Part shown: piece after piece, positions 1 through 64,000 of the stretch
How the letters are laid out: every line of letters begins with the position of its first letter
Numbering within the stretch: position 1 is the first letter of the stretch
From: an uncultured Chryseobacterium sp.
Lineage (GTDB): Bacteria > Bacteroidota > Bacteroidia > Flavobacteriales > Weeksellaceae
DNA length: 64,000 nucleotides
Direction of reading: 5' to 3'
Assembly: GCA_913778085.1 (NCBI GenBank)
Contig: CAJYXJ010000072.1
Span: 30,390 to 94,389, forward strand
Program-made: the position numbers and the translations under genes
The notes under the pieces: model-generated
The model's database searches: none
What the model was told of the DNA's origin: nothing
Seen by the model: the letters and a program-made list of their open reading frames with translations, nothing else

Positions 1-19
1 AGCCTTTTTAATTTTACCT

Positions 20-46
20 AAAAAAGACTGCCTTAAAAAGACAGTC
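20..46 (-). terminator. Terminator after the STAS-like gene
   Basis: Read on the minus strand, a GACTG...CAGTC hairpin with an inner CTT/AAG pairing is followed by a run of six T. It lies about 25 bases past the stop codon of the STAS-like gene. Confidence 0.7.
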
Positions 47-71
47 CTCAGTTGTTTTTATAATAAGCTGT

Positions 72-452
72 TTACGCTTCCACTTCATTCCCATTTTTAC
101 ACCAGTACAAAGCATTGTAAAGGTTTCCTTTCGGGAAAGATTTAAATTCTCCGGGCATTACCACACTGAAAATATCAGTGAAATTTTGCACCCCTTCCTT
201 ATCCGTAACAATTGCAGCCCTGTTCCATTGGGTTAAATTTTTTAATCCTAAAATAGCATCCTGCAGCCATGCGCCCATAGTAAATTTATCCAGGTCAGTA
301 TCCAAATACAACAGATAATTCAGTTCATTGTATTCATCCACCTTTCTCTGCACATGAGGAAGTACCAGGTTTTGAAAATCTTCTTTCGTCACGTCTCCCG
401 TTGCGCTGAAAGCAGCAACATTTTCCGGAGCCTCTGGAATAATCGTTATCAT
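72..452 (-). CDS. STAS/SpoIIAA-like protein
   Basis: A 126-residue cytoplasmic protein that resembles the SpoIIAA-like family (DUF3478): alternating strands and helices, an early GDVTKEDF segment and a C-terminal W-x-K-N. The family adopts the STAS fold of anti-anti-sigma factors, but its members usually lack a defined partner and the phosphorylatable serine is not obvious here. No signal peptide or membrane segment is visible. The gene is monocistronic and ends at a clear terminator. The family call is from memory of the sequence pattern; no role can be assigned from context. Confidence 0.7.
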   Translation of the reverse strand: MITIIPEAPENVAAFSATGDVTKEDFQNLVLPHVQRKVDEYNELNYLLYLDTDLDKFTMGAWLQDAILGLKNLTQWNRAAIVTDKEGVQNFTDIFSVVMPGEFKSFPKGNLYNALYWCKNGNEVEA

Positions 453-597
453 ATTGTATATATTATTGTGGTTGATTTTAGGTTGACAACAACAATTAAA
501 CCATTATTTAAATTTTTGTGGTATGCAAGATAATTTATTCGTTTTATTTTGAATAGTTTATTAAAATATCTGCAATTTGTATTATTTAAAGATGAAA

Positions 598-624
598 AAC
601 CCGCAGTCGGTTGAACTACGGGTT
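598..624 (-). terminator. Terminator after SIMPL gene
   Basis: AACCCG/CGGGTT hairpin followed on the minus strand by TTTTTC, about 55 bases past the stop of the SIMPL-domain gene. Confidence 0.6.
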
Positions 625-680
625 AAACACTCAAAATATATATTTATGCTGAAGGATATTTCAGCCGTTATACAGCAGAT

Positions 681-1355
681 TTACAGAATTTCGTATTTTG
701 TTTTGATACTGTATTTCAGCTTGATATTATCGATATTGTCAAACGAATAATCAGCGTTGGCATCCGCAGCTTCCAGCTGAATATTGGCTACTTTGCTTCT
801 GAAGCTCATCGGAAGGACGGTATCGCTGGTATAATCTTCAATTTCTGTAATCTCAAGAGGCGTTCCCGCTTTTTTGCCGATGCTTTCCAACAGATAGTCG
901 GCCTTCTCTCTGGCTGATTTTAAAGCGTTCACCTTTACGGTTTTTCTGAAATCGGCGATTTTCGTATTTTTGATTTCACTGATGTTGATGCTGGTTACCC
1001 ATTTCTGGTTAAGACTTTCAAACAGATTTCCCATCTCCGTATTCTTGGTGACCTTAAACTGAAGGCTTTTGGTAAAAACTTTTACTTTGGAATAGATATT
1101 CTGGTACATCGATTTGAATTTGATGTCTTCGTTTTTCACTCCGTTTTTCTTCAGGATCTCAAACAGCTGTTTTTCATTGTCCGCCAGCTGGTTTTTATTG
1201 TCGCCTTTGATACCGATATTGAAAATAATTTCATCCGGTTCCACTTCCATTTCCGCTACTCCCGTTACTTCAATAAAATTTTTTTTGATCTCCTGTGCGT
1301 TGATCAGGCTTCCGAATGTCAGAAATCCGATCAGTAAAAAATGTCTCCATTTCAT
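681..1355 (-). CDS. SIMPL domain-containing secreted protein
   Basis: A 224-residue exported protein. Residues 1-20 form a signal peptide ending at NAQ. The rest matches the SIMPL (DUF541) family: an opening 'VTGVAEMEVEPDEIIFNIGI' strand, a central helix, and a later KALKSAREKADYL-type helix (here NALKSAREKADYL), which is the family's hallmark. SIMPL proteins are periplasmic or surface proteins of poorly known function; some relatives (BP26, YggE) form rings or respond to oxidative stress. A second, more divergent SIMPL-like gene lies 0.8 kb downstream in coordinates (2151-3092), with a small lipoprotein between them. Confidence 0.85.
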   Translation of the reverse strand: MKWRHFLLIGFLTFGSLINAQEIKKNFIEVTGVAEMEVEPDEIIFNIGIKGDNKNQLADNEKQLFEILKKNGVKNEDIKFKSMYQNIYSKVKVFTKSLQFKVTKNTEMGNLFESLNQKWVTSINISEIKNTKIADFRKTVKVNALKSAREKADYLLESIGKKAGTPLEITEIEDYTSDTVLPMSFRSKVANIQLEAADANADYSFDNIDNIKLKYSIKTKYEIL

Positions 1356-1686
1356 AATTTCCTTTTTTAATTTTAAATTTCTAAAGTAAAATTACGAAAA
1401 GATATAATCATAAATCCGGTAGAAATGGTGAAACGGCGGTTTGACTTGGTGAATGCACCGGAATGAAAGAGCAATATTTTAACGTAAATTCGAGGAGATT
1501 CAATTTATTTCCAGCTGTTTAAAAAGATCAGTAATTTATATAAAGTTTTTCCTTCACAAAGTGCAAACAGGATCATTTGATATTATTATCGATATGTTAA
1601 TAAAAAGAAACTTCCAGCATCCGGCTTCCATCTTCCAGCCTTTTAAACCCATCTTCTGCTTCGGATTCTCTATATTTTACAACCGA
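1356..1686. other. Intergenic region with one copy of a dispersed repeat
   Basis: 331 bases without a convincing gene. Positions 1612-1640 carry a CATCCGGCTTCC-type repeat that recurs at 15499, 37141 and, inverted, at 39599 and 60838. The rest is AT-rich and presumably holds the promoter of the SIMPL gene; no perfect TAnnTTTG box was found. Confidence 0.5.
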
Positions 1687-2046
1687 TTACCGGTTCGTCA
1701 GAATAATCGATTTTCCGTTTCGCGTAATGAAGGTCCTGGCTTTTGAAAACAGTTTTGTCTTAATGATCAGCGCATCATCGCTTTCGGAAATCTGATACGG
1801 CTCGGAAGCTAAAAACGCATCGTTGCAGCAATGTTCAAACAATTTCGTCGTTCCCGATTCATCAACCGAATAAAAATCCACTTTGTAATGATGGATTCCC
1901 GTCTGATAATACCGGTAAATGATTTTCTCGTTGAGATCGCTCGAAATAATCTTGGTTTCCATAAAGTCGCTTTGCTCCAGGAAAGAGCAGTTTTGTAGCA
2001 ATACAACGGATAAGCTTAAAAGGTATAGGTGTTTTTTCATACTCAT
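1687..2046 (-). CDS. Small lipoprotein of unknown function
   Basis: A 119-residue protein with a lipoprotein signal: MKK start, hydrophobic core and a lipobox LQNC at about residues 17-20. The mature part is mostly beta-strand-like with several Tyr and charged residues (KIIYRYYQTG, YKVDFYSVDESG). No family recognised. Translation may start at 2046 or at the second ATG at 2040 (MKKHLY), which looks more like a standard signal peptide. It lies between the two SIMPL genes on the same strand, but spacing above 100 bases on one side argues against tight coupling. Confidence 0.65.
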   Translation of the reverse strand: MSMKKHLYLLSLSVVLLQNCSFLEQSDFMETKIISSDLNEKIIYRYYQTGIHHYKVDFYSVDESGTTKLFEHCCNDAFLASEPYQISESDDALIIKTKLFSKARTFITRNGKSIILTNR

Positions 2047-2150
2047 ATTTTGGTTCTAACAAATATAAGGACTGCTAAATCGTTGACTGTTAACGGAATT
2101 TCAATTAATATTAAGGAATTGAGAATACATAATCCGGAAGATGGGCAGGT

Positions 2151-3092
2151 TTAGAATAATCCGAACCGTTTCTTTTCTTTTTTTGTGGCTGCCGCTTGAG
2201 TCTTTTCTTTTTTCATATCCCTTCTGACGGTTAATTTTATTTCATACATCACCTGAATCACCGGCTCATGAATCACCGGATTAATCACAAAATCAAATTC
2301 CTTGTCCAGTACAGGCTGGTAATATAAGGTTACGGATTTGGCTGCAGGATTCACATTGGCAAACCGGGTAAGCGCCAGCGAAGAACTGTTGTAGGCTTCA
2401 TAGGACTTATACATTTCCGTAGGCAGGACCGTCCTGAAGCCGTCGTTCACATTTTTTGGTGCATTGGTAAAATCTTCTCCCAAACAGGATTCCATATTTT
2501 TCATCTTTTCTTCCAGGGATGCTTTGGCTTTGTTTATCAGTTCTTTACGGATGTCTTCAATGCTGTCGGAAAAATAGTCTACCCTTACCAGATCATAAAT
2601 TTCATTTTTTGATAAAATGGCGATAAAATGATTAAGCTGGGCGGGATCGGAAAATTTGATATGAATGTTTTTCTTCAGTTCAAATCCGGCGGGAACTTCA
2701 TTATATGTTTTTTTACTTGACGTTTTCTTTTCGGCGTTATATTGATAAACAGGGACGAATGATACCATATCAATATAAGTTTCCACACTTTTAAAAGTAT
2801 TGATCTGGACGATGGAATTATTGATGCGGTTTTCGAGAAGGCTGTTGACTTCTTCCGCACTTTCACCCACCTGAGTGACACTGAAAACAGCAACATATTT
2901 TTCCGCTTTTACATTGGCCAGTCCTTTTACGCTGATTACATTTTCGTTCAGACTGGAATCGATGACGGGAGCTGCAATGTTGATATTACTCTCGGAATAA
3001 GAGGTTTGATTCCTGTAATTGATGTTTCCCGAAATCTGCGAATGTACGGTTTGGGATAATAACAGCGTAGTGAATGCCACAATACTTTTCAT
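2151..3092 (-). CDS. Divergent SIMPL-like secreted protein
   Basis: A 313-residue exported protein with signal peptide at residues 1-18 (ending VHSQ). Residues from about 50 start a SIMPL-type strand (ISVKGLANVKAEKYVAVFSVTQVGES), and the helix around 'IRKELINKAKASLEEKM' corresponds to the family's conserved A-x-x-K-A helix, so I place it in or near DUF541. It is longer than the neighbour at 681-1355 and ends in a Lys-rich tail (KKEKTQAAATKKEKKRFGLF) that could bind nucleic acid or anionic surface polymers, or be a disordered end. It is transcribed divergently from the histidine kinase gene. Confidence 0.7.
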   Translation of the reverse strand: MKSIVAFTTLLLSQTVHSQISGNINYRNQTSYSESNINIAAPVIDSSLNENVISVKGLANVKAEKYVAVFSVTQVGESAEEVNSLLENRINNSIVQINTFKSVETYIDMVSFVPVYQYNAEKKTSSKKTYNEVPAGFELKKNIHIKFSDPAQLNHFIAILSKNEIYDLVRVDYFSDSIEDIRKELINKAKASLEEKMKNMESCLGEDFTNAPKNVNDGFRTVLPTEMYKSYEAYNSSSLALTRFANVNPAAKSVTLYYQPVLDKEFDFVINPVIHEPVIQVMYEIKLTVRRDMKKEKTQAAATKKEKKRFGLF

Positions 3093-3211
3093 GATCGTTA
3101 TATTTTAAATTACAGCACAAACTTAAGCTTAGATTTCTGGCAGAATCCATCCGACTTGGTGAGCCTGTGATTTCACTTGGTGAATGATTTTCTGTAAACT
3201 GCAGATATGTA

Positions 3212-3219
3212 TATCTTTG
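3212..3219 (+). promoter_or_regulatory. -7 box TATCTTTG directly before the histidine kinase gene
   Basis: Perfect match to the Bacteroidota -7 consensus TAnnTTTG. Its last base is only five bases before the ATG at 3224, so transcription would begin at or next to the start codon. No TTG was found at the expected -33 distance. Confidence 0.45.
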
Positions 3220-3223
3220 TTTT

Positions 3224-5008
3224 ATGAAAATCTGCCGTTTTTTTATATTTTTCTTTGTGCTGTTTCTGGGAAATAAAGTGTGCTCCCAGAGCGGTAATGT
3301 TGTACAGGATGTTAAGGTACAAAGCAAAAAGCTCGAAAAAGCGGTGGATGCCAAAGACGAATCTTCGCAGGCTGATTCCTATTACAGCATCGGGGAAACT
3401 TTTTTCAGGGACGGAAACTTCCGTAAAAGCGAGGAATATTATACCAAGGCTAAAAGTATCTATGAAAGACTCAATGATAAGCCCAATATAGAGAAGGCAA
3501 GCCGTAAACTGGCGCAGTCGCAGGAAAAGCAGAATAAAATTACCCCGGCAATTACCAATTACAACAGAGCGGCAGAAGTAAGCTTTTCTAAAAGCCGTGC
3601 TCTTAATTCCAACGATGCAGCTAGGCTCTCTGTAAGTTCTCCTGAAGCAAAGGAAGAAGCAATTCAGAGCAACATCCAGCTCAGTGAAAAAACCGGGGAT
3701 AAAGCGGACCTGGCAACGAGTTACAGCCAGATGGCAGACCTGAATATTCAGCAGAACGATATTCCGAAAGCGGAGGCCAACCTGACGAGTGCTTATAAAA
3801 TCTCTAAAAAGGAAGCTCCGCAGCAGGCACTGGAAATCAATCGTAAGCTGACGGATTTTTATGTCGACAATAAAAAATTCGATAAAGCTATCGAAGCGAA
3901 AAAGACGGTTTTAAAGGAAGACTTCGTAAAGGACAATTCCCGGAACGAAGTAAAGCAGATCCAGGAGCTTGCAGATATTTACATTAAGAAAAATGATCCG
4001 GAAGAAGCCATCGGCCTGCTGAAAAAATCGTATGCCCTTGCTCTGAAGAAAGGACACACCCTTGAAGCCCAGAAAAGCGTTCAGACCCTTGACAGCCTCT
4101 ATAATATTTCTGAAAATACCGATGCATCAATACATCTTTACCGGGATTTTTTAGGTAAACTTCCGGAACTCGTGGTTAAAGATAAAAGTCTGGTTGATGA
4201 AAAGATTCTTGAAGATACCGAGCAGAAAATAAGCCAGCTTGAAAAAGAAAAACAGTTGAAAGACGAGCTGATCCGCAAGAAAAATATTTTCAATTATGGT
4301 TTGATCGCCGCATTGGTTATCTTAACAGGATTGATGGTATTCATTTTCAGGACCCTGAAAAAAGTTCAGGTGAAAAATAAAAAAATTGCCTTGCAGTCGC
4401 TGCGTCGTGAAATGAATCCGCACTTTATTTTCAACAGCTTAAACTCGGTAAACCATTTTATTTCAACCAATAATGAACTGGAAGCCAATCAGTATCTGAC
4501 CAGATTTTCAAAACTGATGCGCGGGGTAATGGAAAATTCCACGGAAGATTTCATCCCTTTTCAGCAAGAGCTGGATCTTCTGCAGAATTACCTGGCATTG
4601 GAAAAAACCCGCTTTGCGGATAAATTCGACTATGAAATTGATGTAGATGAAAGCCTGAATACCCAAAGCCTGAAAGTTCCCGGGATGCTCGTACAGCCGT
4701 TCCTGGAAAATGCCATCTGGCACGGACTTCGTTATAGGATCACCAAAGGATTTCTGACCCTGAGATTTGAAAAGCAAAACCAGCAGCTGAAAATAACCAT
4801 TGAAGACAACGGCATTGGCATCGGAGAAAGCAAAAAGCAGAAGACGGAACACCAAAAAGCCAGGAAAGGCCGCGGTATGAAAAATACACTGGAGCGGATG
4901 GCTCTGCTGAATGATCTGTACCATCGAGACATCCGATGCAAGATTGTTGATAAAGAGAATGCAGCAGGCGTTTGGGTTGAAATTAATTATAAACTGACAG
5001 AGAAATGA
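3224..5008 (+). CDS. TPR-containing LytS-family sensor histidine kinase
   Basis: A 594-residue membrane sensor kinase. Residues 1-21 form a signal peptide, so the TPR region (about 45-330; repeated Y/A-rich helices such as ADSYYSIGETFFRDG) lies in the periplasm. A coiled segment precedes one membrane span (about 356-374). The cytoplasmic part is a His_kinase (LytS/YehU type) domain with His400 in NPHFIFNSLNS, then an HATPase with ENAIWHGL and a G-x-G-M-KNT loop. It overlaps the following LytTR regulator by four bases (ATGA), so the two form a two-component pair. The TPR domain probably senses a protein or cell-envelope signal; the signal is unknown. Confidence 0.92.
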   Translation: MKICRFFIFFFVLFLGNKVCSQSGNVVQDVKVQSKKLEKAVDAKDESSQADSYYSIGETFFRDGNFRKSEEYYTKAKSIYERLNDKPNIEKASRKLAQSQEKQNKITPAITNYNRAAEVSFSKSRALNSNDAARLSVSSPEAKEEAIQSNIQLSEKTGDKADLATSYSQMADLNIQQNDIPKAEANLTSAYKISKKEAPQQALEINRKLTDFYVDNKKFDKAIEAKKTVLKEDFVKDNSRNEVKQIQELADIYIKKNDPEEAIGLLKKSYALALKKGHTLEAQKSVQTLDSLYNISENTDASIHLYRDFLGKLPELVVKDKSLVDEKILEDTEQKISQLEKEKQLKDELIRKKNIFNYGLIAALVILTGLMVFIFRTLKKVQVKNKKIALQSLRREMNPHFIFNSLNSVNHFISTNNELEANQYLTRFSKLMRGVMENSTEDFIPFQQELDLLQNYLALEKTRFADKFDYEIDVDESLNTQSLKVPGMLVQPFLENAIWHGLRYRITKGFLTLRFEKQNQQLKITIEDNGIGIGESKKQKTEHQKARKGRGMKNTLERMALLNDLYHRDIRCKIVDKENAAGVWVEINYKLTEK

Positions 5009-5739
5009 AAATAAAAGCCGTCATCATAGACGATGAACTGATGGCCAGAGAGGTTCTGAGAAGCTATCTTACCAAATACTGTCCGCAGGTAGAGATTGTA
5101 GGAGAAGCGGAAAATATCAGGGAAGCCGTTCCCTTAATCGCCGGTAAACAACCGCAGCTTGTTTTTCTCGATGTCGAGATGCCCTTTGGAAATGCCTTTG
5201 ATGTTCTTGAGGCCACGAAAGACTTTTCCTACGAAACGATCTTTATTACTGCTTTCTCGCAGTATTCGCTACAAGCACTCAATAAATCGGCCAGCTATTA
5301 TATCTTAAAGCCCATTGATATTCAGGAGCTGATCCTGGCGGTAAATAAAGTAGCGGAAAGCCTTGAGAAAAAAGAAGAACTCAACCGCAACAAGATCCTT
5401 CTCGAAAATTTAAAACAGAAACCTGAAAAGCAACAGCTGATTCTTCCTACATTGCAGGGATTTGACGTGGTAAAAACGGAAGACATTATGAGGTTGCAGG
5501 CAGATGGGAATTTTACCCAGATTTATCTTACAGATGGTTCCAAAAAAATGGTCTGCCGCTTTCTGAAACATTTTGATGATCTGCTTGAAGCCCCATTTGT
5601 AAGGGTTCACCGCTCGCATATCATCAATACCCATTTCGTGAAGTCTTACCATAAAAGCGGAACGGTAACCCTTTCAGACGACACCGAAATCGAAGTCTCC
5701 GGCAGCTTCAAAGAAAATTTCCTCAACGTTTTTTCGTAA
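5005..5739 (+). CDS. LytTR-family response regulator
   Basis: A 244-residue response regulator. Residues 1-120 are the receiver domain, with the acidic pair DD at 9-10, the phospho-acceptor Asp56 in LVFLDVEMP and Lys in ILKPI. Residues about 145-244 are a LytTR DNA-binding domain (VRVHRSHIINTHFV...). It is translationally coupled to the TPR kinase by the ATGA overlap. LytTR regulators usually bind paired direct repeats upstream of a few target genes; no obvious target site was identified in the window. Confidence 0.93.
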   Translation: MKIKAVIIDDELMAREVLRSYLTKYCPQVEIVGEAENIREAVPLIAGKQPQLVFLDVEMPFGNAFDVLEATKDFSYETIFITAFSQYSLQALNKSASYYILKPIDIQELILAVNKVAESLEKKEELNRNKILLENLKQKPEKQQLILPTLQGFDVVKTEDIMRLQADGNFTQIYLTDGSKKMVCRFLKHFDDLLEAPFVRVHRSHIINTHFVKSYHKSGTVTLSDDTEIEVSGSFKENFLNVFS

Positions 5740-5808
5740 GGCAGGAAAACGGCATTTCTTTCAGGCATCATTTTTGAAGAATTCCGGGTACCACAAAAAT
5801 ATTCCGTT

Positions 5809-6348
5809 ATGAAGATGCTGAAGAAAATGGCCATTCCCGTTTCATTGGGGATTTTAGGACTGATAATTTTAAACTCCTGTTCCGTAGGAATTCCGAAAGG
5901 TGTTGATGCCGTTCAGGATTTCAAAGTTGATCAATACCTTGGCAAATGGTACGAGATAGCCCGTTTTGATTACAAATTCGAGAGAAATATGGATAACGTG
6001 ACGGCCACCTATTCCAAAAATCCGGACGGAACCATCAAAGTTGACAACCGGGGTTATAACTATGTGAAAAAAGAATGGAAAGAATCCGTTGGCGAAGCCC
6101 GGTTTGTAAACGGTGAGAACGAAGCGCGTTTAAAAGTTTCTTTTTTCAAACCGATTTGGGCGGGTTATAACGTTGTTGATATCGATGAAAATTACCAGTA
6201 TGCTTTAATTATGGGGAACAATTTGAAATACCTTTGGATCCTTTCTCGTACCAAAGAAATTCCGGACAGTATCAAGCAGAAATTTCTTGCAAAAGCAAAA
6301 AGCGTCGGCTACAACACTCATGAGCTCATCTGGGTAAAGCATGATTAA
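5809..6348 (+). CDS. Lipocalin family lipoprotein (Blc-type)
   Basis: A 179-residue protein with a lipoprotein signal (lipobox LNSC at about 22-25) followed by a lipocalin barrel. The GxW signature is present as YLGKWYEIARFDYKFER, and the C-terminal strand pattern LWILSRTKEIPDSI matches bacterial Blc lipocalins. Blc proteins are outer-membrane lipoproteins that bind lysophospholipids or fatty acids and are induced under envelope stress. It follows the two-component pair by about 70 bases on the same strand and could be co-transcribed, but this is inference. Confidence 0.92.
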   Translation: MKMLKKMAIPVSLGILGLIILNSCSVGIPKGVDAVQDFKVDQYLGKWYEIARFDYKFERNMDNVTATYSKNPDGTIKVDNRGYNYVKKEWKESVGEARFVNGENEARLKVSFFKPIWAGYNVVDIDENYQYALIMGNNLKYLWILSRTKEIPDSIKQKFLAKAKSVGYNTHELIWVKHD

Positions 6349-7156
6349 AGTGATTTAATCCTTCATAGTTCCGCAGGAGCCTAAACTCAAACCTTTCCAC
6401 TCAGCAAGTCGCTGATACTATGTTTAGATTCCTGCGGAAATAGAAGATTCGACGGAGTCAATGACAAATGGATGGAATGTATTTTTAAGCAAGTATTTTT
6501 TCCGGTGTTTTGTCATTGGCTATCTTAAACAAATATTTCTCCCATTTATTATTCCCGCAGGGAATCTAAACGCGAATCTTGCCGTGCTATTCTCTAATAC
6601 GATGTTGAGATTCTTGCAAAATAACAAACGGAGTGATAAAATTTTTCTCCAATATTTTCGAAATCCTTGTCATTGACTATTTTAGACAATTCCCCCGCAT
6701 TTTGTCATTCCCGCAGGGAATCTAAACCCGAATCTTGCCGTGTTTCTCTAAAACGATGTTGAGATTCTTGCAAAATAACAAACGGAGTGATAAAATTTTT
6801 ATCCAATATTTCCCGGCATCTTGTCATTCCCGCAGAGAATCTAAACACGAATTTGCCTTTCTTCTGTAATACTATGTTTGGATTCCTGCGAAATGACAAT
6901 CCTGACGTAGTATTTTTGTAGATAACTTTTAAATTACCATCATTGACTCCGTCGAATCTTCTATTTCCGCAGGAATCCATTCCCCAATCTTTTCGTGCTT
7001 CTTTCTAATACGATGTTGATATTCTTAACCAATTACAAACAGAGTGAACAATCAAAGAAAATCTCAGATTTTCTTTCTCATGTGTTCTAAGATATTCTCA
7101 AAAGCCGGAAGCCTGAAATCTTATGTTTCTCATGTGTTATTTCTTCAAAAATTAAC
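6349..7156. repeat. Cluster of nested palindromic intergenic repeats
   Basis: 808 bases with no credible gene. A perfect 38-base inverted repeat (6427-6464 against 6940-6977) brackets a 551-bp block. Inside are two near-identical direct copies of a unit of about 110 bases (6550-6660 and 6705-6815) and a degenerate third from 6824. Each unit opens with TCATTCCCGCAGGGAATC or a variant. The same family forms a cleaner element at 22965-23188. The short reading frames here are produced by the repeats. Confidence 0.8.
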
Positions 7157-7633
7157 TCAATTCAATCCTTTATACTCCTTCCATTCTTCAAAGCGGTGAT
7201 CTATTACCTGCTTCATCAGGTCATAGTTTTCATAGGTATCTTCAATATGATAGAAGGTTTCATATTCGTAATCGTTCTCTTCGGCTTTTGTATCAAAAAG
7301 ATTTACATAATCGTCTGCAAATGAGCTGAACCGGTTTCCGAAAGCCGTTTCGTCCTTGTAATAATCTTGTGCAAATGCATTTCCCATCAGATTCAGGTCA
7401 TATTCTGAGAATTTTCCTTCCATACAATCCATAACGAATTCAGCGCCTGTCATTTCACGGCGTCTGATCTTTTCGATTTTCTCTCTGGCATTTTCTTTTA
7501 ACTCTTCGGAGATCAGGTCTTTACCAATACACCAGTTGAGGAACATCCCGGTGTGGGTGGCTCCGTTGTTTTCAGAAAGCTCTTCAGGAAAATCTCCGCC
7601 GTAATGCCATGAAGCATCGTCATATTTAGACAT
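7157..7633 (-). CDS. Conserved hypothetical protein (DUF7832-like)
   Basis: A 158-residue soluble, acidic protein that begins MSKYDDASWHYGGDFPEEL and continues with GATHTGMFLNWCI. This opening matches, from memory, a conserved family now called DUF7832, whose function is not known; some members occur near immunity or toxin genes. No signal peptide or membrane span. The gene stands alone beside a repeat cluster, divergent from cinA. Coding status is well supported by length and composition; function is not. Confidence 0.75.
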   Translation of the reverse strand: MSKYDDASWHYGGDFPEELSENNGATHTGMFLNWCIGKDLISEELKENAREKIEKIRRREMTGAEFVMDCMEGKFSEYDLNLMGNAFAQDYYKDETAFGNRFSSFADDYVNLFDTKAEENDYEYETFYHIEDTYENYDLMKQVIDHRFEEWKEYKGLN

Positions 7634-7740
7634 AATGATCGTTTAATAATTTCCCCCAAAAATAGAAAAAATCAATTTATATTGCCGGGCCAGCGGAAAT
7701 TTCCGTCATTTGTGTAGAAATTTTTTCGACCTGATATTAT

Positions 7741-8991
7741 ATGAAAAATGCTGTTCTGATCACCATCGGTGACGAAATCCTTTCGGGGAATACGGTAGAT
7801 ACCAATTCCAACTTTATTGCAGCCGAACTTAAAAACATCGGAATCAAAGTGATACAGATCTTTACGATCTCAGACGAAATTGAAACCATCAAAGAAACCA
7901 TACAAACTGCCTTCATAAGCGGAGATGTGATTATTACCACCGGCGGGCTGGGCCCAACCCGCGACGATAAAACAAAAAAAGCCATTGCTGAGTTTTTCAA
8001 TGATGAGCTGGCTCTGGATGAAGTAACTTTTAATCACCTGAAATCTTATATGGAAAAACGCGGCCGCCTGGAAATCTTGGAAAGAAACCGCGAGCAGGCT
8101 TTTGTTCCTACAAAATCCAGGGTCTTTCAAAACCACTTCGGGACCGCGCCTTGTACGATGATGGAGGAGAACGGAAAACTGCTGTTCAGCCTTCCCGGAG
8201 TTCCTTACGAAGTGAAACCGCTGATCAAAGATCAGATTATTCCGTATCTGCATGAAAAATTCAGCCTGAATTATATTTCAACAAGAATCGTCTCCGTAGT
8301 AGGTATTCCCGAAAGTATCTTGGCTGATATCATTGAAGGCTGGGAACTGGCGTTGCCGGAGAACTTATCCCTTTCTTACCTTCCGGTTGGAACACGGGTT
8401 AAATTGCGTTTAACGGCAACCGGTGAAGATGAAGCGGCTTTGCAGCAGCAGCTGGAAGAAGAAATCCGGAAACTGTTGCCTTTAATCAAAGATAATGTCA
8501 TTGCCACTTCCGAAGACAAAATCGAGAAGATCCTTGCCGAGATTTTAACCGGAAGAAAACTTACCATTTCCACCGCAGAAAGCTGTACGGGCGGGGAACT
8601 GGCTAAAATGATCACCTCGGTTTCGGGAAGCTCAAATTATTTCCTGGGAGGAATCGTTCCCTACGCTACCGAAAAGAAAATCGAAATCCTGAAAGTAAAC
8701 AGGAAAACGGTGGAAAAATTTACGGTGGTCAGCGAGGAAGTAGCAGCGGAAATGGCTGAAGGCTGTCAGAAATTATTCGGTACCGATATTTCACTGTCTA
8801 CAACGGGTGTGGCGGGGCCTGGAAAAGGAGAAGACGGAAATGAGGTGGGAACAGTTTTCTATACCATCCGTGTACATGATAAGGAATTTACTTCCAAATT
8901 GTATATGCCGCAACTCGAAAGGCTGGATTTTATGTATTTTGTATCACAGAAGATTATTCAGGATTTGGTGGGAATTCTTATAAATAATTAA
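7741..8991 (+). CDS. cinA: CinA-family nicotinamide-nucleotide amidohydrolase
   Basis: A 416-residue two-domain protein of typical CinA length. The N-terminal MoaB/MogA-like domain (about 1-170) carries TIGDEILSGNTVDTN and TTGGLGPTRDD. The C-terminal CinA domain (about 255-416) has the AESCTGG motif near residue 280 and TTGVAGPGKG, which are the active-site regions for deamidation of nicotinamide mononucleotide to nicotinate mononucleotide. Role: salvage of NMN released by NAD-dependent DNA ligase; also linked to competence in some bacteria. ATG start is unambiguous. Monocistronic. Confidence 0.96.
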   Translation: MKNAVLITIGDEILSGNTVDTNSNFIAAELKNIGIKVIQIFTISDEIETIKETIQTAFISGDVIITTGGLGPTRDDKTKKAIAEFFNDELALDEVTFNHLKSYMEKRGRLEILERNREQAFVPTKSRVFQNHFGTAPCTMMEENGKLLFSLPGVPYEVKPLIKDQIIPYLHEKFSLNYISTRIVSVVGIPESILADIIEGWELALPENLSLSYLPVGTRVKLRLTATGEDEAALQQQLEEEIRKLLPLIKDNVIATSEDKIEKILAEILTGRKLTISTAESCTGGELAKMITSVSGSSNYFLGGIVPYATEKKIEILKVNRKTVEKFTVVSEEVAAEMAEGCQKLFGTDISLSTTGVAGPGKGEDGNEVGTVFYTIRVHDKEFTSKLYMPQLERLDFMYFVSQKIIQDLVGILINN

Positions 8992-9075
8992 AACGATGAT
9001 TTGATTTTAATATTTTTTTAATTAAATACAAACTGATTTTTCACGACTTTTGTAATTTAAAATCAAAAGTTTTTA

Positions 9076-12000
9076 GTGGTGGAAAATTCAAAACAGATCT
9101 TTCAGACCAACAACAAGAAGCGTTGGAGAAATGTACAGTGGGGAAGCCGTATTTTTATCTTTGTTGCCGTACTGCTTTTCCTGGCGCTGGGTCTGATGAT
9201 GAAATTCGGGAGAAGCCCGAAAATTCCTTTCAAGGAAGATTATAAAGCGGTGATCACCGCAAGCAAACCTTACCTTCAGGAAAATAAAATATCCAAAGAA
9301 TATAAAGGTTTCCGAAGCTTTATTTCCGAAAAAACAATACATACCAATCTCGCCAAGATCAAAAAGGCAAGAGCTGAAAGATTCAGAAACCAGAACCGCA
9401 ACTGGGCCCAGTTTCCGGGCGGCATCCGTTCCGCATTCTATGTAGCCTGGGATCCGCAGTCACTGATGTCCCTGAAAAGAAATATCCGCCATATCAATCT
9501 GGTTTTTCCGGAATGGTTCTTCCTGGATCCTAAGACCGGAGAGCTGAAGACCAATGTTGATCCGGAAGGATATAAAGTGATCAGAAGAACAGGGGTAGCC
9601 ACGATGCCGATTCTCAGCAATAATTTCAATCAGGAATTCCATGCGGAAGGATTGGGAAAAGTACTGAAAGATCCGCGAAAAAGAACCCAGCTTATCCAAA
9701 AGCTTAAAATGGAATGTCAGAAACTGCATTTTAAAGGCATCAACATCGACTTTGAAGATATGAACCTGGATTCCGATGAATACCTGATCGCTTTTATGAA
9801 AGAGCTTTCGGCAACATTCAAACAGAATAAACTGCTGGTTTCCATGGATGTTATGACGGATAACGACGATTATAATGTTGAAAAACTGAATCCGTACGTC
9901 GATTATTTTGTATTGATGGCTTATGACGAATATTCCGCCGACAGCGATGCCGGACCCGTTTCCTCACAGAAATGGATCGAAGCGCAGACCGGGAAAATAC
10001 TGGCAAAGACCTCACCGGAGAAAATCATCCTGGGGCTGGGAGCGTACGGTTACGACTGGAGCACGGATAAAAACGACAACAGTTCCGTGACCTACATGCA
10101 GGCGATCACCAAAGCAAGTGCCAGCAAATCAACGATTAATTTCGACGACAATACTTTTAACCTGAATTATTCCTATACCGATTCCAAAAATAATACGCAC
10201 ACCGTATTTTTTAACGACGCAGCCTCCATCTTCAATACCATGCGTTTCTCCTCAGAGTATCCGCTTGCGGGAACCGCCCTCTGGAGATTGGGTAGCGAGG
10301 ACAGCCGGATCTGGAATTTTTACGATAAGGACTTAACGTTTGCCGGGCTTTTAAAATTAAATCTGAAAACCCTTGAAAATGTAAAAGGGCAGACCATGGT
10401 GGATTATATTGGCGATGGGGAAGTCCTTGATGTCCTCAATACCCCGCACGACGGAAAGATCGCCTTGGAAATTGATCCGAAAGAGAAAATTATCACCGAC
10501 GAAAATTACATCACCTATCCGAGTTCCTATGAAGTGAAGAAGTATGGCGAAGCTCCTCAGAAAGAGCTGGTTCTAACCTTTGATGACGGGCCGGATGAAA
10601 CCTATACGCCGCAGGTACTGGATGTTCTTTCCAAATACCATGTTCCCGCTGCATTTTTTCTTGTCGGACTAAATGCCGAAAAAAACCTTCCGCTGGTAAA
10701 AAGAATCTATCGCGAAGGCCATGAAATCGGAAACCATACCTTTACCCACGAAAACGTAGCGAAAGTGAGTCCGGAAAGAGCCCTGCTCGAACTGAAGCTT
10801 ACCCGGCTGCTGATCGAGTGCATCACCGGGCACAGCACCATCCTTTTCCGGGCTCCGTATAATGCGGATTCCGAGCCTACAACTTCCGAAGAGATTATTC
10901 CTGTGGCACTGGCCAGACAGCAAAACTATCTCGACATTGGTGAAAATATCGATCCTGAAGACTGGCAGCCCGGCATTAAAGCCGATGAAATTGTAAAAAG
11001 GGTAATGGCCGGCGTAAAAGCAGAGAGAGGAAATATCATCCTGCTGCATGATGCCGGTGGTGATACGCGGGCAGAAACCGTAAAGGCACTGAAAATTTTA
11101 ATTCCGGCCCTGCAGAAACAGGGATATCACTTTACCAATCTTACCAGCATTCTTCACAAGAAAAGAAGCGAGCTGATGCCGGAAGTGCCCAAAACACGGG
11201 CATATTACGTCATGCAGCTTAACCTGGTCCTGGCAACGGTAATCTATGGGATCAGTCATTTTCTGGTGGCTCTTTTCACGATTTTTATCGGGTTAGGCCT
11301 CATCAGATTAGCCTTTATGCTGTATTGGGCGTTCAAAGAAAAGAAAAAAGAAAATAAACTGGGCGAATTTCCCGTGCTGGAAAGTTATCCGAAGGTGTCC
11401 ATTATCGTTCCTGCATATAATGAAGAAGTAAATATCGTTTCGTCCCTGAACAATCTGTTAAAACAAACTTATCCGAATTTCAATGTGATCATGGTAGACG
11501 ATGGAAGCAAGGATTCCACTTATGAAAAGGCGAAAGCTGCATTTTCCGATCATCCGAAGCTTAAAATCTTCACCAAAGCCAATGGCGGAAAAGCAACCGC
11601 TCTTAATTTCGGGATTTCCGTAACCGATGCGGAATATGTCGTCTGCATTGATGCCGACACCAAGCTGGAACAGAATGCCGTGAAGTATTTAATTGCCCGG
11701 TTTTTAAATGCAGATCCTGCTGAGAAGATTGCTGCCGTTGCGGGAAACGTAAAAGTAGGAAATACCGTAAACTGGCTTACCAAATGGCAGTCGATTGAAT
11801 ATACGACCAGCCAGAATTTTGACCGGCTGGCTTATGCCAATATAAATGCCATAACGGTAATTCCCGGAGCAATTGGTTCTTTTAAAAGATCGGTGATCGA
11901 GGAAGTGGGCGGTTATTCTTCCGACACCTTGGCCGAAGACTGCGATATTACCGTGAAAATTCTAAGGGAAGGCTATACCGTAGCTAATGAAAACCGTGCG

Positions 12001-12477
12001 GTGGCTGTAACGGAAGCACCGGAAAGCGTAAAACAGTTTCTAAAGCAGCGTTTCAGATGGACGTACGGAATCATGCAGATGTTCTGGAAACAAAGACAGA
12101 CCTTCCTGAACCCTAAATATAAAGGCTTGGGATTGTGGGCGATGCCAAATATTCTGCTGTTCCAGTATATCATCCCGTTTTTCTCACCCATGGCAGACCT
12201 TATCATGTTTTTCGGAATTTTATCCGGAAACGGCAGCAAAATATTCAGCTATTATCTGATCTTCCTTCTGGTGGATGCCTCACTGGCTCTTATTGCCTTT
12301 GTGATGCAGCGGGAGAAAATCATTAATCTGCTGTATGTGATTCCGCAGAGATTTGGTTACCGGTGGCTGATGTATATCGTTCTGTTCAGAAGCTTACGCA
12401 GGGCTTTAAAAGGTGAAATGCAGTCCTGGGGATTCCTTAAGAGAACAGGGAATGTAAAGGAAATCCGGACTTCATAA
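9076..12477 (+). CDS. GH18-like / NodB polysaccharide deacetylase / GT2 glycosyltransferase fusion
   Basis: An 1133-residue membrane protein with three enzyme modules. After an N-terminal span (about 24-42) comes a GH18-type barrel with GINIDFED (Glu227 in the catalytic position; the first two Asp of DxxDxDxE are replaced). A NodB deacetylase follows: TFDDGP (about 501-506), HTFTH, RAPY and LLHD. After a second membrane region (about 713-745) comes a GT2 processive synthase with IVPAYNEE, DAD, AEDCD and QRFRW (about 991), then C-terminal spans. This joins in one chain the PgaC-like polymerase and PgaB-like deacetylase/hydrolase functions of N-acetylglucosamine polymer export. It starts with GTG; no ATG lies before the first membrane span. 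Confidence 0.9.
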   Translation: MVENSKQIFQTNNKKRWRNVQWGSRIFIFVAVLLFLALGLMMKFGRSPKIPFKEDYKAVITASKPYLQENKISKEYKGFRSFISEKTIHTNLAKIKKARAERFRNQNRNWAQFPGGIRSAFYVAWDPQSLMSLKRNIRHINLVFPEWFFLDPKTGELKTNVDPEGYKVIRRTGVATMPILSNNFNQEFHAEGLGKVLKDPRKRTQLIQKLKMECQKLHFKGINIDFEDMNLDSDEYLIAFMKELSATFKQNKLLVSMDVMTDNDDYNVEKLNPYVDYFVLMAYDEYSADSDAGPVSSQKWIEAQTGKILAKTSPEKIILGLGAYGYDWSTDKNDNSSVTYMQAITKASASKSTINFDDNTFNLNYSYTDSKNNTHTVFFNDAASIFNTMRFSSEYPLAGTALWRLGSEDSRIWNFYDKDLTFAGLLKLNLKTLENVKGQTMVDYIGDGEVLDVLNTPHDGKIALEIDPKEKIITDENYITYPSSYEVKKYGEAPQKELVLTFDDGPDETYTPQVLDVLSKYHVPAAFFLVGLNAEKNLPLVKRIYREGHEIGNHTFTHENVAKVSPERALLELKLTRLLIECITGHSTILFRAPYNADSEPTTSEEIIPVALARQQNYLDIGENIDPEDWQPGIKADEIVKRVMAGVKAERGNIILLHDAGGDTRAETVKALKILIPALQKQGYHFTNLTSILHKKRSELMPEVPKTRAYYVMQLNLVLATVIYGISHFLVALFTIFIGLGLIRLAFMLYWAFKEKKKENKLGEFPVLESYPKVSIIVPAYNEEVNIVSSLNNLLKQTYPNFNVIMVDDGSKDSTYEKAKAAFSDHPKLKIFTKANGGKATALNFGISVTDAEYVVCIDADTKLEQNAVKYLIARFLNADPAEKIAAVAGNVKVGNTVNWLTKWQSIEYTTSQNFDRLAYANINAITVIPGAIGSFKRSVIEEVGGYSSDTLAEDCDITVKILREGYTVANENRAVAVTEAPESVKQFLKQRFRWTYGIMQMFWKQRQTFLNPKYKGLGLWAMPNILLFQYIIPFFSPMADLIMFFGILSGNGSKIFSYYLIFLLVDASLALIAFVMQREKIINLLYVIPQRFGYRWLMYIVLFRSLRRALKGEMQSWGFLKRTGNVKEIRTS

Positions 12478-12787
12478 GGCAGAGGATGTTTTGAAAATAA
12501 TCGAGGAAGTATAAATGCCCTGCTTACGACCGGGGGCTTATAAAGATTTGTGTTACATCTAATAGTATAGTCTGTCTTGGCAGTCATAAAGGGTAGGTCG
12601 TTATTCGATTGAGCCATGCAGATCTTTAAAAATTTAATAAAAAAGAACTGTTTAAAGAACAAAACGGCCCGACAGAAAATTAAAAAAGATAATTGTAAAC
12701 GGATTTTTAATATTTGGTTAAATTTGTTTCCGCTGAAAAGTAACAAATAAAAAAAAAAATATACTTATCGTATAAATTGTAATTATA
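12478..12787. other. Intergenic region before the first M13 peptidase
   Basis: 310 bases. Only the promoter at 12693-12726 was recognised. The open frame on the opposite strand here overlaps the GT2 coding end and lacks coding character. Confidence 0.5.
12693..12726 (+). promoter_or_regulatory. Bacteroidota-type promoter of the M13 peptidase gene
   Basis: TTG at 12693-12695 and a perfect TAAATTTG -7 box at 12719-12726, spaced by 23 bases. It lies 61 bases before the ATG at 12788. Confidence 0.6.
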
Positions 12788-14815
12788 ATGAAAAAATTAA
12801 CGCTTTCCCTGCTTTTACTGGGAGGACTCTGTTCACAGGCAGTGAACGCTCAGGCGACAGACAAAGGTCTGGATCTTAGCCTGATGGATAAATCGGTACG
12901 TCCGCAGGATGACTTTTATAATTTTGTAAGCGGAACCTGGATGAAGACGGCGAAAATCCCTTCCGATAAACCGACTTGGGGAAGTTTCAACAAGCTGGCT
13001 GATGATACGGACAACAATTCCATGACGATCCTGAACTCGCTTCTGAAAGATAAATTTGCTGACGGAACGGAAGGTAAGAAAATCCAGGACCTTTACGCGT
13101 CTTACATGGATATGGCCAAAAGAAATGCAGACGGAATCAAGCCGATCCAGGCCAACCTGAATAAAATTGACGCCATTAAAAATGTGAATGACCTTCAGAA
13201 TTATCTGATCTCCGTAACGAATGAAGGCGAAAACAATTTCTACGGATGGGGCGTGGATGCAGATCTTAAAGATTCCAAGATGAATGCCGTGTACTTAGGA
13301 GATGCTTCTTTAGGATTGGGAAGAGACTATTACCAGAAAGTAAACGAAAAAAATACCGAAGCTCTGGCGGAATACACAAAATACGTGGCTTCCATGCTGA
13401 AAGAATTAGGGTATAAAAATGCGGATGCCGCTGCAAAAGGTATTGTTGATTACGAAAAAAGTATCGCACAGACGTATCTTACCAACGAGCAGAGTCGCGA
13501 CAATACGCTTCAGTACAACCCGAAGACCATGGCTGAGCTTTCCGCATTGGTAAAAAATGTGGATCTTCCGGGCTACCTTAAAAAAGTGGGTGTAAATTCG
13601 GATAAGGTAATCATCGGGGAGTTGGGCTATTACAAAAATTTAGACAAATTCATCAACGCAAAGAACCTTCCCGTTATCAAAGATTATCTTAAATTCCACA
13701 TGATTCACGGCAGCGCTTCTTATCTAAGTGAAAAGATCGGGGACATGAAGTTTGCGTTCTACGGTAAATACCTGAGAGGACAGCAGGAGCAGAGAGCTTT
13801 GAACAAAAGAGGATTTGAGCTGATCAACGGAACTCTGGGCGAAGCGTTCGGAAAGTTATACGTTGAAAAATATTTCCCTGCAGAAGCCAAAGCGCAGATG
13901 GTGGAACTGATCGATTACTTAAAGAAAAGTTTTGCGGTCCACATTAATAATTTAGCATGGATGTCTTCTACAACGAAGGAGAAAGCCATGCAGAAGCTGA
14001 ATAAGTTTACGGTAAAAGTAGCTTATCCGGATAAATGGAAAGATTATTCCAAATTAACCATCGTTCCTGAATCCAAAGGCGGAAACCTGTATTCCAACCT
14101 TCAGAACATTACGGAATGGCAGTATAACAAGGACCTGGCTAAAATCGGGAAACCGGTGGATAAATCGGAGTGGGGAATGACGCCACAGACGGTAAATGCG
14201 TACTACAATCCGGTAAACAACGAGATCGTATTCCCGGCTGCCATCCTTCAGCCGCCATTCTTCAATCCTAAAGCGGATGCTGCCGTAAACTTCGGAGGAA
14301 TCGGTGCCGTTATCGGTCACGAAATGAGCCACGGATTCGATGATTCCGGAGCACAGTTTGATGCAGACGGAAACCTGGTAGACTGGTGGACACCGGAAGA
14401 TAAGGCCAATTTTGAGAAAGCGACCAAGGCGCTTGCTTCGCAATATGATAAATACGAGCCTGTAAAAGGAACTTTCGTAAACGGAACTTTTACCAACGGT
14501 GAAAACATTGCCGATTTAGGTGGAGTAAACATTGCTTATGATGCTTTGCAGATGTACCTGAAAGATAAAGGGAATCCGGGAGTAATCAGCGGATATACAC
14601 AGGATCAGAGATTCTTCCTGAGCTGGGCAACCGTTTGGAGAACTTTATCCAGTGAAAAATATATGGTGAACCAGGTGAAAACCGATCCGCACTCTCCGGG
14701 ATATTTCAGAAGTTTCGGACCTTTAACGAACGTTGATGCTTTCTACAAAGCATTCGACGTGAAAGAAGGAGACAAACTTTACAAGAAACCGGCAGACCGT
14801 ATCAAAATCTGGTAA
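12788..14815 (+). CDS. Secreted M13 family zinc metallopeptidase
   Basis: A 675-residue neprilysin/PepO-type oligopeptidase. Signal peptide at residues 1-22 (ending VNAQA), then the M13 N domain (SVRPQDDFYNFVSGTW) and the catalytic C domain with the zinc motif HEMSH (511-515), the downstream ENIADLG glutamate motif, NAYYNP and the final D-R-I-K-I-W. All catalytic residues are present. It should cut short peptides in the periplasm or outside the cell. A paralogue, a lipoprotein, lies 2.2 kb downstream. It has its own promoter and a terminator 20 bases past the stop. Confidence 0.95.
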   Translation: MKKLTLSLLLLGGLCSQAVNAQATDKGLDLSLMDKSVRPQDDFYNFVSGTWMKTAKIPSDKPTWGSFNKLADDTDNNSMTILNSLLKDKFADGTEGKKIQDLYASYMDMAKRNADGIKPIQANLNKIDAIKNVNDLQNYLISVTNEGENNFYGWGVDADLKDSKMNAVYLGDASLGLGRDYYQKVNEKNTEALAEYTKYVASMLKELGYKNADAAAKGIVDYEKSIAQTYLTNEQSRDNTLQYNPKTMAELSALVKNVDLPGYLKKVGVNSDKVIIGELGYYKNLDKFINAKNLPVIKDYLKFHMIHGSASYLSEKIGDMKFAFYGKYLRGQQEQRALNKRGFELINGTLGEAFGKLYVEKYFPAEAKAQMVELIDYLKKSFAVHINNLAWMSSTTKEKAMQKLNKFTVKVAYPDKWKDYSKLTIVPESKGGNLYSNLQNITEWQYNKDLAKIGKPVDKSEWGMTPQTVNAYYNPVNNEIVFPAAILQPPFFNPKADAAVNFGGIGAVIGHEMSHGFDDSGAQFDADGNLVDWWTPEDKANFEKATKALASQYDKYEPVKGTFVNGTFTNGENIADLGGVNIAYDALQMYLKDKGNPGVISGYTQDQRFFLSWATVWRTLSSEKYMVNQVKTDPHSPGYFRSFGPLTNVDAFYKAFDVKEGDKLYKKPADRIKIW

Positions 14816-14836
14816 TCTTTTTTAATATCATAATAA

Positions 14837-14866
14837 AACCGTTCAGCAATGAACGGTTTTTTGTTG
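14837..14866 (+). terminator. Terminator after the first M13 gene
   Basis: AACCGTTCA / TGAACGGTT hairpin followed by a T run just after the stop codon. Confidence 0.85.
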
Positions 14867-15557
14867 TTGGGAATACAAAAGATAATTAGTGAGTCATCTG
14901 TATATCAATAGGAACGGACTTTAGTCCGTTTACCCTGTGTCGGATAATGGGTGGCTTTAGCCGAAACCTACAATAAATTTAGACTGAAACCAATTTGGAA
15001 TTTAAATTTTCATGTGCTTTAGCCCGACGCAATTGATAAAATACAATAAACTGAATGCCAGTTAACTAATTCTGTTTTATATCGAATTCCTGTTAAATAG
15101 TATTCAATAAACTGGTGTTTATCAATTATTACAGAATAGTATTTCCTGATTTGGTCGCTGATTTTGGTTCTTGTACTGATGGTTATCAACACCCAGATGA
15201 CCGCCTGATGCACAGGGTGTGGACCGTACTGTCAACGATCTGTTGGCCGCCCGATCTAAGGTGTTTTGGCCGTACTGTCAATGGTATGTTGGCCGCCCGA
15301 TGCAGGAGTATTGCTTAAAGATGGATGATAAATTAGCCTTCAGCTTTTCAATTAACATGAATCTACTGTATTTAATTTATTTTCAATCTAAAACATTAGA
15401 TTTTAATTTAATGAGTTTGAATTTAATGAGTTTCTGTTAATATGTAACAAGCGACTTAATGGGACCTTTGATCGTAATGTTGGCAAGAGATACTTCCGGC
15501 ATCCGGCTTCCTTCTCCCAGCTTCTTAATCCGATTCTATTTTGGGTTCACGTTAAAT
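14867..15557. repeat. Intergenic repeat region with CTTTAG hairpins and a 47-bp tandem repeat
   Basis: About 690 bases without a credible gene. Three small hairpins share a CTTTAG core: 14915-14928 (CGGACTTTAGTCCG), 14953-14962 and 15013-15026. From 15221 a unit of 47 bases is repeated about twice (15221-15267 and 15268-15314), sharing CGTACTGTCAA and TTGGCCGCCCGAT. At 15499 there is a GCATCCGGCTTCC copy of another dispersed repeat. Short plus-strand frames cross these repeats and look accidental. Confidence 0.65.
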
Positions 15558-16793
15558 TTAATTACTCAACAGTTTTGATGCCGTAGAATTTTTTATGAAG
15601 ATCAGGTAATCAAAATCATCGGTTACGATGCCGGATTTAAAGTCCTTTGGGATCGGAGAAGCGCCTACGGTTCTGTATTCTATTTTTTTCAGGAGTACTT
15701 TAGCCAATTTGTTGTTCTCCTTTTTAATGCTTTTGAGATCAAGAATAAAAACAGGAATATCAAAGGAATTGAGCAGTGCTTCTAATGAATCCGGTACGTT
15801 CTTTTCCAGATAAACGGATTTGATTTTTTCGTCATGTATGTCGAAAACGGAATGATAACCTTCATAAAAGAACGTTCCGCAATTCACATAATTATTAAAT
15901 TTATCTTTCAGAAATTTTCCGGTCTCTGCTCCGGTTTTTTTCAGATGTTCATTATGGGCCCACAATACAAAAGCTGAATCAGGATACTTGTTTTTAAGCC
16001 AGGAAATATTATCTGCCATGTATTGGTTCCTTCCAAGATAGGTTTTGCTGATATACTGGTCAAGAAGAGTAACATGCTGCTGAAACCATGAATAATCTTC
16101 CGGATCCAATATCTTTGAAGAAGATGTTTTTACGTCGTTTAGTTCTGCTGAAGCCTCTTTATTTAATTGTTTTTTGTCGGAAAGCTGATTTCTTTTTAAG
16201 CGGCTTTCATCATAAAGCAGCTGTGTTAATTTCATCAGATGGTCAGTCGGAATACCGTATTTGTCCATCATTATTTTAAGCTGTACAACAGAACCCCGGT
16301 ACGTAGTCATATCGAATCCCGTAAACGTTATTTTGGATGTGTTACTGTCGTTGTACTTTTTCATCCATTCCGTCATATTCAGGATTTCTTCGGTCTGGTA
16401 AATCCAGGAATCGAGGTTCATCACGTATTCTTTACCGGTTTTTTTTCCGTTGACGATATATTCGTTAAGGAGCATGGCTTTAGGCATGGGAGATTCGATG
16501 GAAAATACGCCGCCTTTATTTTTCATCATAATATACCGGGTCAATTTGTCTTTTATTTTAAAAATTTCATCCGAGCCATGGGAAGCTTCACCTAACCCTA
16601 TCAGTCTGGCATCGGCAAAGAAACGATTGAAAACCAGGGAATCTTCTTTAAAACTGATGTCGGGATCATAGGATTGAAGAGGATAGATAAACTTCCGGAG
16701 ATAATTTCTTTCATCCGTATTTTGGGAATACATAAGGGTTGAAAAAAGTAAAGCAAAGATTAGCAGTACATTTGCAGGAAAGAATTTTTTCAT
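15558..16793 (-). CDS. Erythromycin esterase-like secreted protein
   Basis: A 411-residue exported protein with a signal peptide (residues 1-23, ending MYSQ). It shows the erythromycin esterase family core: RLIGLGEASHGSDEIFKIKDKL (the conserved GExxHG), a following FSIESPMPKA segment, and WAHNEHLKK further on. True EreA/EreB enzymes hydrolyse macrolide lactones, but most environmental members have an unknown ester substrate, so resistance should not be assumed. It sits between two M13 peptidase genes, on the opposite strand. Confidence 0.88.
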   Translation of the reverse strand: MKKFFPANVLLIFALLFSTLMYSQNTDERNYLRKFIYPLQSYDPDISFKEDSLVFNRFFADARLIGLGEASHGSDEIFKIKDKLTRYIMMKNKGGVFSIESPMPKAMLLNEYIVNGKKTGKEYVMNLDSWIYQTEEILNMTEWMKKYNDSNTSKITFTGFDMTTYRGSVVQLKIMMDKYGIPTDHLMKLTQLLYDESRLKRNQLSDKKQLNKEASAELNDVKTSSSKILDPEDYSWFQQHVTLLDQYISKTYLGRNQYMADNISWLKNKYPDSAFVLWAHNEHLKKTGAETGKFLKDKFNNYVNCGTFFYEGYHSVFDIHDEKIKSVYLEKNVPDSLEALLNSFDIPVFILDLKSIKKENNKLAKVLLKKIEYRTVGASPIPKDFKSGIVTDDFDYLIFIKNSTASKLLSN

Positions 16794-16936
16794 GATTAAA
16801 GTATTTTTATTTCAGGGTAAAAGTAAATTTTTCCTTTCTCCGATAAAAATAATAGGCCGGGAGAAGGAATGTTTTAACAAAAAATTATCATATAAATAGG
16901 GTACAAATAAGCCGTACGGGATTACAATCAAATTTG

Positions 16937-16944
16937 TATATTTG
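16937..16944 (+). promoter_or_regulatory. -7 box TATATTTG of the second M13 gene
   Basis: Perfect TAnnTTTG box 30 bases before the chosen ATG at 16975. It overlaps the upstream TTG that could be mistaken for the start codon, which argues for the downstream ATG. Confidence 0.55.
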
Positions 16945-16974
16945 GTAAGTTTGTGTAAATCAAAAAATATCTTA

Positions 16975-19074
16975 ATGAAAAAGCTAAATATCGGAATACT
17001 TGCCTTTTCCGGCCTCGTTTTCCTAAACTCGTGCGGCACGGCAAAAAAGGCAGATGCTCAGAAACCGGAAATCACAAAAGAAGTGACTGCAGAGCCGGTG
17101 AAAAAAGAAGAAATGAAAGAAGAAGGACTGAACTTAGCCTATATGGATACATCCGTACGTCCGCAGGATGACTTTTTCAGCTACGTCAATGGAAATTGGG
17201 TGAAAACAACGCAGATTCCTTCCGATAAAGCGAGCTGGGGATCTTTCAATGCCTTGAGGGAAAATGTGGATGATGCTTCTCTTGATATTTTAAATAAAAT
17301 TTTATCCGAATCTTATCCTGCCGGTTCAGAAGGCCAGAAAATCCAGAATCTCTATGCTTCGTTTATGGATACAGGTAAAAGAAATGCAGAAGGCCTGAGC
17401 CCGATTAAAGGGGACCTGGCAAAAATAGATGCCATTAAAAATCTGAACGACCTTCAGAAATATTTACTGGAAGCAACGAAAGTTGGCGACAACTCCTTTT
17501 ACGGGTGGAGGGTAAGTGCCGATATGAAGAATTCTACCATGAATGCGGTATATCTTGGCGGTCCGGATCTTGGATTGGGAAGAGATTACTATCAGAAAGT
17601 AAATGAAGCCAATACCAAAACCCTTGCAGAATATCAGTCGTATGTCGGAAAATTGTTTGGTGTACTCGGATATAAAAATGCAGATACCGCAGCCAAAAAC
17701 GTAGTGGATTTTGAAAAGCAGCTGGCTAACTACTTATTGACGCTTGAGCAAAACCGCGATGCCAATTTAAGATACAATCCTAAAAATGTAGCCGAACTGC
17801 CGGCGTTGGTAAAAAATGTCAACCTTCCGAAATATTTAAAAGAAGCAGGGGTAAATACAGACCGTGTAATCATCGGTGAGCTGAAGTATTACCAGAATAT
17901 GGATTCTTTCCTCACCCAGAAGAATCTTCCGCTGCTGAAAGATTACCTGAAATATCATCTGATCAACGGGAATGCCAGCAACCTGGATGAAAACCTGGAG
18001 CAGATCCGATTCGATTTCTATTCCAAATACCTTCAGGGCCAGAAAGAACAGCGCCCGATGAACAAAAGAGGACTTTCCCTGGTAAATGGTGTTCTGGGAG
18101 AAGCCTTCGGTAAATTATATGTGGAGAAATACTTCACGCCGGAAGCCAAAGCGCAGATGGAGACATACATCGATTATATTTTAAAATCGTTCAAGACCCA
18201 CATCGATGATATGGACTGGATGTCTCCCGAAACCAAAGTAAAAGCGCAGGAAAAATTATCGAAATTCACAGTAAAGATTGCTTATCCGGACAAATGGAAA
18301 GATTACACCCAGTTAAAAGTGGAATCTCCGAAAGCAGGAGCGACTTTATACTCCAACCTTCAGAATGTAGCGGCGTGGCAGTACCAGAGAAGTCTCGATA
18401 AAGTAGGAAAACCGGTTGATAAATCGGAATGGGGAATGACTCCGCAAACGGTAAATGCTTATTATAGCGGATCCAATAACGAAATCGTTTTCCCTGCAGC
18501 CATCCTTCAGCCGCCGTTCTATAATCCGAAGGCAGATGCTGCGGTAAATTTCGGCGGGATCGGAGCGGTGATCGGCCATGAGATATCCCACGGATTTGAT
18601 GACAGCGGTTCCAGATTCGACGGAGACGGTAACCTGAACAACTGGTGGACGGATGCGGATCGTAAAAACTTCGACGCGAAAGTAGGCCAGCTGGCTGCTC
18701 AGTACAGTGCTTACGAGCCGGTAAAAGGAAGTTTCGTGAACGGTAAATTTACCAGCGGTGAAAACATTGGCGATCTTGGTGGAGTCGCCGTTGCTTATGA
18801 CGCCCTTCAGATGTACCTTAGGGATCACGGTAATCCGGGACCGATCAGCGGTTTCACGCAGGACCAGCGTTTTTTTATGAGCTGGGCAACGGTCTGGAGA
18901 ACAAAATCCACCGATCAGTATATGACCAACCAGGTGAAGACCGATCCGCACTCGCCGGGCGTCTTCCGGGCTTTCGGTCCTTTGGTGAATCAGGATTCCT
19001 TCATCAAAGCATTCGATATCAAGCCGGGCGATAAAATGTACAAAGCGCCTCAGGACAGGATAAAAATCTGGTAG
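16975..19074 (+). CDS. M13 family zinc metallopeptidase lipoprotein
   Basis: A 699-residue paralogue of the M13 peptidase upstream, close along its length. It differs at the N terminus, which is a lipoprotein signal (lipobox LNSC at about 18-21) followed by a Lys/Glu-rich linker. The zinc motif is HEISH (535-539), with ENIGDLG and the C-terminal DRIKIW. I start it at ATG 16975: an in-frame TTG at 16942 would place residues before the signal peptide and lies inside a promoter box. One paralogue is therefore membrane-anchored and the other soluble. Confidence 0.95.
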   Translation: MKKLNIGILAFSGLVFLNSCGTAKKADAQKPEITKEVTAEPVKKEEMKEEGLNLAYMDTSVRPQDDFFSYVNGNWVKTTQIPSDKASWGSFNALRENVDDASLDILNKILSESYPAGSEGQKIQNLYASFMDTGKRNAEGLSPIKGDLAKIDAIKNLNDLQKYLLEATKVGDNSFYGWRVSADMKNSTMNAVYLGGPDLGLGRDYYQKVNEANTKTLAEYQSYVGKLFGVLGYKNADTAAKNVVDFEKQLANYLLTLEQNRDANLRYNPKNVAELPALVKNVNLPKYLKEAGVNTDRVIIGELKYYQNMDSFLTQKNLPLLKDYLKYHLINGNASNLDENLEQIRFDFYSKYLQGQKEQRPMNKRGLSLVNGVLGEAFGKLYVEKYFTPEAKAQMETYIDYILKSFKTHIDDMDWMSPETKVKAQEKLSKFTVKIAYPDKWKDYTQLKVESPKAGATLYSNLQNVAAWQYQRSLDKVGKPVDKSEWGMTPQTVNAYYSGSNNEIVFPAAILQPPFYNPKADAAVNFGGIGAVIGHEISHGFDDSGSRFDGDGNLNNWWTDADRKNFDAKVGQLAAQYSAYEPVKGSFVNGKFTSGENIGDLGGVAVAYDALQMYLRDHGNPGPISGFTQDQRFFMSWATVWRTKSTDQYMTNQVKTDPHSPGVFRAFGPLVNQDSFIKAFDIKPGDKMYKAPQDRIKIW

Positions 19075-19099
19075 AAAAGCCGGAAAATTGTTAGAAAGA

Positions 19100-19130
19100 A
19101 AAAACGCATCGGAAATGGTGCGTTTTTTTA
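19100..19130 (+). terminator. Terminator after the second M13 gene
   Basis: AAAACGCA / TGCGTTTT hairpin with a T run, about 25 bases past the stop codon. Confidence 0.8.
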
Positions 19131-19328
19131 TTTATTTTTCCTAGTTTAGTGATATCGGAAATATCGGTTCTAAACTGATGGTTATCCGGTACATAATATT
19201 TCAAAAAAATCTTAACAAAATTTTTTATGTTACAGTTTTTTTTTAAATTTAAACATTGGATTGGTCAGCTATTTGATGCTGATAAAAACAATGAACACCA
19301 AAATAGAAAATCTCAAAATAACAATAAT

Positions 19329-19775
19329 ATGGCAATGTTTAATTATGGCGTTGGCGGAAACGAAGTAAAAGTAGATGCTAACGAAGCTATACAGCAGATT
19401 CAGGAGAATAAGTCGCTGATAGTGAGCCAGCTTACAACAGAAGAATCTTACGTTCCTGAAATCGTAACAGGATTAAAAACCGTCGATGACGTCTTCAGGC
19501 ATTTTCAGCCTTCCGTGCAGGTACAGCACGAAACGGAAGATGGTAATGTGGTAGAAGAAGAATTCCGTTTCCAGAATCTTGCAGACTTCACTCCCAAAAA
19601 TCTTACCCAAAAATCAGAATATTTGCAGAAGCTCAGCATGGAGCAGGAGCAGTACAATAAAATCGTGCGCCAGCTGAAAACCAATAAGATCCTGCGCAAT
19701 ATGCTTGAGAATGACCAGACCCGGGCTGCATTCGTGGAAGTATTGAAAGAAGTGGCCCAAGAACTTGAAAAATAA
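19329..19775 (+). CDS. tssB: Type VI secretion sheath small subunit TssB (VipA-like)
   Basis: A protein of 148 residues from ATG 19329 (MAMFNYGVGGNEVKVDANEA). This start matches the family pattern; an in-frame ATG at 19227 would add 34 residues of poor quality. Sheath-type features are present: KTVDDVFRHFQPSV, FRFQNLADFTPKNL and a C-terminal coiled helix (QLKTNKILRNML). TssB pairs with TssC to form the contractile sheath of Bacteroidota (subtype iii) type VI systems. The gene lies 18 bases before tssC. No other tss gene (hcp, clpV, vgrG, tssK, tssF/G) is in the window. Confidence 0.88.
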   Translation: MAMFNYGVGGNEVKVDANEAIQQIQENKSLIVSQLTTEESYVPEIVTGLKTVDDVFRHFQPSVQVQHETEDGNVVEEEFRFQNLADFTPKNLTQKSEYLQKLSMEQEQYNKIVRQLKTNKILRNMLENDQTRAAFVEVLKEVAQELEK

Positions 19776-19793
19776 CCTTTAGACGTACGAATC

Positions 19794-21155
19794 ATGGACA
19801 GTAAATTACAGGCAGCTGAGAACCAACAACAGCAGGGGCAGCAGCACGCAGGCCAGCCCAAAGGTAATCCGCTTGCCGAACTCAATAAAATAGGAGGTTT
19901 CGGTTTTGTAGAATCCGTTGTAGACGGTATCGCCAACATGAACCCTACCAGAAAAGCCCGAAAGGAAATTTTCCTGAACGACAGCAATAAAGCAGAAGAA
20001 AGAAAAGAACTTCTTCAGAAAATTAACCTTTGGGTCGAACTTCTGGAAGGGAAGGAATCTGCAGATAAAATGGCAGATACCTGCAAAGCCAAGGCACAGG
20101 CAGCTGATCAGAATCTAAAATTAAACTTAAAAAATACACTGGACGCCGTCCGCATGTTGGAAACCAACTATAGAACGGTTGCCCAGTTCTATAAAAATAC
20201 CGAACTCGATAAGGTAGACAACGTAAGCATCGTCAATGCGAGCTTAGACCAGGTTTCGGATCTTGATAATCCGTTGTTTATCGATGCCGTGGCAGAAGAA
20301 TTCAAAAATTACTACGACCGTCTGGACCTTAGGGATAATTATTCCATTCTGGCGATCCCGGGATATCTGGGTTCTAATAAAGTCGTTGAAAAATGGGCAA
20401 AAATCTGTAACGAGAACAAGGTGATGATGATCACCGATTTTGCCAATCTGGACAAGCCGGATGACGTCGTGGATCTGTTCCATTCCGCTAACCTTACCGG
20501 AGGGGAACTGCACCGAAGCAATGTAATTATGACGTGTAACTGGCTGGTAGGCCGGGGAAAAGCCGAAGAAGTAGGTGAAGAGGAAAACGTGGAACTTCCG
20601 CCTTCTACTTCACTGGCCGGAAAAATTCATAAGACGTTGATGTCCCAGGTAGCTGCAGGAAAGAAGCATGGAAATATCAATGAAGTGGATGCTGTAAAAT
20701 TCGAGTTGAAGAAAAGTGAAATTTCCCAGCTCGAAAAAATGGGCTTGGTGCCGATGGTAAATGAATATGGAAAAATAATGGCATTCTCTGCCAAAACCCT
20801 GTTCACCGGAGACAACATCGGGCTTCAGACCTATTCCGTAGTTCGGGTATTCGACTACGTTACAAAAGTATTACTGGACTTCCTGAACAGAAGGGCCTTC
20901 GAAAACTGGAATGCCAAGAATGAAGATGATCTGAGAAGGCAGATCGTAACTTTCCTTGACGGGATCAAAGGTCCGGACAAGCTGATCGAAAAATTCAAGA
21001 TTGTTCGTTTCGAACAGGACAAAGTAAATAAAGACCGGGTTTGGCTGGATATCCGTTTGACGCCTTATTTCCCTACCAAAAGTTTCGTTATCAAACTTGA
21101 CGGACACAAAGGAGATGATGGTAACGAATGGGATGCTGAATATCTTCAGGATTGA
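19794..21155 (+). CDS. tssC: Type VI secretion sheath large subunit TssC (VipB-like)
   Basis: A 453-residue TssC of the Bacteroidota type (the family also known as DUF5458). It opens with a Gln-rich disordered stretch and a region with GFGFVESVVDGIANMNPTRKARKEIF. Further sheath-type segments are DNYSILAIPGYLGSNKVVEKWA, TGGELHRSNVIMTCNWLVGRG and the C-terminal LDIRLTPYFPTKSFVIKLDGH. With TssB it would build the sheath that drives the Hcp tube. A strong terminator follows, so tssB-tssC is a two-gene unit separated from any other secretion gene. Confidence 0.9.
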   Translation: MDSKLQAAENQQQQGQQHAGQPKGNPLAELNKIGGFGFVESVVDGIANMNPTRKARKEIFLNDSNKAEERKELLQKINLWVELLEGKESADKMADTCKAKAQAADQNLKLNLKNTLDAVRMLETNYRTVAQFYKNTELDKVDNVSIVNASLDQVSDLDNPLFIDAVAEEFKNYYDRLDLRDNYSILAIPGYLGSNKVVEKWAKICNENKVMMITDFANLDKPDDVVDLFHSANLTGGELHRSNVIMTCNWLVGRGKAEEVGEEENVELPPSTSLAGKIHKTLMSQVAAGKKHGNINEVDAVKFELKKSEISQLEKMGLVPMVNEYGKIMAFSAKTLFTGDNIGLQTYSVVRVFDYVTKVLLDFLNRRAFENWNAKNEDDLRRQIVTFLDGIKGPDKLIEKFKIVRFEQDKVNKDRVWLDIRLTPYFPTKSFVIKLDGHKGDDGNEWDAEYLQD

Positions 21156-21177
21156 TCTTAACTTAACTAAAATATTA

Positions 21178-21207
21178 AACCGATGGAATTTTCACATCGG
21201 TTTTTTT
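21178..21207 (+). terminator. Terminator after tssC
   Basis: AACCGATG / CATCGGTT hairpin of eight pairs, followed by seven T. Confidence 0.88.
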
Positions 21208-21231
21208 CTACCGAATCATTAAAAAAATATT

Positions 21232-21684
21232 ATGAAAGGCACGCTGTTCTATTTTTTGCCATTAGTTTTCATTCTTTCCAGCTGTGACGACAAGAAGTTG
21301 CAGCACGATCAGAAAATCGATCTTTTTGCAGATGAAAGACAGGAAGGAAAAGCCTATATCATGAAGCCTCAGGAATGTTTTTACGAAAGCGACATGGTGG
21401 TTTCATCAGCAGACATCCAACTGGTCGACCAGTCATCAGGCCGCGGTAAATCCATATTTATCTACCGCGTAAATTCGGGGAAAGTGCTTAAGACCACGAG
21501 GGATTCCGTGGTGGCTTTCCCTTTTCAGTTTCTCTCCAGCCAGCGGCTGATGTTCCGCCGCGATTCCACTTCTTACGCCTATCTCAAAAAGCTGGATGGT
21601 TACCGTTTTATTGCCCAGCCGATGCACCTGAAATACCAGTGGCTGAAAGCGGCACCGGTATATTCGGTAAAACCTGAGCAATAA
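21232..21684 (+). CDS. Small lipoprotein of unknown function
   Basis: A 150-residue lipoprotein: hydrophobic signal with lipobox LSSC at about 15-18, then a Lys/Asp-rich linker and a beta-rich domain. No family recognised. It follows tssC but is cut off from it by a terminator. Bacteroidota type VI loci do include a lipoprotein (TssQ), so a link is conceivable, but I see no sequence reason to assign that name. The -7 box used by mutY begins six bases past its stop codon. Confidence 0.7.
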   Translation: MKGTLFYFLPLVFILSSCDDKKLQHDQKIDLFADERQEGKAYIMKPQECFYESDMVVSSADIQLVDQSSGRGKSIFIYRVNSGKVLKTTRDSVVAFPFQFLSSQRLMFRRDSTSYAYLKKLDGYRFIAQPMHLKYQWLKAAPVYSVKPEQ

Positions 21685-21689
21685 AGCAT

Positions 21690-21697
21690 TATCTTTG
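21690..21697 (+). promoter_or_regulatory. -7 box TATCTTTG of mutY
   Basis: Perfect TAnnTTTG box followed by CC, the common strong form in this group. It implies a leader of about 90 bases before mutY. Confidence 0.5.
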
Positions 21698-21792
21698 CCG
21701 TATTGGAATTCCGGCACATTGAAGCTGACCATCTGCTGGACAGCAAGTCACAGCAGTTTTGCATTCAACCTGCCGGAAAATCTGAATAAATA

Positions 21793-22848
21793 TTGAAAAA
21801 TTTGGAAAACAACAGTACAGAGCCGGATTTCAGGCACATCGGCCAAAAGCTTCTCAACTGGTACAGTGCAAATGCCAGAGACCTGCCTTTCAGACAGACA
21901 AAAGATCCTTATAAAATATGGATCTGTGAAATTGTTTTCCAGCAAACTAGGATCAGCCAGGGCTTAGGCCACTACAATAATTTTGTGGCAAGATTTCCGG
22001 ATGTGAAGACACTGGCAGAGGCCGAAGAAGATGAAGTACTGCTGTACTGGAAAGGCCTGGGCTATTATTCCCGTGCCATCAATATCCATAAAGCAGCCCA
22101 GCAGATCATGACCGATTATCAAGGGAAATTTCCTCATGAATATGAAGAGATTTTGAAACTGAAAGGAGTAGGGAAGTATACCGCAGCGGCAGTTTCAAGC
22201 ATTTGCTTTGATGGAAAAATGCCGGCGGTGGATGGTAATTTCTATCGTGTATTGAGCCGGGTTTTCGCCGACGGTTTCGACATTTCCAATTCCAGGGCAT
22301 TCAATTATTTTTCAGAACTGGCACACCTCATTTTACCGGAGAGCGTGGGAGATTTCAATCAGGCCATGATGGATTTGGGTTCCGAGATCTGCAAACCTAA
22401 AAATCCGCTTTGCAGAGAATGTCCGTTAAATGAAGACTGCCTGGCTTTCTCGATGAACAAAGTTTCCGAATTCCCGGTTAAAGCCAAAAAAACAAAAGCC
22501 AAGGACCTCGAATTAAAATACTACTTCGTCCACAGAAACGGACACTTCCTGATTCAGCAGCGGAAAGACGATTTCATCTGGAAAAAACTGTTTGAATTTC
22601 CGCCTGAAATTTCCGATGCGCTCGTACCATTCACTGTAGGAATGAAAACGGTCAGTCACAAACTGACACACAAAAACCTTAGCATCGAAATTTATAACGT
22701 GGAAGTACAGTCTGAAGAAGTCTGGAACCACTTTATCGCCGAAAACGACTATCAGGTTACCGATGTGGAAGCTTCCCACGAAAAATCATTCCCCAAACCG
22801 CTGGAAACATACATTCTGAATTATGAAGAAGCTTACAGGTTTCTGTAA
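21793..22848 (+). CDS. mutY: A/G-specific adenine glycosylase MutY
   Basis: A 351-residue base-excision repair enzyme that removes adenine mispaired with 8-oxoguanine. Evidence: catalytic Glu in WICEIVFQQTRISQG, the helix-hairpin-helix LKGVGKYTAAA, catalytic Asp in AVDGNFYRV, and an iron-sulfur cluster motif C-x6-C-x2-C-x5-C (CKPKNPLCRECPLNEDC). The C-terminal NUDIX-like domain that reads 8-oxoG follows from about residue 230. There is no in-frame ATG near the family start, so translation uses TTG at 21793 or TTG at 21802. Confidence 0.95.
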   Translation: MKNLENNSTEPDFRHIGQKLLNWYSANARDLPFRQTKDPYKIWICEIVFQQTRISQGLGHYNNFVARFPDVKTLAEAEEDEVLLYWKGLGYYSRAINIHKAAQQIMTDYQGKFPHEYEEILKLKGVGKYTAAAVSSICFDGKMPAVDGNFYRVLSRVFADGFDISNSRAFNYFSELAHLILPESVGDFNQAMMDLGSEICKPKNPLCRECPLNEDCLAFSMNKVSEFPVKAKKTKAKDLELKYYFVHRNGHFLIQQRKDDFIWKKLFEFPPEISDALVPFTVGMKTVSHKLTHKNLSIEIYNVEVQSEEVWNHFIAENDYQVTDVEASHEKSFPKPLETYILNYEEAYRFL

Positions 22849-22964
22849 CCATTTACCAGGGCAATTTCCATTTGTGCATGAACTAAACAAAGTATTAGAG
22901 AGGTTAGGAAAGATTGGTTTAGCATTCTATGGAACCACAGATCAACCGTAAATTTTCCATGCAG

Positions 22965-23188
22965 TTTGTCATTCCCGCAGGGAATCTAAACATAGTATTA
23001 GCGAACTACTGGCCGGAAATTCGCGCCTGGATTCCCAGGGAAATCGAAGATTCGACGTGGTCAATGACAAGATGCCTGAAATATCGGATGAAATTTTACC
23101 ATTCCGTTTTTCATTCTGCAAGAATCTCAACATCGTATTAGAGAAGCACGGCAATATTCATGTTTAGATTCCCTGCGGGAATGACAAA
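22965..23188. repeat. 224-bp MITE-like element with perfect 29-bp terminal inverted repeats
   Basis: Left end 22965-22993 (TTTGTCATTCCCGCAGGGAA...) is the exact reverse complement of right end 23160-23188 over 29 bases. The right half is a reverse copy of the repeat unit found at 6550-6815. No coding capacity. Flanking bases 22849-22964 and 23189-23427 hold no gene; a CCTTGCGCGCTTTGCGCTT remnant of another repeat lies near 23260. Confidence 0.85.
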
Positions 23189-23415
23189 GATGCCGGGAAA
23201 AATATTTGTTTAAAATTGTAGTCAATGACAAACTTAAAAACAGCTAGCAGTCAAACAAAGCCTTGCGCGCTTTGCGCTTAACAAATACATCCTGATTTCA
23301 GCCTCAGCTGAATGCAAAACAACTGCACATAAAACAATATTCCCAAGAATGTTCATTTCAAATTCAAAACCTTGAAATGCTGAAATTTGTCTTCCGAAAT
23401 CTGAAATCTAATTTG

Positions 23416-23423
23416 TACTTTTG
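23416..23423 (+). promoter_or_regulatory. -7 box TACTTTTG immediately before gldD
   Basis: Perfect TAnnTTTG box followed by CA. Its last base lies only four bases before the gldD ATG, so the transcript would start at about the A of ATG (leaderless). Confidence 0.55.
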
Positions 23424-23427
23424 CAAA

Positions 23428-23985
23428 ATGTTTAAAAACGCCATTTTTATTTTTGTAGCCTTGCTTATGGTATCCTGTGGCAAGGATCCGGTGCCGAAGC
23501 CTTACGGAGAACTCCGTCTGGAATATCCTAAGCCGCAGTACCGCAAATTTGAAAACAACTGCAATTATACCTTTGAATATTCTGACTTTGCGAAAATTAC
23601 GGATGCAAAAAGGCCTTGCTGGTATTACCTGAACTATCCGAAAATGAAAGCCAAGGTCTTTGTAACCTATTATCCGATACAGAACGATTTTGCCGACCAC
23701 ATTAAGGAAGCGGAGAAAATGGTGTACGAACATACGATTAAGGCAAGTGCGATCGATACAAAATCTTTTGAATACCCTAATAAGAAGGTCTACGGAAATT
23801 TTTATGAACTGAAAGGGCAGAGTGCATCCAACCTTCAGTTTTACATTACGGACAGCACGAAGCATTTCGTGACGGCTTACTTATATTTCAACACCAGGCC
23901 GAAGCCTGATTCACTGGCTCCTGCGGTAGACTACATTAAAAAAGATATGAAGCACCTGCTGGATACCTTTGAATGGAAAAAATAA
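23428..23985 (+). CDS. gldD: Gliding motility / type IX secretion lipoprotein GldD
   Basis: A 185-residue lipoprotein (lipobox MVSC at about 13-16) starting at ATG 23428. The mature part matches GldD: PKPYGELRLEYPKPQYRKFENNCNYTFEYS, HIKEAEKMVYEHTIKASAID and the C-terminal DSLAPAVDYIKKDMKHLLDTF. GldD is needed for gliding and for type IX secretion in Flavobacterium, and Bacteroidota that do not glide keep it for secretion. An upstream in-frame ATG (23377) would put 17 residues before the signal peptide and lies before the promoter box, so I reject it. The mutY-gldD order is common in this group. Confidence 0.93.
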   Translation: MFKNAIFIFVALLMVSCGKDPVPKPYGELRLEYPKPQYRKFENNCNYTFEYSDFAKITDAKRPCWYYLNYPKMKAKVFVTYYPIQNDFADHIKEAEKMVYEHTIKASAIDTKSFEYPNKKVYGNFYELKGQSASNLQFYITDSTKHFVTAYLYFNTRPKPDSLAPAVDYIKKDMKHLLDTFEWKK

Positions 23986-24013
23986 TTGACTTTTATAATA
24001 CTTTGAAAAAAAT

Positions 24014-24937
24014 ATGAAACTTTTAGTTGTAGGAAGTGTTGCGTTCGACGCAATCGAGACGCCATTTGGAAAAACAGATAAAATTTTAGGAGGTGCTGCC
24101 ACGTATATTGGGATCACCTCGTCTATTTTAGGCGTTAAATCCGGAATTGTATCGGTAGTTGGAGGTGATTTTCCTCAGGAACATCTGGATATGTTTACTG
24201 ACAGAGACATCAATATTGAAGGAATTGAAATCGTGAAAGAAGGAAAAACATTCTTCTGGGCAGGTAAATATCATAATGATCTTAACACAAGAGATACGCT
24301 GGCAACTGAAGTAAACGTGCTGGAAAATTTCGATCCTAAAATTCCGGATTCCATGCAGGATGCCGAGATCCTTTTATTAGGAAACCTTCACCCCGGCGTG
24401 CAGCTTTCGGTACTTGAAAGAATGAACAACCGTCCGAAACTCGTTATCCTGGATACCATGAACTTCTGGATGGATTCCGCCCTGGAAATTCTAATGGAAA
24501 TGATTGCCAAAACAGACGTAATCTCCATCAACGACGAGGAGGCAAGACAGCTTTCAGGAGAATATTCTCTGGTAAAAGCCGCTAAAAAGATCCACACTAT
24601 GGGTCCTGAATATGTAATTATTAAAAAAGGGGAGCACGGTGCTCTTCTTTTCCACGACAATAAAGTATTTGCTATTCCTGCTTTGCCGCTGGAAGATGTT
24701 TTCGATCCGACAGGAGCCGGGGATACTTTCGCAGGAGGATTTGCAGCTTACCTGGCTAAAAAAGAAAAGATCGATTTCGAAACCATGAAATCCGCATTAA
24801 TCGTAGGTTCAGCTATGGCTTCTTTTACTGTGGAAAAATTCGGAACGGAAAGGATCCAGGAGGTAAAGGAATCCGATGTTTTCGGAAGGCTGAAGCAATT
24901 TAAAGAGCTGACGACTTTCGATGTGGAACTTCAGTAA
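24014..24937 (+). CDS. PfkB-family carbohydrate/nucleoside kinase
   Basis: A 307-residue ribokinase-fold kinase. Features in order: LLVVGSVAFDAIETP at the N terminus, GGAATYIG substrate region, VVGGDFP, a central INDEEARQLSG, IIKKGEHGAL, and the anion-hole/catalytic motif DPTGAGDTFAGGF near residues 236-248, with the catalytic Asp. Substrate cannot be told from sequence; members include ribokinase, adenosine kinase and sugar kinases. It follows gldD by 28 bases and may be co-transcribed. Confidence 0.88.
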   Translation: MKLLVVGSVAFDAIETPFGKTDKILGGAATYIGITSSILGVKSGIVSVVGGDFPQEHLDMFTDRDINIEGIEIVKEGKTFFWAGKYHNDLNTRDTLATEVNVLENFDPKIPDSMQDAEILLLGNLHPGVQLSVLERMNNRPKLVILDTMNFWMDSALEILMEMIAKTDVISINDEEARQLSGEYSLVKAAKKIHTMGPEYVIIKKGEHGALLFHDNKVFAIPALPLEDVFDPTGAGDTFAGGFAAYLAKKEKIDFETMKSALIVGSAMASFTVEKFGTERIQEVKESDVFGRLKQFKELTTFDVELQ

Positions 24938-24996
24938 ATAGCTTTCTTTTAAGAAATATTTATAATAAAAAATTTAGTGTAATTCGTTAAGAATTC

Positions 24997-25004
24997 TAAA
25001 TTTG
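24997..25004 (+). promoter_or_regulatory. -7 box TAAATTTG of the SurA-like gene
   Basis: Perfect TAnnTTTG followed by CA, 21 bases before the ATG at 25026. Confidence 0.55.
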
Positions 25005-25025
25005 CAACTTGTTTAAAATAGTAAA

Positions 25026-26396
25026 ATGACAAATAAACTTAAGATCACTTTTCTTTTTGGAATTTTCATCATGTTGTTCGGGGTAAATACCATGAACGCA
25101 CAGCTGAAAAAAGGAGATTTAGTGGATGGTATTTCTGCTGTAATCGGTGATGAAATTGTGCTGGAGTCCGATGTAAACGAACAGTTGAACTATGCAAAAC
25201 AGCAGGGGGCTTCTAATATAGATAAGTGTGAGTTTTTAGAAAATTTTCTTAATAACAAACTTCTTGTTTACGAAGCAAAAAAAGATACATTGATCGAAAA
25301 TCGTTCGGCTGCCATTAAGGAACAGGCCAATGCCAAATATCAGCAGCTGCTTTCCCAGTTCCCGGACGAAAAGACAATGCTTGCAGCCTATAAGTTCAGA
25401 AACGGTTACGAAATGAAAAATGCCATCGAAAAAATCGATGCAGACCAGTATTACGGCCAGGCAAAATACCAGAGAATTACGGATAAAGCCGATGTTACTC
25501 CTAATGAAGTAACGGATTTCTATAATACTTATAAAACGCAGCTGCCTGAAATTAAGGATGAGGTTTCCCTGTCCCAGATTATGATGTTTCCTAAACTTAC
25601 GGAAGCCCATAAAGATGAGCTGATCAACAAGCTGAAGAAAATCAAAAAAGATATCGAAGGCGGCGAAACTTTTGAAAGTCAGGCAAGAATTTATTCCGAA
25701 GATCCGGGATCTGCTTCAAACGGAGGATTGATGAAGAATATTTCCAAAGGACAAATGGTAAAGCCTTTCGAGGCAGCAGCACTGAACCTTCAAGAAGGTG
25801 AAATTTCAGACCCGATCGAATCTGAATTCGGATATCATATTATCCAGCTGGTAAAGAAATCAGGGAAAATATATGACGCAAGGCATATTCTTCTGATGGC
25901 AACACCAACGGATGAGGAAATGAAAACGGCTAAGGCGAAACTCGATAGTATCAGAGGATTGATCCAGAGCGGAAAAATGACTTTCAAAGACGCTACATTC
26001 AGATTCTCTGATGATAAAAGGACCAAATTCAACGCGGGGGTTATTCCTGGGGCAGACGGTTCCAACAAGATCGAAAGAGAAACTCTTCCGGGAACCATCA
26101 GCTATGAATTGGCAGGTCTGAATAAAGGTGATATCACCACTGCTTTTGACGATGAAGACGAAAGGAAAAGAAAAGTAGTGAAGATCATCAAAGTGGAAGA
26201 TGTAATTCCGGCACACAAAATTACTTTGGAAACGGATTATGACAGGATCAAGCAGATGGCACTCAATAAAAAGAAAAATGAAATGGTTGAAAAGTATGTA
26301 AACTCAAAACTTCCAACCACCTTCATTTCCATCGACAGCCGTTACGATTCATGTAATTTCAAAGGAAACTGGAAAAAAGATTCAATCAAAAAATAA
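25026..26396 (+). CDS. SurA-like periplasmic peptidyl-prolyl isomerase
   Basis: A 456-residue exported chaperone. Signal peptide at residues 1-26 (ending MNAQ), SurA N-terminal helical domain (about 35-170), then two parvulin/PPIC domains: the first with EVSLSQIMMFPK...FESQARIYSEDPGSASNGGLM, the second with DARHILLMATPTDEEM...FRFSDD. In Bacteroidota such proteins assist outer-membrane protein folding. Promoter and terminator frame it as a single-gene unit. Confidence 0.9.
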   Translation: MTNKLKITFLFGIFIMLFGVNTMNAQLKKGDLVDGISAVIGDEIVLESDVNEQLNYAKQQGASNIDKCEFLENFLNNKLLVYEAKKDTLIENRSAAIKEQANAKYQQLLSQFPDEKTMLAAYKFRNGYEMKNAIEKIDADQYYGQAKYQRITDKADVTPNEVTDFYNTYKTQLPEIKDEVSLSQIMMFPKLTEAHKDELINKLKKIKKDIEGGETFESQARIYSEDPGSASNGGLMKNISKGQMVKPFEAAALNLQEGEISDPIESEFGYHIIQLVKKSGKIYDARHILLMATPTDEEMKTAKAKLDSIRGLIQSGKMTFKDATFRFSDDKRTKFNAGVIPGADGSNKIERETLPGTISYELAGLNKGDITTAFDDEDERKRKVVKIIKVEDVIPAHKITLETDYDRIKQMALNKKKNEMVEKYVNSKLPTTFISIDSRYDSCNFKGNWKKDSIKK

Positions 26397-26402
26397 CACA
26401 TA

Positions 26403-26430
26403 AACCTTCAGAATTTCTGAAGGTTTTTTT
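26403..26430 (+). terminator. Terminator after the SurA-like gene
   Basis: AACCTTCAG / CTGAAGGTT perfect nine-pair hairpin followed by T residues. Confidence 0.9.
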
Positions 26431-26474
26431 ATAGAATACCCTTCGGTAACGGAGGTTTTTATTATTTTTACGGT

Positions 26475-27464
26475 ATGAGCAGTTTTATAGATTTCAATTC
26501 AGCAAAAAAGCTTCACGACAGGCAGTTGCAACAGAATACAATTACCCAACTCTTTAACATACAGTATCCCATCATTCAGGCCGGCATGATCTGGCATTCC
26601 GGGTGGAAACTGGCTTCGGCAGTTTCAAACTGTGGCGGATTGGGGCTGATCGGTGCCGGAAGTATGTATCCTGATGTTTTAAGGGAAAATATCCGTAAAT
26701 GCAAACAGGCTACGGACAAGCCTTTTGGAGTGAATGTTCCTATGCTGTATCCCAATCTTGATGAAGTGATCGGCATTATCATGGAAGAAGGCGTAAAGAT
26801 CGTTTTTACCTCAGCCGGAAATCCGAAAACCTATACCGAAACTTTACAGAAGGAAGGACTGAAAGTTGCCCATGTTGTTTCGTCCACCAAATTTGCCATG
26901 AAATGCGAAGAAGCCGGTGTAGATGCTGTCGTTGCAGAAGGCTTCGAGGCAGGCGGCCACAACGGAAGGGACGAAACTACCACCTTCTGCTTAATTCCGA
27001 ATGTAAGGAAGCATATTTCCAAACCATTGATCGCAGCCGGAGGAATTGCTTTGGGCTCCCAGATGAAAGCAGCCATGATCTTAGGCGCAGACGGCGTTCA
27101 GATCGGTTCGCGTTTTGCAGCTACTGCGGAAGCCAGTGCCCACGAAAACTGGAAGCGAAAAATTACCGAGCTACAGGAAGGCGACACCCATTTAACCCTT
27201 AAAGAACTGGCACCCGTAAGAATGGTCAGAAATAAATTTTTCAACGAACTTGAAGAAATTTACAATACCGGAAGAAACAAGGAATCACTCATTGCTTCTT
27301 TAGGCCGGGCAAGAGCTAAAAAAGGAATGTTTGAAGGGGATATGGAAGAAGGCGAACTTGAAATCGGCCAGGTTTCCGCTTTGATCGATGAGGTTTTACC
27401 GGTAGAAACGGTTCTCAGAAAGTTGCTGGAAGAGTTTAACAATACCGGCAATCCAAGTTTATAA
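26475..27464 (+). CDS. Nitronate monooxygenase family flavoenzyme
   Basis: A 329-residue FMN-binding TIM-barrel protein. The pattern PIIQAGMIWHSGWKLASAVSNCGGLGLIGAG, the catalytic-region GFEAGGHNG (His in the position of the nitronate monooxygenase base), and PLIAAGGIALGSQMKAAMILGADGVQIGSRF match the NMO/FabK group. It either oxidises alkyl nitronates or acts as an enoyl-ACP reductase-like enzyme; sequence alone does not separate them. The hydrolase gene that follows is 15 bases away, so the two form an operon. Confidence 0.85.
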   Translation: MSSFIDFNSAKKLHDRQLQQNTITQLFNIQYPIIQAGMIWHSGWKLASAVSNCGGLGLIGAGSMYPDVLRENIRKCKQATDKPFGVNVPMLYPNLDEVIGIIMEEGVKIVFTSAGNPKTYTETLQKEGLKVAHVVSSTKFAMKCEEAGVDAVVAEGFEAGGHNGRDETTTFCLIPNVRKHISKPLIAAGGIALGSQMKAAMILGADGVQIGSRFAATAEASAHENWKRKITELQEGDTHLTLKELAPVRMVRNKFFNELEEIYNTGRNKESLIASLGRARAKKGMFEGDMEEGELEIGQVSALIDEVLPVETVLRKLLEEFNNTGNPSL

Positions 27465-27479
27465 TCCGGAATACAATTG

Positions 27480-28256
27480 ATGGAAGCAGGGATTATTGAA
27501 GTAAAAGGAAAAAAGCTTTACGCGGAGTACAGCCATTCATTTGAAGACAGGCCAACACTCGTCTTTTTGCATGATTCGTTAGGCTGTACACAGCTCTGGC
27601 GAAATTTTCCTTTTGCATTAGGCGAAACAGCTGAATGCAATGTTTTGGTCTTTGATCGGATGGGCTATGGAAAATCTTTTCCTATGTCTACACCCGAAAG
27701 GAAAAACAGCTACATGGAAACGGAAGCCGACCTGCTGGATGATCTTTTGGACGAATTGAAAATAAACGAAGTTATCCTTTTCGGCCACAGCGACGGCGGA
27801 ACCATTGCCCTGATCATGGCTGCAAAATATCCCGGAAAAGTAAGGGGAGTCATTTGCGAAGCCGGACATATTTTCGTAGAAGACATTACCTTAAAGGGGG
27901 TAAAGGATGCTTTGGAAACATATAAAACAACCAATCTTCCCGAACGCCTTGCAAAATACCACGGCGATAAAACGGAAATGTTGGTAAAAGCCTGGACGGA
28001 AATCTGGCTCAGCGACCGCTTCAAAACATGGAATATTGAACATACATTGAAAAATATTACGGCACCATTGCTTTTCATCCAGGGCGAAAATGACGAATAC
28101 GGAACGCTGGATCAGGTAGAAAAAACTGTTTCCCAAGTAACCGGAAAAGCTGAAAAGTTTATCATTCCCAACGTCGGTCACACGCCCCATAAAGAAACTC
28201 CGGAAATTGTTTTAGAAAAAGCTACCAGCTTTATCAAAAGTATTCTGAAAGAGTGA
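27480..28256 (+). CDS. Alpha/beta hydrolase
   Basis: A 258-residue alpha/beta-fold hydrolase starting at ATG 27480 (a TTG three bases upstream is less likely). Catalytic triad is readable: oxyanion region HDSLG, nucleophile elbow GHSDGG, acid in GENDEYG and His in VGHTPH. No signal peptide. Substrate unknown. Co-transcribed with the nitronate monooxygenase-like gene. Confidence 0.88.
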   Translation: MEAGIIEVKGKKLYAEYSHSFEDRPTLVFLHDSLGCTQLWRNFPFALGETAECNVLVFDRMGYGKSFPMSTPERKNSYMETEADLLDDLLDELKINEVILFGHSDGGTIALIMAAKYPGKVRGVICEAGHIFVEDITLKGVKDALETYKTTNLPERLAKYHGDKTEMLVKAWTEIWLSDRFKTWNIEHTLKNITAPLLFIQGENDEYGTLDQVEKTVSQVTGKAEKFIIPNVGHTPHKETPEIVLEKATSFIKSILKE

Positions 28257-28612
28257 ATAATGAATACCGCTTCGCTTATTAGTAGTGAATTTTTTTGATG
28301 AGAATTTTTCCGTTCCATACTGCCATACCTTTCAAATAAAACAGAAATGCTCAAAATCGTAACCGTAATTCCCCTCCGATCTGGAAAGATGTCTAAAATT
28401 CAAAGAATTTTAGACGGGGTGGTTTTTTGGAAGTGAATAGTGAATCGGTTTCACTTGTCAATTTCCATGCAACAAAAATTCACAATTGACCTAAGCAGCA
28501 AAATTCAACATTCACATTAGACCACAATAGTCAATCCGCTTCGCTCGTCAATTTGTCCGGTAGTAAATTCACCATTCACCTGCGAAGCAGAATTTACCAT
28601 TGACCTTAGTAA
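28257..28612. repeat. Intergenic dispersed-repeat region
   Basis: 356 bases with no gene. Positions 28391-28415 form a perfect GTCTAAAATT/AATTTTAGAC hairpin followed by GGGGTGG and six T. Remembered Bacteroidota genomes carry many copies of similar '...ATTCAAAGAATTTT...ACGGGGTGG' repeats. From 28430 to 28612, variants of GTGAAT/ATTCAC and CGCTTCGCTCGTCAATT recur in both orientations (for example 28530 and 28262), suggesting layered copies of a second repeat. Confidence 0.55.
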
Positions 28613-29230
28613 CTACAAACTCTCAATCTCCCATTGAATATTTTTTCTCGCCTGGTCTTCATATTGATTCCTGAACTTATCGGTTTTAAAGATGCTTTCC
28701 AGGTCTAAAAATTGCCTCAAGACCTTTTTCCTTCCCGGTTTATATAGAAAATCAGGATAAATTGCATATTCTTTTCTTATTTTCCGGGTATAATCCTGAT
28801 AAGTTTCCCGGTCTTTCCCCAAAACAGAAAGATCGGAATCCAGAAGGTAATTGGTATCCGGATCGTCAGACCGCTGATGTCCTTTTGTAGCGATAATCTG
28901 TTCTGAAACTTTACCGGCGGCATCCTGATCAATATTCATTCTTTTCATCCTTGATATTGCGAATGCGGCACTTTTTTCTTCATTACATTTTGAAGAGGCA
29001 TCATAAATGACATCATGGTAAAAAACGGAAAACGTGATCAGTGGAAAATCTGTAATATCATCCTTAACGGCATCAAGCTCGGAAAACAGATTTTCAAGAT
29101 GCAGCAGATTATGGTAGTATCTGCCTTTTTCAGTATATTTCTTGTCGATTTCTGCCCAGAAATCTTCAATAAGCTGTTGGTTATTTATAAATTTCAGACC
29201 ATGATGTAAAAACCTTTCCTGTAGATTCAT
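28613..29230 (-). CDS. HD-superfamily metal-dependent phosphohydrolase-like protein
   Basis: A 205-residue soluble helical protein. The HD-type metal ligands are visible: H in RYYHNLLHLENLF, the HD pair in FSVFYHDVIYD, and a later Asp in LLDSDLSVLG. The family is a set of predicted phosphohydrolases of unknown substrate found across bacteria. It is followed by a rhodanese gene on the same strand 29 bases upstream, so the two are likely co-transcribed (rhodanese first). Confidence 0.82.
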   Translation of the reverse strand: MNLQERFLHHGLKFINNQQLIEDFWAEIDKKYTEKGRYYHNLLHLENLFSELDAVKDDITDFPLITFSVFYHDVIYDASSKCNEEKSAAFAISRMKRMNIDQDAAGKVSEQIIATKGHQRSDDPDTNYLLDSDLSVLGKDRETYQDYTRKIRKEYAIYPDFLYKPGRKKVLRQFLDLESIFKTDKFRNQYEDQARKNIQWEIESL

Positions 29231-29259
29231 ATCCGGTATTTAAGATAAAAAAAGGAACT

Positions 29260-29559
29260 TTAAAAAGTTCCCTGATTTGCTTCAATAGTGGCTTTAAGTT
29301 CAGCCCAGCCTCCGCCGTTGTAGCCGTCCTTCAACCCCTGCGTATTTAAATATTCCAGAGCTTTTCCGCTCCTGTTTCCGCTTCTGCAGAAGATTACCAC
29401 CGGTTTTTCAATCGAAAGGATTTCCTCCTGTCTGTCTTCCACTTCACCCAGCGGGATATTTTTAGCCCCTTCTATAGATCCGTCCATTTCAAGCTCCATA
29501 GGCTCACGAACGTCGATTAACTGATAATTTCCTGATTTTAAAACTTCTGATAAAGACAT
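29260..29559 (-). CDS. Rhodanese-like domain protein
   Basis: A 99-residue single-domain rhodanese (sulfurtransferase). Residues 12-35 carry YQLIDVREPMELEMDGSIEGAKNIPLG, and the active-site loop CRSGNRSGKA puts the catalytic Cys at position 58. Cytoplasmic; moves sulfane sulfur between thiols, physiological acceptor unknown. Likely first gene of a two-gene unit with the HD protein. Confidence 0.92.
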   Translation of the reverse strand: MSLSEVLKSGNYQLIDVREPMELEMDGSIEGAKNIPLGEVEDRQEEILSIEKPVVIFCRSGNRSGKALEYLNTQGLKDGYNGGGWAELKATIEANQGTF

Positions 29560-29660
29560 AATATATTAATATTTAATGTTAAAAACTGCTTACAGCCTTC
29601 CGAAAATACCCATACAGGAAATCGATCGGCCAAAGTCCAAACAAATTTATAAAATAATCT

Positions 29661-29668
29661 TAGTTTTG
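29661..29668 (+). promoter_or_regulatory. -7 box TAGTTTTG of queG
   Basis: Perfect TAnnTTTG followed by CA, 15 bases before the ATG at 29684. It lies inside the longer open frame that starts at 29576, which supports the downstream ATG as the true start. Confidence 0.55.
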
Positions 29669-29683
29669 CAAGGTAAAAAAAAG

Positions 29684-30628
29684 ATGAATTCAACCGCAGA
29701 AAAATATTCACAGCTCATTAAAGCCAAAGCCAAAAGCTTTGGATTTCAGAACTGTGGCATTTCAAAAGCGGAATTCCTGGAAGAAGATGCCCGGCCGCTG
29801 GAAAGCTGGCTGAAGAATAATTTCCATGGCGAAATGAAGTATATGGAAAATTATTTCGATAAAAGGCTTGACCCCAGGCTTCTCGTAGAAGGTTCAAAAT
29901 CGGTGATTTCCCTGTCCTATAATTATTTCCCGGAAGAAAAAATTTCAACCCTTGAAAATTTCAAGATCTCAAAATATGCTTATGCGGAAGATTATCATGA
30001 AGTCATTAAAGAGATTCTTCGTGATCTGGTAGGTGAGCTGCAGAACGAAATCGGGGAGTTCGGATTCCGGGTATTTGTGGATTCTGCCCCTGTACTGGAA
30101 CGCAGCTGGGCCAGGAAATCAGGGATCGGATGGGTTGGAAAAAATGCCAACCTGATTACCCGGCAGAGCGGCTCCTTCTATTTTCTGGCAGAAATCATCT
30201 GCGACCTGGAATTAATTCCCGATCTTCCCACCACCGACCATTGCGGGACCTGCCGGAAATGTATTGATGCCTGCCCGACAAATGCCATCCTCTCAGAGAA
30301 ACTGGTTGACGGAAGTAAATGTATATCCTATGCTACGATTGAATTAAAAGATTCGATTCCGGAGTATTTCAAAGATAAAATGGACGACTGGATGTTCGGT
30401 TGTGATGTCTGTCAGGATGTCTGTCCGTGGAACCGTTTTTCAGCACCGCATCAGCAAAGTAAATTCAGACCGAACAAAGCATTGAAAAATTTTAAAAAAA
30501 GAGAATGGCAGGAACTGACGCAGGAACTGTTTTCTGAGATTTTCAGAAAATCCCCCGTGAAACGTACGAAATTCGCAGGACTGAAGCGGAATATTGAATT
30601 TCTGGAAAGATCTTCGGATCAGGATTAA
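29684..30628 (+). CDS. queG: Epoxyqueuosine reductase QueG
   Basis: A 314-residue cobalamin-dependent, iron-sulfur enzyme that makes the last step of queuosine synthesis in tRNA. It carries two cluster motifs: [12 protein letters not shown] and [11 protein letters not shown], plus the N-terminal corrinoid domain with [23 protein letters not shown] start it at ATG 29684 because the upstream extension lacks similarity and overlaps the promoter box. Typical QueG lengths are 310-380 residues, so it is complete. Confidence 0.94.
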
Positions 30629-30977
30629 GCGCCGTTTTTTGCGGATACAGCCTTATCCGGAAAGATTGTAGTTCCGGGCAAAGGCGGTTAAGCGGCCATT
30701 CCTAAAATTTTAATTCTAAGAAGGTTAAGATTTTACAGGCGGTTATGCGTTGGCTAGAAAAGAAAATTGACTTCCGGGAGATACTTCTCACCGAAAATCA
30801 ACGTTTTTTCTGTACTCTTTTTGGAGCTACTTTTACCCTGATTTTAAATCTTTTGTTTGATTTGGCGTTTTTCTGCATATTTGTGAAGTATTTGTACTTA
30901 AATTTAGCGAAAATTTCAATCGAAACCAATACTTTTACGAAAAATTATATATTAAATTTTATTAAATCATTAAAAAC
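30629..30977. other. Intergenic region, no supported gene
   Basis: 349 AT-rich bases. A 78-residue plus-strand frame at 30745-30981 reads as mostly hydrophobic low-complexity sequence and I do not support it. Confidence 0.4.
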
Positions 30978-31661
30978 ATGACGGTGAAAAAAATGGTATT
31001 GCTCATTTTGAAGACTTTGGGAATTCTTTTAGGAATAATTGTTTTATATGTTGCCGCCGGGTATTTCCTGCCCTTCATAGAGGTTTCTACAAAAGATGAC
31101 GGCCAGAAAAAAGAAATCCCGATTTACATCTATACCAATGGCGTTCATACCGATATCGTGATGCCGGTAAAGAATGATCTGCACGACTGGAGCACAAAAA
31201 TTCCATTCGTCAATACCAAATCCAAAGAAACCGATTATCGGTTTGTCGGTATAGGGTGGGGCGATAAAGGCTTTTATCTCGATACGCCGACCTGGGCCGA
31301 TCTTAAGTTTTCAACAGCTTTCAAAGCCGCTTTCTGGCTAAGCGAATCGGCGATGCACTGTACCTATTATAAAGAAATGAAAGAAGGTGAGGACTGTAAA
31401 AAGATTATGATCAGCAGGAATCAATATAAAAACCTGGTGAAATTTGTCGATGAAAAGTTTGATAAGGATACCAGCGGAAACTATATATTGGTTCCTACTG
31501 ACGCCGTATACGGAAATAACGATGCTTTTTACGATGCCCGGGGGAAATACAGCTTCTTGGACACCTGCAATACGTGGGCGAACAATGCCTTGAAAGCGGC
31601 TGGGCAGAAAGCAGCCTGGTGGACGCCTTCGGATTACGGTATTTTCCTGCATTACAAATAA
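30978..31661 (+). CDS. TIGR02117/DUF2459 family membrane-anchored protein
   Basis: A 227-residue protein with one N-terminal membrane span (about 8-29) and a periplasmic domain. IYIYTNGVHTDIVMPV, GIGWGDKGFYLDTPTWADL and a C-terminal CNTWANNALKAAG match the DUF2459 (TIGR02117) family, which has conserved His and Cys residues resembling a papain-like or NlpC-like hydrolase. Function unknown. The next gene, an L,D-transpeptidase-like lipoprotein, starts four bases after its stop, so both probably act in the cell envelope. Confidence 0.85.
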   Translation: MTVKKMVLLILKTLGILLGIIVLYVAAGYFLPFIEVSTKDDGQKKEIPIYIYTNGVHTDIVMPVKNDLHDWSTKIPFVNTKSKETDYRFVGIGWGDKGFYLDTPTWADLKFSTAFKAAFWLSESAMHCTYYKEMKEGEDCKKIMISRNQYKNLVKFVDEKFDKDTSGNYILVPTDAVYGNNDAFYDARGKYSFLDTCNTWANNALKAAGQKAAWWTPSDYGIFLHYK

Positions 31662-31665
31662 TTCC

Positions 31666-32307
31666 GTGAGATTTTTAAGCTTCATTTTTATGACGTTCCT
31701 GTTTGTTTCATGTAAGCAGGAACCAAATTCCGTGAGTGTTCCGGTCCCAGGAACAGCAGATGCAGTCCGTCCCGTTGCCGATTCGGTTAAATTACGGAAG
31801 AAGGCGGAAGAAGCATTGCATTTTTGTGAAAAAAGAAACTTCAGTACGGATTTCTGTTTCCTGATCGACATGAGCCTGCATTCGGGAGTAAAAAGGTTTT
31901 TTGTATGGGATTTCAAGAAAAATAGAATAACCGGAAAATATCTCGTTGGTCACGGCTGCGGTACCCATCCGTGGAGTAGAGACGATTCAAAAGAGCGGCC
32001 GGAATTCAGCAATGAGGACGGAAGCCATCTTTCATCCTTAGGAAAATATAAAATAGAGGAACGCGGTTACAGCGATTGGGGCATCCATGTGAAATACCTG
32101 ATGCACGGCCTTGAAGAAACCAACAGCAATGCCCTCAAAAGATTTATCGTATTCCATTCCTGGGATCTGATGAGCGATGAAGAAATTTATCCCGAAGGTT
32201 CCCCGGAAGGCTGGGGCTGTCCTACGGTTTCAAACCATGCTATGAAGGCAATCGATCCTATGCTGCAACGCTCGGAGAAGCCTGTACTCATGTGGATTTT
32301 TAATTAA
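31666..32307 (+). CDS. L,D-transpeptidase-like lipoprotein
   Basis: A 213-residue lipoprotein (lipobox FVSC, Cys16) with GTG start; no ATG precedes the signal. The mature part looks like the murein L,D-transpeptidase catalytic family: KYLVGHGCGTHPW, FHSWDL (His164) and GWGCPTVS with Cys185 in the position of the catalytic cysteine. It would crosslink or trim peptidoglycan in the periplasm. Tight spacing to the DUF2459 gene suggests a two-gene envelope operon. Confidence 0.82.
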   Translation: MRFLSFIFMTFLFVSCKQEPNSVSVPVPGTADAVRPVADSVKLRKKAEEALHFCEKRNFSTDFCFLIDMSLHSGVKRFFVWDFKKNRITGKYLVGHGCGTHPWSRDDSKERPEFSNEDGSHLSSLGKYKIEERGYSDWGIHVKYLMHGLEETNSNALKRFIVFHSWDLMSDEEIYPEGSPEGWGCPTVSNHAMKAIDPMLQRSEKPVLMWIFN

Positions 32308-32350
32308 ATTAATTATGATACCGTTTAAATAGTATTTCACGCAGATTTAG

Positions 32351-32688
32351 CAGATTTAGTAAAAACAATCGTTGTAAATTTAAAAGTTTGTGGTCTTTGT
32401 TAAGTGAACGTCTCTGTGAAACTAAAAGCAGTAATTTATTCAAAAAGATCTTCGTGCTCTCCGTGTTCAAAAAGCTTTCGCATAAAATTACAAAGCAGCA
32501 ATTTTGATACAATTTAAGCAGATTACGCAGATTTGATAAAAACAATTGTTGTTTATTTAAAACTTTGTGGTCTTCGTTAAGTGAAACGGCTCTGTGAAAC
32601 TAAAAGCAGTAATTTATTCAAAAAGATCTTCGTGCTCTCCGTGTTCAAAAAGCTTTTACAGAAAATTATAAAGCTGCTACTTTTGATA
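32351..32688. repeat. Two direct repeats of about 160 bp, period 178
   Basis: Copies at 32351-32509 and 32528-32688. A 67-base core is identical between them (32412-32478 and 32590-32656, containing CTTCGTGCTCTCCGTGTTC). Both flanks are diverged. The whole 32308-32788 gap has no gene. Motifs like TCTCTGTGAAA also occur near 51110, so this is a dispersed family. Confidence 0.8.
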
Positions 32689-32788
32689 AGTCTCCTTGAA
32701 ATTATGGTATTATTTTTAGCCAATCCAAACTTCCTACCACGTTTAGTCTGATTTTTGTATAACCCAATCCGATAAAAATCCGGAATAT

Positions 32789-33250
32789 ATGAAACACCGA
32801 CTTTACCGTGAACAGCAGCTCAATTGTGATATTGAGACCGCCTGGAAATTCTTCTCTTCTGCAAATAATCTTTCAAAGATCACCCCGAAAGAAATGAATT
32901 TCATCGTACTGACGAAATTTGAAAATGATGAAATTTATGAAGGGATGATTATCGATTATTTTGTATCACCGCTCTTTGGTATTAAAATGAAATGGCAGAC
33001 GGAAATCATCCACGTCGACGACCGGAAGAGTTTTACCGATTTCCAGAAAAAAGGGCCTTATAAAATCTGGCATCATTTTCACGAGTTTGTAGAAAATGAA
33101 AACGGCGTGCTGATGAAAGATACGGTAGATTATGAACTGCCGCTTGGTTTTCTGGGTGAGATCGCCCACACTATGCTGGTGAAGAAAAAGGTGGAGGGTA
33201 TTTTTGATTACAGGCATAAGATTCTGGAAAAAATGTTTAACCAAAAATAA
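32789..33250 (+). CDS. SRPBCC-family ligand-binding protein
   Basis: A 153-residue soluble protein with the START/SRPBCC fold pattern: LYREQQLNCDIETAWKFFSSANNLSKITPKEMNF at the N terminus, FGIKMKWQTEIIHVDDRKSFTDFQ in the middle, and a C-terminal helix. Such proteins enclose hydrophobic ligands; substrate is unknown. It ends four bases before the photolyase gene, and SRPBCC-photolyase pairs are common in Bacteroidota, so a light- or stress-linked operon is likely. Confidence 0.85.
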   Translation: MKHRLYREQQLNCDIETAWKFFSSANNLSKITPKEMNFIVLTKFENDEIYEGMIIDYFVSPLFGIKMKWQTEIIHVDDRKSFTDFQKKGPYKIWHHFHEFVENENGVLMKDTVDYELPLGFLGEIAHTMLVKKKVEGIFDYRHKILEKMFNQK

Positions 33251-33254
33251 TCCT

Positions 33255-34559
33255 ATGTCTGAAAAGCAAAAAATAAACGTCTTCTGGTTTCGCAGGGATC
33301 TCAGGCTGGAAGACAACTGCGGACTGTCCGAAGCCTTGAAATCCGGACTGAAGGTCCTGCCTGTATTTATTTATGATACGCGAATTCTGGATAAGCTGGA
33401 AAACAAATCCGACAAAAGAGTAGATTATTTCCACCGTGCCCTGAAAAACATGCATGAAGAACTGAAAAAACATAAAAGCGGAATAACAACTTTTCACACT
33501 AAGCCTATGGAAGCTTTTCAAAAGCTGACCAAAGATTTTGAGATCAGTACGGTATTCTGCAACGAAGATTATGAACCGGAAGCCATCAAGCGCGATCAGG
33601 AAATAGCTGATTTTCTGAAAAAGAAAAATATAGAGCTGAAAAGCTTCAAGGACCAGGTCATTTTTCATAAGGATGAGGTTACTAAGAAAGATGGTAAGCC
33701 TTATACGGTTTACACACCATACTCCAAAAGATGGAAAGAAGTGTTAAAGGCAGATAAAATCAAAACCTACACCACCGATTTTTCCGGGTTTTTACCCTAC
33801 AATGCTTCGAAATATCCTGAATTGAAAGATATCGGCTTTGAAAAAACGGATATCAAAGATGAGAAGCCGGCTTTAAAGAAAGCGATTATTGGAGATTACG
33901 GCAAATACAGGGATTATCCCGGCCTAGACCATACGACGCATTTGGGGGTTGCCCTCCGTTTTGGGACCATTTCTGTACGTAAATGCGTTCAGTATGCATT
34001 AAAGCATAATGAAACCTGGCTGAATGAACTGATCTGGCGGGAATTTTTTATGCAGATCCTGTATCATTTCCCAAAGGTTGTCAATCACCCGTTCAAGGAT
34101 AAATATGAAAACATCAAGTGGCGGAATGATGAAAAGGAATTTAAACTGTGGTGCGAAGGGAAAACCGGTTATCCGATCGTGGACGCAGGAATGCGGCAGC
34201 TGAATGAAGTGGGATTTATGCACAATCGTGTACGGATGGTGGTGGCAAGCTTCCTTACCAAACATCTGCTGATCGACTGGCGTTGGGGAGAAGCTTATTT
34301 TGCGGAAAAACTTCTGGATTATGAACTTTCTTCCAATAATGGGAACTGGCAGTGGGCGGCAGGGTGCGGCTGCGATGCGGCTCCTTATTTCAGGGTATTC
34401 AATCCAGCGGAGCAGACTAAAAAATTCGATAAGGACCAAAAATATATTAAAGAATGGCTCAGCGAAGAAGATCTGAAGACCGAGCCTGTGGTGGAACATG
34501 CTTCGGCCCGTAAAAGAGCCCTGGAAGTTTATGGTAAGGCCTTAAAGGATAAGGCTTAG
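33255..34559 (+). CDS. phrB: Deoxyribodipyrimidine photolyase
   Basis: A 434-residue class I photolyase-type flavoprotein that splits UV-induced cyclobutane pyrimidine dimers using light. N-terminal antenna domain opens VFWFRRDLRLEDN; the FAD domain carries WLNELIWREFFMQI, VDAGMRQLNEVGFMHNRVRMVVASFLTK and DYELSSNNGNWQWAAG. It starts at ATG 33255; an upstream in-frame ATG at 33204 lies inside the SRPBCC gene. Second gene of the pair with the SRPBCC protein. Confidence 0.94.
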   Translation: MSEKQKINVFWFRRDLRLEDNCGLSEALKSGLKVLPVFIYDTRILDKLENKSDKRVDYFHRALKNMHEELKKHKSGITTFHTKPMEAFQKLTKDFEISTVFCNEDYEPEAIKRDQEIADFLKKKNIELKSFKDQVIFHKDEVTKKDGKPYTVYTPYSKRWKEVLKADKIKTYTTDFSGFLPYNASKYPELKDIGFEKTDIKDEKPALKKAIIGDYGKYRDYPGLDHTTHLGVALRFGTISVRKCVQYALKHNETWLNELIWREFFMQILYHFPKVVNHPFKDKYENIKWRNDEKEFKLWCEGKTGYPIVDAGMRQLNEVGFMHNRVRMVVASFLTKHLLIDWRWGEAYFAEKLLDYELSSNNGNWQWAAGCGCDAAPYFRVFNPAEQTKKFDKDQKYIKEWLSEEDLKTEPVVEHASARKRALEVYGKALKDKA

Positions 34560-34787
34560 TTGTTAAAATTTTTAGTTCCCGGAGACTTTCAGCTATCTGC
34601 GGGAATTTCTCATTTAAAAGCCTGTCTGAATCGTTTGGAAAGTTCACATAACAAATTATTTATGTTAATTGTTGCCGGGTTTTAAAAATAGGTACGGACT
34701 TTGTTTATTCATAATAAGAGACTTAACACGGAAATCATCCATCGAATCTGAAGAGTCGAAAATCATTTAATTTTAAAAACAACTGTT

Positions 34788-34916
34788 ATGGCAAAACAAA
34801 TCCTTAATCTACCGGTTATTAAAAAAGTCGTCAAAAAACTTTCTTTCTTTTCAGACTCCAATAAAAGTATGTCCGAGTTTATTTCTCTGATCAACGAAGA
34901 TCATTTCATCAGATAG
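34788..34916 (+). CDS. Possible 42-residue peptide
   Basis: ATG at 34788 gives MAKQILNLPVIKKVVKKLSF followed by FSDSNKSMSEFISLINEDHFIR and stop. It is basic, amphipathic at the N terminus and too short for usual gene calling. The stop abuts the end of the convergent gene at 34917. I do not recognise a family; absence of a clear promoter lowers confidence. The preceding 230 bases (34560-34787) show nothing else. Confidence 0.4.
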   Translation: MAKQILNLPVIKKVVKKLSFFSDSNKSMSEFISLINEDHFIR

Positions 34917-35411
34917 CTATCTGCGGATACCGATCTTCTTTAAAGCGGTTTCATTCAAAAATATTTCATTGAAATGTGTCAGTGATTCAATATGGCTGAA
35001 ATTCTGGAACGTTTTATCATTCTTATTAAAAGAAAGCTCTACCGATTCATTGTATTCCGCAACTATTCTTACTACAGAATAACCGTTATAGGCAATTTTA
35101 AAGCCTTCAAAAAGGCATTTTCTTTCAGCTTTCAGGTATATTTTATATTCTTCAAATACTGTACTTTCTTTTTCGACAGAAAGTTTTTTATTGTGCTTGA
35201 GAGATTTCCAGGATGTATAATTTCTTGGTTCCTTCAGGATATTTCCCTTTTCATCTACCGGAACAAACATGCTTAGGGTAAGCGGTTTTTTCAGGAAAGT
35301 AGCATAATTATTCATGAGTTTAAGAGTCTGCAGATCGGCATATCCTTCATGAGAATAATATTCTATTACGAAATCTGTCATCGGAATCAGTTTGTGCGGG
35401 CTGAATGGCAT
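34917..35411 (-). CDS. Hypothetical protein
   Basis: A 164-residue soluble protein with no recognised family. It has a mixed alpha/beta look (MTDFVIEYYSHEGYADLQTLKLMNNYATFLKK), many Lys, Glu and Tyr, and no signal peptide. ATG at 35411, with an alternative start at residue 11 (MTDFVIEYY). It converges on the small peptide ORF and shows no operon partner. Confidence 0.6.
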   Translation of the reverse strand: MPFSPHKLIPMTDFVIEYYSHEGYADLQTLKLMNNYATFLKKPLTLSMFVPVDEKGNILKEPRNYTSWKSLKHNKKLSVEKESTVFEEYKIYLKAERKCLFEGFKIAYNGYSVVRIVAEYNESVELSFNKNDKTFQNFSHIESLTHFNEIFLNETALKKIGIRR

Positions 35412-35786
35412 ATATACTATTAAAGCAAAATTAATTATACATTTAGAAAAGCGAATATAAATAAATTGTCCACAAACCTTGAAACAATTTTACGATAAAT
35501 CATTATCATTATTTAATCTAAATATGAATGCTAAGCAGAAATCAGATTAATCGATTGCTGGAGGGAAGCTGTTTGCATAAAATTTTTTGTCAGAACCACG
35601 GCTAGCAGCCTATATCAAATTACTATGGTTATCATTCCGTAGACAGAAACTTCATGAAATCCTGATTCAATCAGCTAAATTGATAGAGCTATATTCCGAT
35701 TACCAGATTCCAATTAATAAAAATAAGCCTCATCCATACGTTTGAGGCTTATCCATAAAGTTAAATATAATGAATTAAATACGTGA
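35412..35786. other. Intergenic region with tolC terminator
   Basis: 375 bases between the hypothetical gene and tolC-like gene. Only the terminator at 35722-35755 is recognisable. Confidence 0.5.
35722..35755 (-). terminator. Terminator of the efflux operon
   Basis: GATAAGCCTCA / TGAGGCTTAT hairpin; on the minus strand it is followed by TTTTTATT. It lies about 30 bases past the TolC stop codon. Confidence 0.85.
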
Positions 35787-37070
35787 TCAGTTGTATTCTA
35801 AAATTTTCAGCAGTTCCGTCTGGCGGATCACGTCGTTTTTGCTGCTGATCAGATTGTAATTGGCCTGAAGCCAGTTGTTCCTTACTACAAAAAAAGTATA
35901 GGCATCCATCAGTCCTTCCTTGTATTTTTCTTCTGATTTACGAAATGATAACCTCTGGTTTTCGAAATTGGCTTCCAAAAGATTATACTTTTCCTGAGCG
36001 TTAAGAAACTGTACTCTGATGGAATTGATATTTTGGGTGAGATTGTTGATCAACAAATCTTTATCGTAGTTAGCGTGAATAACATTCAGCTTTGCAATCT
36101 CAACATTGCTCTTTATCTGAAGTTTGCTGAAAACCGGTATGTTTAGCCCGAAAGATAACTGCTGGTTCCTGTTGTTTTGGATCTGTTCGGAAAAAGCAGT
36201 CGCAGGCTGTCCCATGATTTTGTTGTAAAAACTGGACCATGTATACGAACCGTTGATGGTTGGTAAATAACCTGACCTGGCGATATCCACCATTTTCTGC
36301 TGTGCCCTGATTTCCGTGAGAACCGTTTGATATGCCGGGTTTTTCTCCAGAAGATGCTGAACGAAATGGCTGTCATGAAAATCTGCAGCAGCCAGGTTTT
36401 CTTCAGGTTTTTCAAATTCCAGAGTGTCTTTTGTGATCGCCAGAGCGTTCAGGAGGTTAATTTTAGCCAGATCTCTCTGATTCTTGGCGGAGACCCACTG
36501 TTCCTGCATCGTCCCGAGATTGGCTTTGATATCATAAATATCACTTTTCGGGCGGTTCCCGATTTCCACTTCGTTCTCGGTTCTTTTAATTTGGTCTTCA
36601 ATTCCGGAAAGTTGTGTTTCCAGGACCTCCAGCCAACTTTTGCTGTTCTGATACGTGAAAAACATCTGGATCACATTCAGCCTGACTTCATTCTGAGCCT
36701 GTTTCATCCGGTAAGTAGAAGTCTCCTTATTTATTTTAGTCAAAGAAATAGTAAGATAATTCCGCCAGTTCATCAATTCCCAGTTGGCCTGTGCATAGAG
36801 ATTGTCGGTCTGGGTATTGATCGCTTCCCGCTGGTTGTTCTGCGGATTGATCCCGTTTCCGAAATTATAATTGTGGCTGATCCCTGCATCTACTGATGGC
36901 AGCAGCATCCCTTTGGCAGCAGAAATCTGTCTTTCGTTCTTCTGGACATTCACTGCAGATTGTTTAACCAACGGATGATTGGCAGAAGCGTAGTCCAGAC
37001 ATTGTTTAAGCGTCCAGCTCTGCTGAGCCGGAAAAAGATTAATTAATAATATGAAGAAGAGTTTTTTCAT
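35787..37070 (-). CDS. TolC-family outer membrane efflux protein
   Basis: A 427-residue outer-membrane channel. Signal peptide at residues 1-16; then WTLKQCLDYASANHPLVKQSAVNVQKN, which opens the OEP repeat, and two long coiled-coil halves ending in LEANFENQRLSFRKSEEKYKEGLMDAYTFFVVRNNWL. Last gene of the minus-strand efflux operon, completing a tripartite pump with the membrane-fusion protein and ABC permeases upstream. Confidence 0.93.
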   Translation of the reverse strand: MKKLFFILLINLFPAQQSWTLKQCLDYASANHPLVKQSAVNVQKNERQISAAKGMLLPSVDAGISHNYNFGNGINPQNNQREAINTQTDNLYAQANWELMNWRNYLTISLTKINKETSTYRMKQAQNEVRLNVIQMFFTYQNSKSWLEVLETQLSGIEDQIKRTENEVEIGNRPKSDIYDIKANLGTMQEQWVSAKNQRDLAKINLLNALAITKDTLEFEKPEENLAAADFHDSHFVQHLLEKNPAYQTVLTEIRAQQKMVDIARSGYLPTINGSYTWSSFYNKIMGQPATAFSEQIQNNRNQQLSFGLNIPVFSKLQIKSNVEIAKLNVIHANYDKDLLINNLTQNINSIRVQFLNAQEKYNLLEANFENQRLSFRKSEEKYKEGLMDAYTFFVVRNNWLQANYNLISSKNDVIRQTELLKILEYN

Positions 37071-37162
37071 TGTTTTATACGGTTGGAGGAGGGATGCTGG
37101 AAGATTGAAGTTGGATAGGCGTTTATAAAAAACTTCCTGCTTCCATCACCCGGCTTCCGGCT
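37071..37162. repeat. Palindromic spacer repeat between tolC and permease genes
   Basis: The 92-bp spacer has inverted arms: GGAGGGATGCTGGAAG near 37087 and CTTCCATCACCCGGCTTCC near 37139. Similar spacers sit at 39581-39673 and 42089-42175. Confidence 0.6.
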
Positions 37163-39580
37163 TTATTCATATTTCAGGTATTTAACGAGGTTGATTTTGG
37201 TAGCACGATACGCTTTGAAACTCACTACAACAAAGGTTAGAATCAGTAATAAAAACAAACTCAAAACGTAAGGCCAGACCGGCATATCGATTCGGTAAGC
37301 AAAATCTTTCAGCCATTCGTTCATCGCATAATATCCAAACGGAATGCTCATGAAAACGGCAAGGACGCAAATCAACAGAAATCTTTTGGTTAAATCCCAG
37401 ACAATTGTACTTTCATTTGCTCCCAGAGTTTTTTTAATGGCCACGTCTTTCAGTTTTTGATCAATTAATAAAGAGGATAAAGCAAATAATCCTAATAATG
37501 CGATGACCAGAACCACAATATTCAAAGCTGTAAATAACGTCTGTTGTTTCTGGAATTTCTCAAATGTTTTAGCAAACTGTTTATCTATAAAATTGTATTC
37601 GTAAGGATAGCCGGGCTCTGCTTTGGTCGTCCAGAATTCTTTGATGCGTTCCAACGTTCCGTTGATATCGTTTCCGGAAATTTTGATTTGAAGATTGTTC
37701 ATATTATTTTTGACCCAGTTCCTGTCATAATTGAAGTAGACAATTGGCATAACCGTTTGTTCTACACCAGCATAGTTAATATCTTTCACCACGCCCAGGA
37801 TTGTATATTTTTTCTTGCCGTCCCAACCCGTGAAGAATTCTTTTCCCAAAGCCGTTTTCGGATTAAAGCCCAACTTTCCCGCAAAGGTTTCATTCACAAC
37901 AGCGCCATTAATGGTGTCAGAGGCTTTTTTCCAGTCCAGATCCCGCCCGGCAAGGAATTTCACTTTATAAAATCTTAAAAAGTTTTCATCGATTCCGCCC
38001 AGCATCGTCTGAGCTGTTTGGGTAGTATCTGTAGACAATTTTACAACTGAGGCATTGGCTGTGCCGTTCCCTATAGAATTTACAGAACCGGTGATATCGG
38101 TTACACCGGGAATTCTTGCCAGTTCGGTTTTCAGCCTTTTGTATTTTTTAACATTGAAATTATTTTCCCAGCTTCCCTTTTTGAAGTTAATCTGAATCAC
38201 CTGGTCACCTCTGAAGCCTAAATCTTTATTCATCATATAACGTACCTGCGTGTGGATAATCAATGAGCAGATGATGAAAAACGATGAGATAATCAACTGT
38301 AAAGTCAAAATCCCATTTCTCAGCCAGACCCCGTTTTTGCTTCTTGCAAAGTTGCCTTTCAGCGTATTGATCGGCTTGAAATTCGACAGATAAAGTGCCG
38401 GAATCAATCCTGAAATCAATGAAAAGACTATCAGCAATAATCCTGTGTAGACAAACAGATTCGGATCAATTAGCTTGATATCTTTGCTCAGGAATTTGTT
38501 GTAAGAAGGCAGGAGCAGCTCTACCATTGCGAATGCAACTACATAGGCAATTAAGCAAATCAGAAAAGTTTCCAGCAAAAACTGTAAAACCAAAGCTGTT
38601 TTTGAACTTCCGATTACTTTCCTTACCCCTACTTCTTTTGCTCTTTGGGATGCCTGTGCGGTTTTGAGATTAATGAGATTGATTCCCGACAAGGCTAAAA
38701 TCAAAACAGACAATCCTATCAGGATCATAATCGATTTTTTGTCGCCTTTGCTGATGCCGTCACTTTTGGCATCCAGTTTCATCTTACTGATTGGGGTAAG
38801 ATAAACCATCGTCAGATTTTTCTTATCGATGGTTAAGCCCCATTTTTTTGAAGCAATTTCGTCTTGCTCCTGCATCTGTTTTGACAATTTGTTTTCGAGT
38901 GCTCTGATATCCGTGCCAGGTTTGATTTTAAAAAAACCATTATAACTATAGCTGGTCCATTGATCTTTTGACTGCTCCAGATATGGGTTTTTGTAAATAA
39001 AACCGGGTTTGAAAACCGTCTTGCCTTCGGGAAGTCTGTAAATCGCTGTAACCACGTATTTGTTGTCATTAGAATCATTGGTAATGGATTTGCCAATCGC
39101 GTTAAGATAATCGTCACCGAAAAGCAAACGGGCGGTTTCCAATGAAAGGGCTATTTTTCCGTTATCTGACAAAGCGTTCCGGAAATTCCCCGCTACTTCT
39201 TCAAACCTGAAAAACCTGAAAAAAGAGTCTACCGAAGCCGTTCCTGGAATATATGCGGAATTACCGTTAAAACTGAGCTTTTGCTTTCCCCAATCATTGA
39301 GGATCGTGGCATCTTCTATCTCCGGGAATTTTTCTTTCAAAACAAATATTTCCGGATAGCTGGAGCTGGACATCATCCCAAAAGAAGCATTGCCGTTTTC
39401 TACGAAATAGATATTTTCCTTATCCGGAATCCACTGCTCATAGGATTTTTCGTCCTGCCAATGGATAAATATCAACAGGAAAACACACAGCCCGACACTC
39501 AGCCCAAACACATTGATGATGGTGGAAAGCCAGTTTTTTCTGTAATTGATAATTGCTATTTTGAGCCAGTTCTTTAACAT
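37163..39580 (-). CDS. MacB/FtsX-type ABC transporter permease
   Basis: An 805-residue permease of the double-length Bacteroidota type: one MacB_PCD plus FtsX half (span at about 20-40, periplasmic domain, three spans at about 280-400) followed by a second half (span near 430, periplasmic domain, spans near 680, 735 and 770). Conserved segments are INLINLKTAQASQRAKEVGVRKVIGS and LIDQKLKDVAIKKTLGA. It lacks an ATPase domain and depends on the operon's ATPase. Paralogous to the next gene (39674-42088). Confidence 0.93.
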   Translation of the reverse strand: MLKNWLKIAIINYRKNWLSTIINVFGLSVGLCVFLLIFIHWQDEKSYEQWIPDKENIYFVENGNASFGMMSSSSYPEIFVLKEKFPEIEDATILNDWGKQKLSFNGNSAYIPGTASVDSFFRFFRFEEVAGNFRNALSDNGKIALSLETARLLFGDDYLNAIGKSITNDSNDNKYVVTAIYRLPEGKTVFKPGFIYKNPYLEQSKDQWTSYSYNGFFKIKPGTDIRALENKLSKQMQEQDEIASKKWGLTIDKKNLTMVYLTPISKMKLDAKSDGISKGDKKSIMILIGLSVLILALSGINLINLKTAQASQRAKEVGVRKVIGSSKTALVLQFLLETFLICLIAYVVAFAMVELLLPSYNKFLSKDIKLIDPNLFVYTGLLLIVFSLISGLIPALYLSNFKPINTLKGNFARSKNGVWLRNGILTLQLIISSFFIICSLIIHTQVRYMMNKDLGFRGDQVIQINFKKGSWENNFNVKKYKRLKTELARIPGVTDITGSVNSIGNGTANASVVKLSTDTTQTAQTMLGGIDENFLRFYKVKFLAGRDLDWKKASDTINGAVVNETFAGKLGFNPKTALGKEFFTGWDGKKKYTILGVVKDINYAGVEQTVMPIVYFNYDRNWVKNNMNNLQIKISGNDINGTLERIKEFWTTKAEPGYPYEYNFIDKQFAKTFEKFQKQQTLFTALNIVVLVIALLGLFALSSLLIDQKLKDVAIKKTLGANESTIVWDLTKRFLLICVLAVFMSIPFGYYAMNEWLKDFAYRIDMPVWPYVLSLFLLLILTFVVVSFKAYRATKINLVKYLKYE

Positions 39581-39673
39581 AATTGTAGTTTTTTAAGTTG
39601 GAAGCCGGATGATGGGAGATACTGTTAACTATTGTGCAGAAAAACGTCCTGCTTCCATCACCCAGCTTCCATT
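39581..39673. repeat. Palindromic spacer repeat between the two permease genes
   Basis: Arms GGAAGCCGGATGATGGGAG near 39599 and CTTCCATCACCCAGCTTCC near 39652 are inverted copies. Same family as the neighbouring spacers and the repeats at 1616, 15499 and 60838. Confidence 0.65.
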
Positions 39674-42088
39674 TTATTCGTATTTCAGGTATTTTACCAG
39701 ATTGACTTTGGTTGCCTGATAAGCTTTGATGCTGACAACGGCCAAAGTCAGGATCAACAATGAAATCAAACTGAGCACAAAAGGGAAAACAGGTATATCA
39801 ATTCGATAGGCAAAGTCTTTCAGCCATTCATTCATCAGGTAATAACTGATCGGGATACTTATCAAAACGGCGATCAAAGTAATCCACAGGAATTGTTTTG
39901 TTAAGCCCATGATTAAAGTTACATCCGATGCGCCTAAAGTTTTCCTGATGGCAACATCCTTTAGCTTCTGCTCAATCATCAATGAAGACAGGGCAAATAA
40001 ACCCAATAAAGCGACCATCAGTACCATTGCATTCAGAATGGTGAATAAGGTCTGCTGTTTCTGATACTTCTCGAAAGTTTTTGCGAACTGCTTGTCGATG
40101 AAATAGGAATCAAACGGATAACCGGGTTCTACATTATGTTCCCAATAGCTTTTAATTCTTTTTACGGTTGCCGGTATACCATTAGGGTTCAGCTTCAGCT
40201 GGATGTTGTACACATTAAACCGCTTCCAGGAGGTCGCCCGGTAATGGAAAAAGATCATCGGTTCTATTTCGGACTTTAAACTTTTAAGATTAAAATCTTT
40301 TACAATGCCTACAATTTGGTACGGTTTATCATCAAAACCCGGTTGGAATTCATTTTTGAAAGCCTGGTTATCCGTCCATCCGAATTGTTTCACAAAAGTT
40401 TCATTCACCAGTACATGGTTTACGGAATCCGAAGCCAGTTTAGGATCCAGCCAGCGTCCCTTAAGAAGCCTAACGCCCATAAACGGAAGGTAATTGTAGT
40501 CCATTGATCCGTGCTGTGCATAGATGGTTTTACCCTTGTAATCTATATTGGAATTGCTGTACCGGTAGCTTCCGGCCACCGCTTCTCCATAAGATACATC
40601 TTCAACACCCGGTATTTTCCGCATTTCATTTTTAAGACGTTCGTATTTCAGCCAGGGTTTAGGGTTGTTTTCATTGAAAGAAACAAGAAAGATCTGTTTT
40701 CCGTTGAATCCCAGGTCTTTATCCATCATGTGTTTTACCTGGCTGTTTACGATCAGACTGCCGATGATGAAGAAAGATGAAATAATGAGCTGCAGTGTTA
40801 AAATGCCGTTCCTGAGCCAGATTCCATGTCTGCTTCGGGCAAAATTTCCTTTCAGCGTTTCAATGGCTTTGAAGTTCGCCAGGTAGGTGGCGGGAACGAG
40901 TCCGGAAATCAGCGTTACAGCAAGTACCATTGCAAAAGAATACACGTAAATATGCCAATCGTTCATTACGATTTCCTTGTCGAAGAATTTGTTGAAGCTA
41001 GGCAACAGAAGCTCGGTGAGTGCCAGCGACAAAAAGTAAGAAGTTAAGCAGATTAAAAATGTTTCCAGCAAAAACTGAAACATAAGACCGGTTTTCGTAC
41101 TTCCGATAGCTTTCCGTACCCCGATTTCTTTTGCACGCTGGGAAGCCTGAGCCGTTTTCAGATTGATAAAATTGATGGCTGAAAGAACAACAATTAAAAC
41201 CGAAAGACTGAAGAGGATCATCATTGTTTTAAAATCACCGGTCCCAAACCAATAAGCTTTTCCGTGGAGTTTCATTCGGTCAAGCGGTGTCAGCAAACTT
41301 CCATGTGGGCCATACAGTTCAAGATATTTCTCAGGAGTAACTCCCGCGCCCTGCGCATTTATTTTTGCCCTGTATACAAACACCTCTTTCAGCATTTTTT
41401 CCTGAACGGCTTCCGTATTCGCATTTTTATCCAGCATAAAAAAGCATCCGTAGTTAAAATTTCCCCAACCTTCTTTATCATTTTTTAACTGGTCATAGGC
41501 CAGCATGACAAATTCAGGTTTTAAAAGACTGTTTGCTTCCGGCAATTCATAAACTGCGGTAACAATATAGTTTTTGTTGTCGAACTTTACGTTTTCTCCT
41601 GCAACATTGGTTTTACCAAAAAGATTTTTTGCGGCTTTGGTAGAGAGGGCAATTGAATTTTCGTTTTTTAAAGCTTCCTTAAAGCTTCCTGATACCAATC
41701 TGAAAGGAAAGAAATTGAAAAAGCTTTCGGAAACAGACATCCCTTCCTTCTGATAAACGGTTTTATTTTTAGTCTTCATCTTAAAAGCGATTCCTGAACC
41801 ACTGAACAAAACATAATCCCTGATTTCCGGAATAACTTTGGAGGCACGTTCTGCAATAGGATATGAAATACTAGGGCTGTAGGTATTTTCTTTTGTATCG
41901 TGTTGCTGAAATGCGTAGATGTTATCCTTCTTCGGATTCCACTTTTCATACGATTCTTCATCATACCAATGCATCAGGATGAGCATAAATCCTGTCAGTC
42001 CTATGGTAAGTCCAAACAGATTGATAAGGGTGGAAAGCCAGTTCTTTTTATAATTGATGAAAGCAATTTTGAGCCAGTTGTTGAACAT
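39674..42088 (-). CDS. MacB/FtsX-type ABC transporter permease (paralogue)
   Basis: An 804-residue permease with the same layout as the downstream gene. Matching segments include INFINLKTAQASQRAKEIGVRKAIGS and MIEQKLKDVAIRKTLGA, and both open with FNNWLKIAFINYKKNWLSTLIN-type sequence, so the pair arose by tandem duplication. The two could form a heterodimer with a single ATPase. Export substrate unknown; relatives move peptides, siderophores, macrolides or lipoproteins. Confidence 0.93.
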   Translation of the reverse strand: MFNNWLKIAFINYKKNWLSTLINLFGLTIGLTGFMLILMHWYDEESYEKWNPKKDNIYAFQQHDTKENTYSPSISYPIAERASKVIPEIRDYVLFSGSGIAFKMKTKNKTVYQKEGMSVSESFFNFFPFRLVSGSFKEALKNENSIALSTKAAKNLFGKTNVAGENVKFDNKNYIVTAVYELPEANSLLKPEFVMLAYDQLKNDKEGWGNFNYGCFFMLDKNANTEAVQEKMLKEVFVYRAKINAQGAGVTPEKYLELYGPHGSLLTPLDRMKLHGKAYWFGTGDFKTMMILFSLSVLIVVLSAINFINLKTAQASQRAKEIGVRKAIGSTKTGLMFQFLLETFLICLTSYFLSLALTELLLPSFNKFFDKEIVMNDWHIYVYSFAMVLAVTLISGLVPATYLANFKAIETLKGNFARSRHGIWLRNGILTLQLIISSFFIIGSLIVNSQVKHMMDKDLGFNGKQIFLVSFNENNPKPWLKYERLKNEMRKIPGVEDVSYGEAVAGSYRYSNSNIDYKGKTIYAQHGSMDYNYLPFMGVRLLKGRWLDPKLASDSVNHVLVNETFVKQFGWTDNQAFKNEFQPGFDDKPYQIVGIVKDFNLKSLKSEIEPMIFFHYRATSWKRFNVYNIQLKLNPNGIPATVKRIKSYWEHNVEPGYPFDSYFIDKQFAKTFEKYQKQQTLFTILNAMVLMVALLGLFALSSLMIEQKLKDVAIRKTLGASDVTLIMGLTKQFLWITLIAVLISIPISYYLMNEWLKDFAYRIDIPVFPFVLSLISLLILTLAVVSIKAYQATKVNLVKYLKYE

Positions 42089-42175
42089 AATTGTAGTTTT
42101 TTAGGTTGGAAGCAGGATGATGGGAGCGGGAAGTTATTGAATGCAATAATTTAGACATCCCGTTTCCCGCTTTTC
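42089..42175. repeat. Palindromic spacer repeat between permease and ATPase genes
   Basis: 87-bp spacer with GGAAGCAGGATGATGGGAGCGGGAAG near 42109 and a partly complementary CCCGTTTCCCGCTT arm near 42159. More diverged than the other two spacers. Confidence 0.5.
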
Positions 42176-42898
42176 TTACTCGAAGTTTTTTGCATCCGCT
42201 TTTTCAAAAACATCTTTTCTCTGGGAAGAATGTTCTTCCGAGAAAATCTCGCCGTCTTTCATATTAACGATTCGGGAAGCATATCCTGCATCATAAGAAG
42301 AGTGGGTCACCATGGCAATAGTGGAACCTTCACGGTGAAGTTCCGCCAAAAGATTCATTACTTCATTTCCGTTGGAACTGTCGAGGTTTCCGGTAGGCTC
42401 ATCGGCAAGAATCAGCTTGGGCCTGGTTACCAATGCTCTTGCCACTGCTGCCCTCTGTTGCTGACCGCCTGAAAGCTGTTGCGGATAATGCTTTGCCCGG
42501 TGTGCAATGTTGATTTTGTCCATAATTTCTTCCACTCTTCTTCTCCTTTCCGAAGAAGATACTCCGTTGTAGATAAGCGGTAATTCGATGTTTTCATACA
42601 CCGTCAGTTCATCGATCAAATTGAAATTCTGGAAAATAAAGCCGATATTTTTCTTTCTGATTTCCGATTTTTTCTTCTCAGAAATCCCGATCGTTTCTAC
42701 AGACTCAAATTGGTAAGAACCTGAGGAAGCACTGTCCAGCAAGCCCAGGATATTAAGGAAAGTCGATTTTCCACAGCCCGATGGTCCCATGATCGCTACG
42801 AATTCGCCCTGTTTAATTTGTAAACTTACATGGTTGAGCGCATGTGTCTGTACGTCTTCTGTTTTATATATTTTTGAAAGATTTTGAATATGTATCAT
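42176..42898 (-). CDS. ABC transporter ATP-binding protein (MacB/LolD type)
   Basis: A 240-residue ATPase. Walker A GPSGCGKST, Q-loop region IGFIFQNFNLIDELTVYENI, signature LSGGQQQRAAVARAL, Walker B LILADEPTGNLD and the His switch VTHS are intact. It powers the two permeases encoded just downstream. Length and the D-loop match the LolD/MacB/FtsE group that drives mechanotransmission pumps rather than classical import. Confidence 0.95.
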   Translation of the reverse strand: MIHIQNLSKIYKTEDVQTHALNHVSLQIKQGEFVAIMGPSGCGKSTFLNILGLLDSASSGSYQFESVETIGISEKKKSEIRKKNIGFIFQNFNLIDELTVYENIELPLIYNGVSSSERRRRVEEIMDKINIAHRAKHYPQQLSGGQQQRAAVARALVTRPKLILADEPTGNLDSSNGNEVMNLLAELHREGSTIAMVTHSSYDAGYASRIVNMKDGEIFSEEHSSQRKDVFEKADAKNFE

Positions 42899-42974
42899 TT
42901 GAAAAATTTTTAAGATTAAATAAAATTTAAAATAGGATTTAATGAATAGTTTATTGGTTGTATCTAATTGGTTT

Positions 42975-44381
42975 TTACTTAGTTTTAAATTTAATGGAAG
43001 TTCGCTGCAAAGGATATCCGTCTTTTGATATAAATTTATTGCCGGTCAGAACAAACTCATATTCCGTGTCAGGCTTCATTTCGGTCTGAATTTTTATTGC
43101 GGTATTATTGTTGAGATATCCTTCAAATTTTTTCAGCGGAAAATGCTCTTTTCCCGATTCTCCCAAATTGATGGAAACGCCTTTTCCCGACATTTCCCTG
43201 CTGAAAGTAATGATGATCTCCGTAATCTTAGAATCAACATCCTTTTTATCCATAATATCCGGAGATACCGAAACAACTTTTGGCTGGTTATCGATAATCC
43301 CTTGTAACTTGGGCTCTAAATTTTTATAAAATGCAATGATTTCCGGATAAAAATCCTCCAAAGTAGGGAATCTGTTTCTGCTTTCTTCATATTTTCCGAG
43401 AAGTTCCGTCAATTCTTTAATCCATAAAAATTTACGTCCTCTCTGCATTTGGATTTCGTCATCAATCGTGCTTTGGGGATAATGGTTGTCTATCATGTAC
43501 CGGATCACTGCTGCTCTAACAAGACTCTCGTTAATCATGGTATCCCAATCACCATAAGCCTGCGATTTCATCTCTTTTTCTACCAGGGAATAAATTTTTT
43601 CTGCAGGCGCTTTAAGCTCGGATTTGTAATTCTTCATTTCCAGGATGTAATTGACAAATGAATGATTGAATTCGTGGATCAGCAAAGGCTGGAATTCATT
43701 TTTATCAAATATTGCGTTTCCATCGGAATCAAAATCCGAAACGCCAACCACAGCGTACACAATGGTCTTATGATGCTCAGGATGCAGGGTGATCCCGTAA
43801 TTGCCGCCACCGTTCCCATAGCCTAAAATGATCCTGTATTCCTCATTAGGGGCTTTACCGTAAAAATGGGGATACCAGTTCTGATTAAAATCCTTCAGAA
43901 TACTTTGCCGGTATGCCTGCACGGCCTTTGAATAACTGGCAGAATGGTTGTCGAAAAACTTCTGAAAATCAGAATTCTTATAAAATTCATTCAGTAGGGA
44001 GACAAATTTTTTCACCTCTACTTTTTCCCATCTTTTTTCCAAGGTGCTTTTCTTTTCTTTCGTGAAGCTGAATTTTTTATTTTTAAACGAAAGATGAAGT
44101 GCCATAGACATCACGGCATCATAGCCAAGGCCGTATTTGTTCCGGTTTTCCTGTACAAACTTCACAATTTCTGCATTTTTATAATGTTCAAAATGAGCAG
44201 CAATGTCCTCTGCATATTTTTTATTATAGTTCCGGCTGTATTCTTCCGCTCCTGCCAGCCTGAAAACAATACTTACCAGCTCCACTCTTTCATCCACTTC
44301 CGGCATCAGCTGAGCCTTTGCCGAACTGAAAACTGAAAGCGCCAGAAGGCATACCCAAAGGAATTTTTTTGTCAAAATCAT
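42975..44381 (-). CDS. DUF4932 secreted metallopeptidase-like protein
   Basis: A 468-residue exported protein: signal peptide (1-24, ending AKAQ), a DUF4932 domain carrying a zinc-type HEFNH motif at 236-240 with INESLVRAAV further on as a candidate third ligand, and a C-terminal Ig-like domain (about 365-468) of the kind often found in surface proteins. It lies inside the efflux operon, seven bases after the membrane-fusion gene. It might process a peptide substrate of the pump, which is inference from position only. Confidence 0.82.
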   Translation of the reverse strand: MILTKKFLWVCLLALSVFSSAKAQLMPEVDERVELVSIVFRLAGAEEYSRNYNKKYAEDIAAHFEHYKNAEIVKFVQENRNKYGLGYDAVMSMALHLSFKNKKFSFTKEKKSTLEKRWEKVEVKKFVSLLNEFYKNSDFQKFFDNHSASYSKAVQAYRQSILKDFNQNWYPHFYGKAPNEEYRIILGYGNGGGNYGITLHPEHHKTIVYAVVGVSDFDSDGNAIFDKNEFQPLLIHEFNHSFVNYILEMKNYKSELKAPAEKIYSLVEKEMKSQAYGDWDTMINESLVRAAVIRYMIDNHYPQSTIDDEIQMQRGRKFLWIKELTELLGKYEESRNRFPTLEDFYPEIIAFYKNLEPKLQGIIDNQPKVVSVSPDIMDKKDVDSKITEIIITFSREMSGKGVSINLGESGKEHFPLKKFEGYLNNNTAIKIQTEMKPDTEYEFVLTGNKFISKDGYPLQRTSIKFKTK

Positions 44382-44387
44382 TTTAAT

Positions 44388-45629
44388 TTATTTTTGAATA
44401 TCAAGAATTTCATACTTTTTCAGCTCCGAATAATCCGAAGTAATCACCGATTCGCCGGACCTCAGCCCGGAAACCACCTCGTAATATAAAGGATTTTCCC
44501 TTCCCAGACTGATGTTGCGTTTTTCTGCCTTATTTCCATTGACTACAAAGATCCATTTTCCGTTGGTGTCTTTATAAAAATTTCCTTTCGGGATCATCAG
44601 ACTTTGCGTGTCGGCGGATAATTTGAGCTTTACGCCGAAGGTCATTCCGATTTTCAGGTTTTCCATTTTCGCGTCAATGAAATTCAATTCCACTGAAAAC
44701 TGTCCGTCTTTTACTTCCGGAAGAATTTTGGTGATGATCACTTCGTATTCTTTCCCGTTGTTATCCATCGTTCCTTTAATACCGTTTGTTAATTTGTTGA
44801 TGTAATATTCATCCACTTTTGCCACCAGTTTGTATCCGCCCATCAAATCGATTTTTCCGATGCTTTCGCCAGCGGTTAAATTTTGTCCGGGAGAAATGTT
44901 GAATGAAGACAACCGTCCCGAAGCAGGGGCCATAATAAGAAAATTATTTTTGTTGGAACGGAGGATGTTTAAACTTTTTTCCATCTGGCTGATCGAATGG
45001 TTAATGGCTGCAAACTGTGAATTTCTGGAAGCCTTTTCATTAGAGGTACTTTTCTCGACAATTGATTTTCTCTGTTTCTGGTAATTCAGGTTCTGCAGTG
45101 CCGCATCATAATCCGTTTTTCTGCCGATTTCCGCATCATATAATCTCTTCTGAAGATTAAAGGTCTGCAAAGCCGTATTGTAATCGTTCTGGGACTGCAG
45201 CAATTCCTTGTCCTGGCTGAATTCCTGATTTTTCAGTTCCAGAAGCGAGCTTCGCATCTGGCTGATCTGCTGCATGATTCCCGTTTCCTGGTTCAGGTAA
45301 TTAAATTCGGTATTCGGATTATAAACTCTTGCGATCGGCTGCCCTTTCGTCAGCATCTGTCCGTCTTCCGCAAAAATTTCTTTTACCGCACCACCTTCCA
45401 AAACATTCACAAGAGAAGAATTCAGTGATTGTGTTTGCGCAGTCAGCATCAGCATATCTTCAAACTTACCCTGGGTTACTTCGTCGATCGTGAGGTCTTC
45501 CTGTTTTACATTGTATGTTTTTTTCTGATTAATAAAATACCATCCAAAAGCCGAAACGGCCAAAGCCAGCGCCATGATGATGAAGATAAATTTCAGTTTG
45601 GATTTCTTTTTTACTATTTTCGTATCCAT
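44388..45629 (-). CDS. Membrane-fusion (MacA/HlyD-type) efflux subunit
   Basis: A 413-residue adaptor with an N-terminal membrane span (about 13-32). It has the lipoyl-type half motif VLEGGAVKEIFAEDGQMLTKGQPIARV, a long coiled-coil hairpin (about 120-215), the second lipoyl half IMAPASGRLSSFNISPGQNLTAGE, and a beta-barrel domain. It connects the ABC permeases to TolC. First gene of the six-gene operon; its upstream region holds a putative sigma-54 promoter and tandem palindromes. Confidence 0.93.
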   Translation of the reverse strand: MDTKIVKKKSKLKFIFIIMALALAVSAFGWYFINQKKTYNVKQEDLTIDEVTQGKFEDMLMLTAQTQSLNSSLVNVLEGGAVKEIFAEDGQMLTKGQPIARVYNPNTEFNYLNQETGIMQQISQMRSSLLELKNQEFSQDKELLQSQNDYNTALQTFNLQKRLYDAEIGRKTDYDAALQNLNYQKQRKSIVEKSTSNEKASRNSQFAAINHSISQMEKSLNILRSNKNNFLIMAPASGRLSSFNISPGQNLTAGESIGKIDLMGGYKLVAKVDEYYINKLTNGIKGTMDNNGKEYEVIITKILPEVKDGQFSVELNFIDAKMENLKIGMTFGVKLKLSADTQSLMIPKGNFYKDTNGKWIFVVNGNKAEKRNISLGRENPLYYEVVSGLRSGESVITSDYSELKKYEILDIQK

Positions 45630-45662
45630 ATTGCAGATAACTCTTTTACTTACAGGAAATTA

Positions 45663-45678
45663 CACAATGGAAGTGCCA
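45663..45678 (-). promoter_or_regulatory. Candidate sigma-54 (-24/-12) promoter of the efflux operon
   Basis: On the minus strand the sequence reads TGGCAC-N5-TTGTG. The -24 element is perfect; the -12 element has GT in place of GC. Predicted start is near 45652, about 23 bases before the membrane-fusion ATG. Confidence 0.55.
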
Positions 45679-45741
45679 CAGATTTATAATGGCGTAACTC
45701 CCTGTAAATGTGATTGAATATAATTTTATTAATTTTAAAAC

Positions 45742-45778
45742 TGTTCGGTATCGGACACTTTTTGTACGGAAACGGACA
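45742..45778 (-). promoter_or_regulatory. Tandem palindromic activator sites (UAS)
   Basis: Two 16-bp palindromes of form TGTNCGN4CGNACA at 45742-45757 and 45763-45778, centres exactly 21 bp apart (two helix turns). They lie about 100-120 bp before the predicted sigma-54 start, the usual place for NtrC-family activator binding. The likely binder is the response regulator at 46907. Confidence 0.7.
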
Positions 45779-45852
45779 TTTTTGGTTACAAATAATAATT
45801 GATGAGTGATTTTTATTTCCGGTAAATTTATAAATGATGAATAATAAAAACG

Positions 45853-46892
45853 ATGGCTAAAAAATTAGAAAACACACAATCTCACCATGATCCGATGGTA
45901 TTTTTCGACAAAGAACTTTTTGTTGACCTATCAAGGCTGATTGAGCAAAGCCGTCAGCAGGTAGCAATGCAGGCCAACAGCACGTTGACGATTTTGTTTT
46001 GGCAGGTGGGTAAACGGATCAATGACAATATTCTGCAAAACCAGCGCGCAGAATATGGAAAACAAATTGTATCGACAGTAGCGACACAATTAGAAAAGGC
46101 TTATGGAAGAAATTTTGCTGAAAAAAATGTACGCAGAATGATGCAGTTTGCAGAATTTTTCCCTGATTTGCAAATTGTCGTTACACTGTCACGACAATTG
46201 ACGTGGTCTCATTTTTTGGTTTTGATTCCTTTAAAATCAGCCGAAGCTAAACAATTCTACGCACAATTAGCAATCAATGAAACACTTGGTGTAAGGGAGC
46301 TCCGCAAACAAATCGCCAATAAAGCTTTTGAACGCACCGAAATTGCCAATCTGCAATCGTCACAGAGCGAAAACTTTCCCATCAATACCTTCAAAGATCC
46401 GTATTTATTAGATTTTCTTGGTTTGCAAAACGACTATCTGGAAAAAGATATTGAAACGGCCATTCTTCACGAACTGGAAAAATTCATTCTTGAATTAGGA
46501 AGAGGATTTGCTTTTGTGGAACGTCAGAAAAGAATGATTATCGACGGCGAAGATTTCTATCTTGATTTATTATTTTTTCACCGTTCGCTTAAAAGATTGG
46601 TGGCCATCGAACTGAAATTGGGGAAATTTCAGGCGAAATACAAAGGTCAGATGGAGCTTTATCTTAAATGGCTCAACAAAAACGAAAAACAGGAAGGAGA
46701 AGAAACACCGATCGGATTGATCCTTTGTGCCGAAAGCAGTAAGGAACAGGTAGAACTTCTGGAATGCACAAAGACGGAATTATGGTTGCCGAATATTGGA
46801 CGGAACTGCCGCCTAAGAAAGAATTGGAAAGAAAATTACATTTAGCCTTAATTGAAGCAAAAGAACGGTTTGATCGTAAAAAATTGCTATAA
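45853..46892 (+). pseudogene. YhcG/DUF1016 PD-(D/E)xK nuclease, frameshifted near its C terminus
   Basis: The first 303 codons give a DUF1016 (YhcG) protein: N-terminal helical domain (FWQVGKRINDNIL, YGKQIVSTVATQLEKAYGRNF) and a PD-(D/E)xK nuclease domain with DLLFFHRSLKRLVAIELKLGKF intact. At about 46763 the frame shifts. Reading one base off from ATG 46764 gives the expected family ending (MHKDGIMVAEYWTELPPKKE...ALIEAKERFDRKKLL) up to 46892. A single missing A in GGAAATG would explain it. Without repair the product ends in 27 foreign residues. YhcG-type genes often accompany restriction or mobile DNA. Confidence 0.85.
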
Positions 46893-46906
46893 ATTTTAAT
46901 TCAGAA

Positions 46907-48250
46907 ATGCGAAAAAAAGAAGCCCATATATTAATTGTTGATGATGACGAGGATATTTTATTTTCGGCTAGGGTCTGGCTTAAAAAGTTTTTTACTGAAG
47001 TCAGTATTCTCAGTCAGCCCAAAAACATTCTGAAGTTTTTATCCGAGCACGAGGTGGATGCTGTGCTTCTGGATATGAATTTCCGGAAAGGTTTTGAAAG
47101 CGGACAGGACGGGTTGTACTGGATGAAGGAGATCAAAACATTGGAACCCCAGCTTCCGATCATCCTTATGACAGCTTACGGCGAAGTAGAATTGGCTGTT
47201 GAAGCCCTGAAAAACGGAGCATCCGATTTTATCCTGAAACCCTGGAATAACGAGAAATTATACGCTTCCGTCAATCTTGCCGTCGACATATCGCGGAAAA
47301 ACAAAAAGCTGAACCAGTGGGAAAATGTCAACGTGAAAACCAATCAATACCAATTAGAAACGAAATCGCAGGTGATGCAGGAGGTGATGGAACAGATTGA
47401 ACGGGTTTCTGCTACCGATGCCAATGTGCTGCTGCTGGGAGAAAACGGAACGGGAAAGTATGTGCTGGCAGAACACATCCACGAATTATCGAAACGGAAA
47501 AACCAGCCTTTTGTGCATATCGATCTCGGAAGCCTTTCGGAAAACCTTTTTGAGGCTGAGCTATTCGGATATAAAAAAGGAGCCTTTACCGATGCATACC
47601 AGGATTACGCCGGAAAAATTGAAAATGCAGAAAACGGAACGGTTTTCCTGGATGAAATCGGGAATCTTCCCCTTCATCTTCAGACGAAGCTGTTAAGCCT
47701 GATCCAAAACAGAAAACTCTCCAGACTAGGAGAGAACAAAGAAAGAATGCTGGATGTACGGTTTATTTTTGCGACCAACGAAAATCTTAAAAAAGCCGTT
47801 TCGGAAAACCGTTTCCGGAAAGATTTATATTATAGGATCAATACCGTTGAACTGAATATTCCAAGCCTGAAGGAACGCGCGGAAGATATTCCGGCTTTAG
47901 CAGATTATTTTCTGGATAAATACAGGCAGAAATACCATAAGCCTGATCTGATGCTGGATGAAAATTTAATTTTGGAATTAACCCATTATTCCTGGCCGGG
48001 CAACATCCGTGAGCTGGATCACTGTATAGAAAGAAGTGTTATTCTTTCCAACGAAAAGCAACTTAAATTGCTGATGCCTCAGGATGAAGAATCGGAGAAG
48101 ACCATTATGAACCTGAATATCGAAGAGATGGAAGAACTCTTGATTAAGAAAGCTCTGAAGAAGCACCGCGGCAACATTTCGCTGGCAGCGGAAGATCTTG
48201 GATTGTCGCGTGCGGCACTGTATAGAAGAATGGAGAAATTTAGCTTATAG
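46907..48250 (+). CDS. Sigma-54 dependent response regulator (NtrC family)
   Basis: A 447-residue regulator: receiver domain (1-120) with DDD at 12-14 and phospho-acceptor Asp56, AAA+ domain with Walker A GENGTGK (about 178-184), the sigma-54 contact loop GAFTDA (GAFTGA in proteobacteria), Walker B VFLDEIGNL, and a C-terminal Fis-type helix-turn-helix (about 410-447; ISLAAEDLGLSRAALYRRM). It requires sigma-54 and an upstream activator site. The palindromes at 45742-45778 fit. The kinase gene follows after 137 bases. Confidence 0.95.
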   Translation: MRKKEAHILIVDDDEDILFSARVWLKKFFTEVSILSQPKNILKFLSEHEVDAVLLDMNFRKGFESGQDGLYWMKEIKTLEPQLPIILMTAYGEVELAVEALKNGASDFILKPWNNEKLYASVNLAVDISRKNKKLNQWENVNVKTNQYQLETKSQVMQEVMEQIERVSATDANVLLLGENGTGKYVLAEHIHELSKRKNQPFVHIDLGSLSENLFEAELFGYKKGAFTDAYQDYAGKIENAENGTVFLDEIGNLPLHLQTKLLSLIQNRKLSRLGENKERMLDVRFIFATNENLKKAVSENRFRKDLYYRINTVELNIPSLKERAEDIPALADYFLDKYRQKYHKPDLMLDENLILELTHYSWPGNIRELDHCIERSVILSNEKQLKLLMPQDEESEKTIMNLNIEEMEELLIKKALKKHRGNISLAAEDLGLSRAALYRRMEKFSL

Positions 48251-48387
48251 CTTAGGGCGCTGCGTACCGGATGTACCGGATGTCAAATATTTCCGACGCT
48301 CCGGCAGATGCAATGTCACAAAATCAATGCTGCCCGGTTTTAGTTTGATTAGATTATAAACGGCATTACACTTTTTTAAAATAGAAA

Positions 48388-49704
48388 ATGAATAAAAATA
48401 AATTTATCTGGTTGATATATGTTCTGCTGGCAGTCGGCATTGGAGTTACTGCTGTTTATTTTTATTTTCAGAATAAATGGATTAACTGCCTGTTATTTTC
48501 ATTAATAAGTTTGGTTTGTATTCTGTTCGCACAGAATGCAGCATTTACAGCTGTCCAGAAAACCGAAAAGCTGCTGCTGGCCATACAGAAAAAAGACTTC
48601 TCACTGTTTCCGGAATCCGAAGAAAACAGTCTGGTTGATAATGCCGTAAAGCTTTATTATCAAAGCAAAGAGGAACATCTTTCGCTGTCATCGTATAAAA
48701 TTCTCTACGAAGAAATTCTGAATCAGCTGGAAATCGGACTGATGATACTGTCCGAACAGGAGAAAGAATGGAACGTTTTCTATGTAAATCCGGTATTCCT
48801 GGAGATCCTGCAGATCCCCAAATACAATTCATGGAGTCTTTACGAAAATAAAGCGCCCGGTTTTTATCAGGTTATTGAACAGACACACTACGAAAACTCG
48901 CAGGAATTTTTTGATATTTCAATTAATGAAAATGCAAAACAGTCTTTTTCGCTGAGAACAAAAAAAGTTCAGAATGCCAGACACCGTTTCTGTATCGTCA
49001 GCCTGGAATCGGTACAGAAAATTATCGAACAGAAAGAAAAGCTGGCGTGGAACAACCTGATGAAAGTGATTTCCCATGAGCTTCTGAATACCCTGACGCC
49101 GGTAAATAGCCTGATTCAGAACTTAGAATATATTGCCAACCAGGAAGTTATAGATAAAGAAGACCAACAGGACATGAAGGAAAGCCTGATGATCATCGGT
49201 TCAAAATCCAGGCAATTGTTGAGCTTTGTGGATGATTACCGGCAGGTGGCGGAGCTTCCCAAGCCGGTTTTTAGAGCCGTTTCTTTAAAAAGGACAGCAG
49301 AATCGGCCTTGAGTTTCCTAAGGCCGGAATTTGAAAGAAACCATATAAAGATCATCAACGTGTTGGAAGATGCCAGGATTTCCGCCGATGAAAAAATGAT
49401 CGAACGCTGTCTTATCAATCTGTACCTGAATGCTATTTATGCTGTTTCTGAAAATAATGAAAGAACAATTAAAACAGAAATCAAAATCCAGAACAGACGG
49501 ACTATTTTAAGTATAGAAGACAATGGAGCCGGAATTCAGAAAGAAATCCAGGATAAGATTTTCCTGCCGTTTTTTACGACCAGAAGCGGAGGTTCCGGAA
49601 TTGGATTAACCCTTAGCAAAAGCATTATCGAAGCGCATAAGGGGTATCTTAATTATAAACCTTTGGAGCAGGGAAGCCGCTTTGAGATCTGGTTTATGGA
49701 GTAA
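48388..49704 (+). CDS. Membrane sensor histidine kinase partnering the NtrC-type regulator
   Basis: A 438-residue kinase. Two N-terminal spans (about 6-25 and 31-50) with almost no periplasmic loop, a PAS-like region (about 105-210), HisKA with phospho-acceptor His in VISHELLNTLTPVNSL, and HATPase with N box NLYLNAIYAV, G1 DNGAGI and G2 GSGIGLTLSK. The short loop suggests it senses a membrane or cytoplasmic signal rather than an extracellular one. Likely partner of the regulator just upstream and so of the efflux operon. Confidence 0.93.
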   Translation: MNKNKFIWLIYVLLAVGIGVTAVYFYFQNKWINCLLFSLISLVCILFAQNAAFTAVQKTEKLLLAIQKKDFSLFPESEENSLVDNAVKLYYQSKEEHLSLSSYKILYEEILNQLEIGLMILSEQEKEWNVFYVNPVFLEILQIPKYNSWSLYENKAPGFYQVIEQTHYENSQEFFDISINENAKQSFSLRTKKVQNARHRFCIVSLESVQKIIEQKEKLAWNNLMKVISHELLNTLTPVNSLIQNLEYIANQEVIDKEDQQDMKESLMIIGSKSRQLLSFVDDYRQVAELPKPVFRAVSLKRTAESALSFLRPEFERNHIKIINVLEDARISADEKMIERCLINLYLNAIYAVSENNERTIKTEIKIQNRRTILSIEDNGAGIQKEIQDKIFLPFFTTRSGGSGIGLTLSKSIIEAHKGYLNYKPLEQGSRFEIWFME

Positions 49705-50012
49705 GAAAGAATCACCGAATGTAAACCGGAGCAGAAATCAGGTTAATAAACCGGAAATTTCTCCTGTCAATGTCATGACCGTCATTCTTAGATGTCATCT
49801 GACATTATTATTCTATCCAAACCATAAGCTTATTTAAAATGCTGATCATCACTTGTCTTTTTTGTTAGATTGCTGAAAATAGACTGATAAAAAGAATTCA
49901 AGACTACTAACGACCTAAACTCTAGGGCTAAACTAAAACCGGAAAAGCGAAATTATAAGTTCTTCTCCGGTAGTATTTACATTAAATTTAATAAGATAAA
50001 GCAGCGTTTTAT
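49705..50012. other. Intergenic region at the edge of an accessory pocket
   Basis: 308 bases without a gene. A hairpin ACCGGA...TCCGGT at 49938-49975, followed on the minus strand by CTTTTCCGGTTTTAG, may be the terminator of the HTH gene. Confidence 0.4.
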
Positions 50013-50312
50013 TTATAGTTCCTCTTCCAGGATATTGATGATCCTGTCGATCACATGCTGTTTTCTGTATTTCTTGTGATATTCCGCTCTTGGTTCGGAA
50101 ACAATCTGCGTATGTTCTTTGCTGAAAAGCGCATAAAGATCTATTTCCGGATGCTTTTCGATGTACCAGACTAAAAAGTTAAGCGGCATTGCATTTTTTC
50201 CTGAAAAATACATCTGGATAGCCTGCGGCGTAACTCCGTATTGGTCTGCAATTTCTTTCATGGTTTCGCCTTTTCCCTTGCTGTACTCACGGATCTTCTC
50301 GTAAATTTTCAT
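50013..50312 (-). CDS. Small XRE-like helix-turn-helix regulator
   Basis: A 99-residue DNA-binding protein. The N-terminal half is a helix-turn-helix (GETMKEIADQYGVTPQAIQMYFSGKNAMPLNFLVWYI), and the basic C-terminal tail (AEYHKKYRKQHVIDRIINILEEEL) may dimerise. It is divergently arranged with a small gene at 50474, and the shared region has two palindromes (50340-50356 and 50369-50381), so it probably controls itself and the neighbour. Confidence 0.8.
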   Translation of the reverse strand: MKIYEKIREYSKGKGETMKEIADQYGVTPQAIQMYFSGKNAMPLNFLVWYIEKHPEIDLYALFSKEHTQIVSEPRAEYHKKYRKQHVIDRIINILEEEL

Positions 50313-50339
50313 ATTGAGTAGCTATTTGTGTTAAAAATA

Positions 50340-50381
50340 AACAATAAAATATTGTTAAAAATTAAATTAATTGTTGCAATT
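50340..50381. promoter_or_regulatory. Candidate operator pair in the divergent promoter region
   Basis: AACAATA-AAA-TATTGTT at 50340-50356 and AATTG-TTG-CAATT at 50369-50381, both perfect inverted repeats. The second covers the -33 TTG of the promoter at 50374. Confidence 0.55.
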
Positions 50382-50403
50382 TAAATATATAGTTGTATAT
50401 TTG
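50374..50403 (+). promoter_or_regulatory. Bacteroidota-type promoter
   Basis: TTG at 50374-50376, 19-base spacer, perfect TATATTTG at 50396-50403. It points at the small gene at 50474. Confidence 0.65.
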
Positions 50404-50473
50404 TTTTTACAATTGTCTCTTAAGGACAAGCACAAAATTACGAAAAAAGGTTAAACAAAATTCATTTATTTGT

Positions 50474-50704
50474 ATGGGCAAGCCGATCCATCAGTACCAT
50501 CATAAAAAAGCCGTTGATAAGTTTGAATTCATTGACAAGTGGCTACCTGCGCATTATACAACTTCCGTCAATATTATTTTAAAAGAAGAAAAGAAAGACC
50601 CTGCTTATATAAGAAGGGTAAAAAACAGACGCATGATTGATGCTCCGGTAATAGATGCACTGTATAAAGTTTCTCTGTTCAATAAGATACAGGTAGAGAA
50701 ATAG
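50474..50704 (+). CDS. Hypothetical 76-residue protein
   Basis: Starts at ATG 50474 (MGKPIHQYHHKKAVDKFEFID), about 65 bases after the predicted transcription start. Basic and soluble; contains YIRRVKNRRMIDAPVIDALYK. No family recognised. Longer frames upstream cross the promoter. Divergent from the HTH regulator and likely under its control. Confidence 0.55.
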   Translation: MGKPIHQYHHKKAVDKFEFIDKWLPAHYTTSVNIILKEEKKDPAYIRRVKNRRMIDAPVIDALYKVSLFNKIQVEK

Positions 50705-50791
50705 ATAACATAAAATTATCCGTTCGATACTTTGCTGGCTATAAAACATCAGGTACTGCAGGTATCTCACACAAAAAACAACACAATAACT

Positions 50792-51016
50792 ATGGAAAAT
50801 TTCGAAAAAAAGGAAATCATTATCACCGAATGTTTCATCTGCGGAACATGGTACGAAAACTATTTTTTTGCCTCCCCGTGCTGCAGATCTATTGTTTTAA
50901 AAGTAGATAAAAACGGGAACCGTACCCATACGACTTTTCTGAGTGTCTTATCTTTGCCGCAGCCGCATCTGGCGAAGAAAATTTCCAGAGTTAAAATGGA
51001 GAAAAGAGTTTCGTGA
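50792..51016 (+). CDS. Hypothetical 74-residue protein with possible zinc ribbon
   Basis: Starts at ATG 50792 (MENFEKKEIIITECFICGTWY). Residues 14-31 carry C-x2-C and a later CC pair (FICGTW...SPCCRS), which could bind a metal but the second knuckle is incomplete. C-terminal half is basic. No family recognised; follows the 76-residue gene by 87 bases. Confidence 0.5.
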   Translation: MENFEKKEIIITECFICGTWYENYFFASPCCRSIVLKVDKNGNRTHTTFLSVLSLPQPHLAKKISRVKMEKRVS

Positions 51017-51263
51017 TTTTAAAAAGATCAAATCTGAAGAAAAGTAACTTCTGGCAGGGTTTAAAAACATCTGTTTTTTTTCATAAGAATCCGTGAAACA
51101 ACATCGGCATCTCTGCGAAATCTTTTCTATATCGTTAAATTATTCAAAACCCTGTTATTTCAGTTGCTTACGGATCGAATTTGCATATTTGATTAAAAAC
51201 AGCTAAGAGAAAATTAGAAAAAGTATTTAGCGCGAAATATTCATGTACGGAAAAATCGAATTT

Positions 51264-51941
51264 TCAAAAGAGGATTCTGGCTTCGTTGTCAATAGCTTCT
51301 TCAAAATCTTCGAGATAATCAGGATCTTTGGTTAGTAAAGGGATAATGTGTTCTTTTATATCAGATTCGTTCCTGATTCGGAGCATTTTTGTATTCCAAT
51401 TCAGTTTCACTTCAATGCCTTCATCAACCGCTCTTTTAAGCTTCCGTAAACTGTCTTTACCGGCCTCAAACATGCTTAATATACCGATGGTATCGAAATA
51501 TGCAATATTATTGATCTCATGCTTTGTCCATATAATGGGCTGAAGCTCCAGGTCTAGAAACTGTTTTACAATTTGACCCGAAACATGGGCATGTATGCTG
51601 TTTTCCTCTGCTAGCGGTTTAAGCTTACAATATGAACGTTGATTGTAATTCCAGAAATAATCCGGTAATAGGATAAGTTCTTTCAGGATATCCTGCTGTA
51701 TTATGGATGCATTATCAAAGCCGCGGCCATAAAAACCATTCGCCTCCATTTCCCTGACAGCCAGAAGAACAGCAATTTCCGTATATGCAGAGCGTCTGAG
51801 CAGGTACAGCAGATCTTCCGTATCCAGATCGCCGATTTTCTGATCCGCGATCTCAAAGCTGAGGTCGCTTGATGCAAAAAAATATGGACTTAAATCTTTA
51901 ATTTTATAACGGTCAATTTCCTTTATCTTAATTTCATTCAT
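51264..51941 (-). CDS. Hypothetical 225-residue protein
   Basis: An acidic soluble helical protein (DLDTEDLLYLLRRSAYTEIAVLLAVREME, KHEINNIAYFDTIGILSMFEAGKDSLRKL) with no signal peptide and no recognised family. It lies alone in the accessory pocket upstream of the tRNA-Leu duplication. Size and acidity resemble many immunity proteins, but nothing specific supports that. Confidence 0.6.
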   Translation of the reverse strand: MNEIKIKEIDRYKIKDLSPYFFASSDLSFEIADQKIGDLDTEDLLYLLRRSAYTEIAVLLAVREMEANGFYGRGFDNASIIQQDILKELILLPDYFWNYNQRSYCKLKPLAEENSIHAHVSGQIVKQFLDLELQPIIWTKHEINNIAYFDTIGILSMFEAGKDSLRKLKRAVDEGIEVKLNWNTKMLRIRNESDIKEHIIPLLTKDPDYLEDFEEAIDNEARILF

Positions 51942-52040
51942 GTTTTTTTGAAAAGTCGGTTTAATCTTTATTAAATTGTCAAAGATCGGGAAAATTTTGA
52001 AATAGCGCCTTTTTGCCTGGCGTCAGATTCTTGAGCTGAT

Positions 52041-52169
52041 ATATTAAAAACGAATCAATAGGAAAGTTATCCTAAAAATCAAAAACCCGTAAAATCAAAT
52101 GATTTCAGGGGATTCTTGTACCCAGGACCGGGATCGAACCGGTACTCCTAAGAATTGGTGTTTGAGACC
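52041..52169 (-). repeat. Degenerate copy of tRNA-Leu 3' half with its terminator
   Basis: Direct repeat of 52911-53039 across 129 bases, including the last 51 bases of tRNA-Leu (52119-52169, one mismatch). The terminator hairpin arm is damaged here (ACCCGT where the intact copy has CCCCTG). Similarity stops abruptly at the anticodon loop. Confidence 0.85.
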
Positions 52170-52318
52170 TGTAGGCATATTTTTTTTTATATATACTTTG
52201 ATTTTCAATGCTTTGCAGATTAATATTTATTTGCTTCTTGCTAATTTTGATGCAGTTTTGCACGATCACTTGCACGATTATAACGCCGTGCAAAGCTCTG
52301 ATTACAAAACTTTCGTAT

Positions 52319-52861
52319 TTACCAATCAGATTTTTTTTGGTCCTTAAATTTGGATGCGTCGAACAATTGAGAGAAAGAATAATCAACAATTTTTGCCTCT
52401 TTTCCTAAAAATCTTTTTTTAAATGCGTCCCGGCTGTTGGTTAAAGCATATTCTTCCAGGTTTTCGTTACCGTCAGTTCTTATCATTCCGTAATTTAAAT
52501 CGAGGCCCTTAAGCCGGATATTCGTCACGGTAACGCGGTAACGATTATCTTTTATTTCGACGGTATAATTTGCAGAATATTTATTTTGTTCATTGAGATA
52601 TCCTGGTGTCGCCATAAAGCTGCTGCCAGCTCCTTTGTAATCCATTACGAAATCTTTCACAATTCCGGAGAAACCTGTAGGGGATTTTTCATCTATGGTG
52701 ATCTTACCGGATCCGGAAAATATATTGGCTAGATGATTACTATCATTATTTGCAGTGTCATAAATTTTCTGCCAATAAATCTGTCTATTATCTATATTGA
52801 AATTCTGTTGTCCAAAAGCTACGGCTGAAAAAAGAATGAATAAAAAGAAAATCTTTTTCAT
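52319..52861 (-). CDS. Secreted protein of unknown function inside the tRNA-Leu duplication
   Basis: A 180-residue exported protein with signal peptide (1-17, ending AFGQ). The mature part, with IYWQKIYDT and a central NKYSANYTVEIKDNRYRVTVTNIRL, resembles DUF4468-type domains, which is a weak call. It is the only gene in the 870-bp unit between the two tRNA-derived repeats, so it is the cargo of any element there. Confidence 0.75.
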   Translation of the reverse strand: MKKIFFLFILFSAVAFGQQNFNIDNRQIYWQKIYDTANNDSNHLANIFSGSGKITIDEKSPTGFSGIVKDFVMDYKGAGSSFMATPGYLNEQNKYSANYTVEIKDNRYRVTVTNIRLKGLDLNYGMIRTDGNENLEEYALTNSRDAFKKRFLGKEAKIVDYSFSQLFDASKFKDQKKSDW

Positions 52862-52954
52862 GGTATATTTTTAATAATCTATACTAATAAGTTTTTTAAC
52901 TTCAAGAATTATATTAAAACGAATCAATAGGAAAGTTATCCTAAAAATCAAAAT

Positions 52955-52982
52955 CCCCTGAAAATCAAATGATTTCAGGGGA
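52955..52982 (-). terminator. Terminator of tRNA-Leu
   Basis: CCCCTGAAA / TTTCAGGGG hairpin immediately after the tRNA 3' end on the minus strand, followed by ATTTTGATTTTT. Confidence 0.8.
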
Positions 52983-52988
52983 TTTTTG

Positions 52989-53068
52989 TACCCAGGACCG
53001 GGATCGAACCGGTACTCCTAAGAACTGGTGTTTGAGACCAGCGCGTCTACCAATTCCGCCACCTGGGC
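52989..53068 (-). tRNA. tRNA-Leu (anticodon CAA)
   Basis: Minus-strand cloverleaf: acceptor GCCCAGG/CCTGGGT with a G-T end pair, D arm GCGGAATTGGTAGACGC, anticodon stem CTGGT/ACCAG with loop CTCAAAC (anticodon CAA), a short variable arm, and T arm with GGTTCGATCCC. CCA is not encoded. The 3' half is duplicated at 52119-52169. Confidence 0.95.
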
Positions 53069-53146
53069 AGGTGTTACCTTCTTTTGAATCGGTGTGCAAA
53101 TATAGAAACTTTTCTTAATACTCCAAAGCTTTTCAGGAGGATTTTT

Positions 53147-53914
53147 CTAAAAATTTATATTCAAACCGTCGTAGGCAAGGTGCATTCCGGCCGGAAGTTG
53201 TTTATCTTCAACATCATGCAGCCCGAAATGATGGCTGAGATGCGTAAGAAACATTTTTTTCGGCTGAACTTCTTCAAACAGAGCAATAGCATCCGGAAGA
53301 ATAAAGTGGGCCGGGTGCGGATCAAATTTCCTGATACAGTTGATGATCAGCACATCCAAGTTTTTCAATTTTTCCTTTTCGGTATCAGAGATAAAGCCGG
53401 CATCGGTAATGTAAGCCAGATCCTTAAACCGATATCCGAATGCCGTAATCTTAAAATGAACGACTTCAACCGGCATAATTTCAGTATCCAGGACGGTGAA
53501 AGGTTGGTTTTCAATTTCATGCAGCTCAAAAGCGGGGGCACCGGGATATTTTTCGTCGGCAAAGGCATACGGAAAACGTTTTTTTACCTCATTCCCAACT
53601 CTGGAATAGCAGTATAGCGGCATATCTTTTCCCGTCTTGAAAATCAGCGGGCGCATATCATCCAGTCCGATTACATGGTCATTGTGCTCATGGGTAAGCA
53701 GGGCAATATCGATGTGGTTTTCTTTATGGGTAAGCATCTGCTGCCGGAAATCGGGACCGCAGTCGATCAGGATTTTCCTGTTTTCATCAGTGGTCACCAT
53801 TACGGAAGACCGCAGCCGGCTGTCTTTCGGGTTTCCCGACGTGCATACTTCACAGGTGCAGCCGATCACGGGTACGCCCTGGGATGTTCCCGTTCCTAAA
53901 AATTTCAACTTCAT
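53147..53914 (-). CDS. MBL-fold metal-dependent hydrolase (PhnP-like)
   Basis: A 255-residue cytoplasmic metallo-beta-lactamase-fold protein. Motifs: FLGTGTSQGVPVIGC at the N terminus with the CTCEVC zinc-type cluster, HEHNDHVIGLDD (HxHxDH), and a late THLSHHFG. The family includes PhnP phosphoribosyl cyclic phosphodiesterase and related hydrolases; exact substrate cannot be read here. Divergent from the gene at 53968. Confidence 0.9.
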   Translation of the reverse strand: MKLKFLGTGTSQGVPVIGCTCEVCTSGNPKDSRLRSSVMVTTDENRKILIDCGPDFRQQMLTHKENHIDIALLTHEHNDHVIGLDDMRPLIFKTGKDMPLYCYSRVGNEVKKRFPYAFADEKYPGAPAFELHEIENQPFTVLDTEIMPVEVVHFKITAFGYRFKDLAYITDAGFISDTEKEKLKNLDVLIINCIRKFDPHPAHFILPDAIALFEEVQPKKMFLTHLSHHFGLHDVEDKQLPAGMHLAYDGLNINF

Positions 53915-53967
53915 TTCTTTTGAGGTTGGTTTAATTTTGGTAAATTTACGAAAAATTTAATGTCCTA

Positions 53968-55395
53968 ATGTATCAGAAATTAACTCCTAAACAAAAAGCA
54001 TTAACAATTAATCTAGATCCTACTATTTATGGTACTTTCGCAGAAATTGGAGCAGGGCAGGAGACTGTTCGGCATTTTTTTAGAGCAGGGGGGGCTTCCG
54101 GTACAATTGCCAAGGCGATGTCGGCTTACGATAAAGATTTTAGTGATGCGATCTACGGAAAAGAGGTAAAAAACAGGTACGTTACCCAGAATAGGCTTCG
54201 GAAAATGCTTCGTTATGAAGTTGCTCTGATCGAGGAAAGAATTTCCAGGGAAAACAATCCGAACCGGAAGTTTTTTTCCTACGCCAATACCGTAACCACC
54301 ATTAATTTTGATAAAACCGTTAAAGGCCACGGCTGGGTGGGCATCCGTTTTCAGGTAAAAGAGAACGAGGATTATAACGAAATTGTTATTCACGTCAAAT
54401 TCAAGGAGAACGATGCTACATTACAGCAGGAAACCTTGGGGAATCTTGGGGTAAACCTTATTTTCGGGGCATTCCATTATTACGATAACCCGAGAAATTT
54501 AGTAGAATCCCTTTACGATGAAGTAGCTAAGGACAATCTGGAGATCGATATGATCGACTTCAGCGGTCCTGCCTTTGAATATGTAGACAACAGGCTGATG
54601 TCTTTACAGCTGGTAAAGCACGGTATGACGGATGCCGTAATCTTCAATTCGGAAGGAAACAACATGCTTCCTGCCGATATTTTATACAAGAAAAATATTT
54701 TCGCGGTACGTGGAAGTTTCCGTCCCGTAACCAAAGTGAATATCGATATGCTGAAAAACGGGATGGACATGTTCCTGAAAGATTCGGCCTGCAGCCCAGA
54801 TACGACGGAAGTACTGATCGAAATTACCATTTCCAACCTTCGGGCAGACGGCGATATTGACGAAAGGGATTTCTTAGACCGGGTAGACGTTCTGGCCAAA
54901 CTGGGTTATACGGTCATTATCTCCAATTATTCGGAGTACTACCGTTTGATCGATTATTTTGCTTCTTACACCAGCGGAAATATCGGGGTTGCTATGGGAG
55001 TGAACAACCTGCTGATGGTATTTGACGAGAAATATTATAAAAACCTGTCAGGAGGAATCCTGGAGGCTTTCGGTAAATTTTTCAGAAATGGATTGAGGGT
55101 ATATCTGTATCCTTACAAAGATCCGGAGACGCATGAATTGCTGAATTCAGATACCTTAAAAGTAGAAGAAAATTTAAAGGAGCTGTATAAATATTTCAAG
55201 CACAACGAACGTATTGTAGACATCACCAACTACAGTCCTGAGTTTCTGGAGATTTATTCAAGAGATATTTTAAAGAAAATAGGCTGCAACATCAAAGGCT
55301 GGGAGACACAGGTTCCTGAAGGCGTTGCGGAAATGATAAAGGAACGCGGGATGTTCGGCTACAAAGAAGAACTTTCCCTGAAACAATTCTCTTAA
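53968..55395 (+). CDS. Conserved Bacteroidota protein of unknown function
   Basis: A 475-residue soluble protein opening INLDPTIYGTFAEIGAGQETVRHFFRAGGASGTIAKAMSAYDK. I know this as a highly conserved family. As I recall, databases sometimes label it nicotinate-nucleotide adenylyltransferase, but no HxGH-type nucleotidyltransferase motif is visible, so that name should be doubted. It is probably co-transcribed with the GAF gene that follows 15 bases later. Confidence 0.85.
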   Translation: MYQKLTPKQKALTINLDPTIYGTFAEIGAGQETVRHFFRAGGASGTIAKAMSAYDKDFSDAIYGKEVKNRYVTQNRLRKMLRYEVALIEERISRENNPNRKFFSYANTVTTINFDKTVKGHGWVGIRFQVKENEDYNEIVIHVKFKENDATLQQETLGNLGVNLIFGAFHYYDNPRNLVESLYDEVAKDNLEIDMIDFSGPAFEYVDNRLMSLQLVKHGMTDAVIFNSEGNNMLPADILYKKNIFAVRGSFRPVTKVNIDMLKNGMDMFLKDSACSPDTTEVLIEITISNLRADGDIDERDFLDRVDVLAKLGYTVIISNYSEYYRLIDYFASYTSGNIGVAMGVNNLLMVFDEKYYKNLSGGILEAFGKFFRNGLRVYLYPYKDPETHELLNSDTLKVEENLKELYKYFKHNERIVDITNYSPEFLEIYSRDILKKIGCNIKGWETQVPEGVAEMIKERGMFGYKEELSLKQFS

Positions 55396-55410
55396 AAACA
55401 ATATAGTACA

Positions 55411-55860
55411 ATGTCAGAATTAAAAAAAAGACTTTCCTCGATTCTTGAAAGTCCCAAACATAACACCGAAGAAAAATTAGAAAAAGTATGCCACCTGCTG
55501 GATCAGGAAATTTCCTATTTCAACTGGACGGGTTTCTATTTTAAAAACGGCGACAAAGACGAACTGAAGCTGGGACCTTACGTGGGCGCACCTACCGATC
55601 ATACCATCATTCCTTACGGAAAAGGAATTTGTGGGCAGGTAGCCGTTTCCAACGAAACCTTTGTGGTTCCGGATGTGCATGAAGAAAGCAACTACCTGAG
55701 CTGCTCCATCGACACCAAAGCGGAAATCGTCGTTCCGATCTTCAAAGACGGAAAGAACATCGGCCAGATTGATATCGATTCCCATACGATCGATCCGTTT
55801 ACCGATGAAGACCGCGAATTGCTGGAATGGCTTTGCAACGAAGTTTCTAAAATTCTCTAA
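55411..55860 (+). CDS. msrC: GAF-domain free methionine-(R)-sulfoxide reductase-like protein
   Basis: A 149-residue single GAF domain. The pattern GPYVGAPTDHTIIPYGKGICGQVAVSNETFVVPDVHEESNYLSCSID matches fRMsr (MsrC) proteins. Two active-site-type cysteines (GICG and LSC) are present; the third, near the usual ACTRIP position, is replaced by DHTIIP. It should reduce free methionine-R-sulfoxide using the remaining pair. Confidence 0.85.
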   Translation: MSELKKRLSSILESPKHNTEEKLEKVCHLLDQEISYFNWTGFYFKNGDKDELKLGPYVGAPTDHTIIPYGKGICGQVAVSNETFVVPDVHEESNYLSCSIDTKAEIVVPIFKDGKNIGQIDIDSHTIDPFTDEDRELLEWLCNEVSKIL

Positions 55861-56163
55861 TAACAGTCTTCACTGAAAATAGACACTCCGGCTCTCCACT
55901 GAGCCGGAGTTTTTGTATCTGTCACAATAATACCATCCAACCCATCAATCCTCAAACTTTTCAGGAGCTGTTTCCGGCTATCCACTCTTACTCCTCGCGC
56001 CGCTGCAAAGGCCGCCGCCTGCTGTGGGGTAACCGTTTCTATCCGGGCTAGGACATTTGTCTGGAGATTTGGCATTCCGGGAATATTGTAAAATGCGTCA
56101 TTCTCAGACCACTCCTTCAAAATTCCTTCAGAATTTTCGCAACCTATCCAAGGGAGTGGAATT
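55857..56163 (-). pseudogene. Possible C-terminal remnant of a larger protein
   Basis: An open frame with no ATG: it is open from about 56163, reading ...NSEGILKEWSENDAFYNIPG, and stops at 55857, overlapping the GAF gene's stop codon. The only start is a TTG at 56120 (87 residues). The sequence is clearly protein-like (LQTNVLARIETVTPQQAAAFAAARG), so I read it as the tail of a lost gene. Family not recognised. Confidence 0.4.
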
Positions 56164-56861
56164 TATTGTTTCTGTCAGTCAATATATTACCTGAAATTAA
56201 CAGCTTAATAATTAAAACTTTAATATTCTCCCACAGATTTTACACATTTTCAAAAAGGTTTGAATATTTATAGGGGTTAAAAATTTCTCAAAAGCACCTT
56301 GTTTGTCCATCCCGTAGGGACCTAAACATCATAATAGAGAATCAATCGGCTTAGTTTGTCCTGTCTTTAAATCCTCGTCTGGTTAATTTTAAAAAGCCCC
56401 GAAAGGGCATCACAACAATAGCACAGGTGAAACCCGGTGTAACATGGAATCCCGATTATTGAAGCCCTGAATATTGAATATGCAGGATTTTAAACCACGG
56501 ATTTTCAAAAAGGTTTGCGTGGCTCCGGAGCACTTAGCCACTGGCAAGCCATGCATTGCAAGAATGGTAAATAATAATTTCAATGCCTTGTTTATCACCT
56601 GTAAGGATCGAACATAGTATTAGAGCACCGCTAAAAAAGATTGGCCTGTATCCAGATCATCTTAAACCAGAATTTTAAAAACCCTGAAAGGGCGTCATCA
56701 ACAGCGCCGGATGCAGCCCGGTGTGAGCGTATTGATAAATTATCAAGCCCTGAAGGGGCGATATCATAAATACTTCGCAGCATGACTGCATGACAGTCTG
56801 TCCATTATCAATTTTACAGATTTTTCATAATTTAAAATTCCGGGAAAGTTATTTGACAACC
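56164..56861. repeat. Intergenic repeat region
   Basis: About 700 bases without a gene. AAGCCCCGAAAGGGC-type repeats occur at 56394, 56683 and 56748 (three copies in this gap), with CCCGGTGT between them. At 56305 a diverged TCCATCCCGTAGGGACC copy of the palindromic repeat seen at 6705 and 22965 is present. Confidence 0.6.
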
Positions 56862-57590
56862 TCAGGATTTACTTTCATCGATCAGTCCTTTAAAATAATC
56901 CCCGCATTTGGCGATGTGGGTTCCGTACCAGGAGAAAGCTTCTCCGTCCACGATCATGATTTTTTTATCGGGATATACTGCTTTTAATTCTTCAACATGT
57001 TTTTCTTTGAAAGGAAAGGGCTCTGAGGACAGCATAATGACATCCGCGCCGGCTAAATCTTCTGTGATAATTTCAGGATAACGTTTCCGGTCCGCGAACA
57101 GATTTTCAAAACCGATTTCAGTCAGGATCTTATGGATAAAGGTGTCGGAACCAATTGTCATATACGGGTTGTTCCAGATCAGGTAAGCAGCCTTTAATTT
57201 GGAATCGATGGCAGCCTGGCTAAGGACTTCATAAATTTTCAGATTGAAAGCCTGTGCCAGATCTTCCTTATTGAATAGTTTTCCCAGATTTTTCAGCAGG
57301 TAATAATTGTCCTCGACATTCTCAACATTTGTCACAAGGACCTTGAAGTCTTCCATCAGGGCTTCTACCTGCTCCTTTACATTCTCTTCCTTGTTGGCCA
57401 AAATAAGATCGGGCTGTAAAGCTTTGATCTTATCGGTATTGATGTTTTTCGTTCCGCCGATCACCGCAACATTTTTAACTTTTTCCGCGGGATGGATGCA
57501 GAATTTCGTCCTTCCGACGATTTCATCTTCCGTTAAACCTAAGTCAAACAAAGCCTCCGTGATAGAGGGAACCAGAGAAACTACTTTCAT
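56862..57590 (-). CDS. Helical-backbone metal receptor (BtuF-like), no signal peptide
   Basis: A 242-residue protein of the periplasmic-binding-protein III fold: VVSLVPSITEALFDLGL, VIGGTKNINTDKIKALQPDLILANKEEN and WNNPYMTIGSDTFIHKILTEIGFENLF. Relatives bind vitamin B12 or chelated metal ions. It starts directly at MKVVSLVPS with no signal peptide or lipobox, so as annotated it would be cytoplasmic. It starts 26 bases after mgtE and is probably co-transcribed with it. Confidence 0.88.
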   Translation of the reverse strand: MKVVSLVPSITEALFDLGLTEDEIVGRTKFCIHPAEKVKNVAVIGGTKNINTDKIKALQPDLILANKEENVKEQVEALMEDFKVLVTNVENVEDNYYLLKNLGKLFNKEDLAQAFNLKIYEVLSQAAIDSKLKAAYLIWNNPYMTIGSDTFIHKILTEIGFENLFADRKRYPEIITEDLAGADVIMLSSEPFPFKEKHVEELKAVYPDKKIMIVDGEAFSWYGTHIAKCGDYFKGLIDESKS

Positions 57591-57616
57591 TGTAATATTT
57601 TAGAGGTGGCCTAAAA

Positions 57617-58939
57617 TTACAAAAGTTTGTCCGTTAAGAAAAGTCCGGCCACCGAAAAGTAAATAATTAATCCCGTTACATCCACCAGCGTAGCCACAAA
57701 CGGAGCGGAAGAAGTGGCAGGGTCAAGCTTTAATTTTTTAAGAATAAAAGGAACCATGGAACCCGATAATGTTCCCCAGAGAACGATCATCACCAATGAA
57801 ACTCCTACGCTTAATCCTACAAACGGCCAGTAATCTCCATAGTTGAAAAGCCCGGTCTTATGCCAGATCATAATCCGGAGGAAACCGATGATCCCCAGGA
57901 TTCCTCCGAGAAGCAGTCCGGTAAAAATTTCCTTCCGCATCACATACCACCAGTCTTTCAGTCCGATTTCCTGAAGCGCCATTGCCCGGATGATAAGCGT
58001 AGCCGCCTGGGAACCGGAATTTCCCCCGCTTGAAATAATCAGGGGAACGAACAGGGCCAAGACCACAGCTTTCTGGATTTCATCCTCAAAATATCCCATC
58101 GCAGAAGCGGTCAGCATTTCCGAAAAGAAGAGTATAATCAGCCACATTCCTCTTTTTTTAACCATCTCTATAAGAGAAGTCTGGGTATAGGGAAGGTCCA
58201 GGGCTTCCAATCCCCCGAATTTCTGAATATCCTCAGTATTCTGCTGTTCGATCTGGTCTAAAATGTCGTCAATCGTTACGATGCCTACCAATACTCCGGC
58301 TTCGGTGATAATCGGAAGGGCAGCACGGTCATATTTTTCAAAATACTGTACAGCATCTTCTTTGGTCGTGGTCGTGGTTATCGCTACGAAATGGTTGTCG
58401 GTAATTTCGGAAACCATCGTATCTTCTTCGGCCAGCAGCAGGCTTCCTAAAGCAATATCGTCGATCAGCCGGTTCCTTTCGTCCACCACATACAGGTAAT
58501 TCATGGTTTCCACCTTGCTGCCTACCTTCTTGATCTGCTGAAGGCATCTTTTAATTGTCCACTCCTTACGGATCTGGATATAGTAGGGCGTCATCAGACG
58601 GGCAATGGAGTCGGAATCGTAACCTAATAATTTAAGGGCGATTCTCCGTTCCTGCGGGTTCAGATGGTTGATGGAATATTTAATGAGCTCATCCGGGAAA
58701 TCTTCGAACAATGCCGTCCGGTCATCCGGAGTCATGGCGTTCAGGATCTCGGAAACTTCGTCGCTGCCGATGCTTCTAATGGTTTCTTCCTGGAAATCGG
58801 GGTCCAGGTGGGAAAAAACTTCCGCTTTGTATTCTTTCGGAACTTTCAGGAATGCCAGAAGCCTTTCATCAGCGTGAAGTTCACTGAGGGTTTCGGCGAT
58901 ATCGGCGGGGTTGAATACAAGTTCGTCTTTAGAATTCAA
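57617..58939 (-). CDS. mgtE: Magnesium transporter MgtE
   Basis: A 440-residue magnesium channel. N domain (about 8-120; [20 protein letters not shown]), CBS pair (about 125-245), then five spans from about 270 to 440 with the conserved [20 protein letters not shown]. Cytoplasmic N/CBS domains gate the pore by Mg. I start it at TTG 58939 ([16 protein letters not shown]): the frame is open to a TTG at 58993, but that TTG is the -33 element of a promoter whose -7 box lies inside the extension. Confidence 0.92.
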
Positions 58940-58961
58940 AACGTGATTTTTTAGGGTAGTG

Positions 58962-58993
58962 CAAAAATAATTCAATTTTTTAAAATTGACCAA
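58962..58993 (-). promoter_or_regulatory. Promoter of mgtE
   Basis: Minus strand: TTG at 58993-58991, 21-base spacer, perfect TATTTTTG at 58969-58962. Predicted start about 58956, so an mRNA cannot include the upstream TTG codon. Confidence 0.65.
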
Positions 58994-59038
58994 CGAAGTG
59001 GAAAATTTAAGGATTAATTAAACTTTTTGAAAACAGAA

Positions 59039-59061
59039 AAGCATCCGGGGTCCGGATGCTT
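59039..59061 (-). terminator. Terminator after the bacteriocin-like pair
   Basis: AAGCATCCGG / CCGGATGCTT perfect ten-pair stem with a three-base loop, followed on the minus strand by TTTTCTG. Confidence 0.88.
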
Positions 59062-59084
59062 GTGAAGTTCAGATGTCTGAGAAA

Positions 59085-59228
59085 TTATTCTTCAATACAG
59101 GCGTACGCCACACACATTCTGTTGCAGCACCATCCCACATAACATTGAGAATGGTCCGTACACTTCTGCAATGTACCGCCGTTAATTTTTTCCTGCTCCT
59201 TTCTCGTTAATTTCTTTAGATTTTTCAT
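59085..59228 (-). CDS. GG-leader bacteriocin-like peptide 2, six cysteines
   Basis: A 47-residue peptide. Leader of 18 residues, MKNLKKLTRKEQEKINGG, ends in the double-glycine cleavage site. The 29-residue core (TLQKCTDHSQCYVGWCCNRM...) has cysteines spaced C-x5-C-x4-CC-x3-C-x4-C. Start is ATG 59228; the longer frame overlaps the sister gene. Spacing matches knottins. No transporter or immunity gene is adjacent. Confidence 0.85.
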   Translation of the reverse strand: MKNLKKLTRKEQEKINGGTLQKCTDHSQCYVGWCCNRMCVAYACIEE

Positions 59229-59250
59229 AGCAATATATTTTAAGATCTTA

Positions 59251-59394
59251 TTATACTTCAGGGCAATTGTAGTAAACACATACGTTGTGGCAGCATGAAC
59301 CGCCCGGACATTCAAAATGATCATGACATCTCTGAAGGTTTCCGCCGTTAATTTGCCCCTGTTCTTTACGGGTAAGCTTTTTTAGATTTTTCAT
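59251..59394 (-). CDS. GG-leader bacteriocin-like peptide 1, six cysteines
   Basis: A 47-residue paralogue, not called as its own frame because of its length. Leader MKNLKKLTRKEQGQINGG, core NLQRCHDHFECPGGSCCHNV then CVYYNCPEV, with the same spacing C-x5-C-x4-CC-x3-C-x4-C. The next peptide begins 22 bases after its stop, so both come from one transcript that ends at the terminator at 59039-59061. Bacteroidota 'bacteriocin-like' leaders of this kind are exported by peptidase-containing ABC transporters, none of which is in the window. Confidence 0.85.
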   Translation of the reverse strand: MKNLKKLTRKEQGQINGGNLQRCHDHFECPGGSCCHNVCVYYNCPEV

Positions 59395-59436
59395 AAGAAT
59401 TGATTTTAGTGTGATTAAATATAATAAAAAAAAATT

Positions 59437-59634
59437 AAATTAATCACTATATAATGAAAAATAATAGCCCGTAAAAGATTGTTTTTAAGAAAGATCTGTT
59501 TGGGAATACAGGAATGGGAATTAAAAAGCACCTATACATCGTACCGGTGCTTAAGAAATTTCAATTGAGATAGTTTGAATGAATTGTTATCCCGAAATTA
59601 ATGAAATATTTTAAATTATTCACTAAATAATGAA
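59437..59634. repeat. Two near-palindromic 22-bp sites upstream of the bacteriocin pair
   Basis: AAATTA(A/T)TCACTA(T/A)ATAATGAA occurs at 59437-59458 and 59613-59634 in the same orientation (20 of 22 identical, palindromic core TCACTA..TAATGA). The first lies about 45 bases before the start of peptide 1. Confidence 0.5.
59526..59552 (-). terminator. Terminator between secreted-protein gene and bacteriocin pair
   Basis: AAGCACC / GGTGCTT hairpin followed on the minus strand by TTTTTAAT. It lies about 210 bases past the stop of the gene at 59763 and separates it from the peptides. The remaining gap 59395-59762 contains no gene. Confidence 0.6.
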
Positions 59635-59762
59635 TTTAATCTAAAGAAATTCAATGAGATGCATAACTTTATGTAAAAAGATAATGCTGAATTAACGAAA
59701 TGAAGCTGAAATAAGGTTTACAGCAGATGTAATCATAGAGGTTAATGAAAAGCAGGCACCGT

Positions 59763-60317
59763 CTAAAAACCGGCTACAGCAGCATTCCTTGTCTTTCTGA
59801 ACTGCTTCAGAATTCCTTTGATGGCGCCGTTGGTACCGATCTTTACAGAGTTTGTTGTTGAGCCCAGAAGCCGCATGTTTTTCCTGTAGGTGTCATAATC
59901 GGTTTCGGTAAGAAGATTACCCTGTGCATCAAAGAGTTTCATGCTGACTATAACCTGGTTGGAGAACACATACTTTCCAAGCCCGACCTTAAAATATTTT
60001 ACTTTGGGAACGATGGCGAAATCGGCATCATTATTTATACAGTAATCTGCAATGGTCTTCCGGTCGATGCTGTCAAAGGAAATCTGGGTTTCCGTTTTAA
60101 GCATTTTGTTTTTTCTTTCGCTTAAATTATCCGATACGGCACTGAAAAAAGCGGTATTTGTTGGTTCTTTGATTTCTTCAATATCGGGTTCCACTACAGG
60201 ATTGAAATATAGGACCTTATTGATCTTTTCGCCGGCAGATTTTTGTGCTTTCAGTATGAAAACACCTCCAAGAAGAAGTCCGGTACATAGAATAAAAGTT
60301 AGTTTTTTTCCCATCAT
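59763..60317 (-). CDS. Secreted protein of unknown function
   Basis: A 184-residue exported protein with a signal peptide (about 1-24, ending LKAQ). The region from ADYCINNDADFAIVPKVKYFKVGLGKYVFSNQVIVSMKLFDAQGNLLTET is beta-alpha-beta in look and recalls lipoprotein/CsgG-like 'LpoB' folds, but I cannot name a family. Divergent from rpsO. The ATG at 60317 or the second at 60314 may be used. Confidence 0.65.
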   Translation of the reverse strand: MMGKKLTFILCTGLLLGGVFILKAQKSAGEKINKVLYFNPVVEPDIEEIKEPTNTAFFSAVSDNLSERKNKMLKTETQISFDSIDRKTIADYCINNDADFAIVPKVKYFKVGLGKYVFSNQVIVSMKLFDAQGNLLTETDYDTYRKNMRLLGSTTNSVKIGTNGAIKGILKQFRKTRNAAVAGF

Positions 60318-60420
60318 TAATTACCATGCAAAATTACTGCCTTTTGATGGTCCCACATAATTTTTTTAAGAAATTTTTAACATTTTTCTCTATGAATAGC
60401 GATAAATGAAATCAATAATG

Positions 60421-60451
60421 TTGGCAGATTCAAAAATAAGTTGTACTTTTG
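60421..60451 (+). promoter_or_regulatory. Promoter of rpsO
   Basis: TTG at 60421-60423, 20-base spacer and perfect TACTTTTG at 60444-60451 followed by CA. Textbook Bacteroidota spacing; 35 bases before the ATG. Confidence 0.75.
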
Positions 60452-60486
60452 CAGCCGTTACATAATAATCATTAAACAATATTGGA

Positions 60487-60756
60487 ATGTACTTAACTAC
60501 AGAAAAAAAGCAGGAAATTTTCGCAAAGCACGGAAAATCTGCACAGGACACCGGAAGCGCTGAAGGGCAAATCGCACTTTTCACTTTCAGAATCAACCAC
60601 TTATCTCAGCACTTAAAAGCTAACCGTCACGATTTCAACACTGAGAGATCTCTTGTGAAATTGGTAGGTAAGAGAAAAAGTTTGTTAGATTACCTTAAAA
60701 ACAAAGATATCGAAAGATACAGAGCAATTATTGCTGAATTAGGTTTAAGAAAATAA
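60487..60756 (+). CDS. rpsO: 30S ribosomal protein S15
   Basis: An 89-residue ribosomal protein. MYLTTEKKQEIFAKHGKSAQDTGSAEGQIALFTFRINHLSQHLKANRHD and SLVKLVGKRKSLLDYLKNKDIERYRAIIAELGLRK are the S15 hallmarks. It binds 16S rRNA early in small-subunit assembly. As in many bacteria it precedes pnp, here by 576 bases, and has its own promoter and terminator. Confidence 0.98.
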   Translation: MYLTTEKKQEIFAKHGKSAQDTGSAEGQIALFTFRINHLSQHLKANRHDFNTERSLVKLVGKRKSLLDYLKNKDIERYRAIIAELGLRK

Positions 60757-60776
60757 TCTACAGAGATTTAAAAATA

Positions 60777-60806
60777 AAGCAACTTCGAAAGAGGTTGCTT
60801 TTTTAT
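60777..60806 (+). terminator. Terminator after rpsO
   Basis: AAGCAACTTC / GAGGTTGCTT stem with one G-U pair and a T run. Confidence 0.9.
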
Positions 60807-61260
60807 TTAATGTAATTAAGGATTAAGGCCGGGAGAGGGAAGCCGGATGCCGGAATTTTTTTTGTCAAAATTATTGCCGGCAGTCTTAATATTCAGATGA
60901 TTTTATCTGTATTCTGTCATAATGGACAACTTTATTTAAAAATTTGTGATTACTTCTAATTTGTTAAAACGAATTAAATACTATCGAAATTCAAGTCATT
61001 TAGGTTTATTTTCATATTAGATCTTAAAAAGTTAATTTAATTTTAAACCGATCCACTGCTATCATTTGCTGAGTCAAACATCCTTGCGACTGGAAAAATT
61101 CGCGCCATGCTAAACAAATTCCTTAGCGTCGGTAGCGTTAAAATCAAATCACAGCCTCAGAGCTTTTAAAAATCATAATTTCATTTCAGTAAAACCAATC
61201 CGGAAGCCTCATTCCGTAACGATTTTAAAAGACATAAGGGCTTAATCCAAATAATTACCT

Positions 61261-61268
61261 TAAATTTG
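61261..61268 (+). promoter_or_regulatory. -7 box TAAATTTG of pnp
   Basis: Perfect TAnnTTTG followed by CA, 64 bases before the ATG chosen for pnp. Confidence 0.5.
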
Positions 61269-61332
61269 CAGGTAAATTTAGACGAAATATAATCTTAAAA
61301 GCACTCAATACGGAGTGCAACACAAACAATTT

Positions 61333-63681
61333 ATGAGTGTACCTCAAGCAATTACAGAGCTGATTACTCTTGCAGACGGCAGAGAAATCACTATTGAAAC
61401 AGGAAAACTGGCTAAGCAGGCCGACGGATCTGTTGTCGTAAAAATGGGCGGAACCATGCTTTTAGCAACGGTTGTCGCAAACAAAGAAGCAAATCCCGGT
61501 GTGGATTTCCTGCCGTTAACGGTAGATTACAGAGAGAAGTTCTATGCGGGCGGTAAAATTCCCGGAAACTTTTTCAGAAGAGAAGCGCGTCCTTCCGACC
61601 AGGAAATCCTGACGATGCGTCTTGTAGACAGAGTATTAAGACCTTTGTTCCCGGAAGATTTCCACGCGGAAGTTCAGGTGATGATTTCCCTGATCTCTTA
61701 CGACGGACAGTCGATTCCTGATGACCTTGCCGGTCTTGCGGCATCTTCAGCCATTGCGATTACCGATATTCCTTTCAACGGACCCATGTCTGAAGTAAGG
61801 GTGGTAAGAATCAACGGTGAACTTTCCATCAACCCGAATTACGCAGATCTTAAAGATTCCGACCTGGATATTATGGTGGGAGCTACCAAAGATTCCATCG
61901 TGATGGTAGAAGGGGAAATGAAAGAAATCTCCGAACAGGAAATGCTGGAAGCCATTACTTTTGCCCATGCTGAAATCAAGAAGCAGGTGGAAGCGCAGGA
62001 AAGACTGGCTGAAAAAGTAGGAAAATCGTTCCCGAAAAGAGAATACATCCACGAAACTCACGATGAAGCCATCCGTGAAAAAGTTTGGAAAGAAACATAC
62101 GATAAAGTATACGAAGTAGCAAAGACCCCTTCAGGAAAAGAAGAAAGAGCGGAAAAATTCAAAGCGGTACGTGAAGAATTCCTTGCGCAGTATGTAGATA
62201 ATCCTGAGGAGCTGGAACGAGTAACCCCTTTCGTAAAAGTATATTACCACGATGTGGAGAAAGAGGCGATGCGCCAGATGATTTTAAATGAAAAAATCCG
62301 TCTGGACGGTCGTGATCCTGAAACCATCCGTCCGATCTGGAGTGAAATCGATTATTTACCGGGTGCTCACGGATCTGCCGTTTTCACCAGAGGAGAAACG
62401 CAGTCGCTTACAGCAGTAACGCTGGGCTCTATTAAAGATGCCAACATGGTAGACAGCGTGATGGTAAATTATGACGAAAGATTCTTCCTGCATTATAATT
62501 TCCCTCCGTTCTCCACAGGGGAAGCAAGACCTCTAAGAGGAACTTCCAGAAGAGAGGTAGGTCACGGAAACCTTGCTCAGAGAGCATTGGCGAACATGAT
62601 TCCGGAAGAAAATCCATATACGATCAGAATCGTTTCCGATATCCTTGAATCCAACGGTTCGTCTTCCATGGCTACCGTTTGTGCCGGAACCCTGGCGCTG
62701 ATGGACGCCGGGATCCAGATTGCAAAACCGGTTTCCGGAATTGCAATGGGATTGGTAACGGATACCAAAACAGGAAACTTCACCGTATTATCCGATATCT
62801 TAGGGGATGAAGATCACCTTGGAGATATGGACTTTAAAGTAACCGGAACGGCAGACGGAATCACCGCTTGCCAGATGGACATCAAGATCCAGGGTCTGTC
62901 CATGGATATTATGGAGAAAGCCTTAATGCAGGCTAAAGACGGCAGACTGCACATCTTAAACAAGATCACGGAAACCATTGCTGAACCTAGATCCGATGTG
63001 AAACCTCACGCTCCGAAAATGGTGATGATGGAAATCCCTAAAGATTTCATCGGTGCCGTAATCGGGCCTGGAGGAAAAATCATCCAGCAGATGCAGAAAG
63101 ATACCGATACCGTTATTGCCATTGAAGAAATCGGTGAAATCGGAAGAATCGAAATTTCCGGGGTTAGCAGAGAGAAAATCAATGAAGCGATCGCAAAAAT
63201 CAACGAGATTACTTTCGTACCGGTAGTTGGGGAAGTATACAACGGGAAAGTGGTAAAAGTAATGGACTTCGGTGCTTTCGTAGCGATTGCTAAAGGTACG
63301 GAAGGACTTCTTCACATCTCCGAGATCGAATGGTCACGCCTGGATAAGGTTCCTTACAACGAAGGAGATGAAGTGGAAGTGAAGTTCATGGGTTACGATG
63401 ACCGTAAGAAAATGAAACTTTCCAGAAAGGTATTGTTGCCAAGACCTCCTAAAGCGGAAGGGCAGGGAAGACCTGAACGTTCCGACCGACCTGAGCGTTC
63501 TGACCGTCCGAACCGACCTGAAGGCCAGAGAAGACCGGAAGGGCAAAGAAGACCTGAAGGTGACAGAGAAAGAAGGCATGATGGCGAAAGAAGAAATGAC
63601 GGAGATAGAAGACAGGAGAGAGAAAGAAGACCTGAAGGCGATCAGCCGGCAGGAGATCAGAATCCTTCTTCTGAAGAATAA
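61333..63681 (+). CDS. pnp: Polyribonucleotide nucleotidyltransferase (PNPase)
   Basis: A 782-residue 3'-5' exoribonuclease. Two RNase PH domains ([42 protein letters not shown] and [24 protein letters not shown]), a KH domain ([20 protein letters not shown]) and an S1 domain ([20 protein letters not shown]). An extra C-terminal tail of about 75 residues is almost all R, E, P, D and G in short repeats ([11 protein letters not shown]). I use ATG 61333; a GTG at 61315 would add six residues. Main RNA turnover enzyme with no partner gene here. Confidence 0.97.
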
Positions 63682-64000
63682 GATAATAAGATGATCAATC
63701 ATATTAAACCACCGGGATTCCGGTGGTTTTTTTATGGGGTCGGCTCAATATGGATCTGATTTGCAAGCAGCTAAAAAATAATTTTGTACCATTTATATCA
63801 AAGTTAAAGTGAGTTCAGCCTCATCAGTGATCGAACCATCTTATATTAAAATCTAATACATTTATCAGTAGCTTCGGGCTTTAGCCCAATGTCATTAAGT
63901 TAAGGTCTTATAGATTTTTTTTATAGTTTTTAGTGACCTTTGGTTTCGCTCTGACTCTGTATTTTAAAATATTCCTTTTAAAAGATCTTTTGGGCCTGAT
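63682..64000. other. Intergenic tail of the window
   Basis: 319 bases: the pnp terminator, then AT-rich sequence with a GGGCTTTAGCCC hairpin at 63869-63880 (same family as 14953). No gene seen. Confidence 0.5.
63707..63733 (+). terminator. Terminator after pnp
   Basis: AACCACCGG / CCGGTGGTT perfect nine-pair hairpin and seven T. Confidence 0.92.

Follow-up and report, generated by a model that had tools for sequence, protein, structure and literature searches.

Putative knottin-type miniproteins with double-glycine leaders in a tandem array at one chromosomal slot of Chryseobacterium

Many Chryseobacterium genomes carry, at one conserved chromosomal slot, a tandem array of short genes for peptides that combine a double-glycine leader with a small core built on a fixed frame of six cysteines. 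Two such genes, P0002 and P0001, lie in the window (the whole 64,000-nucleotide stretch of DNA analyzed here). The products of this lineage-specific array are probably secreted, disulfide-locked miniproteins of 29 residues and of knottin type, exported by a C39 system and oxidized with the help of a VKOR protein. Once the precursors are expressed, an ABC exporter of C39 type, whose gene lies in another part of the genome, would cleave them after the GG and carry the cores out of the cell. The six cysteines would then pair as three disulfides outside the cytoplasm, a step in which a VKOR-thioredoxin protein encoded beside one exporter probably assists. The released 29-residue knottin-type miniprotein would most likely act on an outside target (e.g., another microbe or a secreted enzyme).

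Most known knottins come from plants, animals, and fungi. A bacterial knottin family, comprising several hundred short sequences found in nature and backed by a plausible genetic setup of array, exporter, and oxidant, would offer a way to study how bacteria fold knotted disulfide peptides, a test of the roles of such peptides between organisms, and a source of new scaffolds. Even if the fold proved to be that of a Dickkopf or WAP module, disulfide peptides inherited vertically as an array in one slot of the core genome would be unusual for genes annotated as "bacteriocin-like."

The gene pair and its chromosomal slot

The first-pass annotation described two 47-residue open reading frames with leaders ending KINGG and QINGG and 29-residue cores on the common frame C-x5-C-x4-CC-x3-C-x4-C. 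Both translations agree with this exactly, including the LQ, DH, and E common to the two cores. Each precursor starts MKNLKKLTRKEQ, and its leader comprises 18 residues ending INGG. Where the annotation placed one strong terminator after the pair, there is a strong terminator-like hairpin (59061-59039), which has a predicted RNA fold of -18.7 kcal/mol (z -4.6), and none of 200 shuffles was equally stable. No terminator-like site was found in the gap between the two genes, and it is plausible that P0002 and P0001 share one transcript.

Table 1. Features of the array slot and its surroundings (positions in the window)
Feature	Position	Strand	Description
mgtE (slot flank)	57617..58993	-	MgtE, MgtE_N, and CBS domains; synteny
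Terminator-like hairpin downstream of the pair	59039..59061	-	10-pair stem and T-rich tail
P0001 (second peptide gene)	59085..59228	-	47 aa; leader ...KINGG; core TLQKCTDHSQCYVGWCCNRMCVAYACIEE; type B; NF047798 28.5 bits
Intergenic gap P0002/P0001	59229..59250	-	22 nt
P0002 (first peptide gene)	59251..59394	-	47 aa; leader ...QINGG; core NLQRCHDHFECPGGSCCHNVCVYYNCPEV; type A (CPGGSCC); NF047798 30.6 bits
GTGATTAA	59440..59447	-	About 50 nt upstream of the P0002 start codon; candidate regulatory element only
184-aa protein gene (slot flank)	59763..60317	-	Signal-peptide-like start (by eye)
rpsO (outer flank)	60487..60756	+	Ribosomal protein S15
pnp	61315-63681		Beyond rpsO

Upstream of P0002, GTGATTAA falls within one arm of an imperfect 19-nt inverted repeat (59400-59418 and 59440-59458; 79%). 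The motif GTGAWTA is present in 40 of 100 non-redundant regions upstream of first genes, against 1.5 in mononucleotide shuffles, a comparison that is overstated because the upstream regions are related to each other. It sits mostly 51-60 nt ahead of the first start codon; inside arrays it occurs in four of 89 long gaps and in none of 185 short ones. GTGAWTA is only a candidate regulatory element. The Bacteroidota promoter motif TAnnTTTG is unsupported here: of 113 regions upstream of first genes, five contain it, whereas mononucleotide shuffles give 11.8 on average.

The slot is bounded by mgtE on one side and, on the other, by a gene for a 184-aa protein that matched no Pfam family. All but one of 174 congener genomes (173) have a match to this 184-aa gene, whether the array is present or absent. 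A search with P0001 (E 1e-3) found matches in 132 of the 174 genomes of the genus, a count in which some matches rest on the leader and some come from genomes with an empty slot (e.g., G005). In all 30 loci taken from that search mgtE adjoins the peptides, and in 29 of them the 184-aa gene also lies within the retrieved stretch. After 120 further stretches were added and L065 was removed (it belongs to the same genome as L185), the survey covered 149 loci from 149 of the 174 genomes, 141 of them with both flanks; empty slots are probably undercounted in this sample. G032 is represented in it by its peptide-bearing contig, rather than by the one with the 184-aa gene.

Among the 141 two-flank loci, 111 hold between one and eight copies and 30 hold none. 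Single copies occur in six loci, two in 26, three in 26, four in 29, five in 15, six in six, seven in two, and eight in one; these numbers are lower bounds, since the open-reading-frame filter passed over two remnants without a leader and at least four members whose starts or leaders are atypical. Nine of the 30 loci without a copy have flanks merely about 27-34 nt apart and represent the empty site, and some zero-copy loci whose gaps measure 200-470 nt may contain decayed genes (all gaps are approximate, measured from the end of the tblastn match).

Outside the genus, the core family was not seen among the genomes sampled. When 395 genomes sampled from the order, representing 108 genera, were searched with a core-only profile, 29 matched, and every one belongs to the window's own genus. 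The genus itself was assigned from named relatives in another genome collection, at least 54 of which appear among the matches listed, all of them Chryseobacterium, with an in-frame peptide in 37 of those 54 loci; on this footing the core family appears confined to Chryseobacterium. A full-length profile reaches 156 of 321 genomes of the family-level group in four genera, and its matches in the three other genera lean on the leader. In one of these three genera (loci L268, L269, and L271) tandem leader peptides have cores of the form C-x5-C-x4-CC-x3/4/5-C-x12-C, and neither mgtE nor the 184-aa gene lies within these 3-kb loci; the peptides are perhaps distant kin of the window family. A mobile origin was considered and rejected: at E 0.01, P0001 matched none of 72,556 plasmid records and none of 50,697 phage records.

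Elsewhere in the window, a 96-nt repeat (52074-52169 and 52944-53039) has copies 91% identical and 870 bp apart. One copy reaches into tRNA-Leu(caa) at 52988-53068 on the minus strand, and no full tRNA is called at the other; between them lies a 180-aa open reading frame (52319-52861) without a Pfam family. The pair looks like the remnant of a tRNA-targeted insertion or a tandem duplication.

Cysteine frame and predicted fold

Because the two window genes are duplicates, conservation across the wider family is the real test of the frame. With a leader-like start and at least three cysteines required, the family comprises 390 peptides, 336 of them distinct. Six cysteines are found in 386, five in three, and seven in one, where the additional cysteine sits in the leader. 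All 386 six-cysteine peptides fit C-x4-7-C-x4-CC-x3/4-C-x4/7/8-C: 285 have the frame of the window cores, 75 have C-x5-C-x4-CC-x4-C-x7-C, and 26 have an altered first or last loop. A search of related genomes for cores of the same spacing, proposed on first reading of the DNA, found the knottin-type frame kept across the genus with small loop changes only. The exact frame is not readily reached by chance: 1 in 200,000 random placements of six cysteines over 29 positions produced it, and by enumeration it accounts for 8 of 475,020 placements. Both window cores and the same 386 peptides have the sequence features of a knottin, namely six cysteines arranged as C-C-CC-C-C and separated by short loops. 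A true knot would also call for disulfides 1-4, 2-5, and 3-6.

The family can be divided by rough labels into type A (CP(G/R)G(S/A)CC or CQGG(S/A)CC), type C (a long last loop), and type B (the remainder), with 86, 86, and 218 members, respectively. Type C is the last gene ahead of mgtE in 83 of its 86 cases. The most frequent arrays are BBC (17), AB (14), BABC (14), ABABC (11), and BBBC (10), and the array looks to be composed of lasting paralogue types.

The core is knottin-like by its frame, and a knottin fold is plausible from modeling. AlphaFold models of 31 residues, built with 63 and 40 family sequences, have mean pLDDT values of 80.0 and 77.5 and low pTM values (0.41 and 0.37). Both contain a helical turn at residues 10-12 and a hairpin (17-19/22-24) that runs from the CC pair to the fifth cysteine. 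Foldseek against the PDB returned four weak matches for P0001 (E 4.5-6.9), namely the cystine-dense peptide 6avd, the squash inhibitor MCTI-A, and two forms of MCoTI. For P0002 it returned seven (E 3.4-9.4): an MCoTI form (1.1 A), the N-terminal region of Dickkopf-4 at rank 2, MCTI-A twice, a scorpion neurotoxin, conotoxin GXIA, and nicastrin. Knottins or cystine-dense peptides make up four of the four matches for P0001 and four of the seven for P0002; all matches have E 3.4 or above and none is significant. Searched against PDB sequences, a core-only profile found trypsin inhibitor 3 (0.016, across just 13 residues), conotoxin GXIA (0.036), and bidentatide (3.7). The full-length profile found scytovirin best (E 0.02), followed by weak matches to Dickkopf-2 (0.35), draxin (0.54), and others.

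The window cores match no Pfam model at E 1. In a scan of 44 family cores, 21 match Conotoxin_I2 at E 1 or below (best 0.0056), two match Carboxypeptidase A inhibitor (E 0.029; 14.6 bits against a cut-off of 25), one matches WAP (0.034), one matches a Dickkopf model (0.18), and single ones match others. The best single E value belongs to DUF7107 (0.0026), which reaches at most 16.2 bits against a cut-off of 24.6 in two rechecked cores. Among ten rechecked cores none passes Conotoxin_I2, Toxin_19, or CarbpepA_inh; the eight that lie outside the window score 12.6-14.6 bits where listed, against cut-offs of 23.2-27.

The main rival to the knottin fold is a Dickkopf- or WAP-like topology, in which the core would be a three-disulfide miniprotein bonded in another pattern, similar to one section of a Dickkopf/colipase- or WAP-type module. 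The predicted hairpin suits such a module, the WAP hairpin sitting in the same place, and Dickkopf proteins, draxin, and WAP all figure among the matches above. They are, however, outnumbered by knottins among the Foldseek and core-only profile matches, and WAP domains have eight cysteines in four disulfides, whereas the window cores have six. This topology is judged less likely than the knottin fold. The knottin reading of the first-pass annotation therefore stands in part: the genus-wide frame, the hairpin in the models, and the few weak structural matches, most of them knottins, speak for it, although an arrangement as in Dickkopf or WAP modules may accommodate the frame as well.

A stronger form of the knottin reading is offered tentatively, as a possibility of nearly equal weight to its contrary. 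Chryseobacterium would have a multigene family of true inhibitor-cystine-knot miniproteins, expanded in the way of venom genes into a tandem array within a single slot of the core genome. C39 transporters would export these knottins and a VKOR system would oxidize them, and they would have arisen in or been acquired by Bacteroidota independently of eukaryotic secretion.

Leader peptides, export, and oxidation

The leader type is known in Bacteroidota, as the first-pass annotation held: both window leaders score above the curated cut-off (23.5 bits) of the NCBIfam model NF047798 leader_Chryseo ("bacteriocin-like protein"), which also matches all 44 scanned family members at E 1 or below. In the window's own genome, 22 different GG-leader peptides were chosen by pattern in loci L006-L035 and L262-L267, one spurious open reading frame being set aside. 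The number of cysteines is four, six, or eight in 21 of the 22 and five in the other, and a loose C-C-CC-C-C pattern occurs in three, the window's two among them. One leader is thus shared in this genome by many unlike cores of disulfide type.

No exporter or disulfide enzyme adjoins the P0002/P0001 pair. The search for a C39-peptidase ABC transporter that the earlier annotation had suggested gave five C39 matches in the genome, none on the window's contig, and the three that were checked are C39-ABC fusions. One lies on contig C69 (L262 641-9058, at most 8.5 kb), where it is accompanied by a VKOR-thioredoxin fusion, an HlyD-like adaptor that scores under its NCBIfam cut-off, and four peptides of this leader type. 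The cores of these peptides are rich in cysteine and unlike one another; one peptide of 53 aa has C-x6-C-x5-CC-x9-C-x5-C. Judging from their leader, the P0002 and P0001 precursors would be served in trans by C39/VKOR machinery of this kind. The C69 region is itself a grasp-with-spasm-like RiPP locus, with maturases of which SPASM is above its cut-off and GRASP under it; graspetides are treated in PMC8939145.

Among congeners, C39 was found in 170 of 174 genomes and VKOR in 162 of 174. The two are 1.26-1.88 kb apart in 40 genomes, which were chosen since both lay on the same contig. None of the 12 genomes lacking VKOR has a P0001 match, versus 132 of the 162 others (Fisher 1e-8), a comparison that ignores phylogeny and includes some matched genomes with an empty slot.

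A core that binds metal as a ribbon or stores it, instead of forming disulfides, could account for six cysteines in 29 residues and for a slot that adjoins the gene of a divalent-cation transporter, mgtE. This explanation is very improbable: the GG leader is of export type, the core has no conserved histidine, unlike cores behind the same leader have even numbers of cysteines, and a VKOR-thioredoxin protein adjoins peptides of the same leader type.

Selection, function, and known systems

The first-pass annotation read the variable cores as toxins or antimicrobials under diversifying selection. The selection part of this claim is rejected. In an orthologue test of 871 reciprocal-best peptide pairs from 242 close genome pairs, dN/dS is 0.07 for the leader, 0.13 for the core minus its cysteines, and 0.01 for mgtE. 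Where core dN/dS is defined (814 pairs) the median is 0.08, and 1% of values exceed 1. A cruder test on 131 close pairs, in which orthologues and others are combined, gave 0.61 for the core and 0.19 for the leader. Both tests required pairs to share cysteine positions, so the invariance of the cysteines is by construction. The cores evolve faster than mgtE yet are under purifying selection. A toxin or antimicrobial role is a guess; given purifying selection, an unchanging position, and paralogue types that persist, a conserved function outside the cell is a better fit than a rapid arms race.

The NCBI name "bacteriocin-like" implies class II bacteriocins that kill relatives. The double-glycine leader and the C39 ABC exporters in the genome agree with that role, as do tandem arrays that differ between species. 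Against it, dN/dS is far under 1, and the slot has no evident immunity gene: the minus strand holds no open reading frame of 40 aa or more at 59395-59762, and the near-universal 184-aa flank is there regardless of the array. Unlike cationic membrane-active peptides, moreover, the cores are on average neutral to acidic, with a mean net charge of -0.3 for type A, -0.9 for type B, and -1.6 for type C (K, R, D, and E counted, starting four residues ahead of the first cysteine). A bacteriocin role is therefore possible but doubtful. Inhibition of the proteases of competitors, hosts, or grazers, in the manner of squash inhibitors, is less probable still. It would accord with the core charge, with purifying selection, and with the squash trypsin inhibitors and Carboxypeptidase A inhibitor among the structural and profile matches, but the trypsin inhibitor 3 match rests on 13 residues and no conserved inhibitory residue was identified in the cores. 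Signaling or another extracellular role takes most of the probability that these two leave.

Among known systems, NF047798 has the same 18-residue leader, but the model spans the leader alone and is silent on core, array, and slot. The leader class is thus already named, whereas the core family, the array, and the slot did not appear in the open-licence literature searched; among the titles and abstracts listed there, none dealt with these peptides or with a knottin from Chryseobacterium. The putative bacteriocin NF047792 CCPGW is similar in the leader region, and 43 of 44 family members match it at E 1 or below (best 6.9e-6); the window peptides score 16.8 and 10.8 bits, far short of its cut-off of 80, and are not members. 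Scytovirin, a cyanobacterial protein, shares part of the spacing (C-x5-C) but lacks a CC pair where it matches, and its two matched stretches each have E above 1 alone. Dickkopf and WAP modules share the C-x5-C and subsequent CC spacing and the hairpin from CC; the window core differs in being free-standing, with six cysteines in 29 residues. Inhibitor cystine knots such as squash trypsin inhibitors and conotoxins resemble the window cores in the predicted hairpin and in the weak structural and profile matches, and conotoxins have the same C-C-CC-C-C frame. The knot of the window cores, which lack a Pfam match, is putative, and where inhibitor cystine knots have a signal peptide, the window peptides have a bacterial GG leader and would leave the cell by C39-type export.
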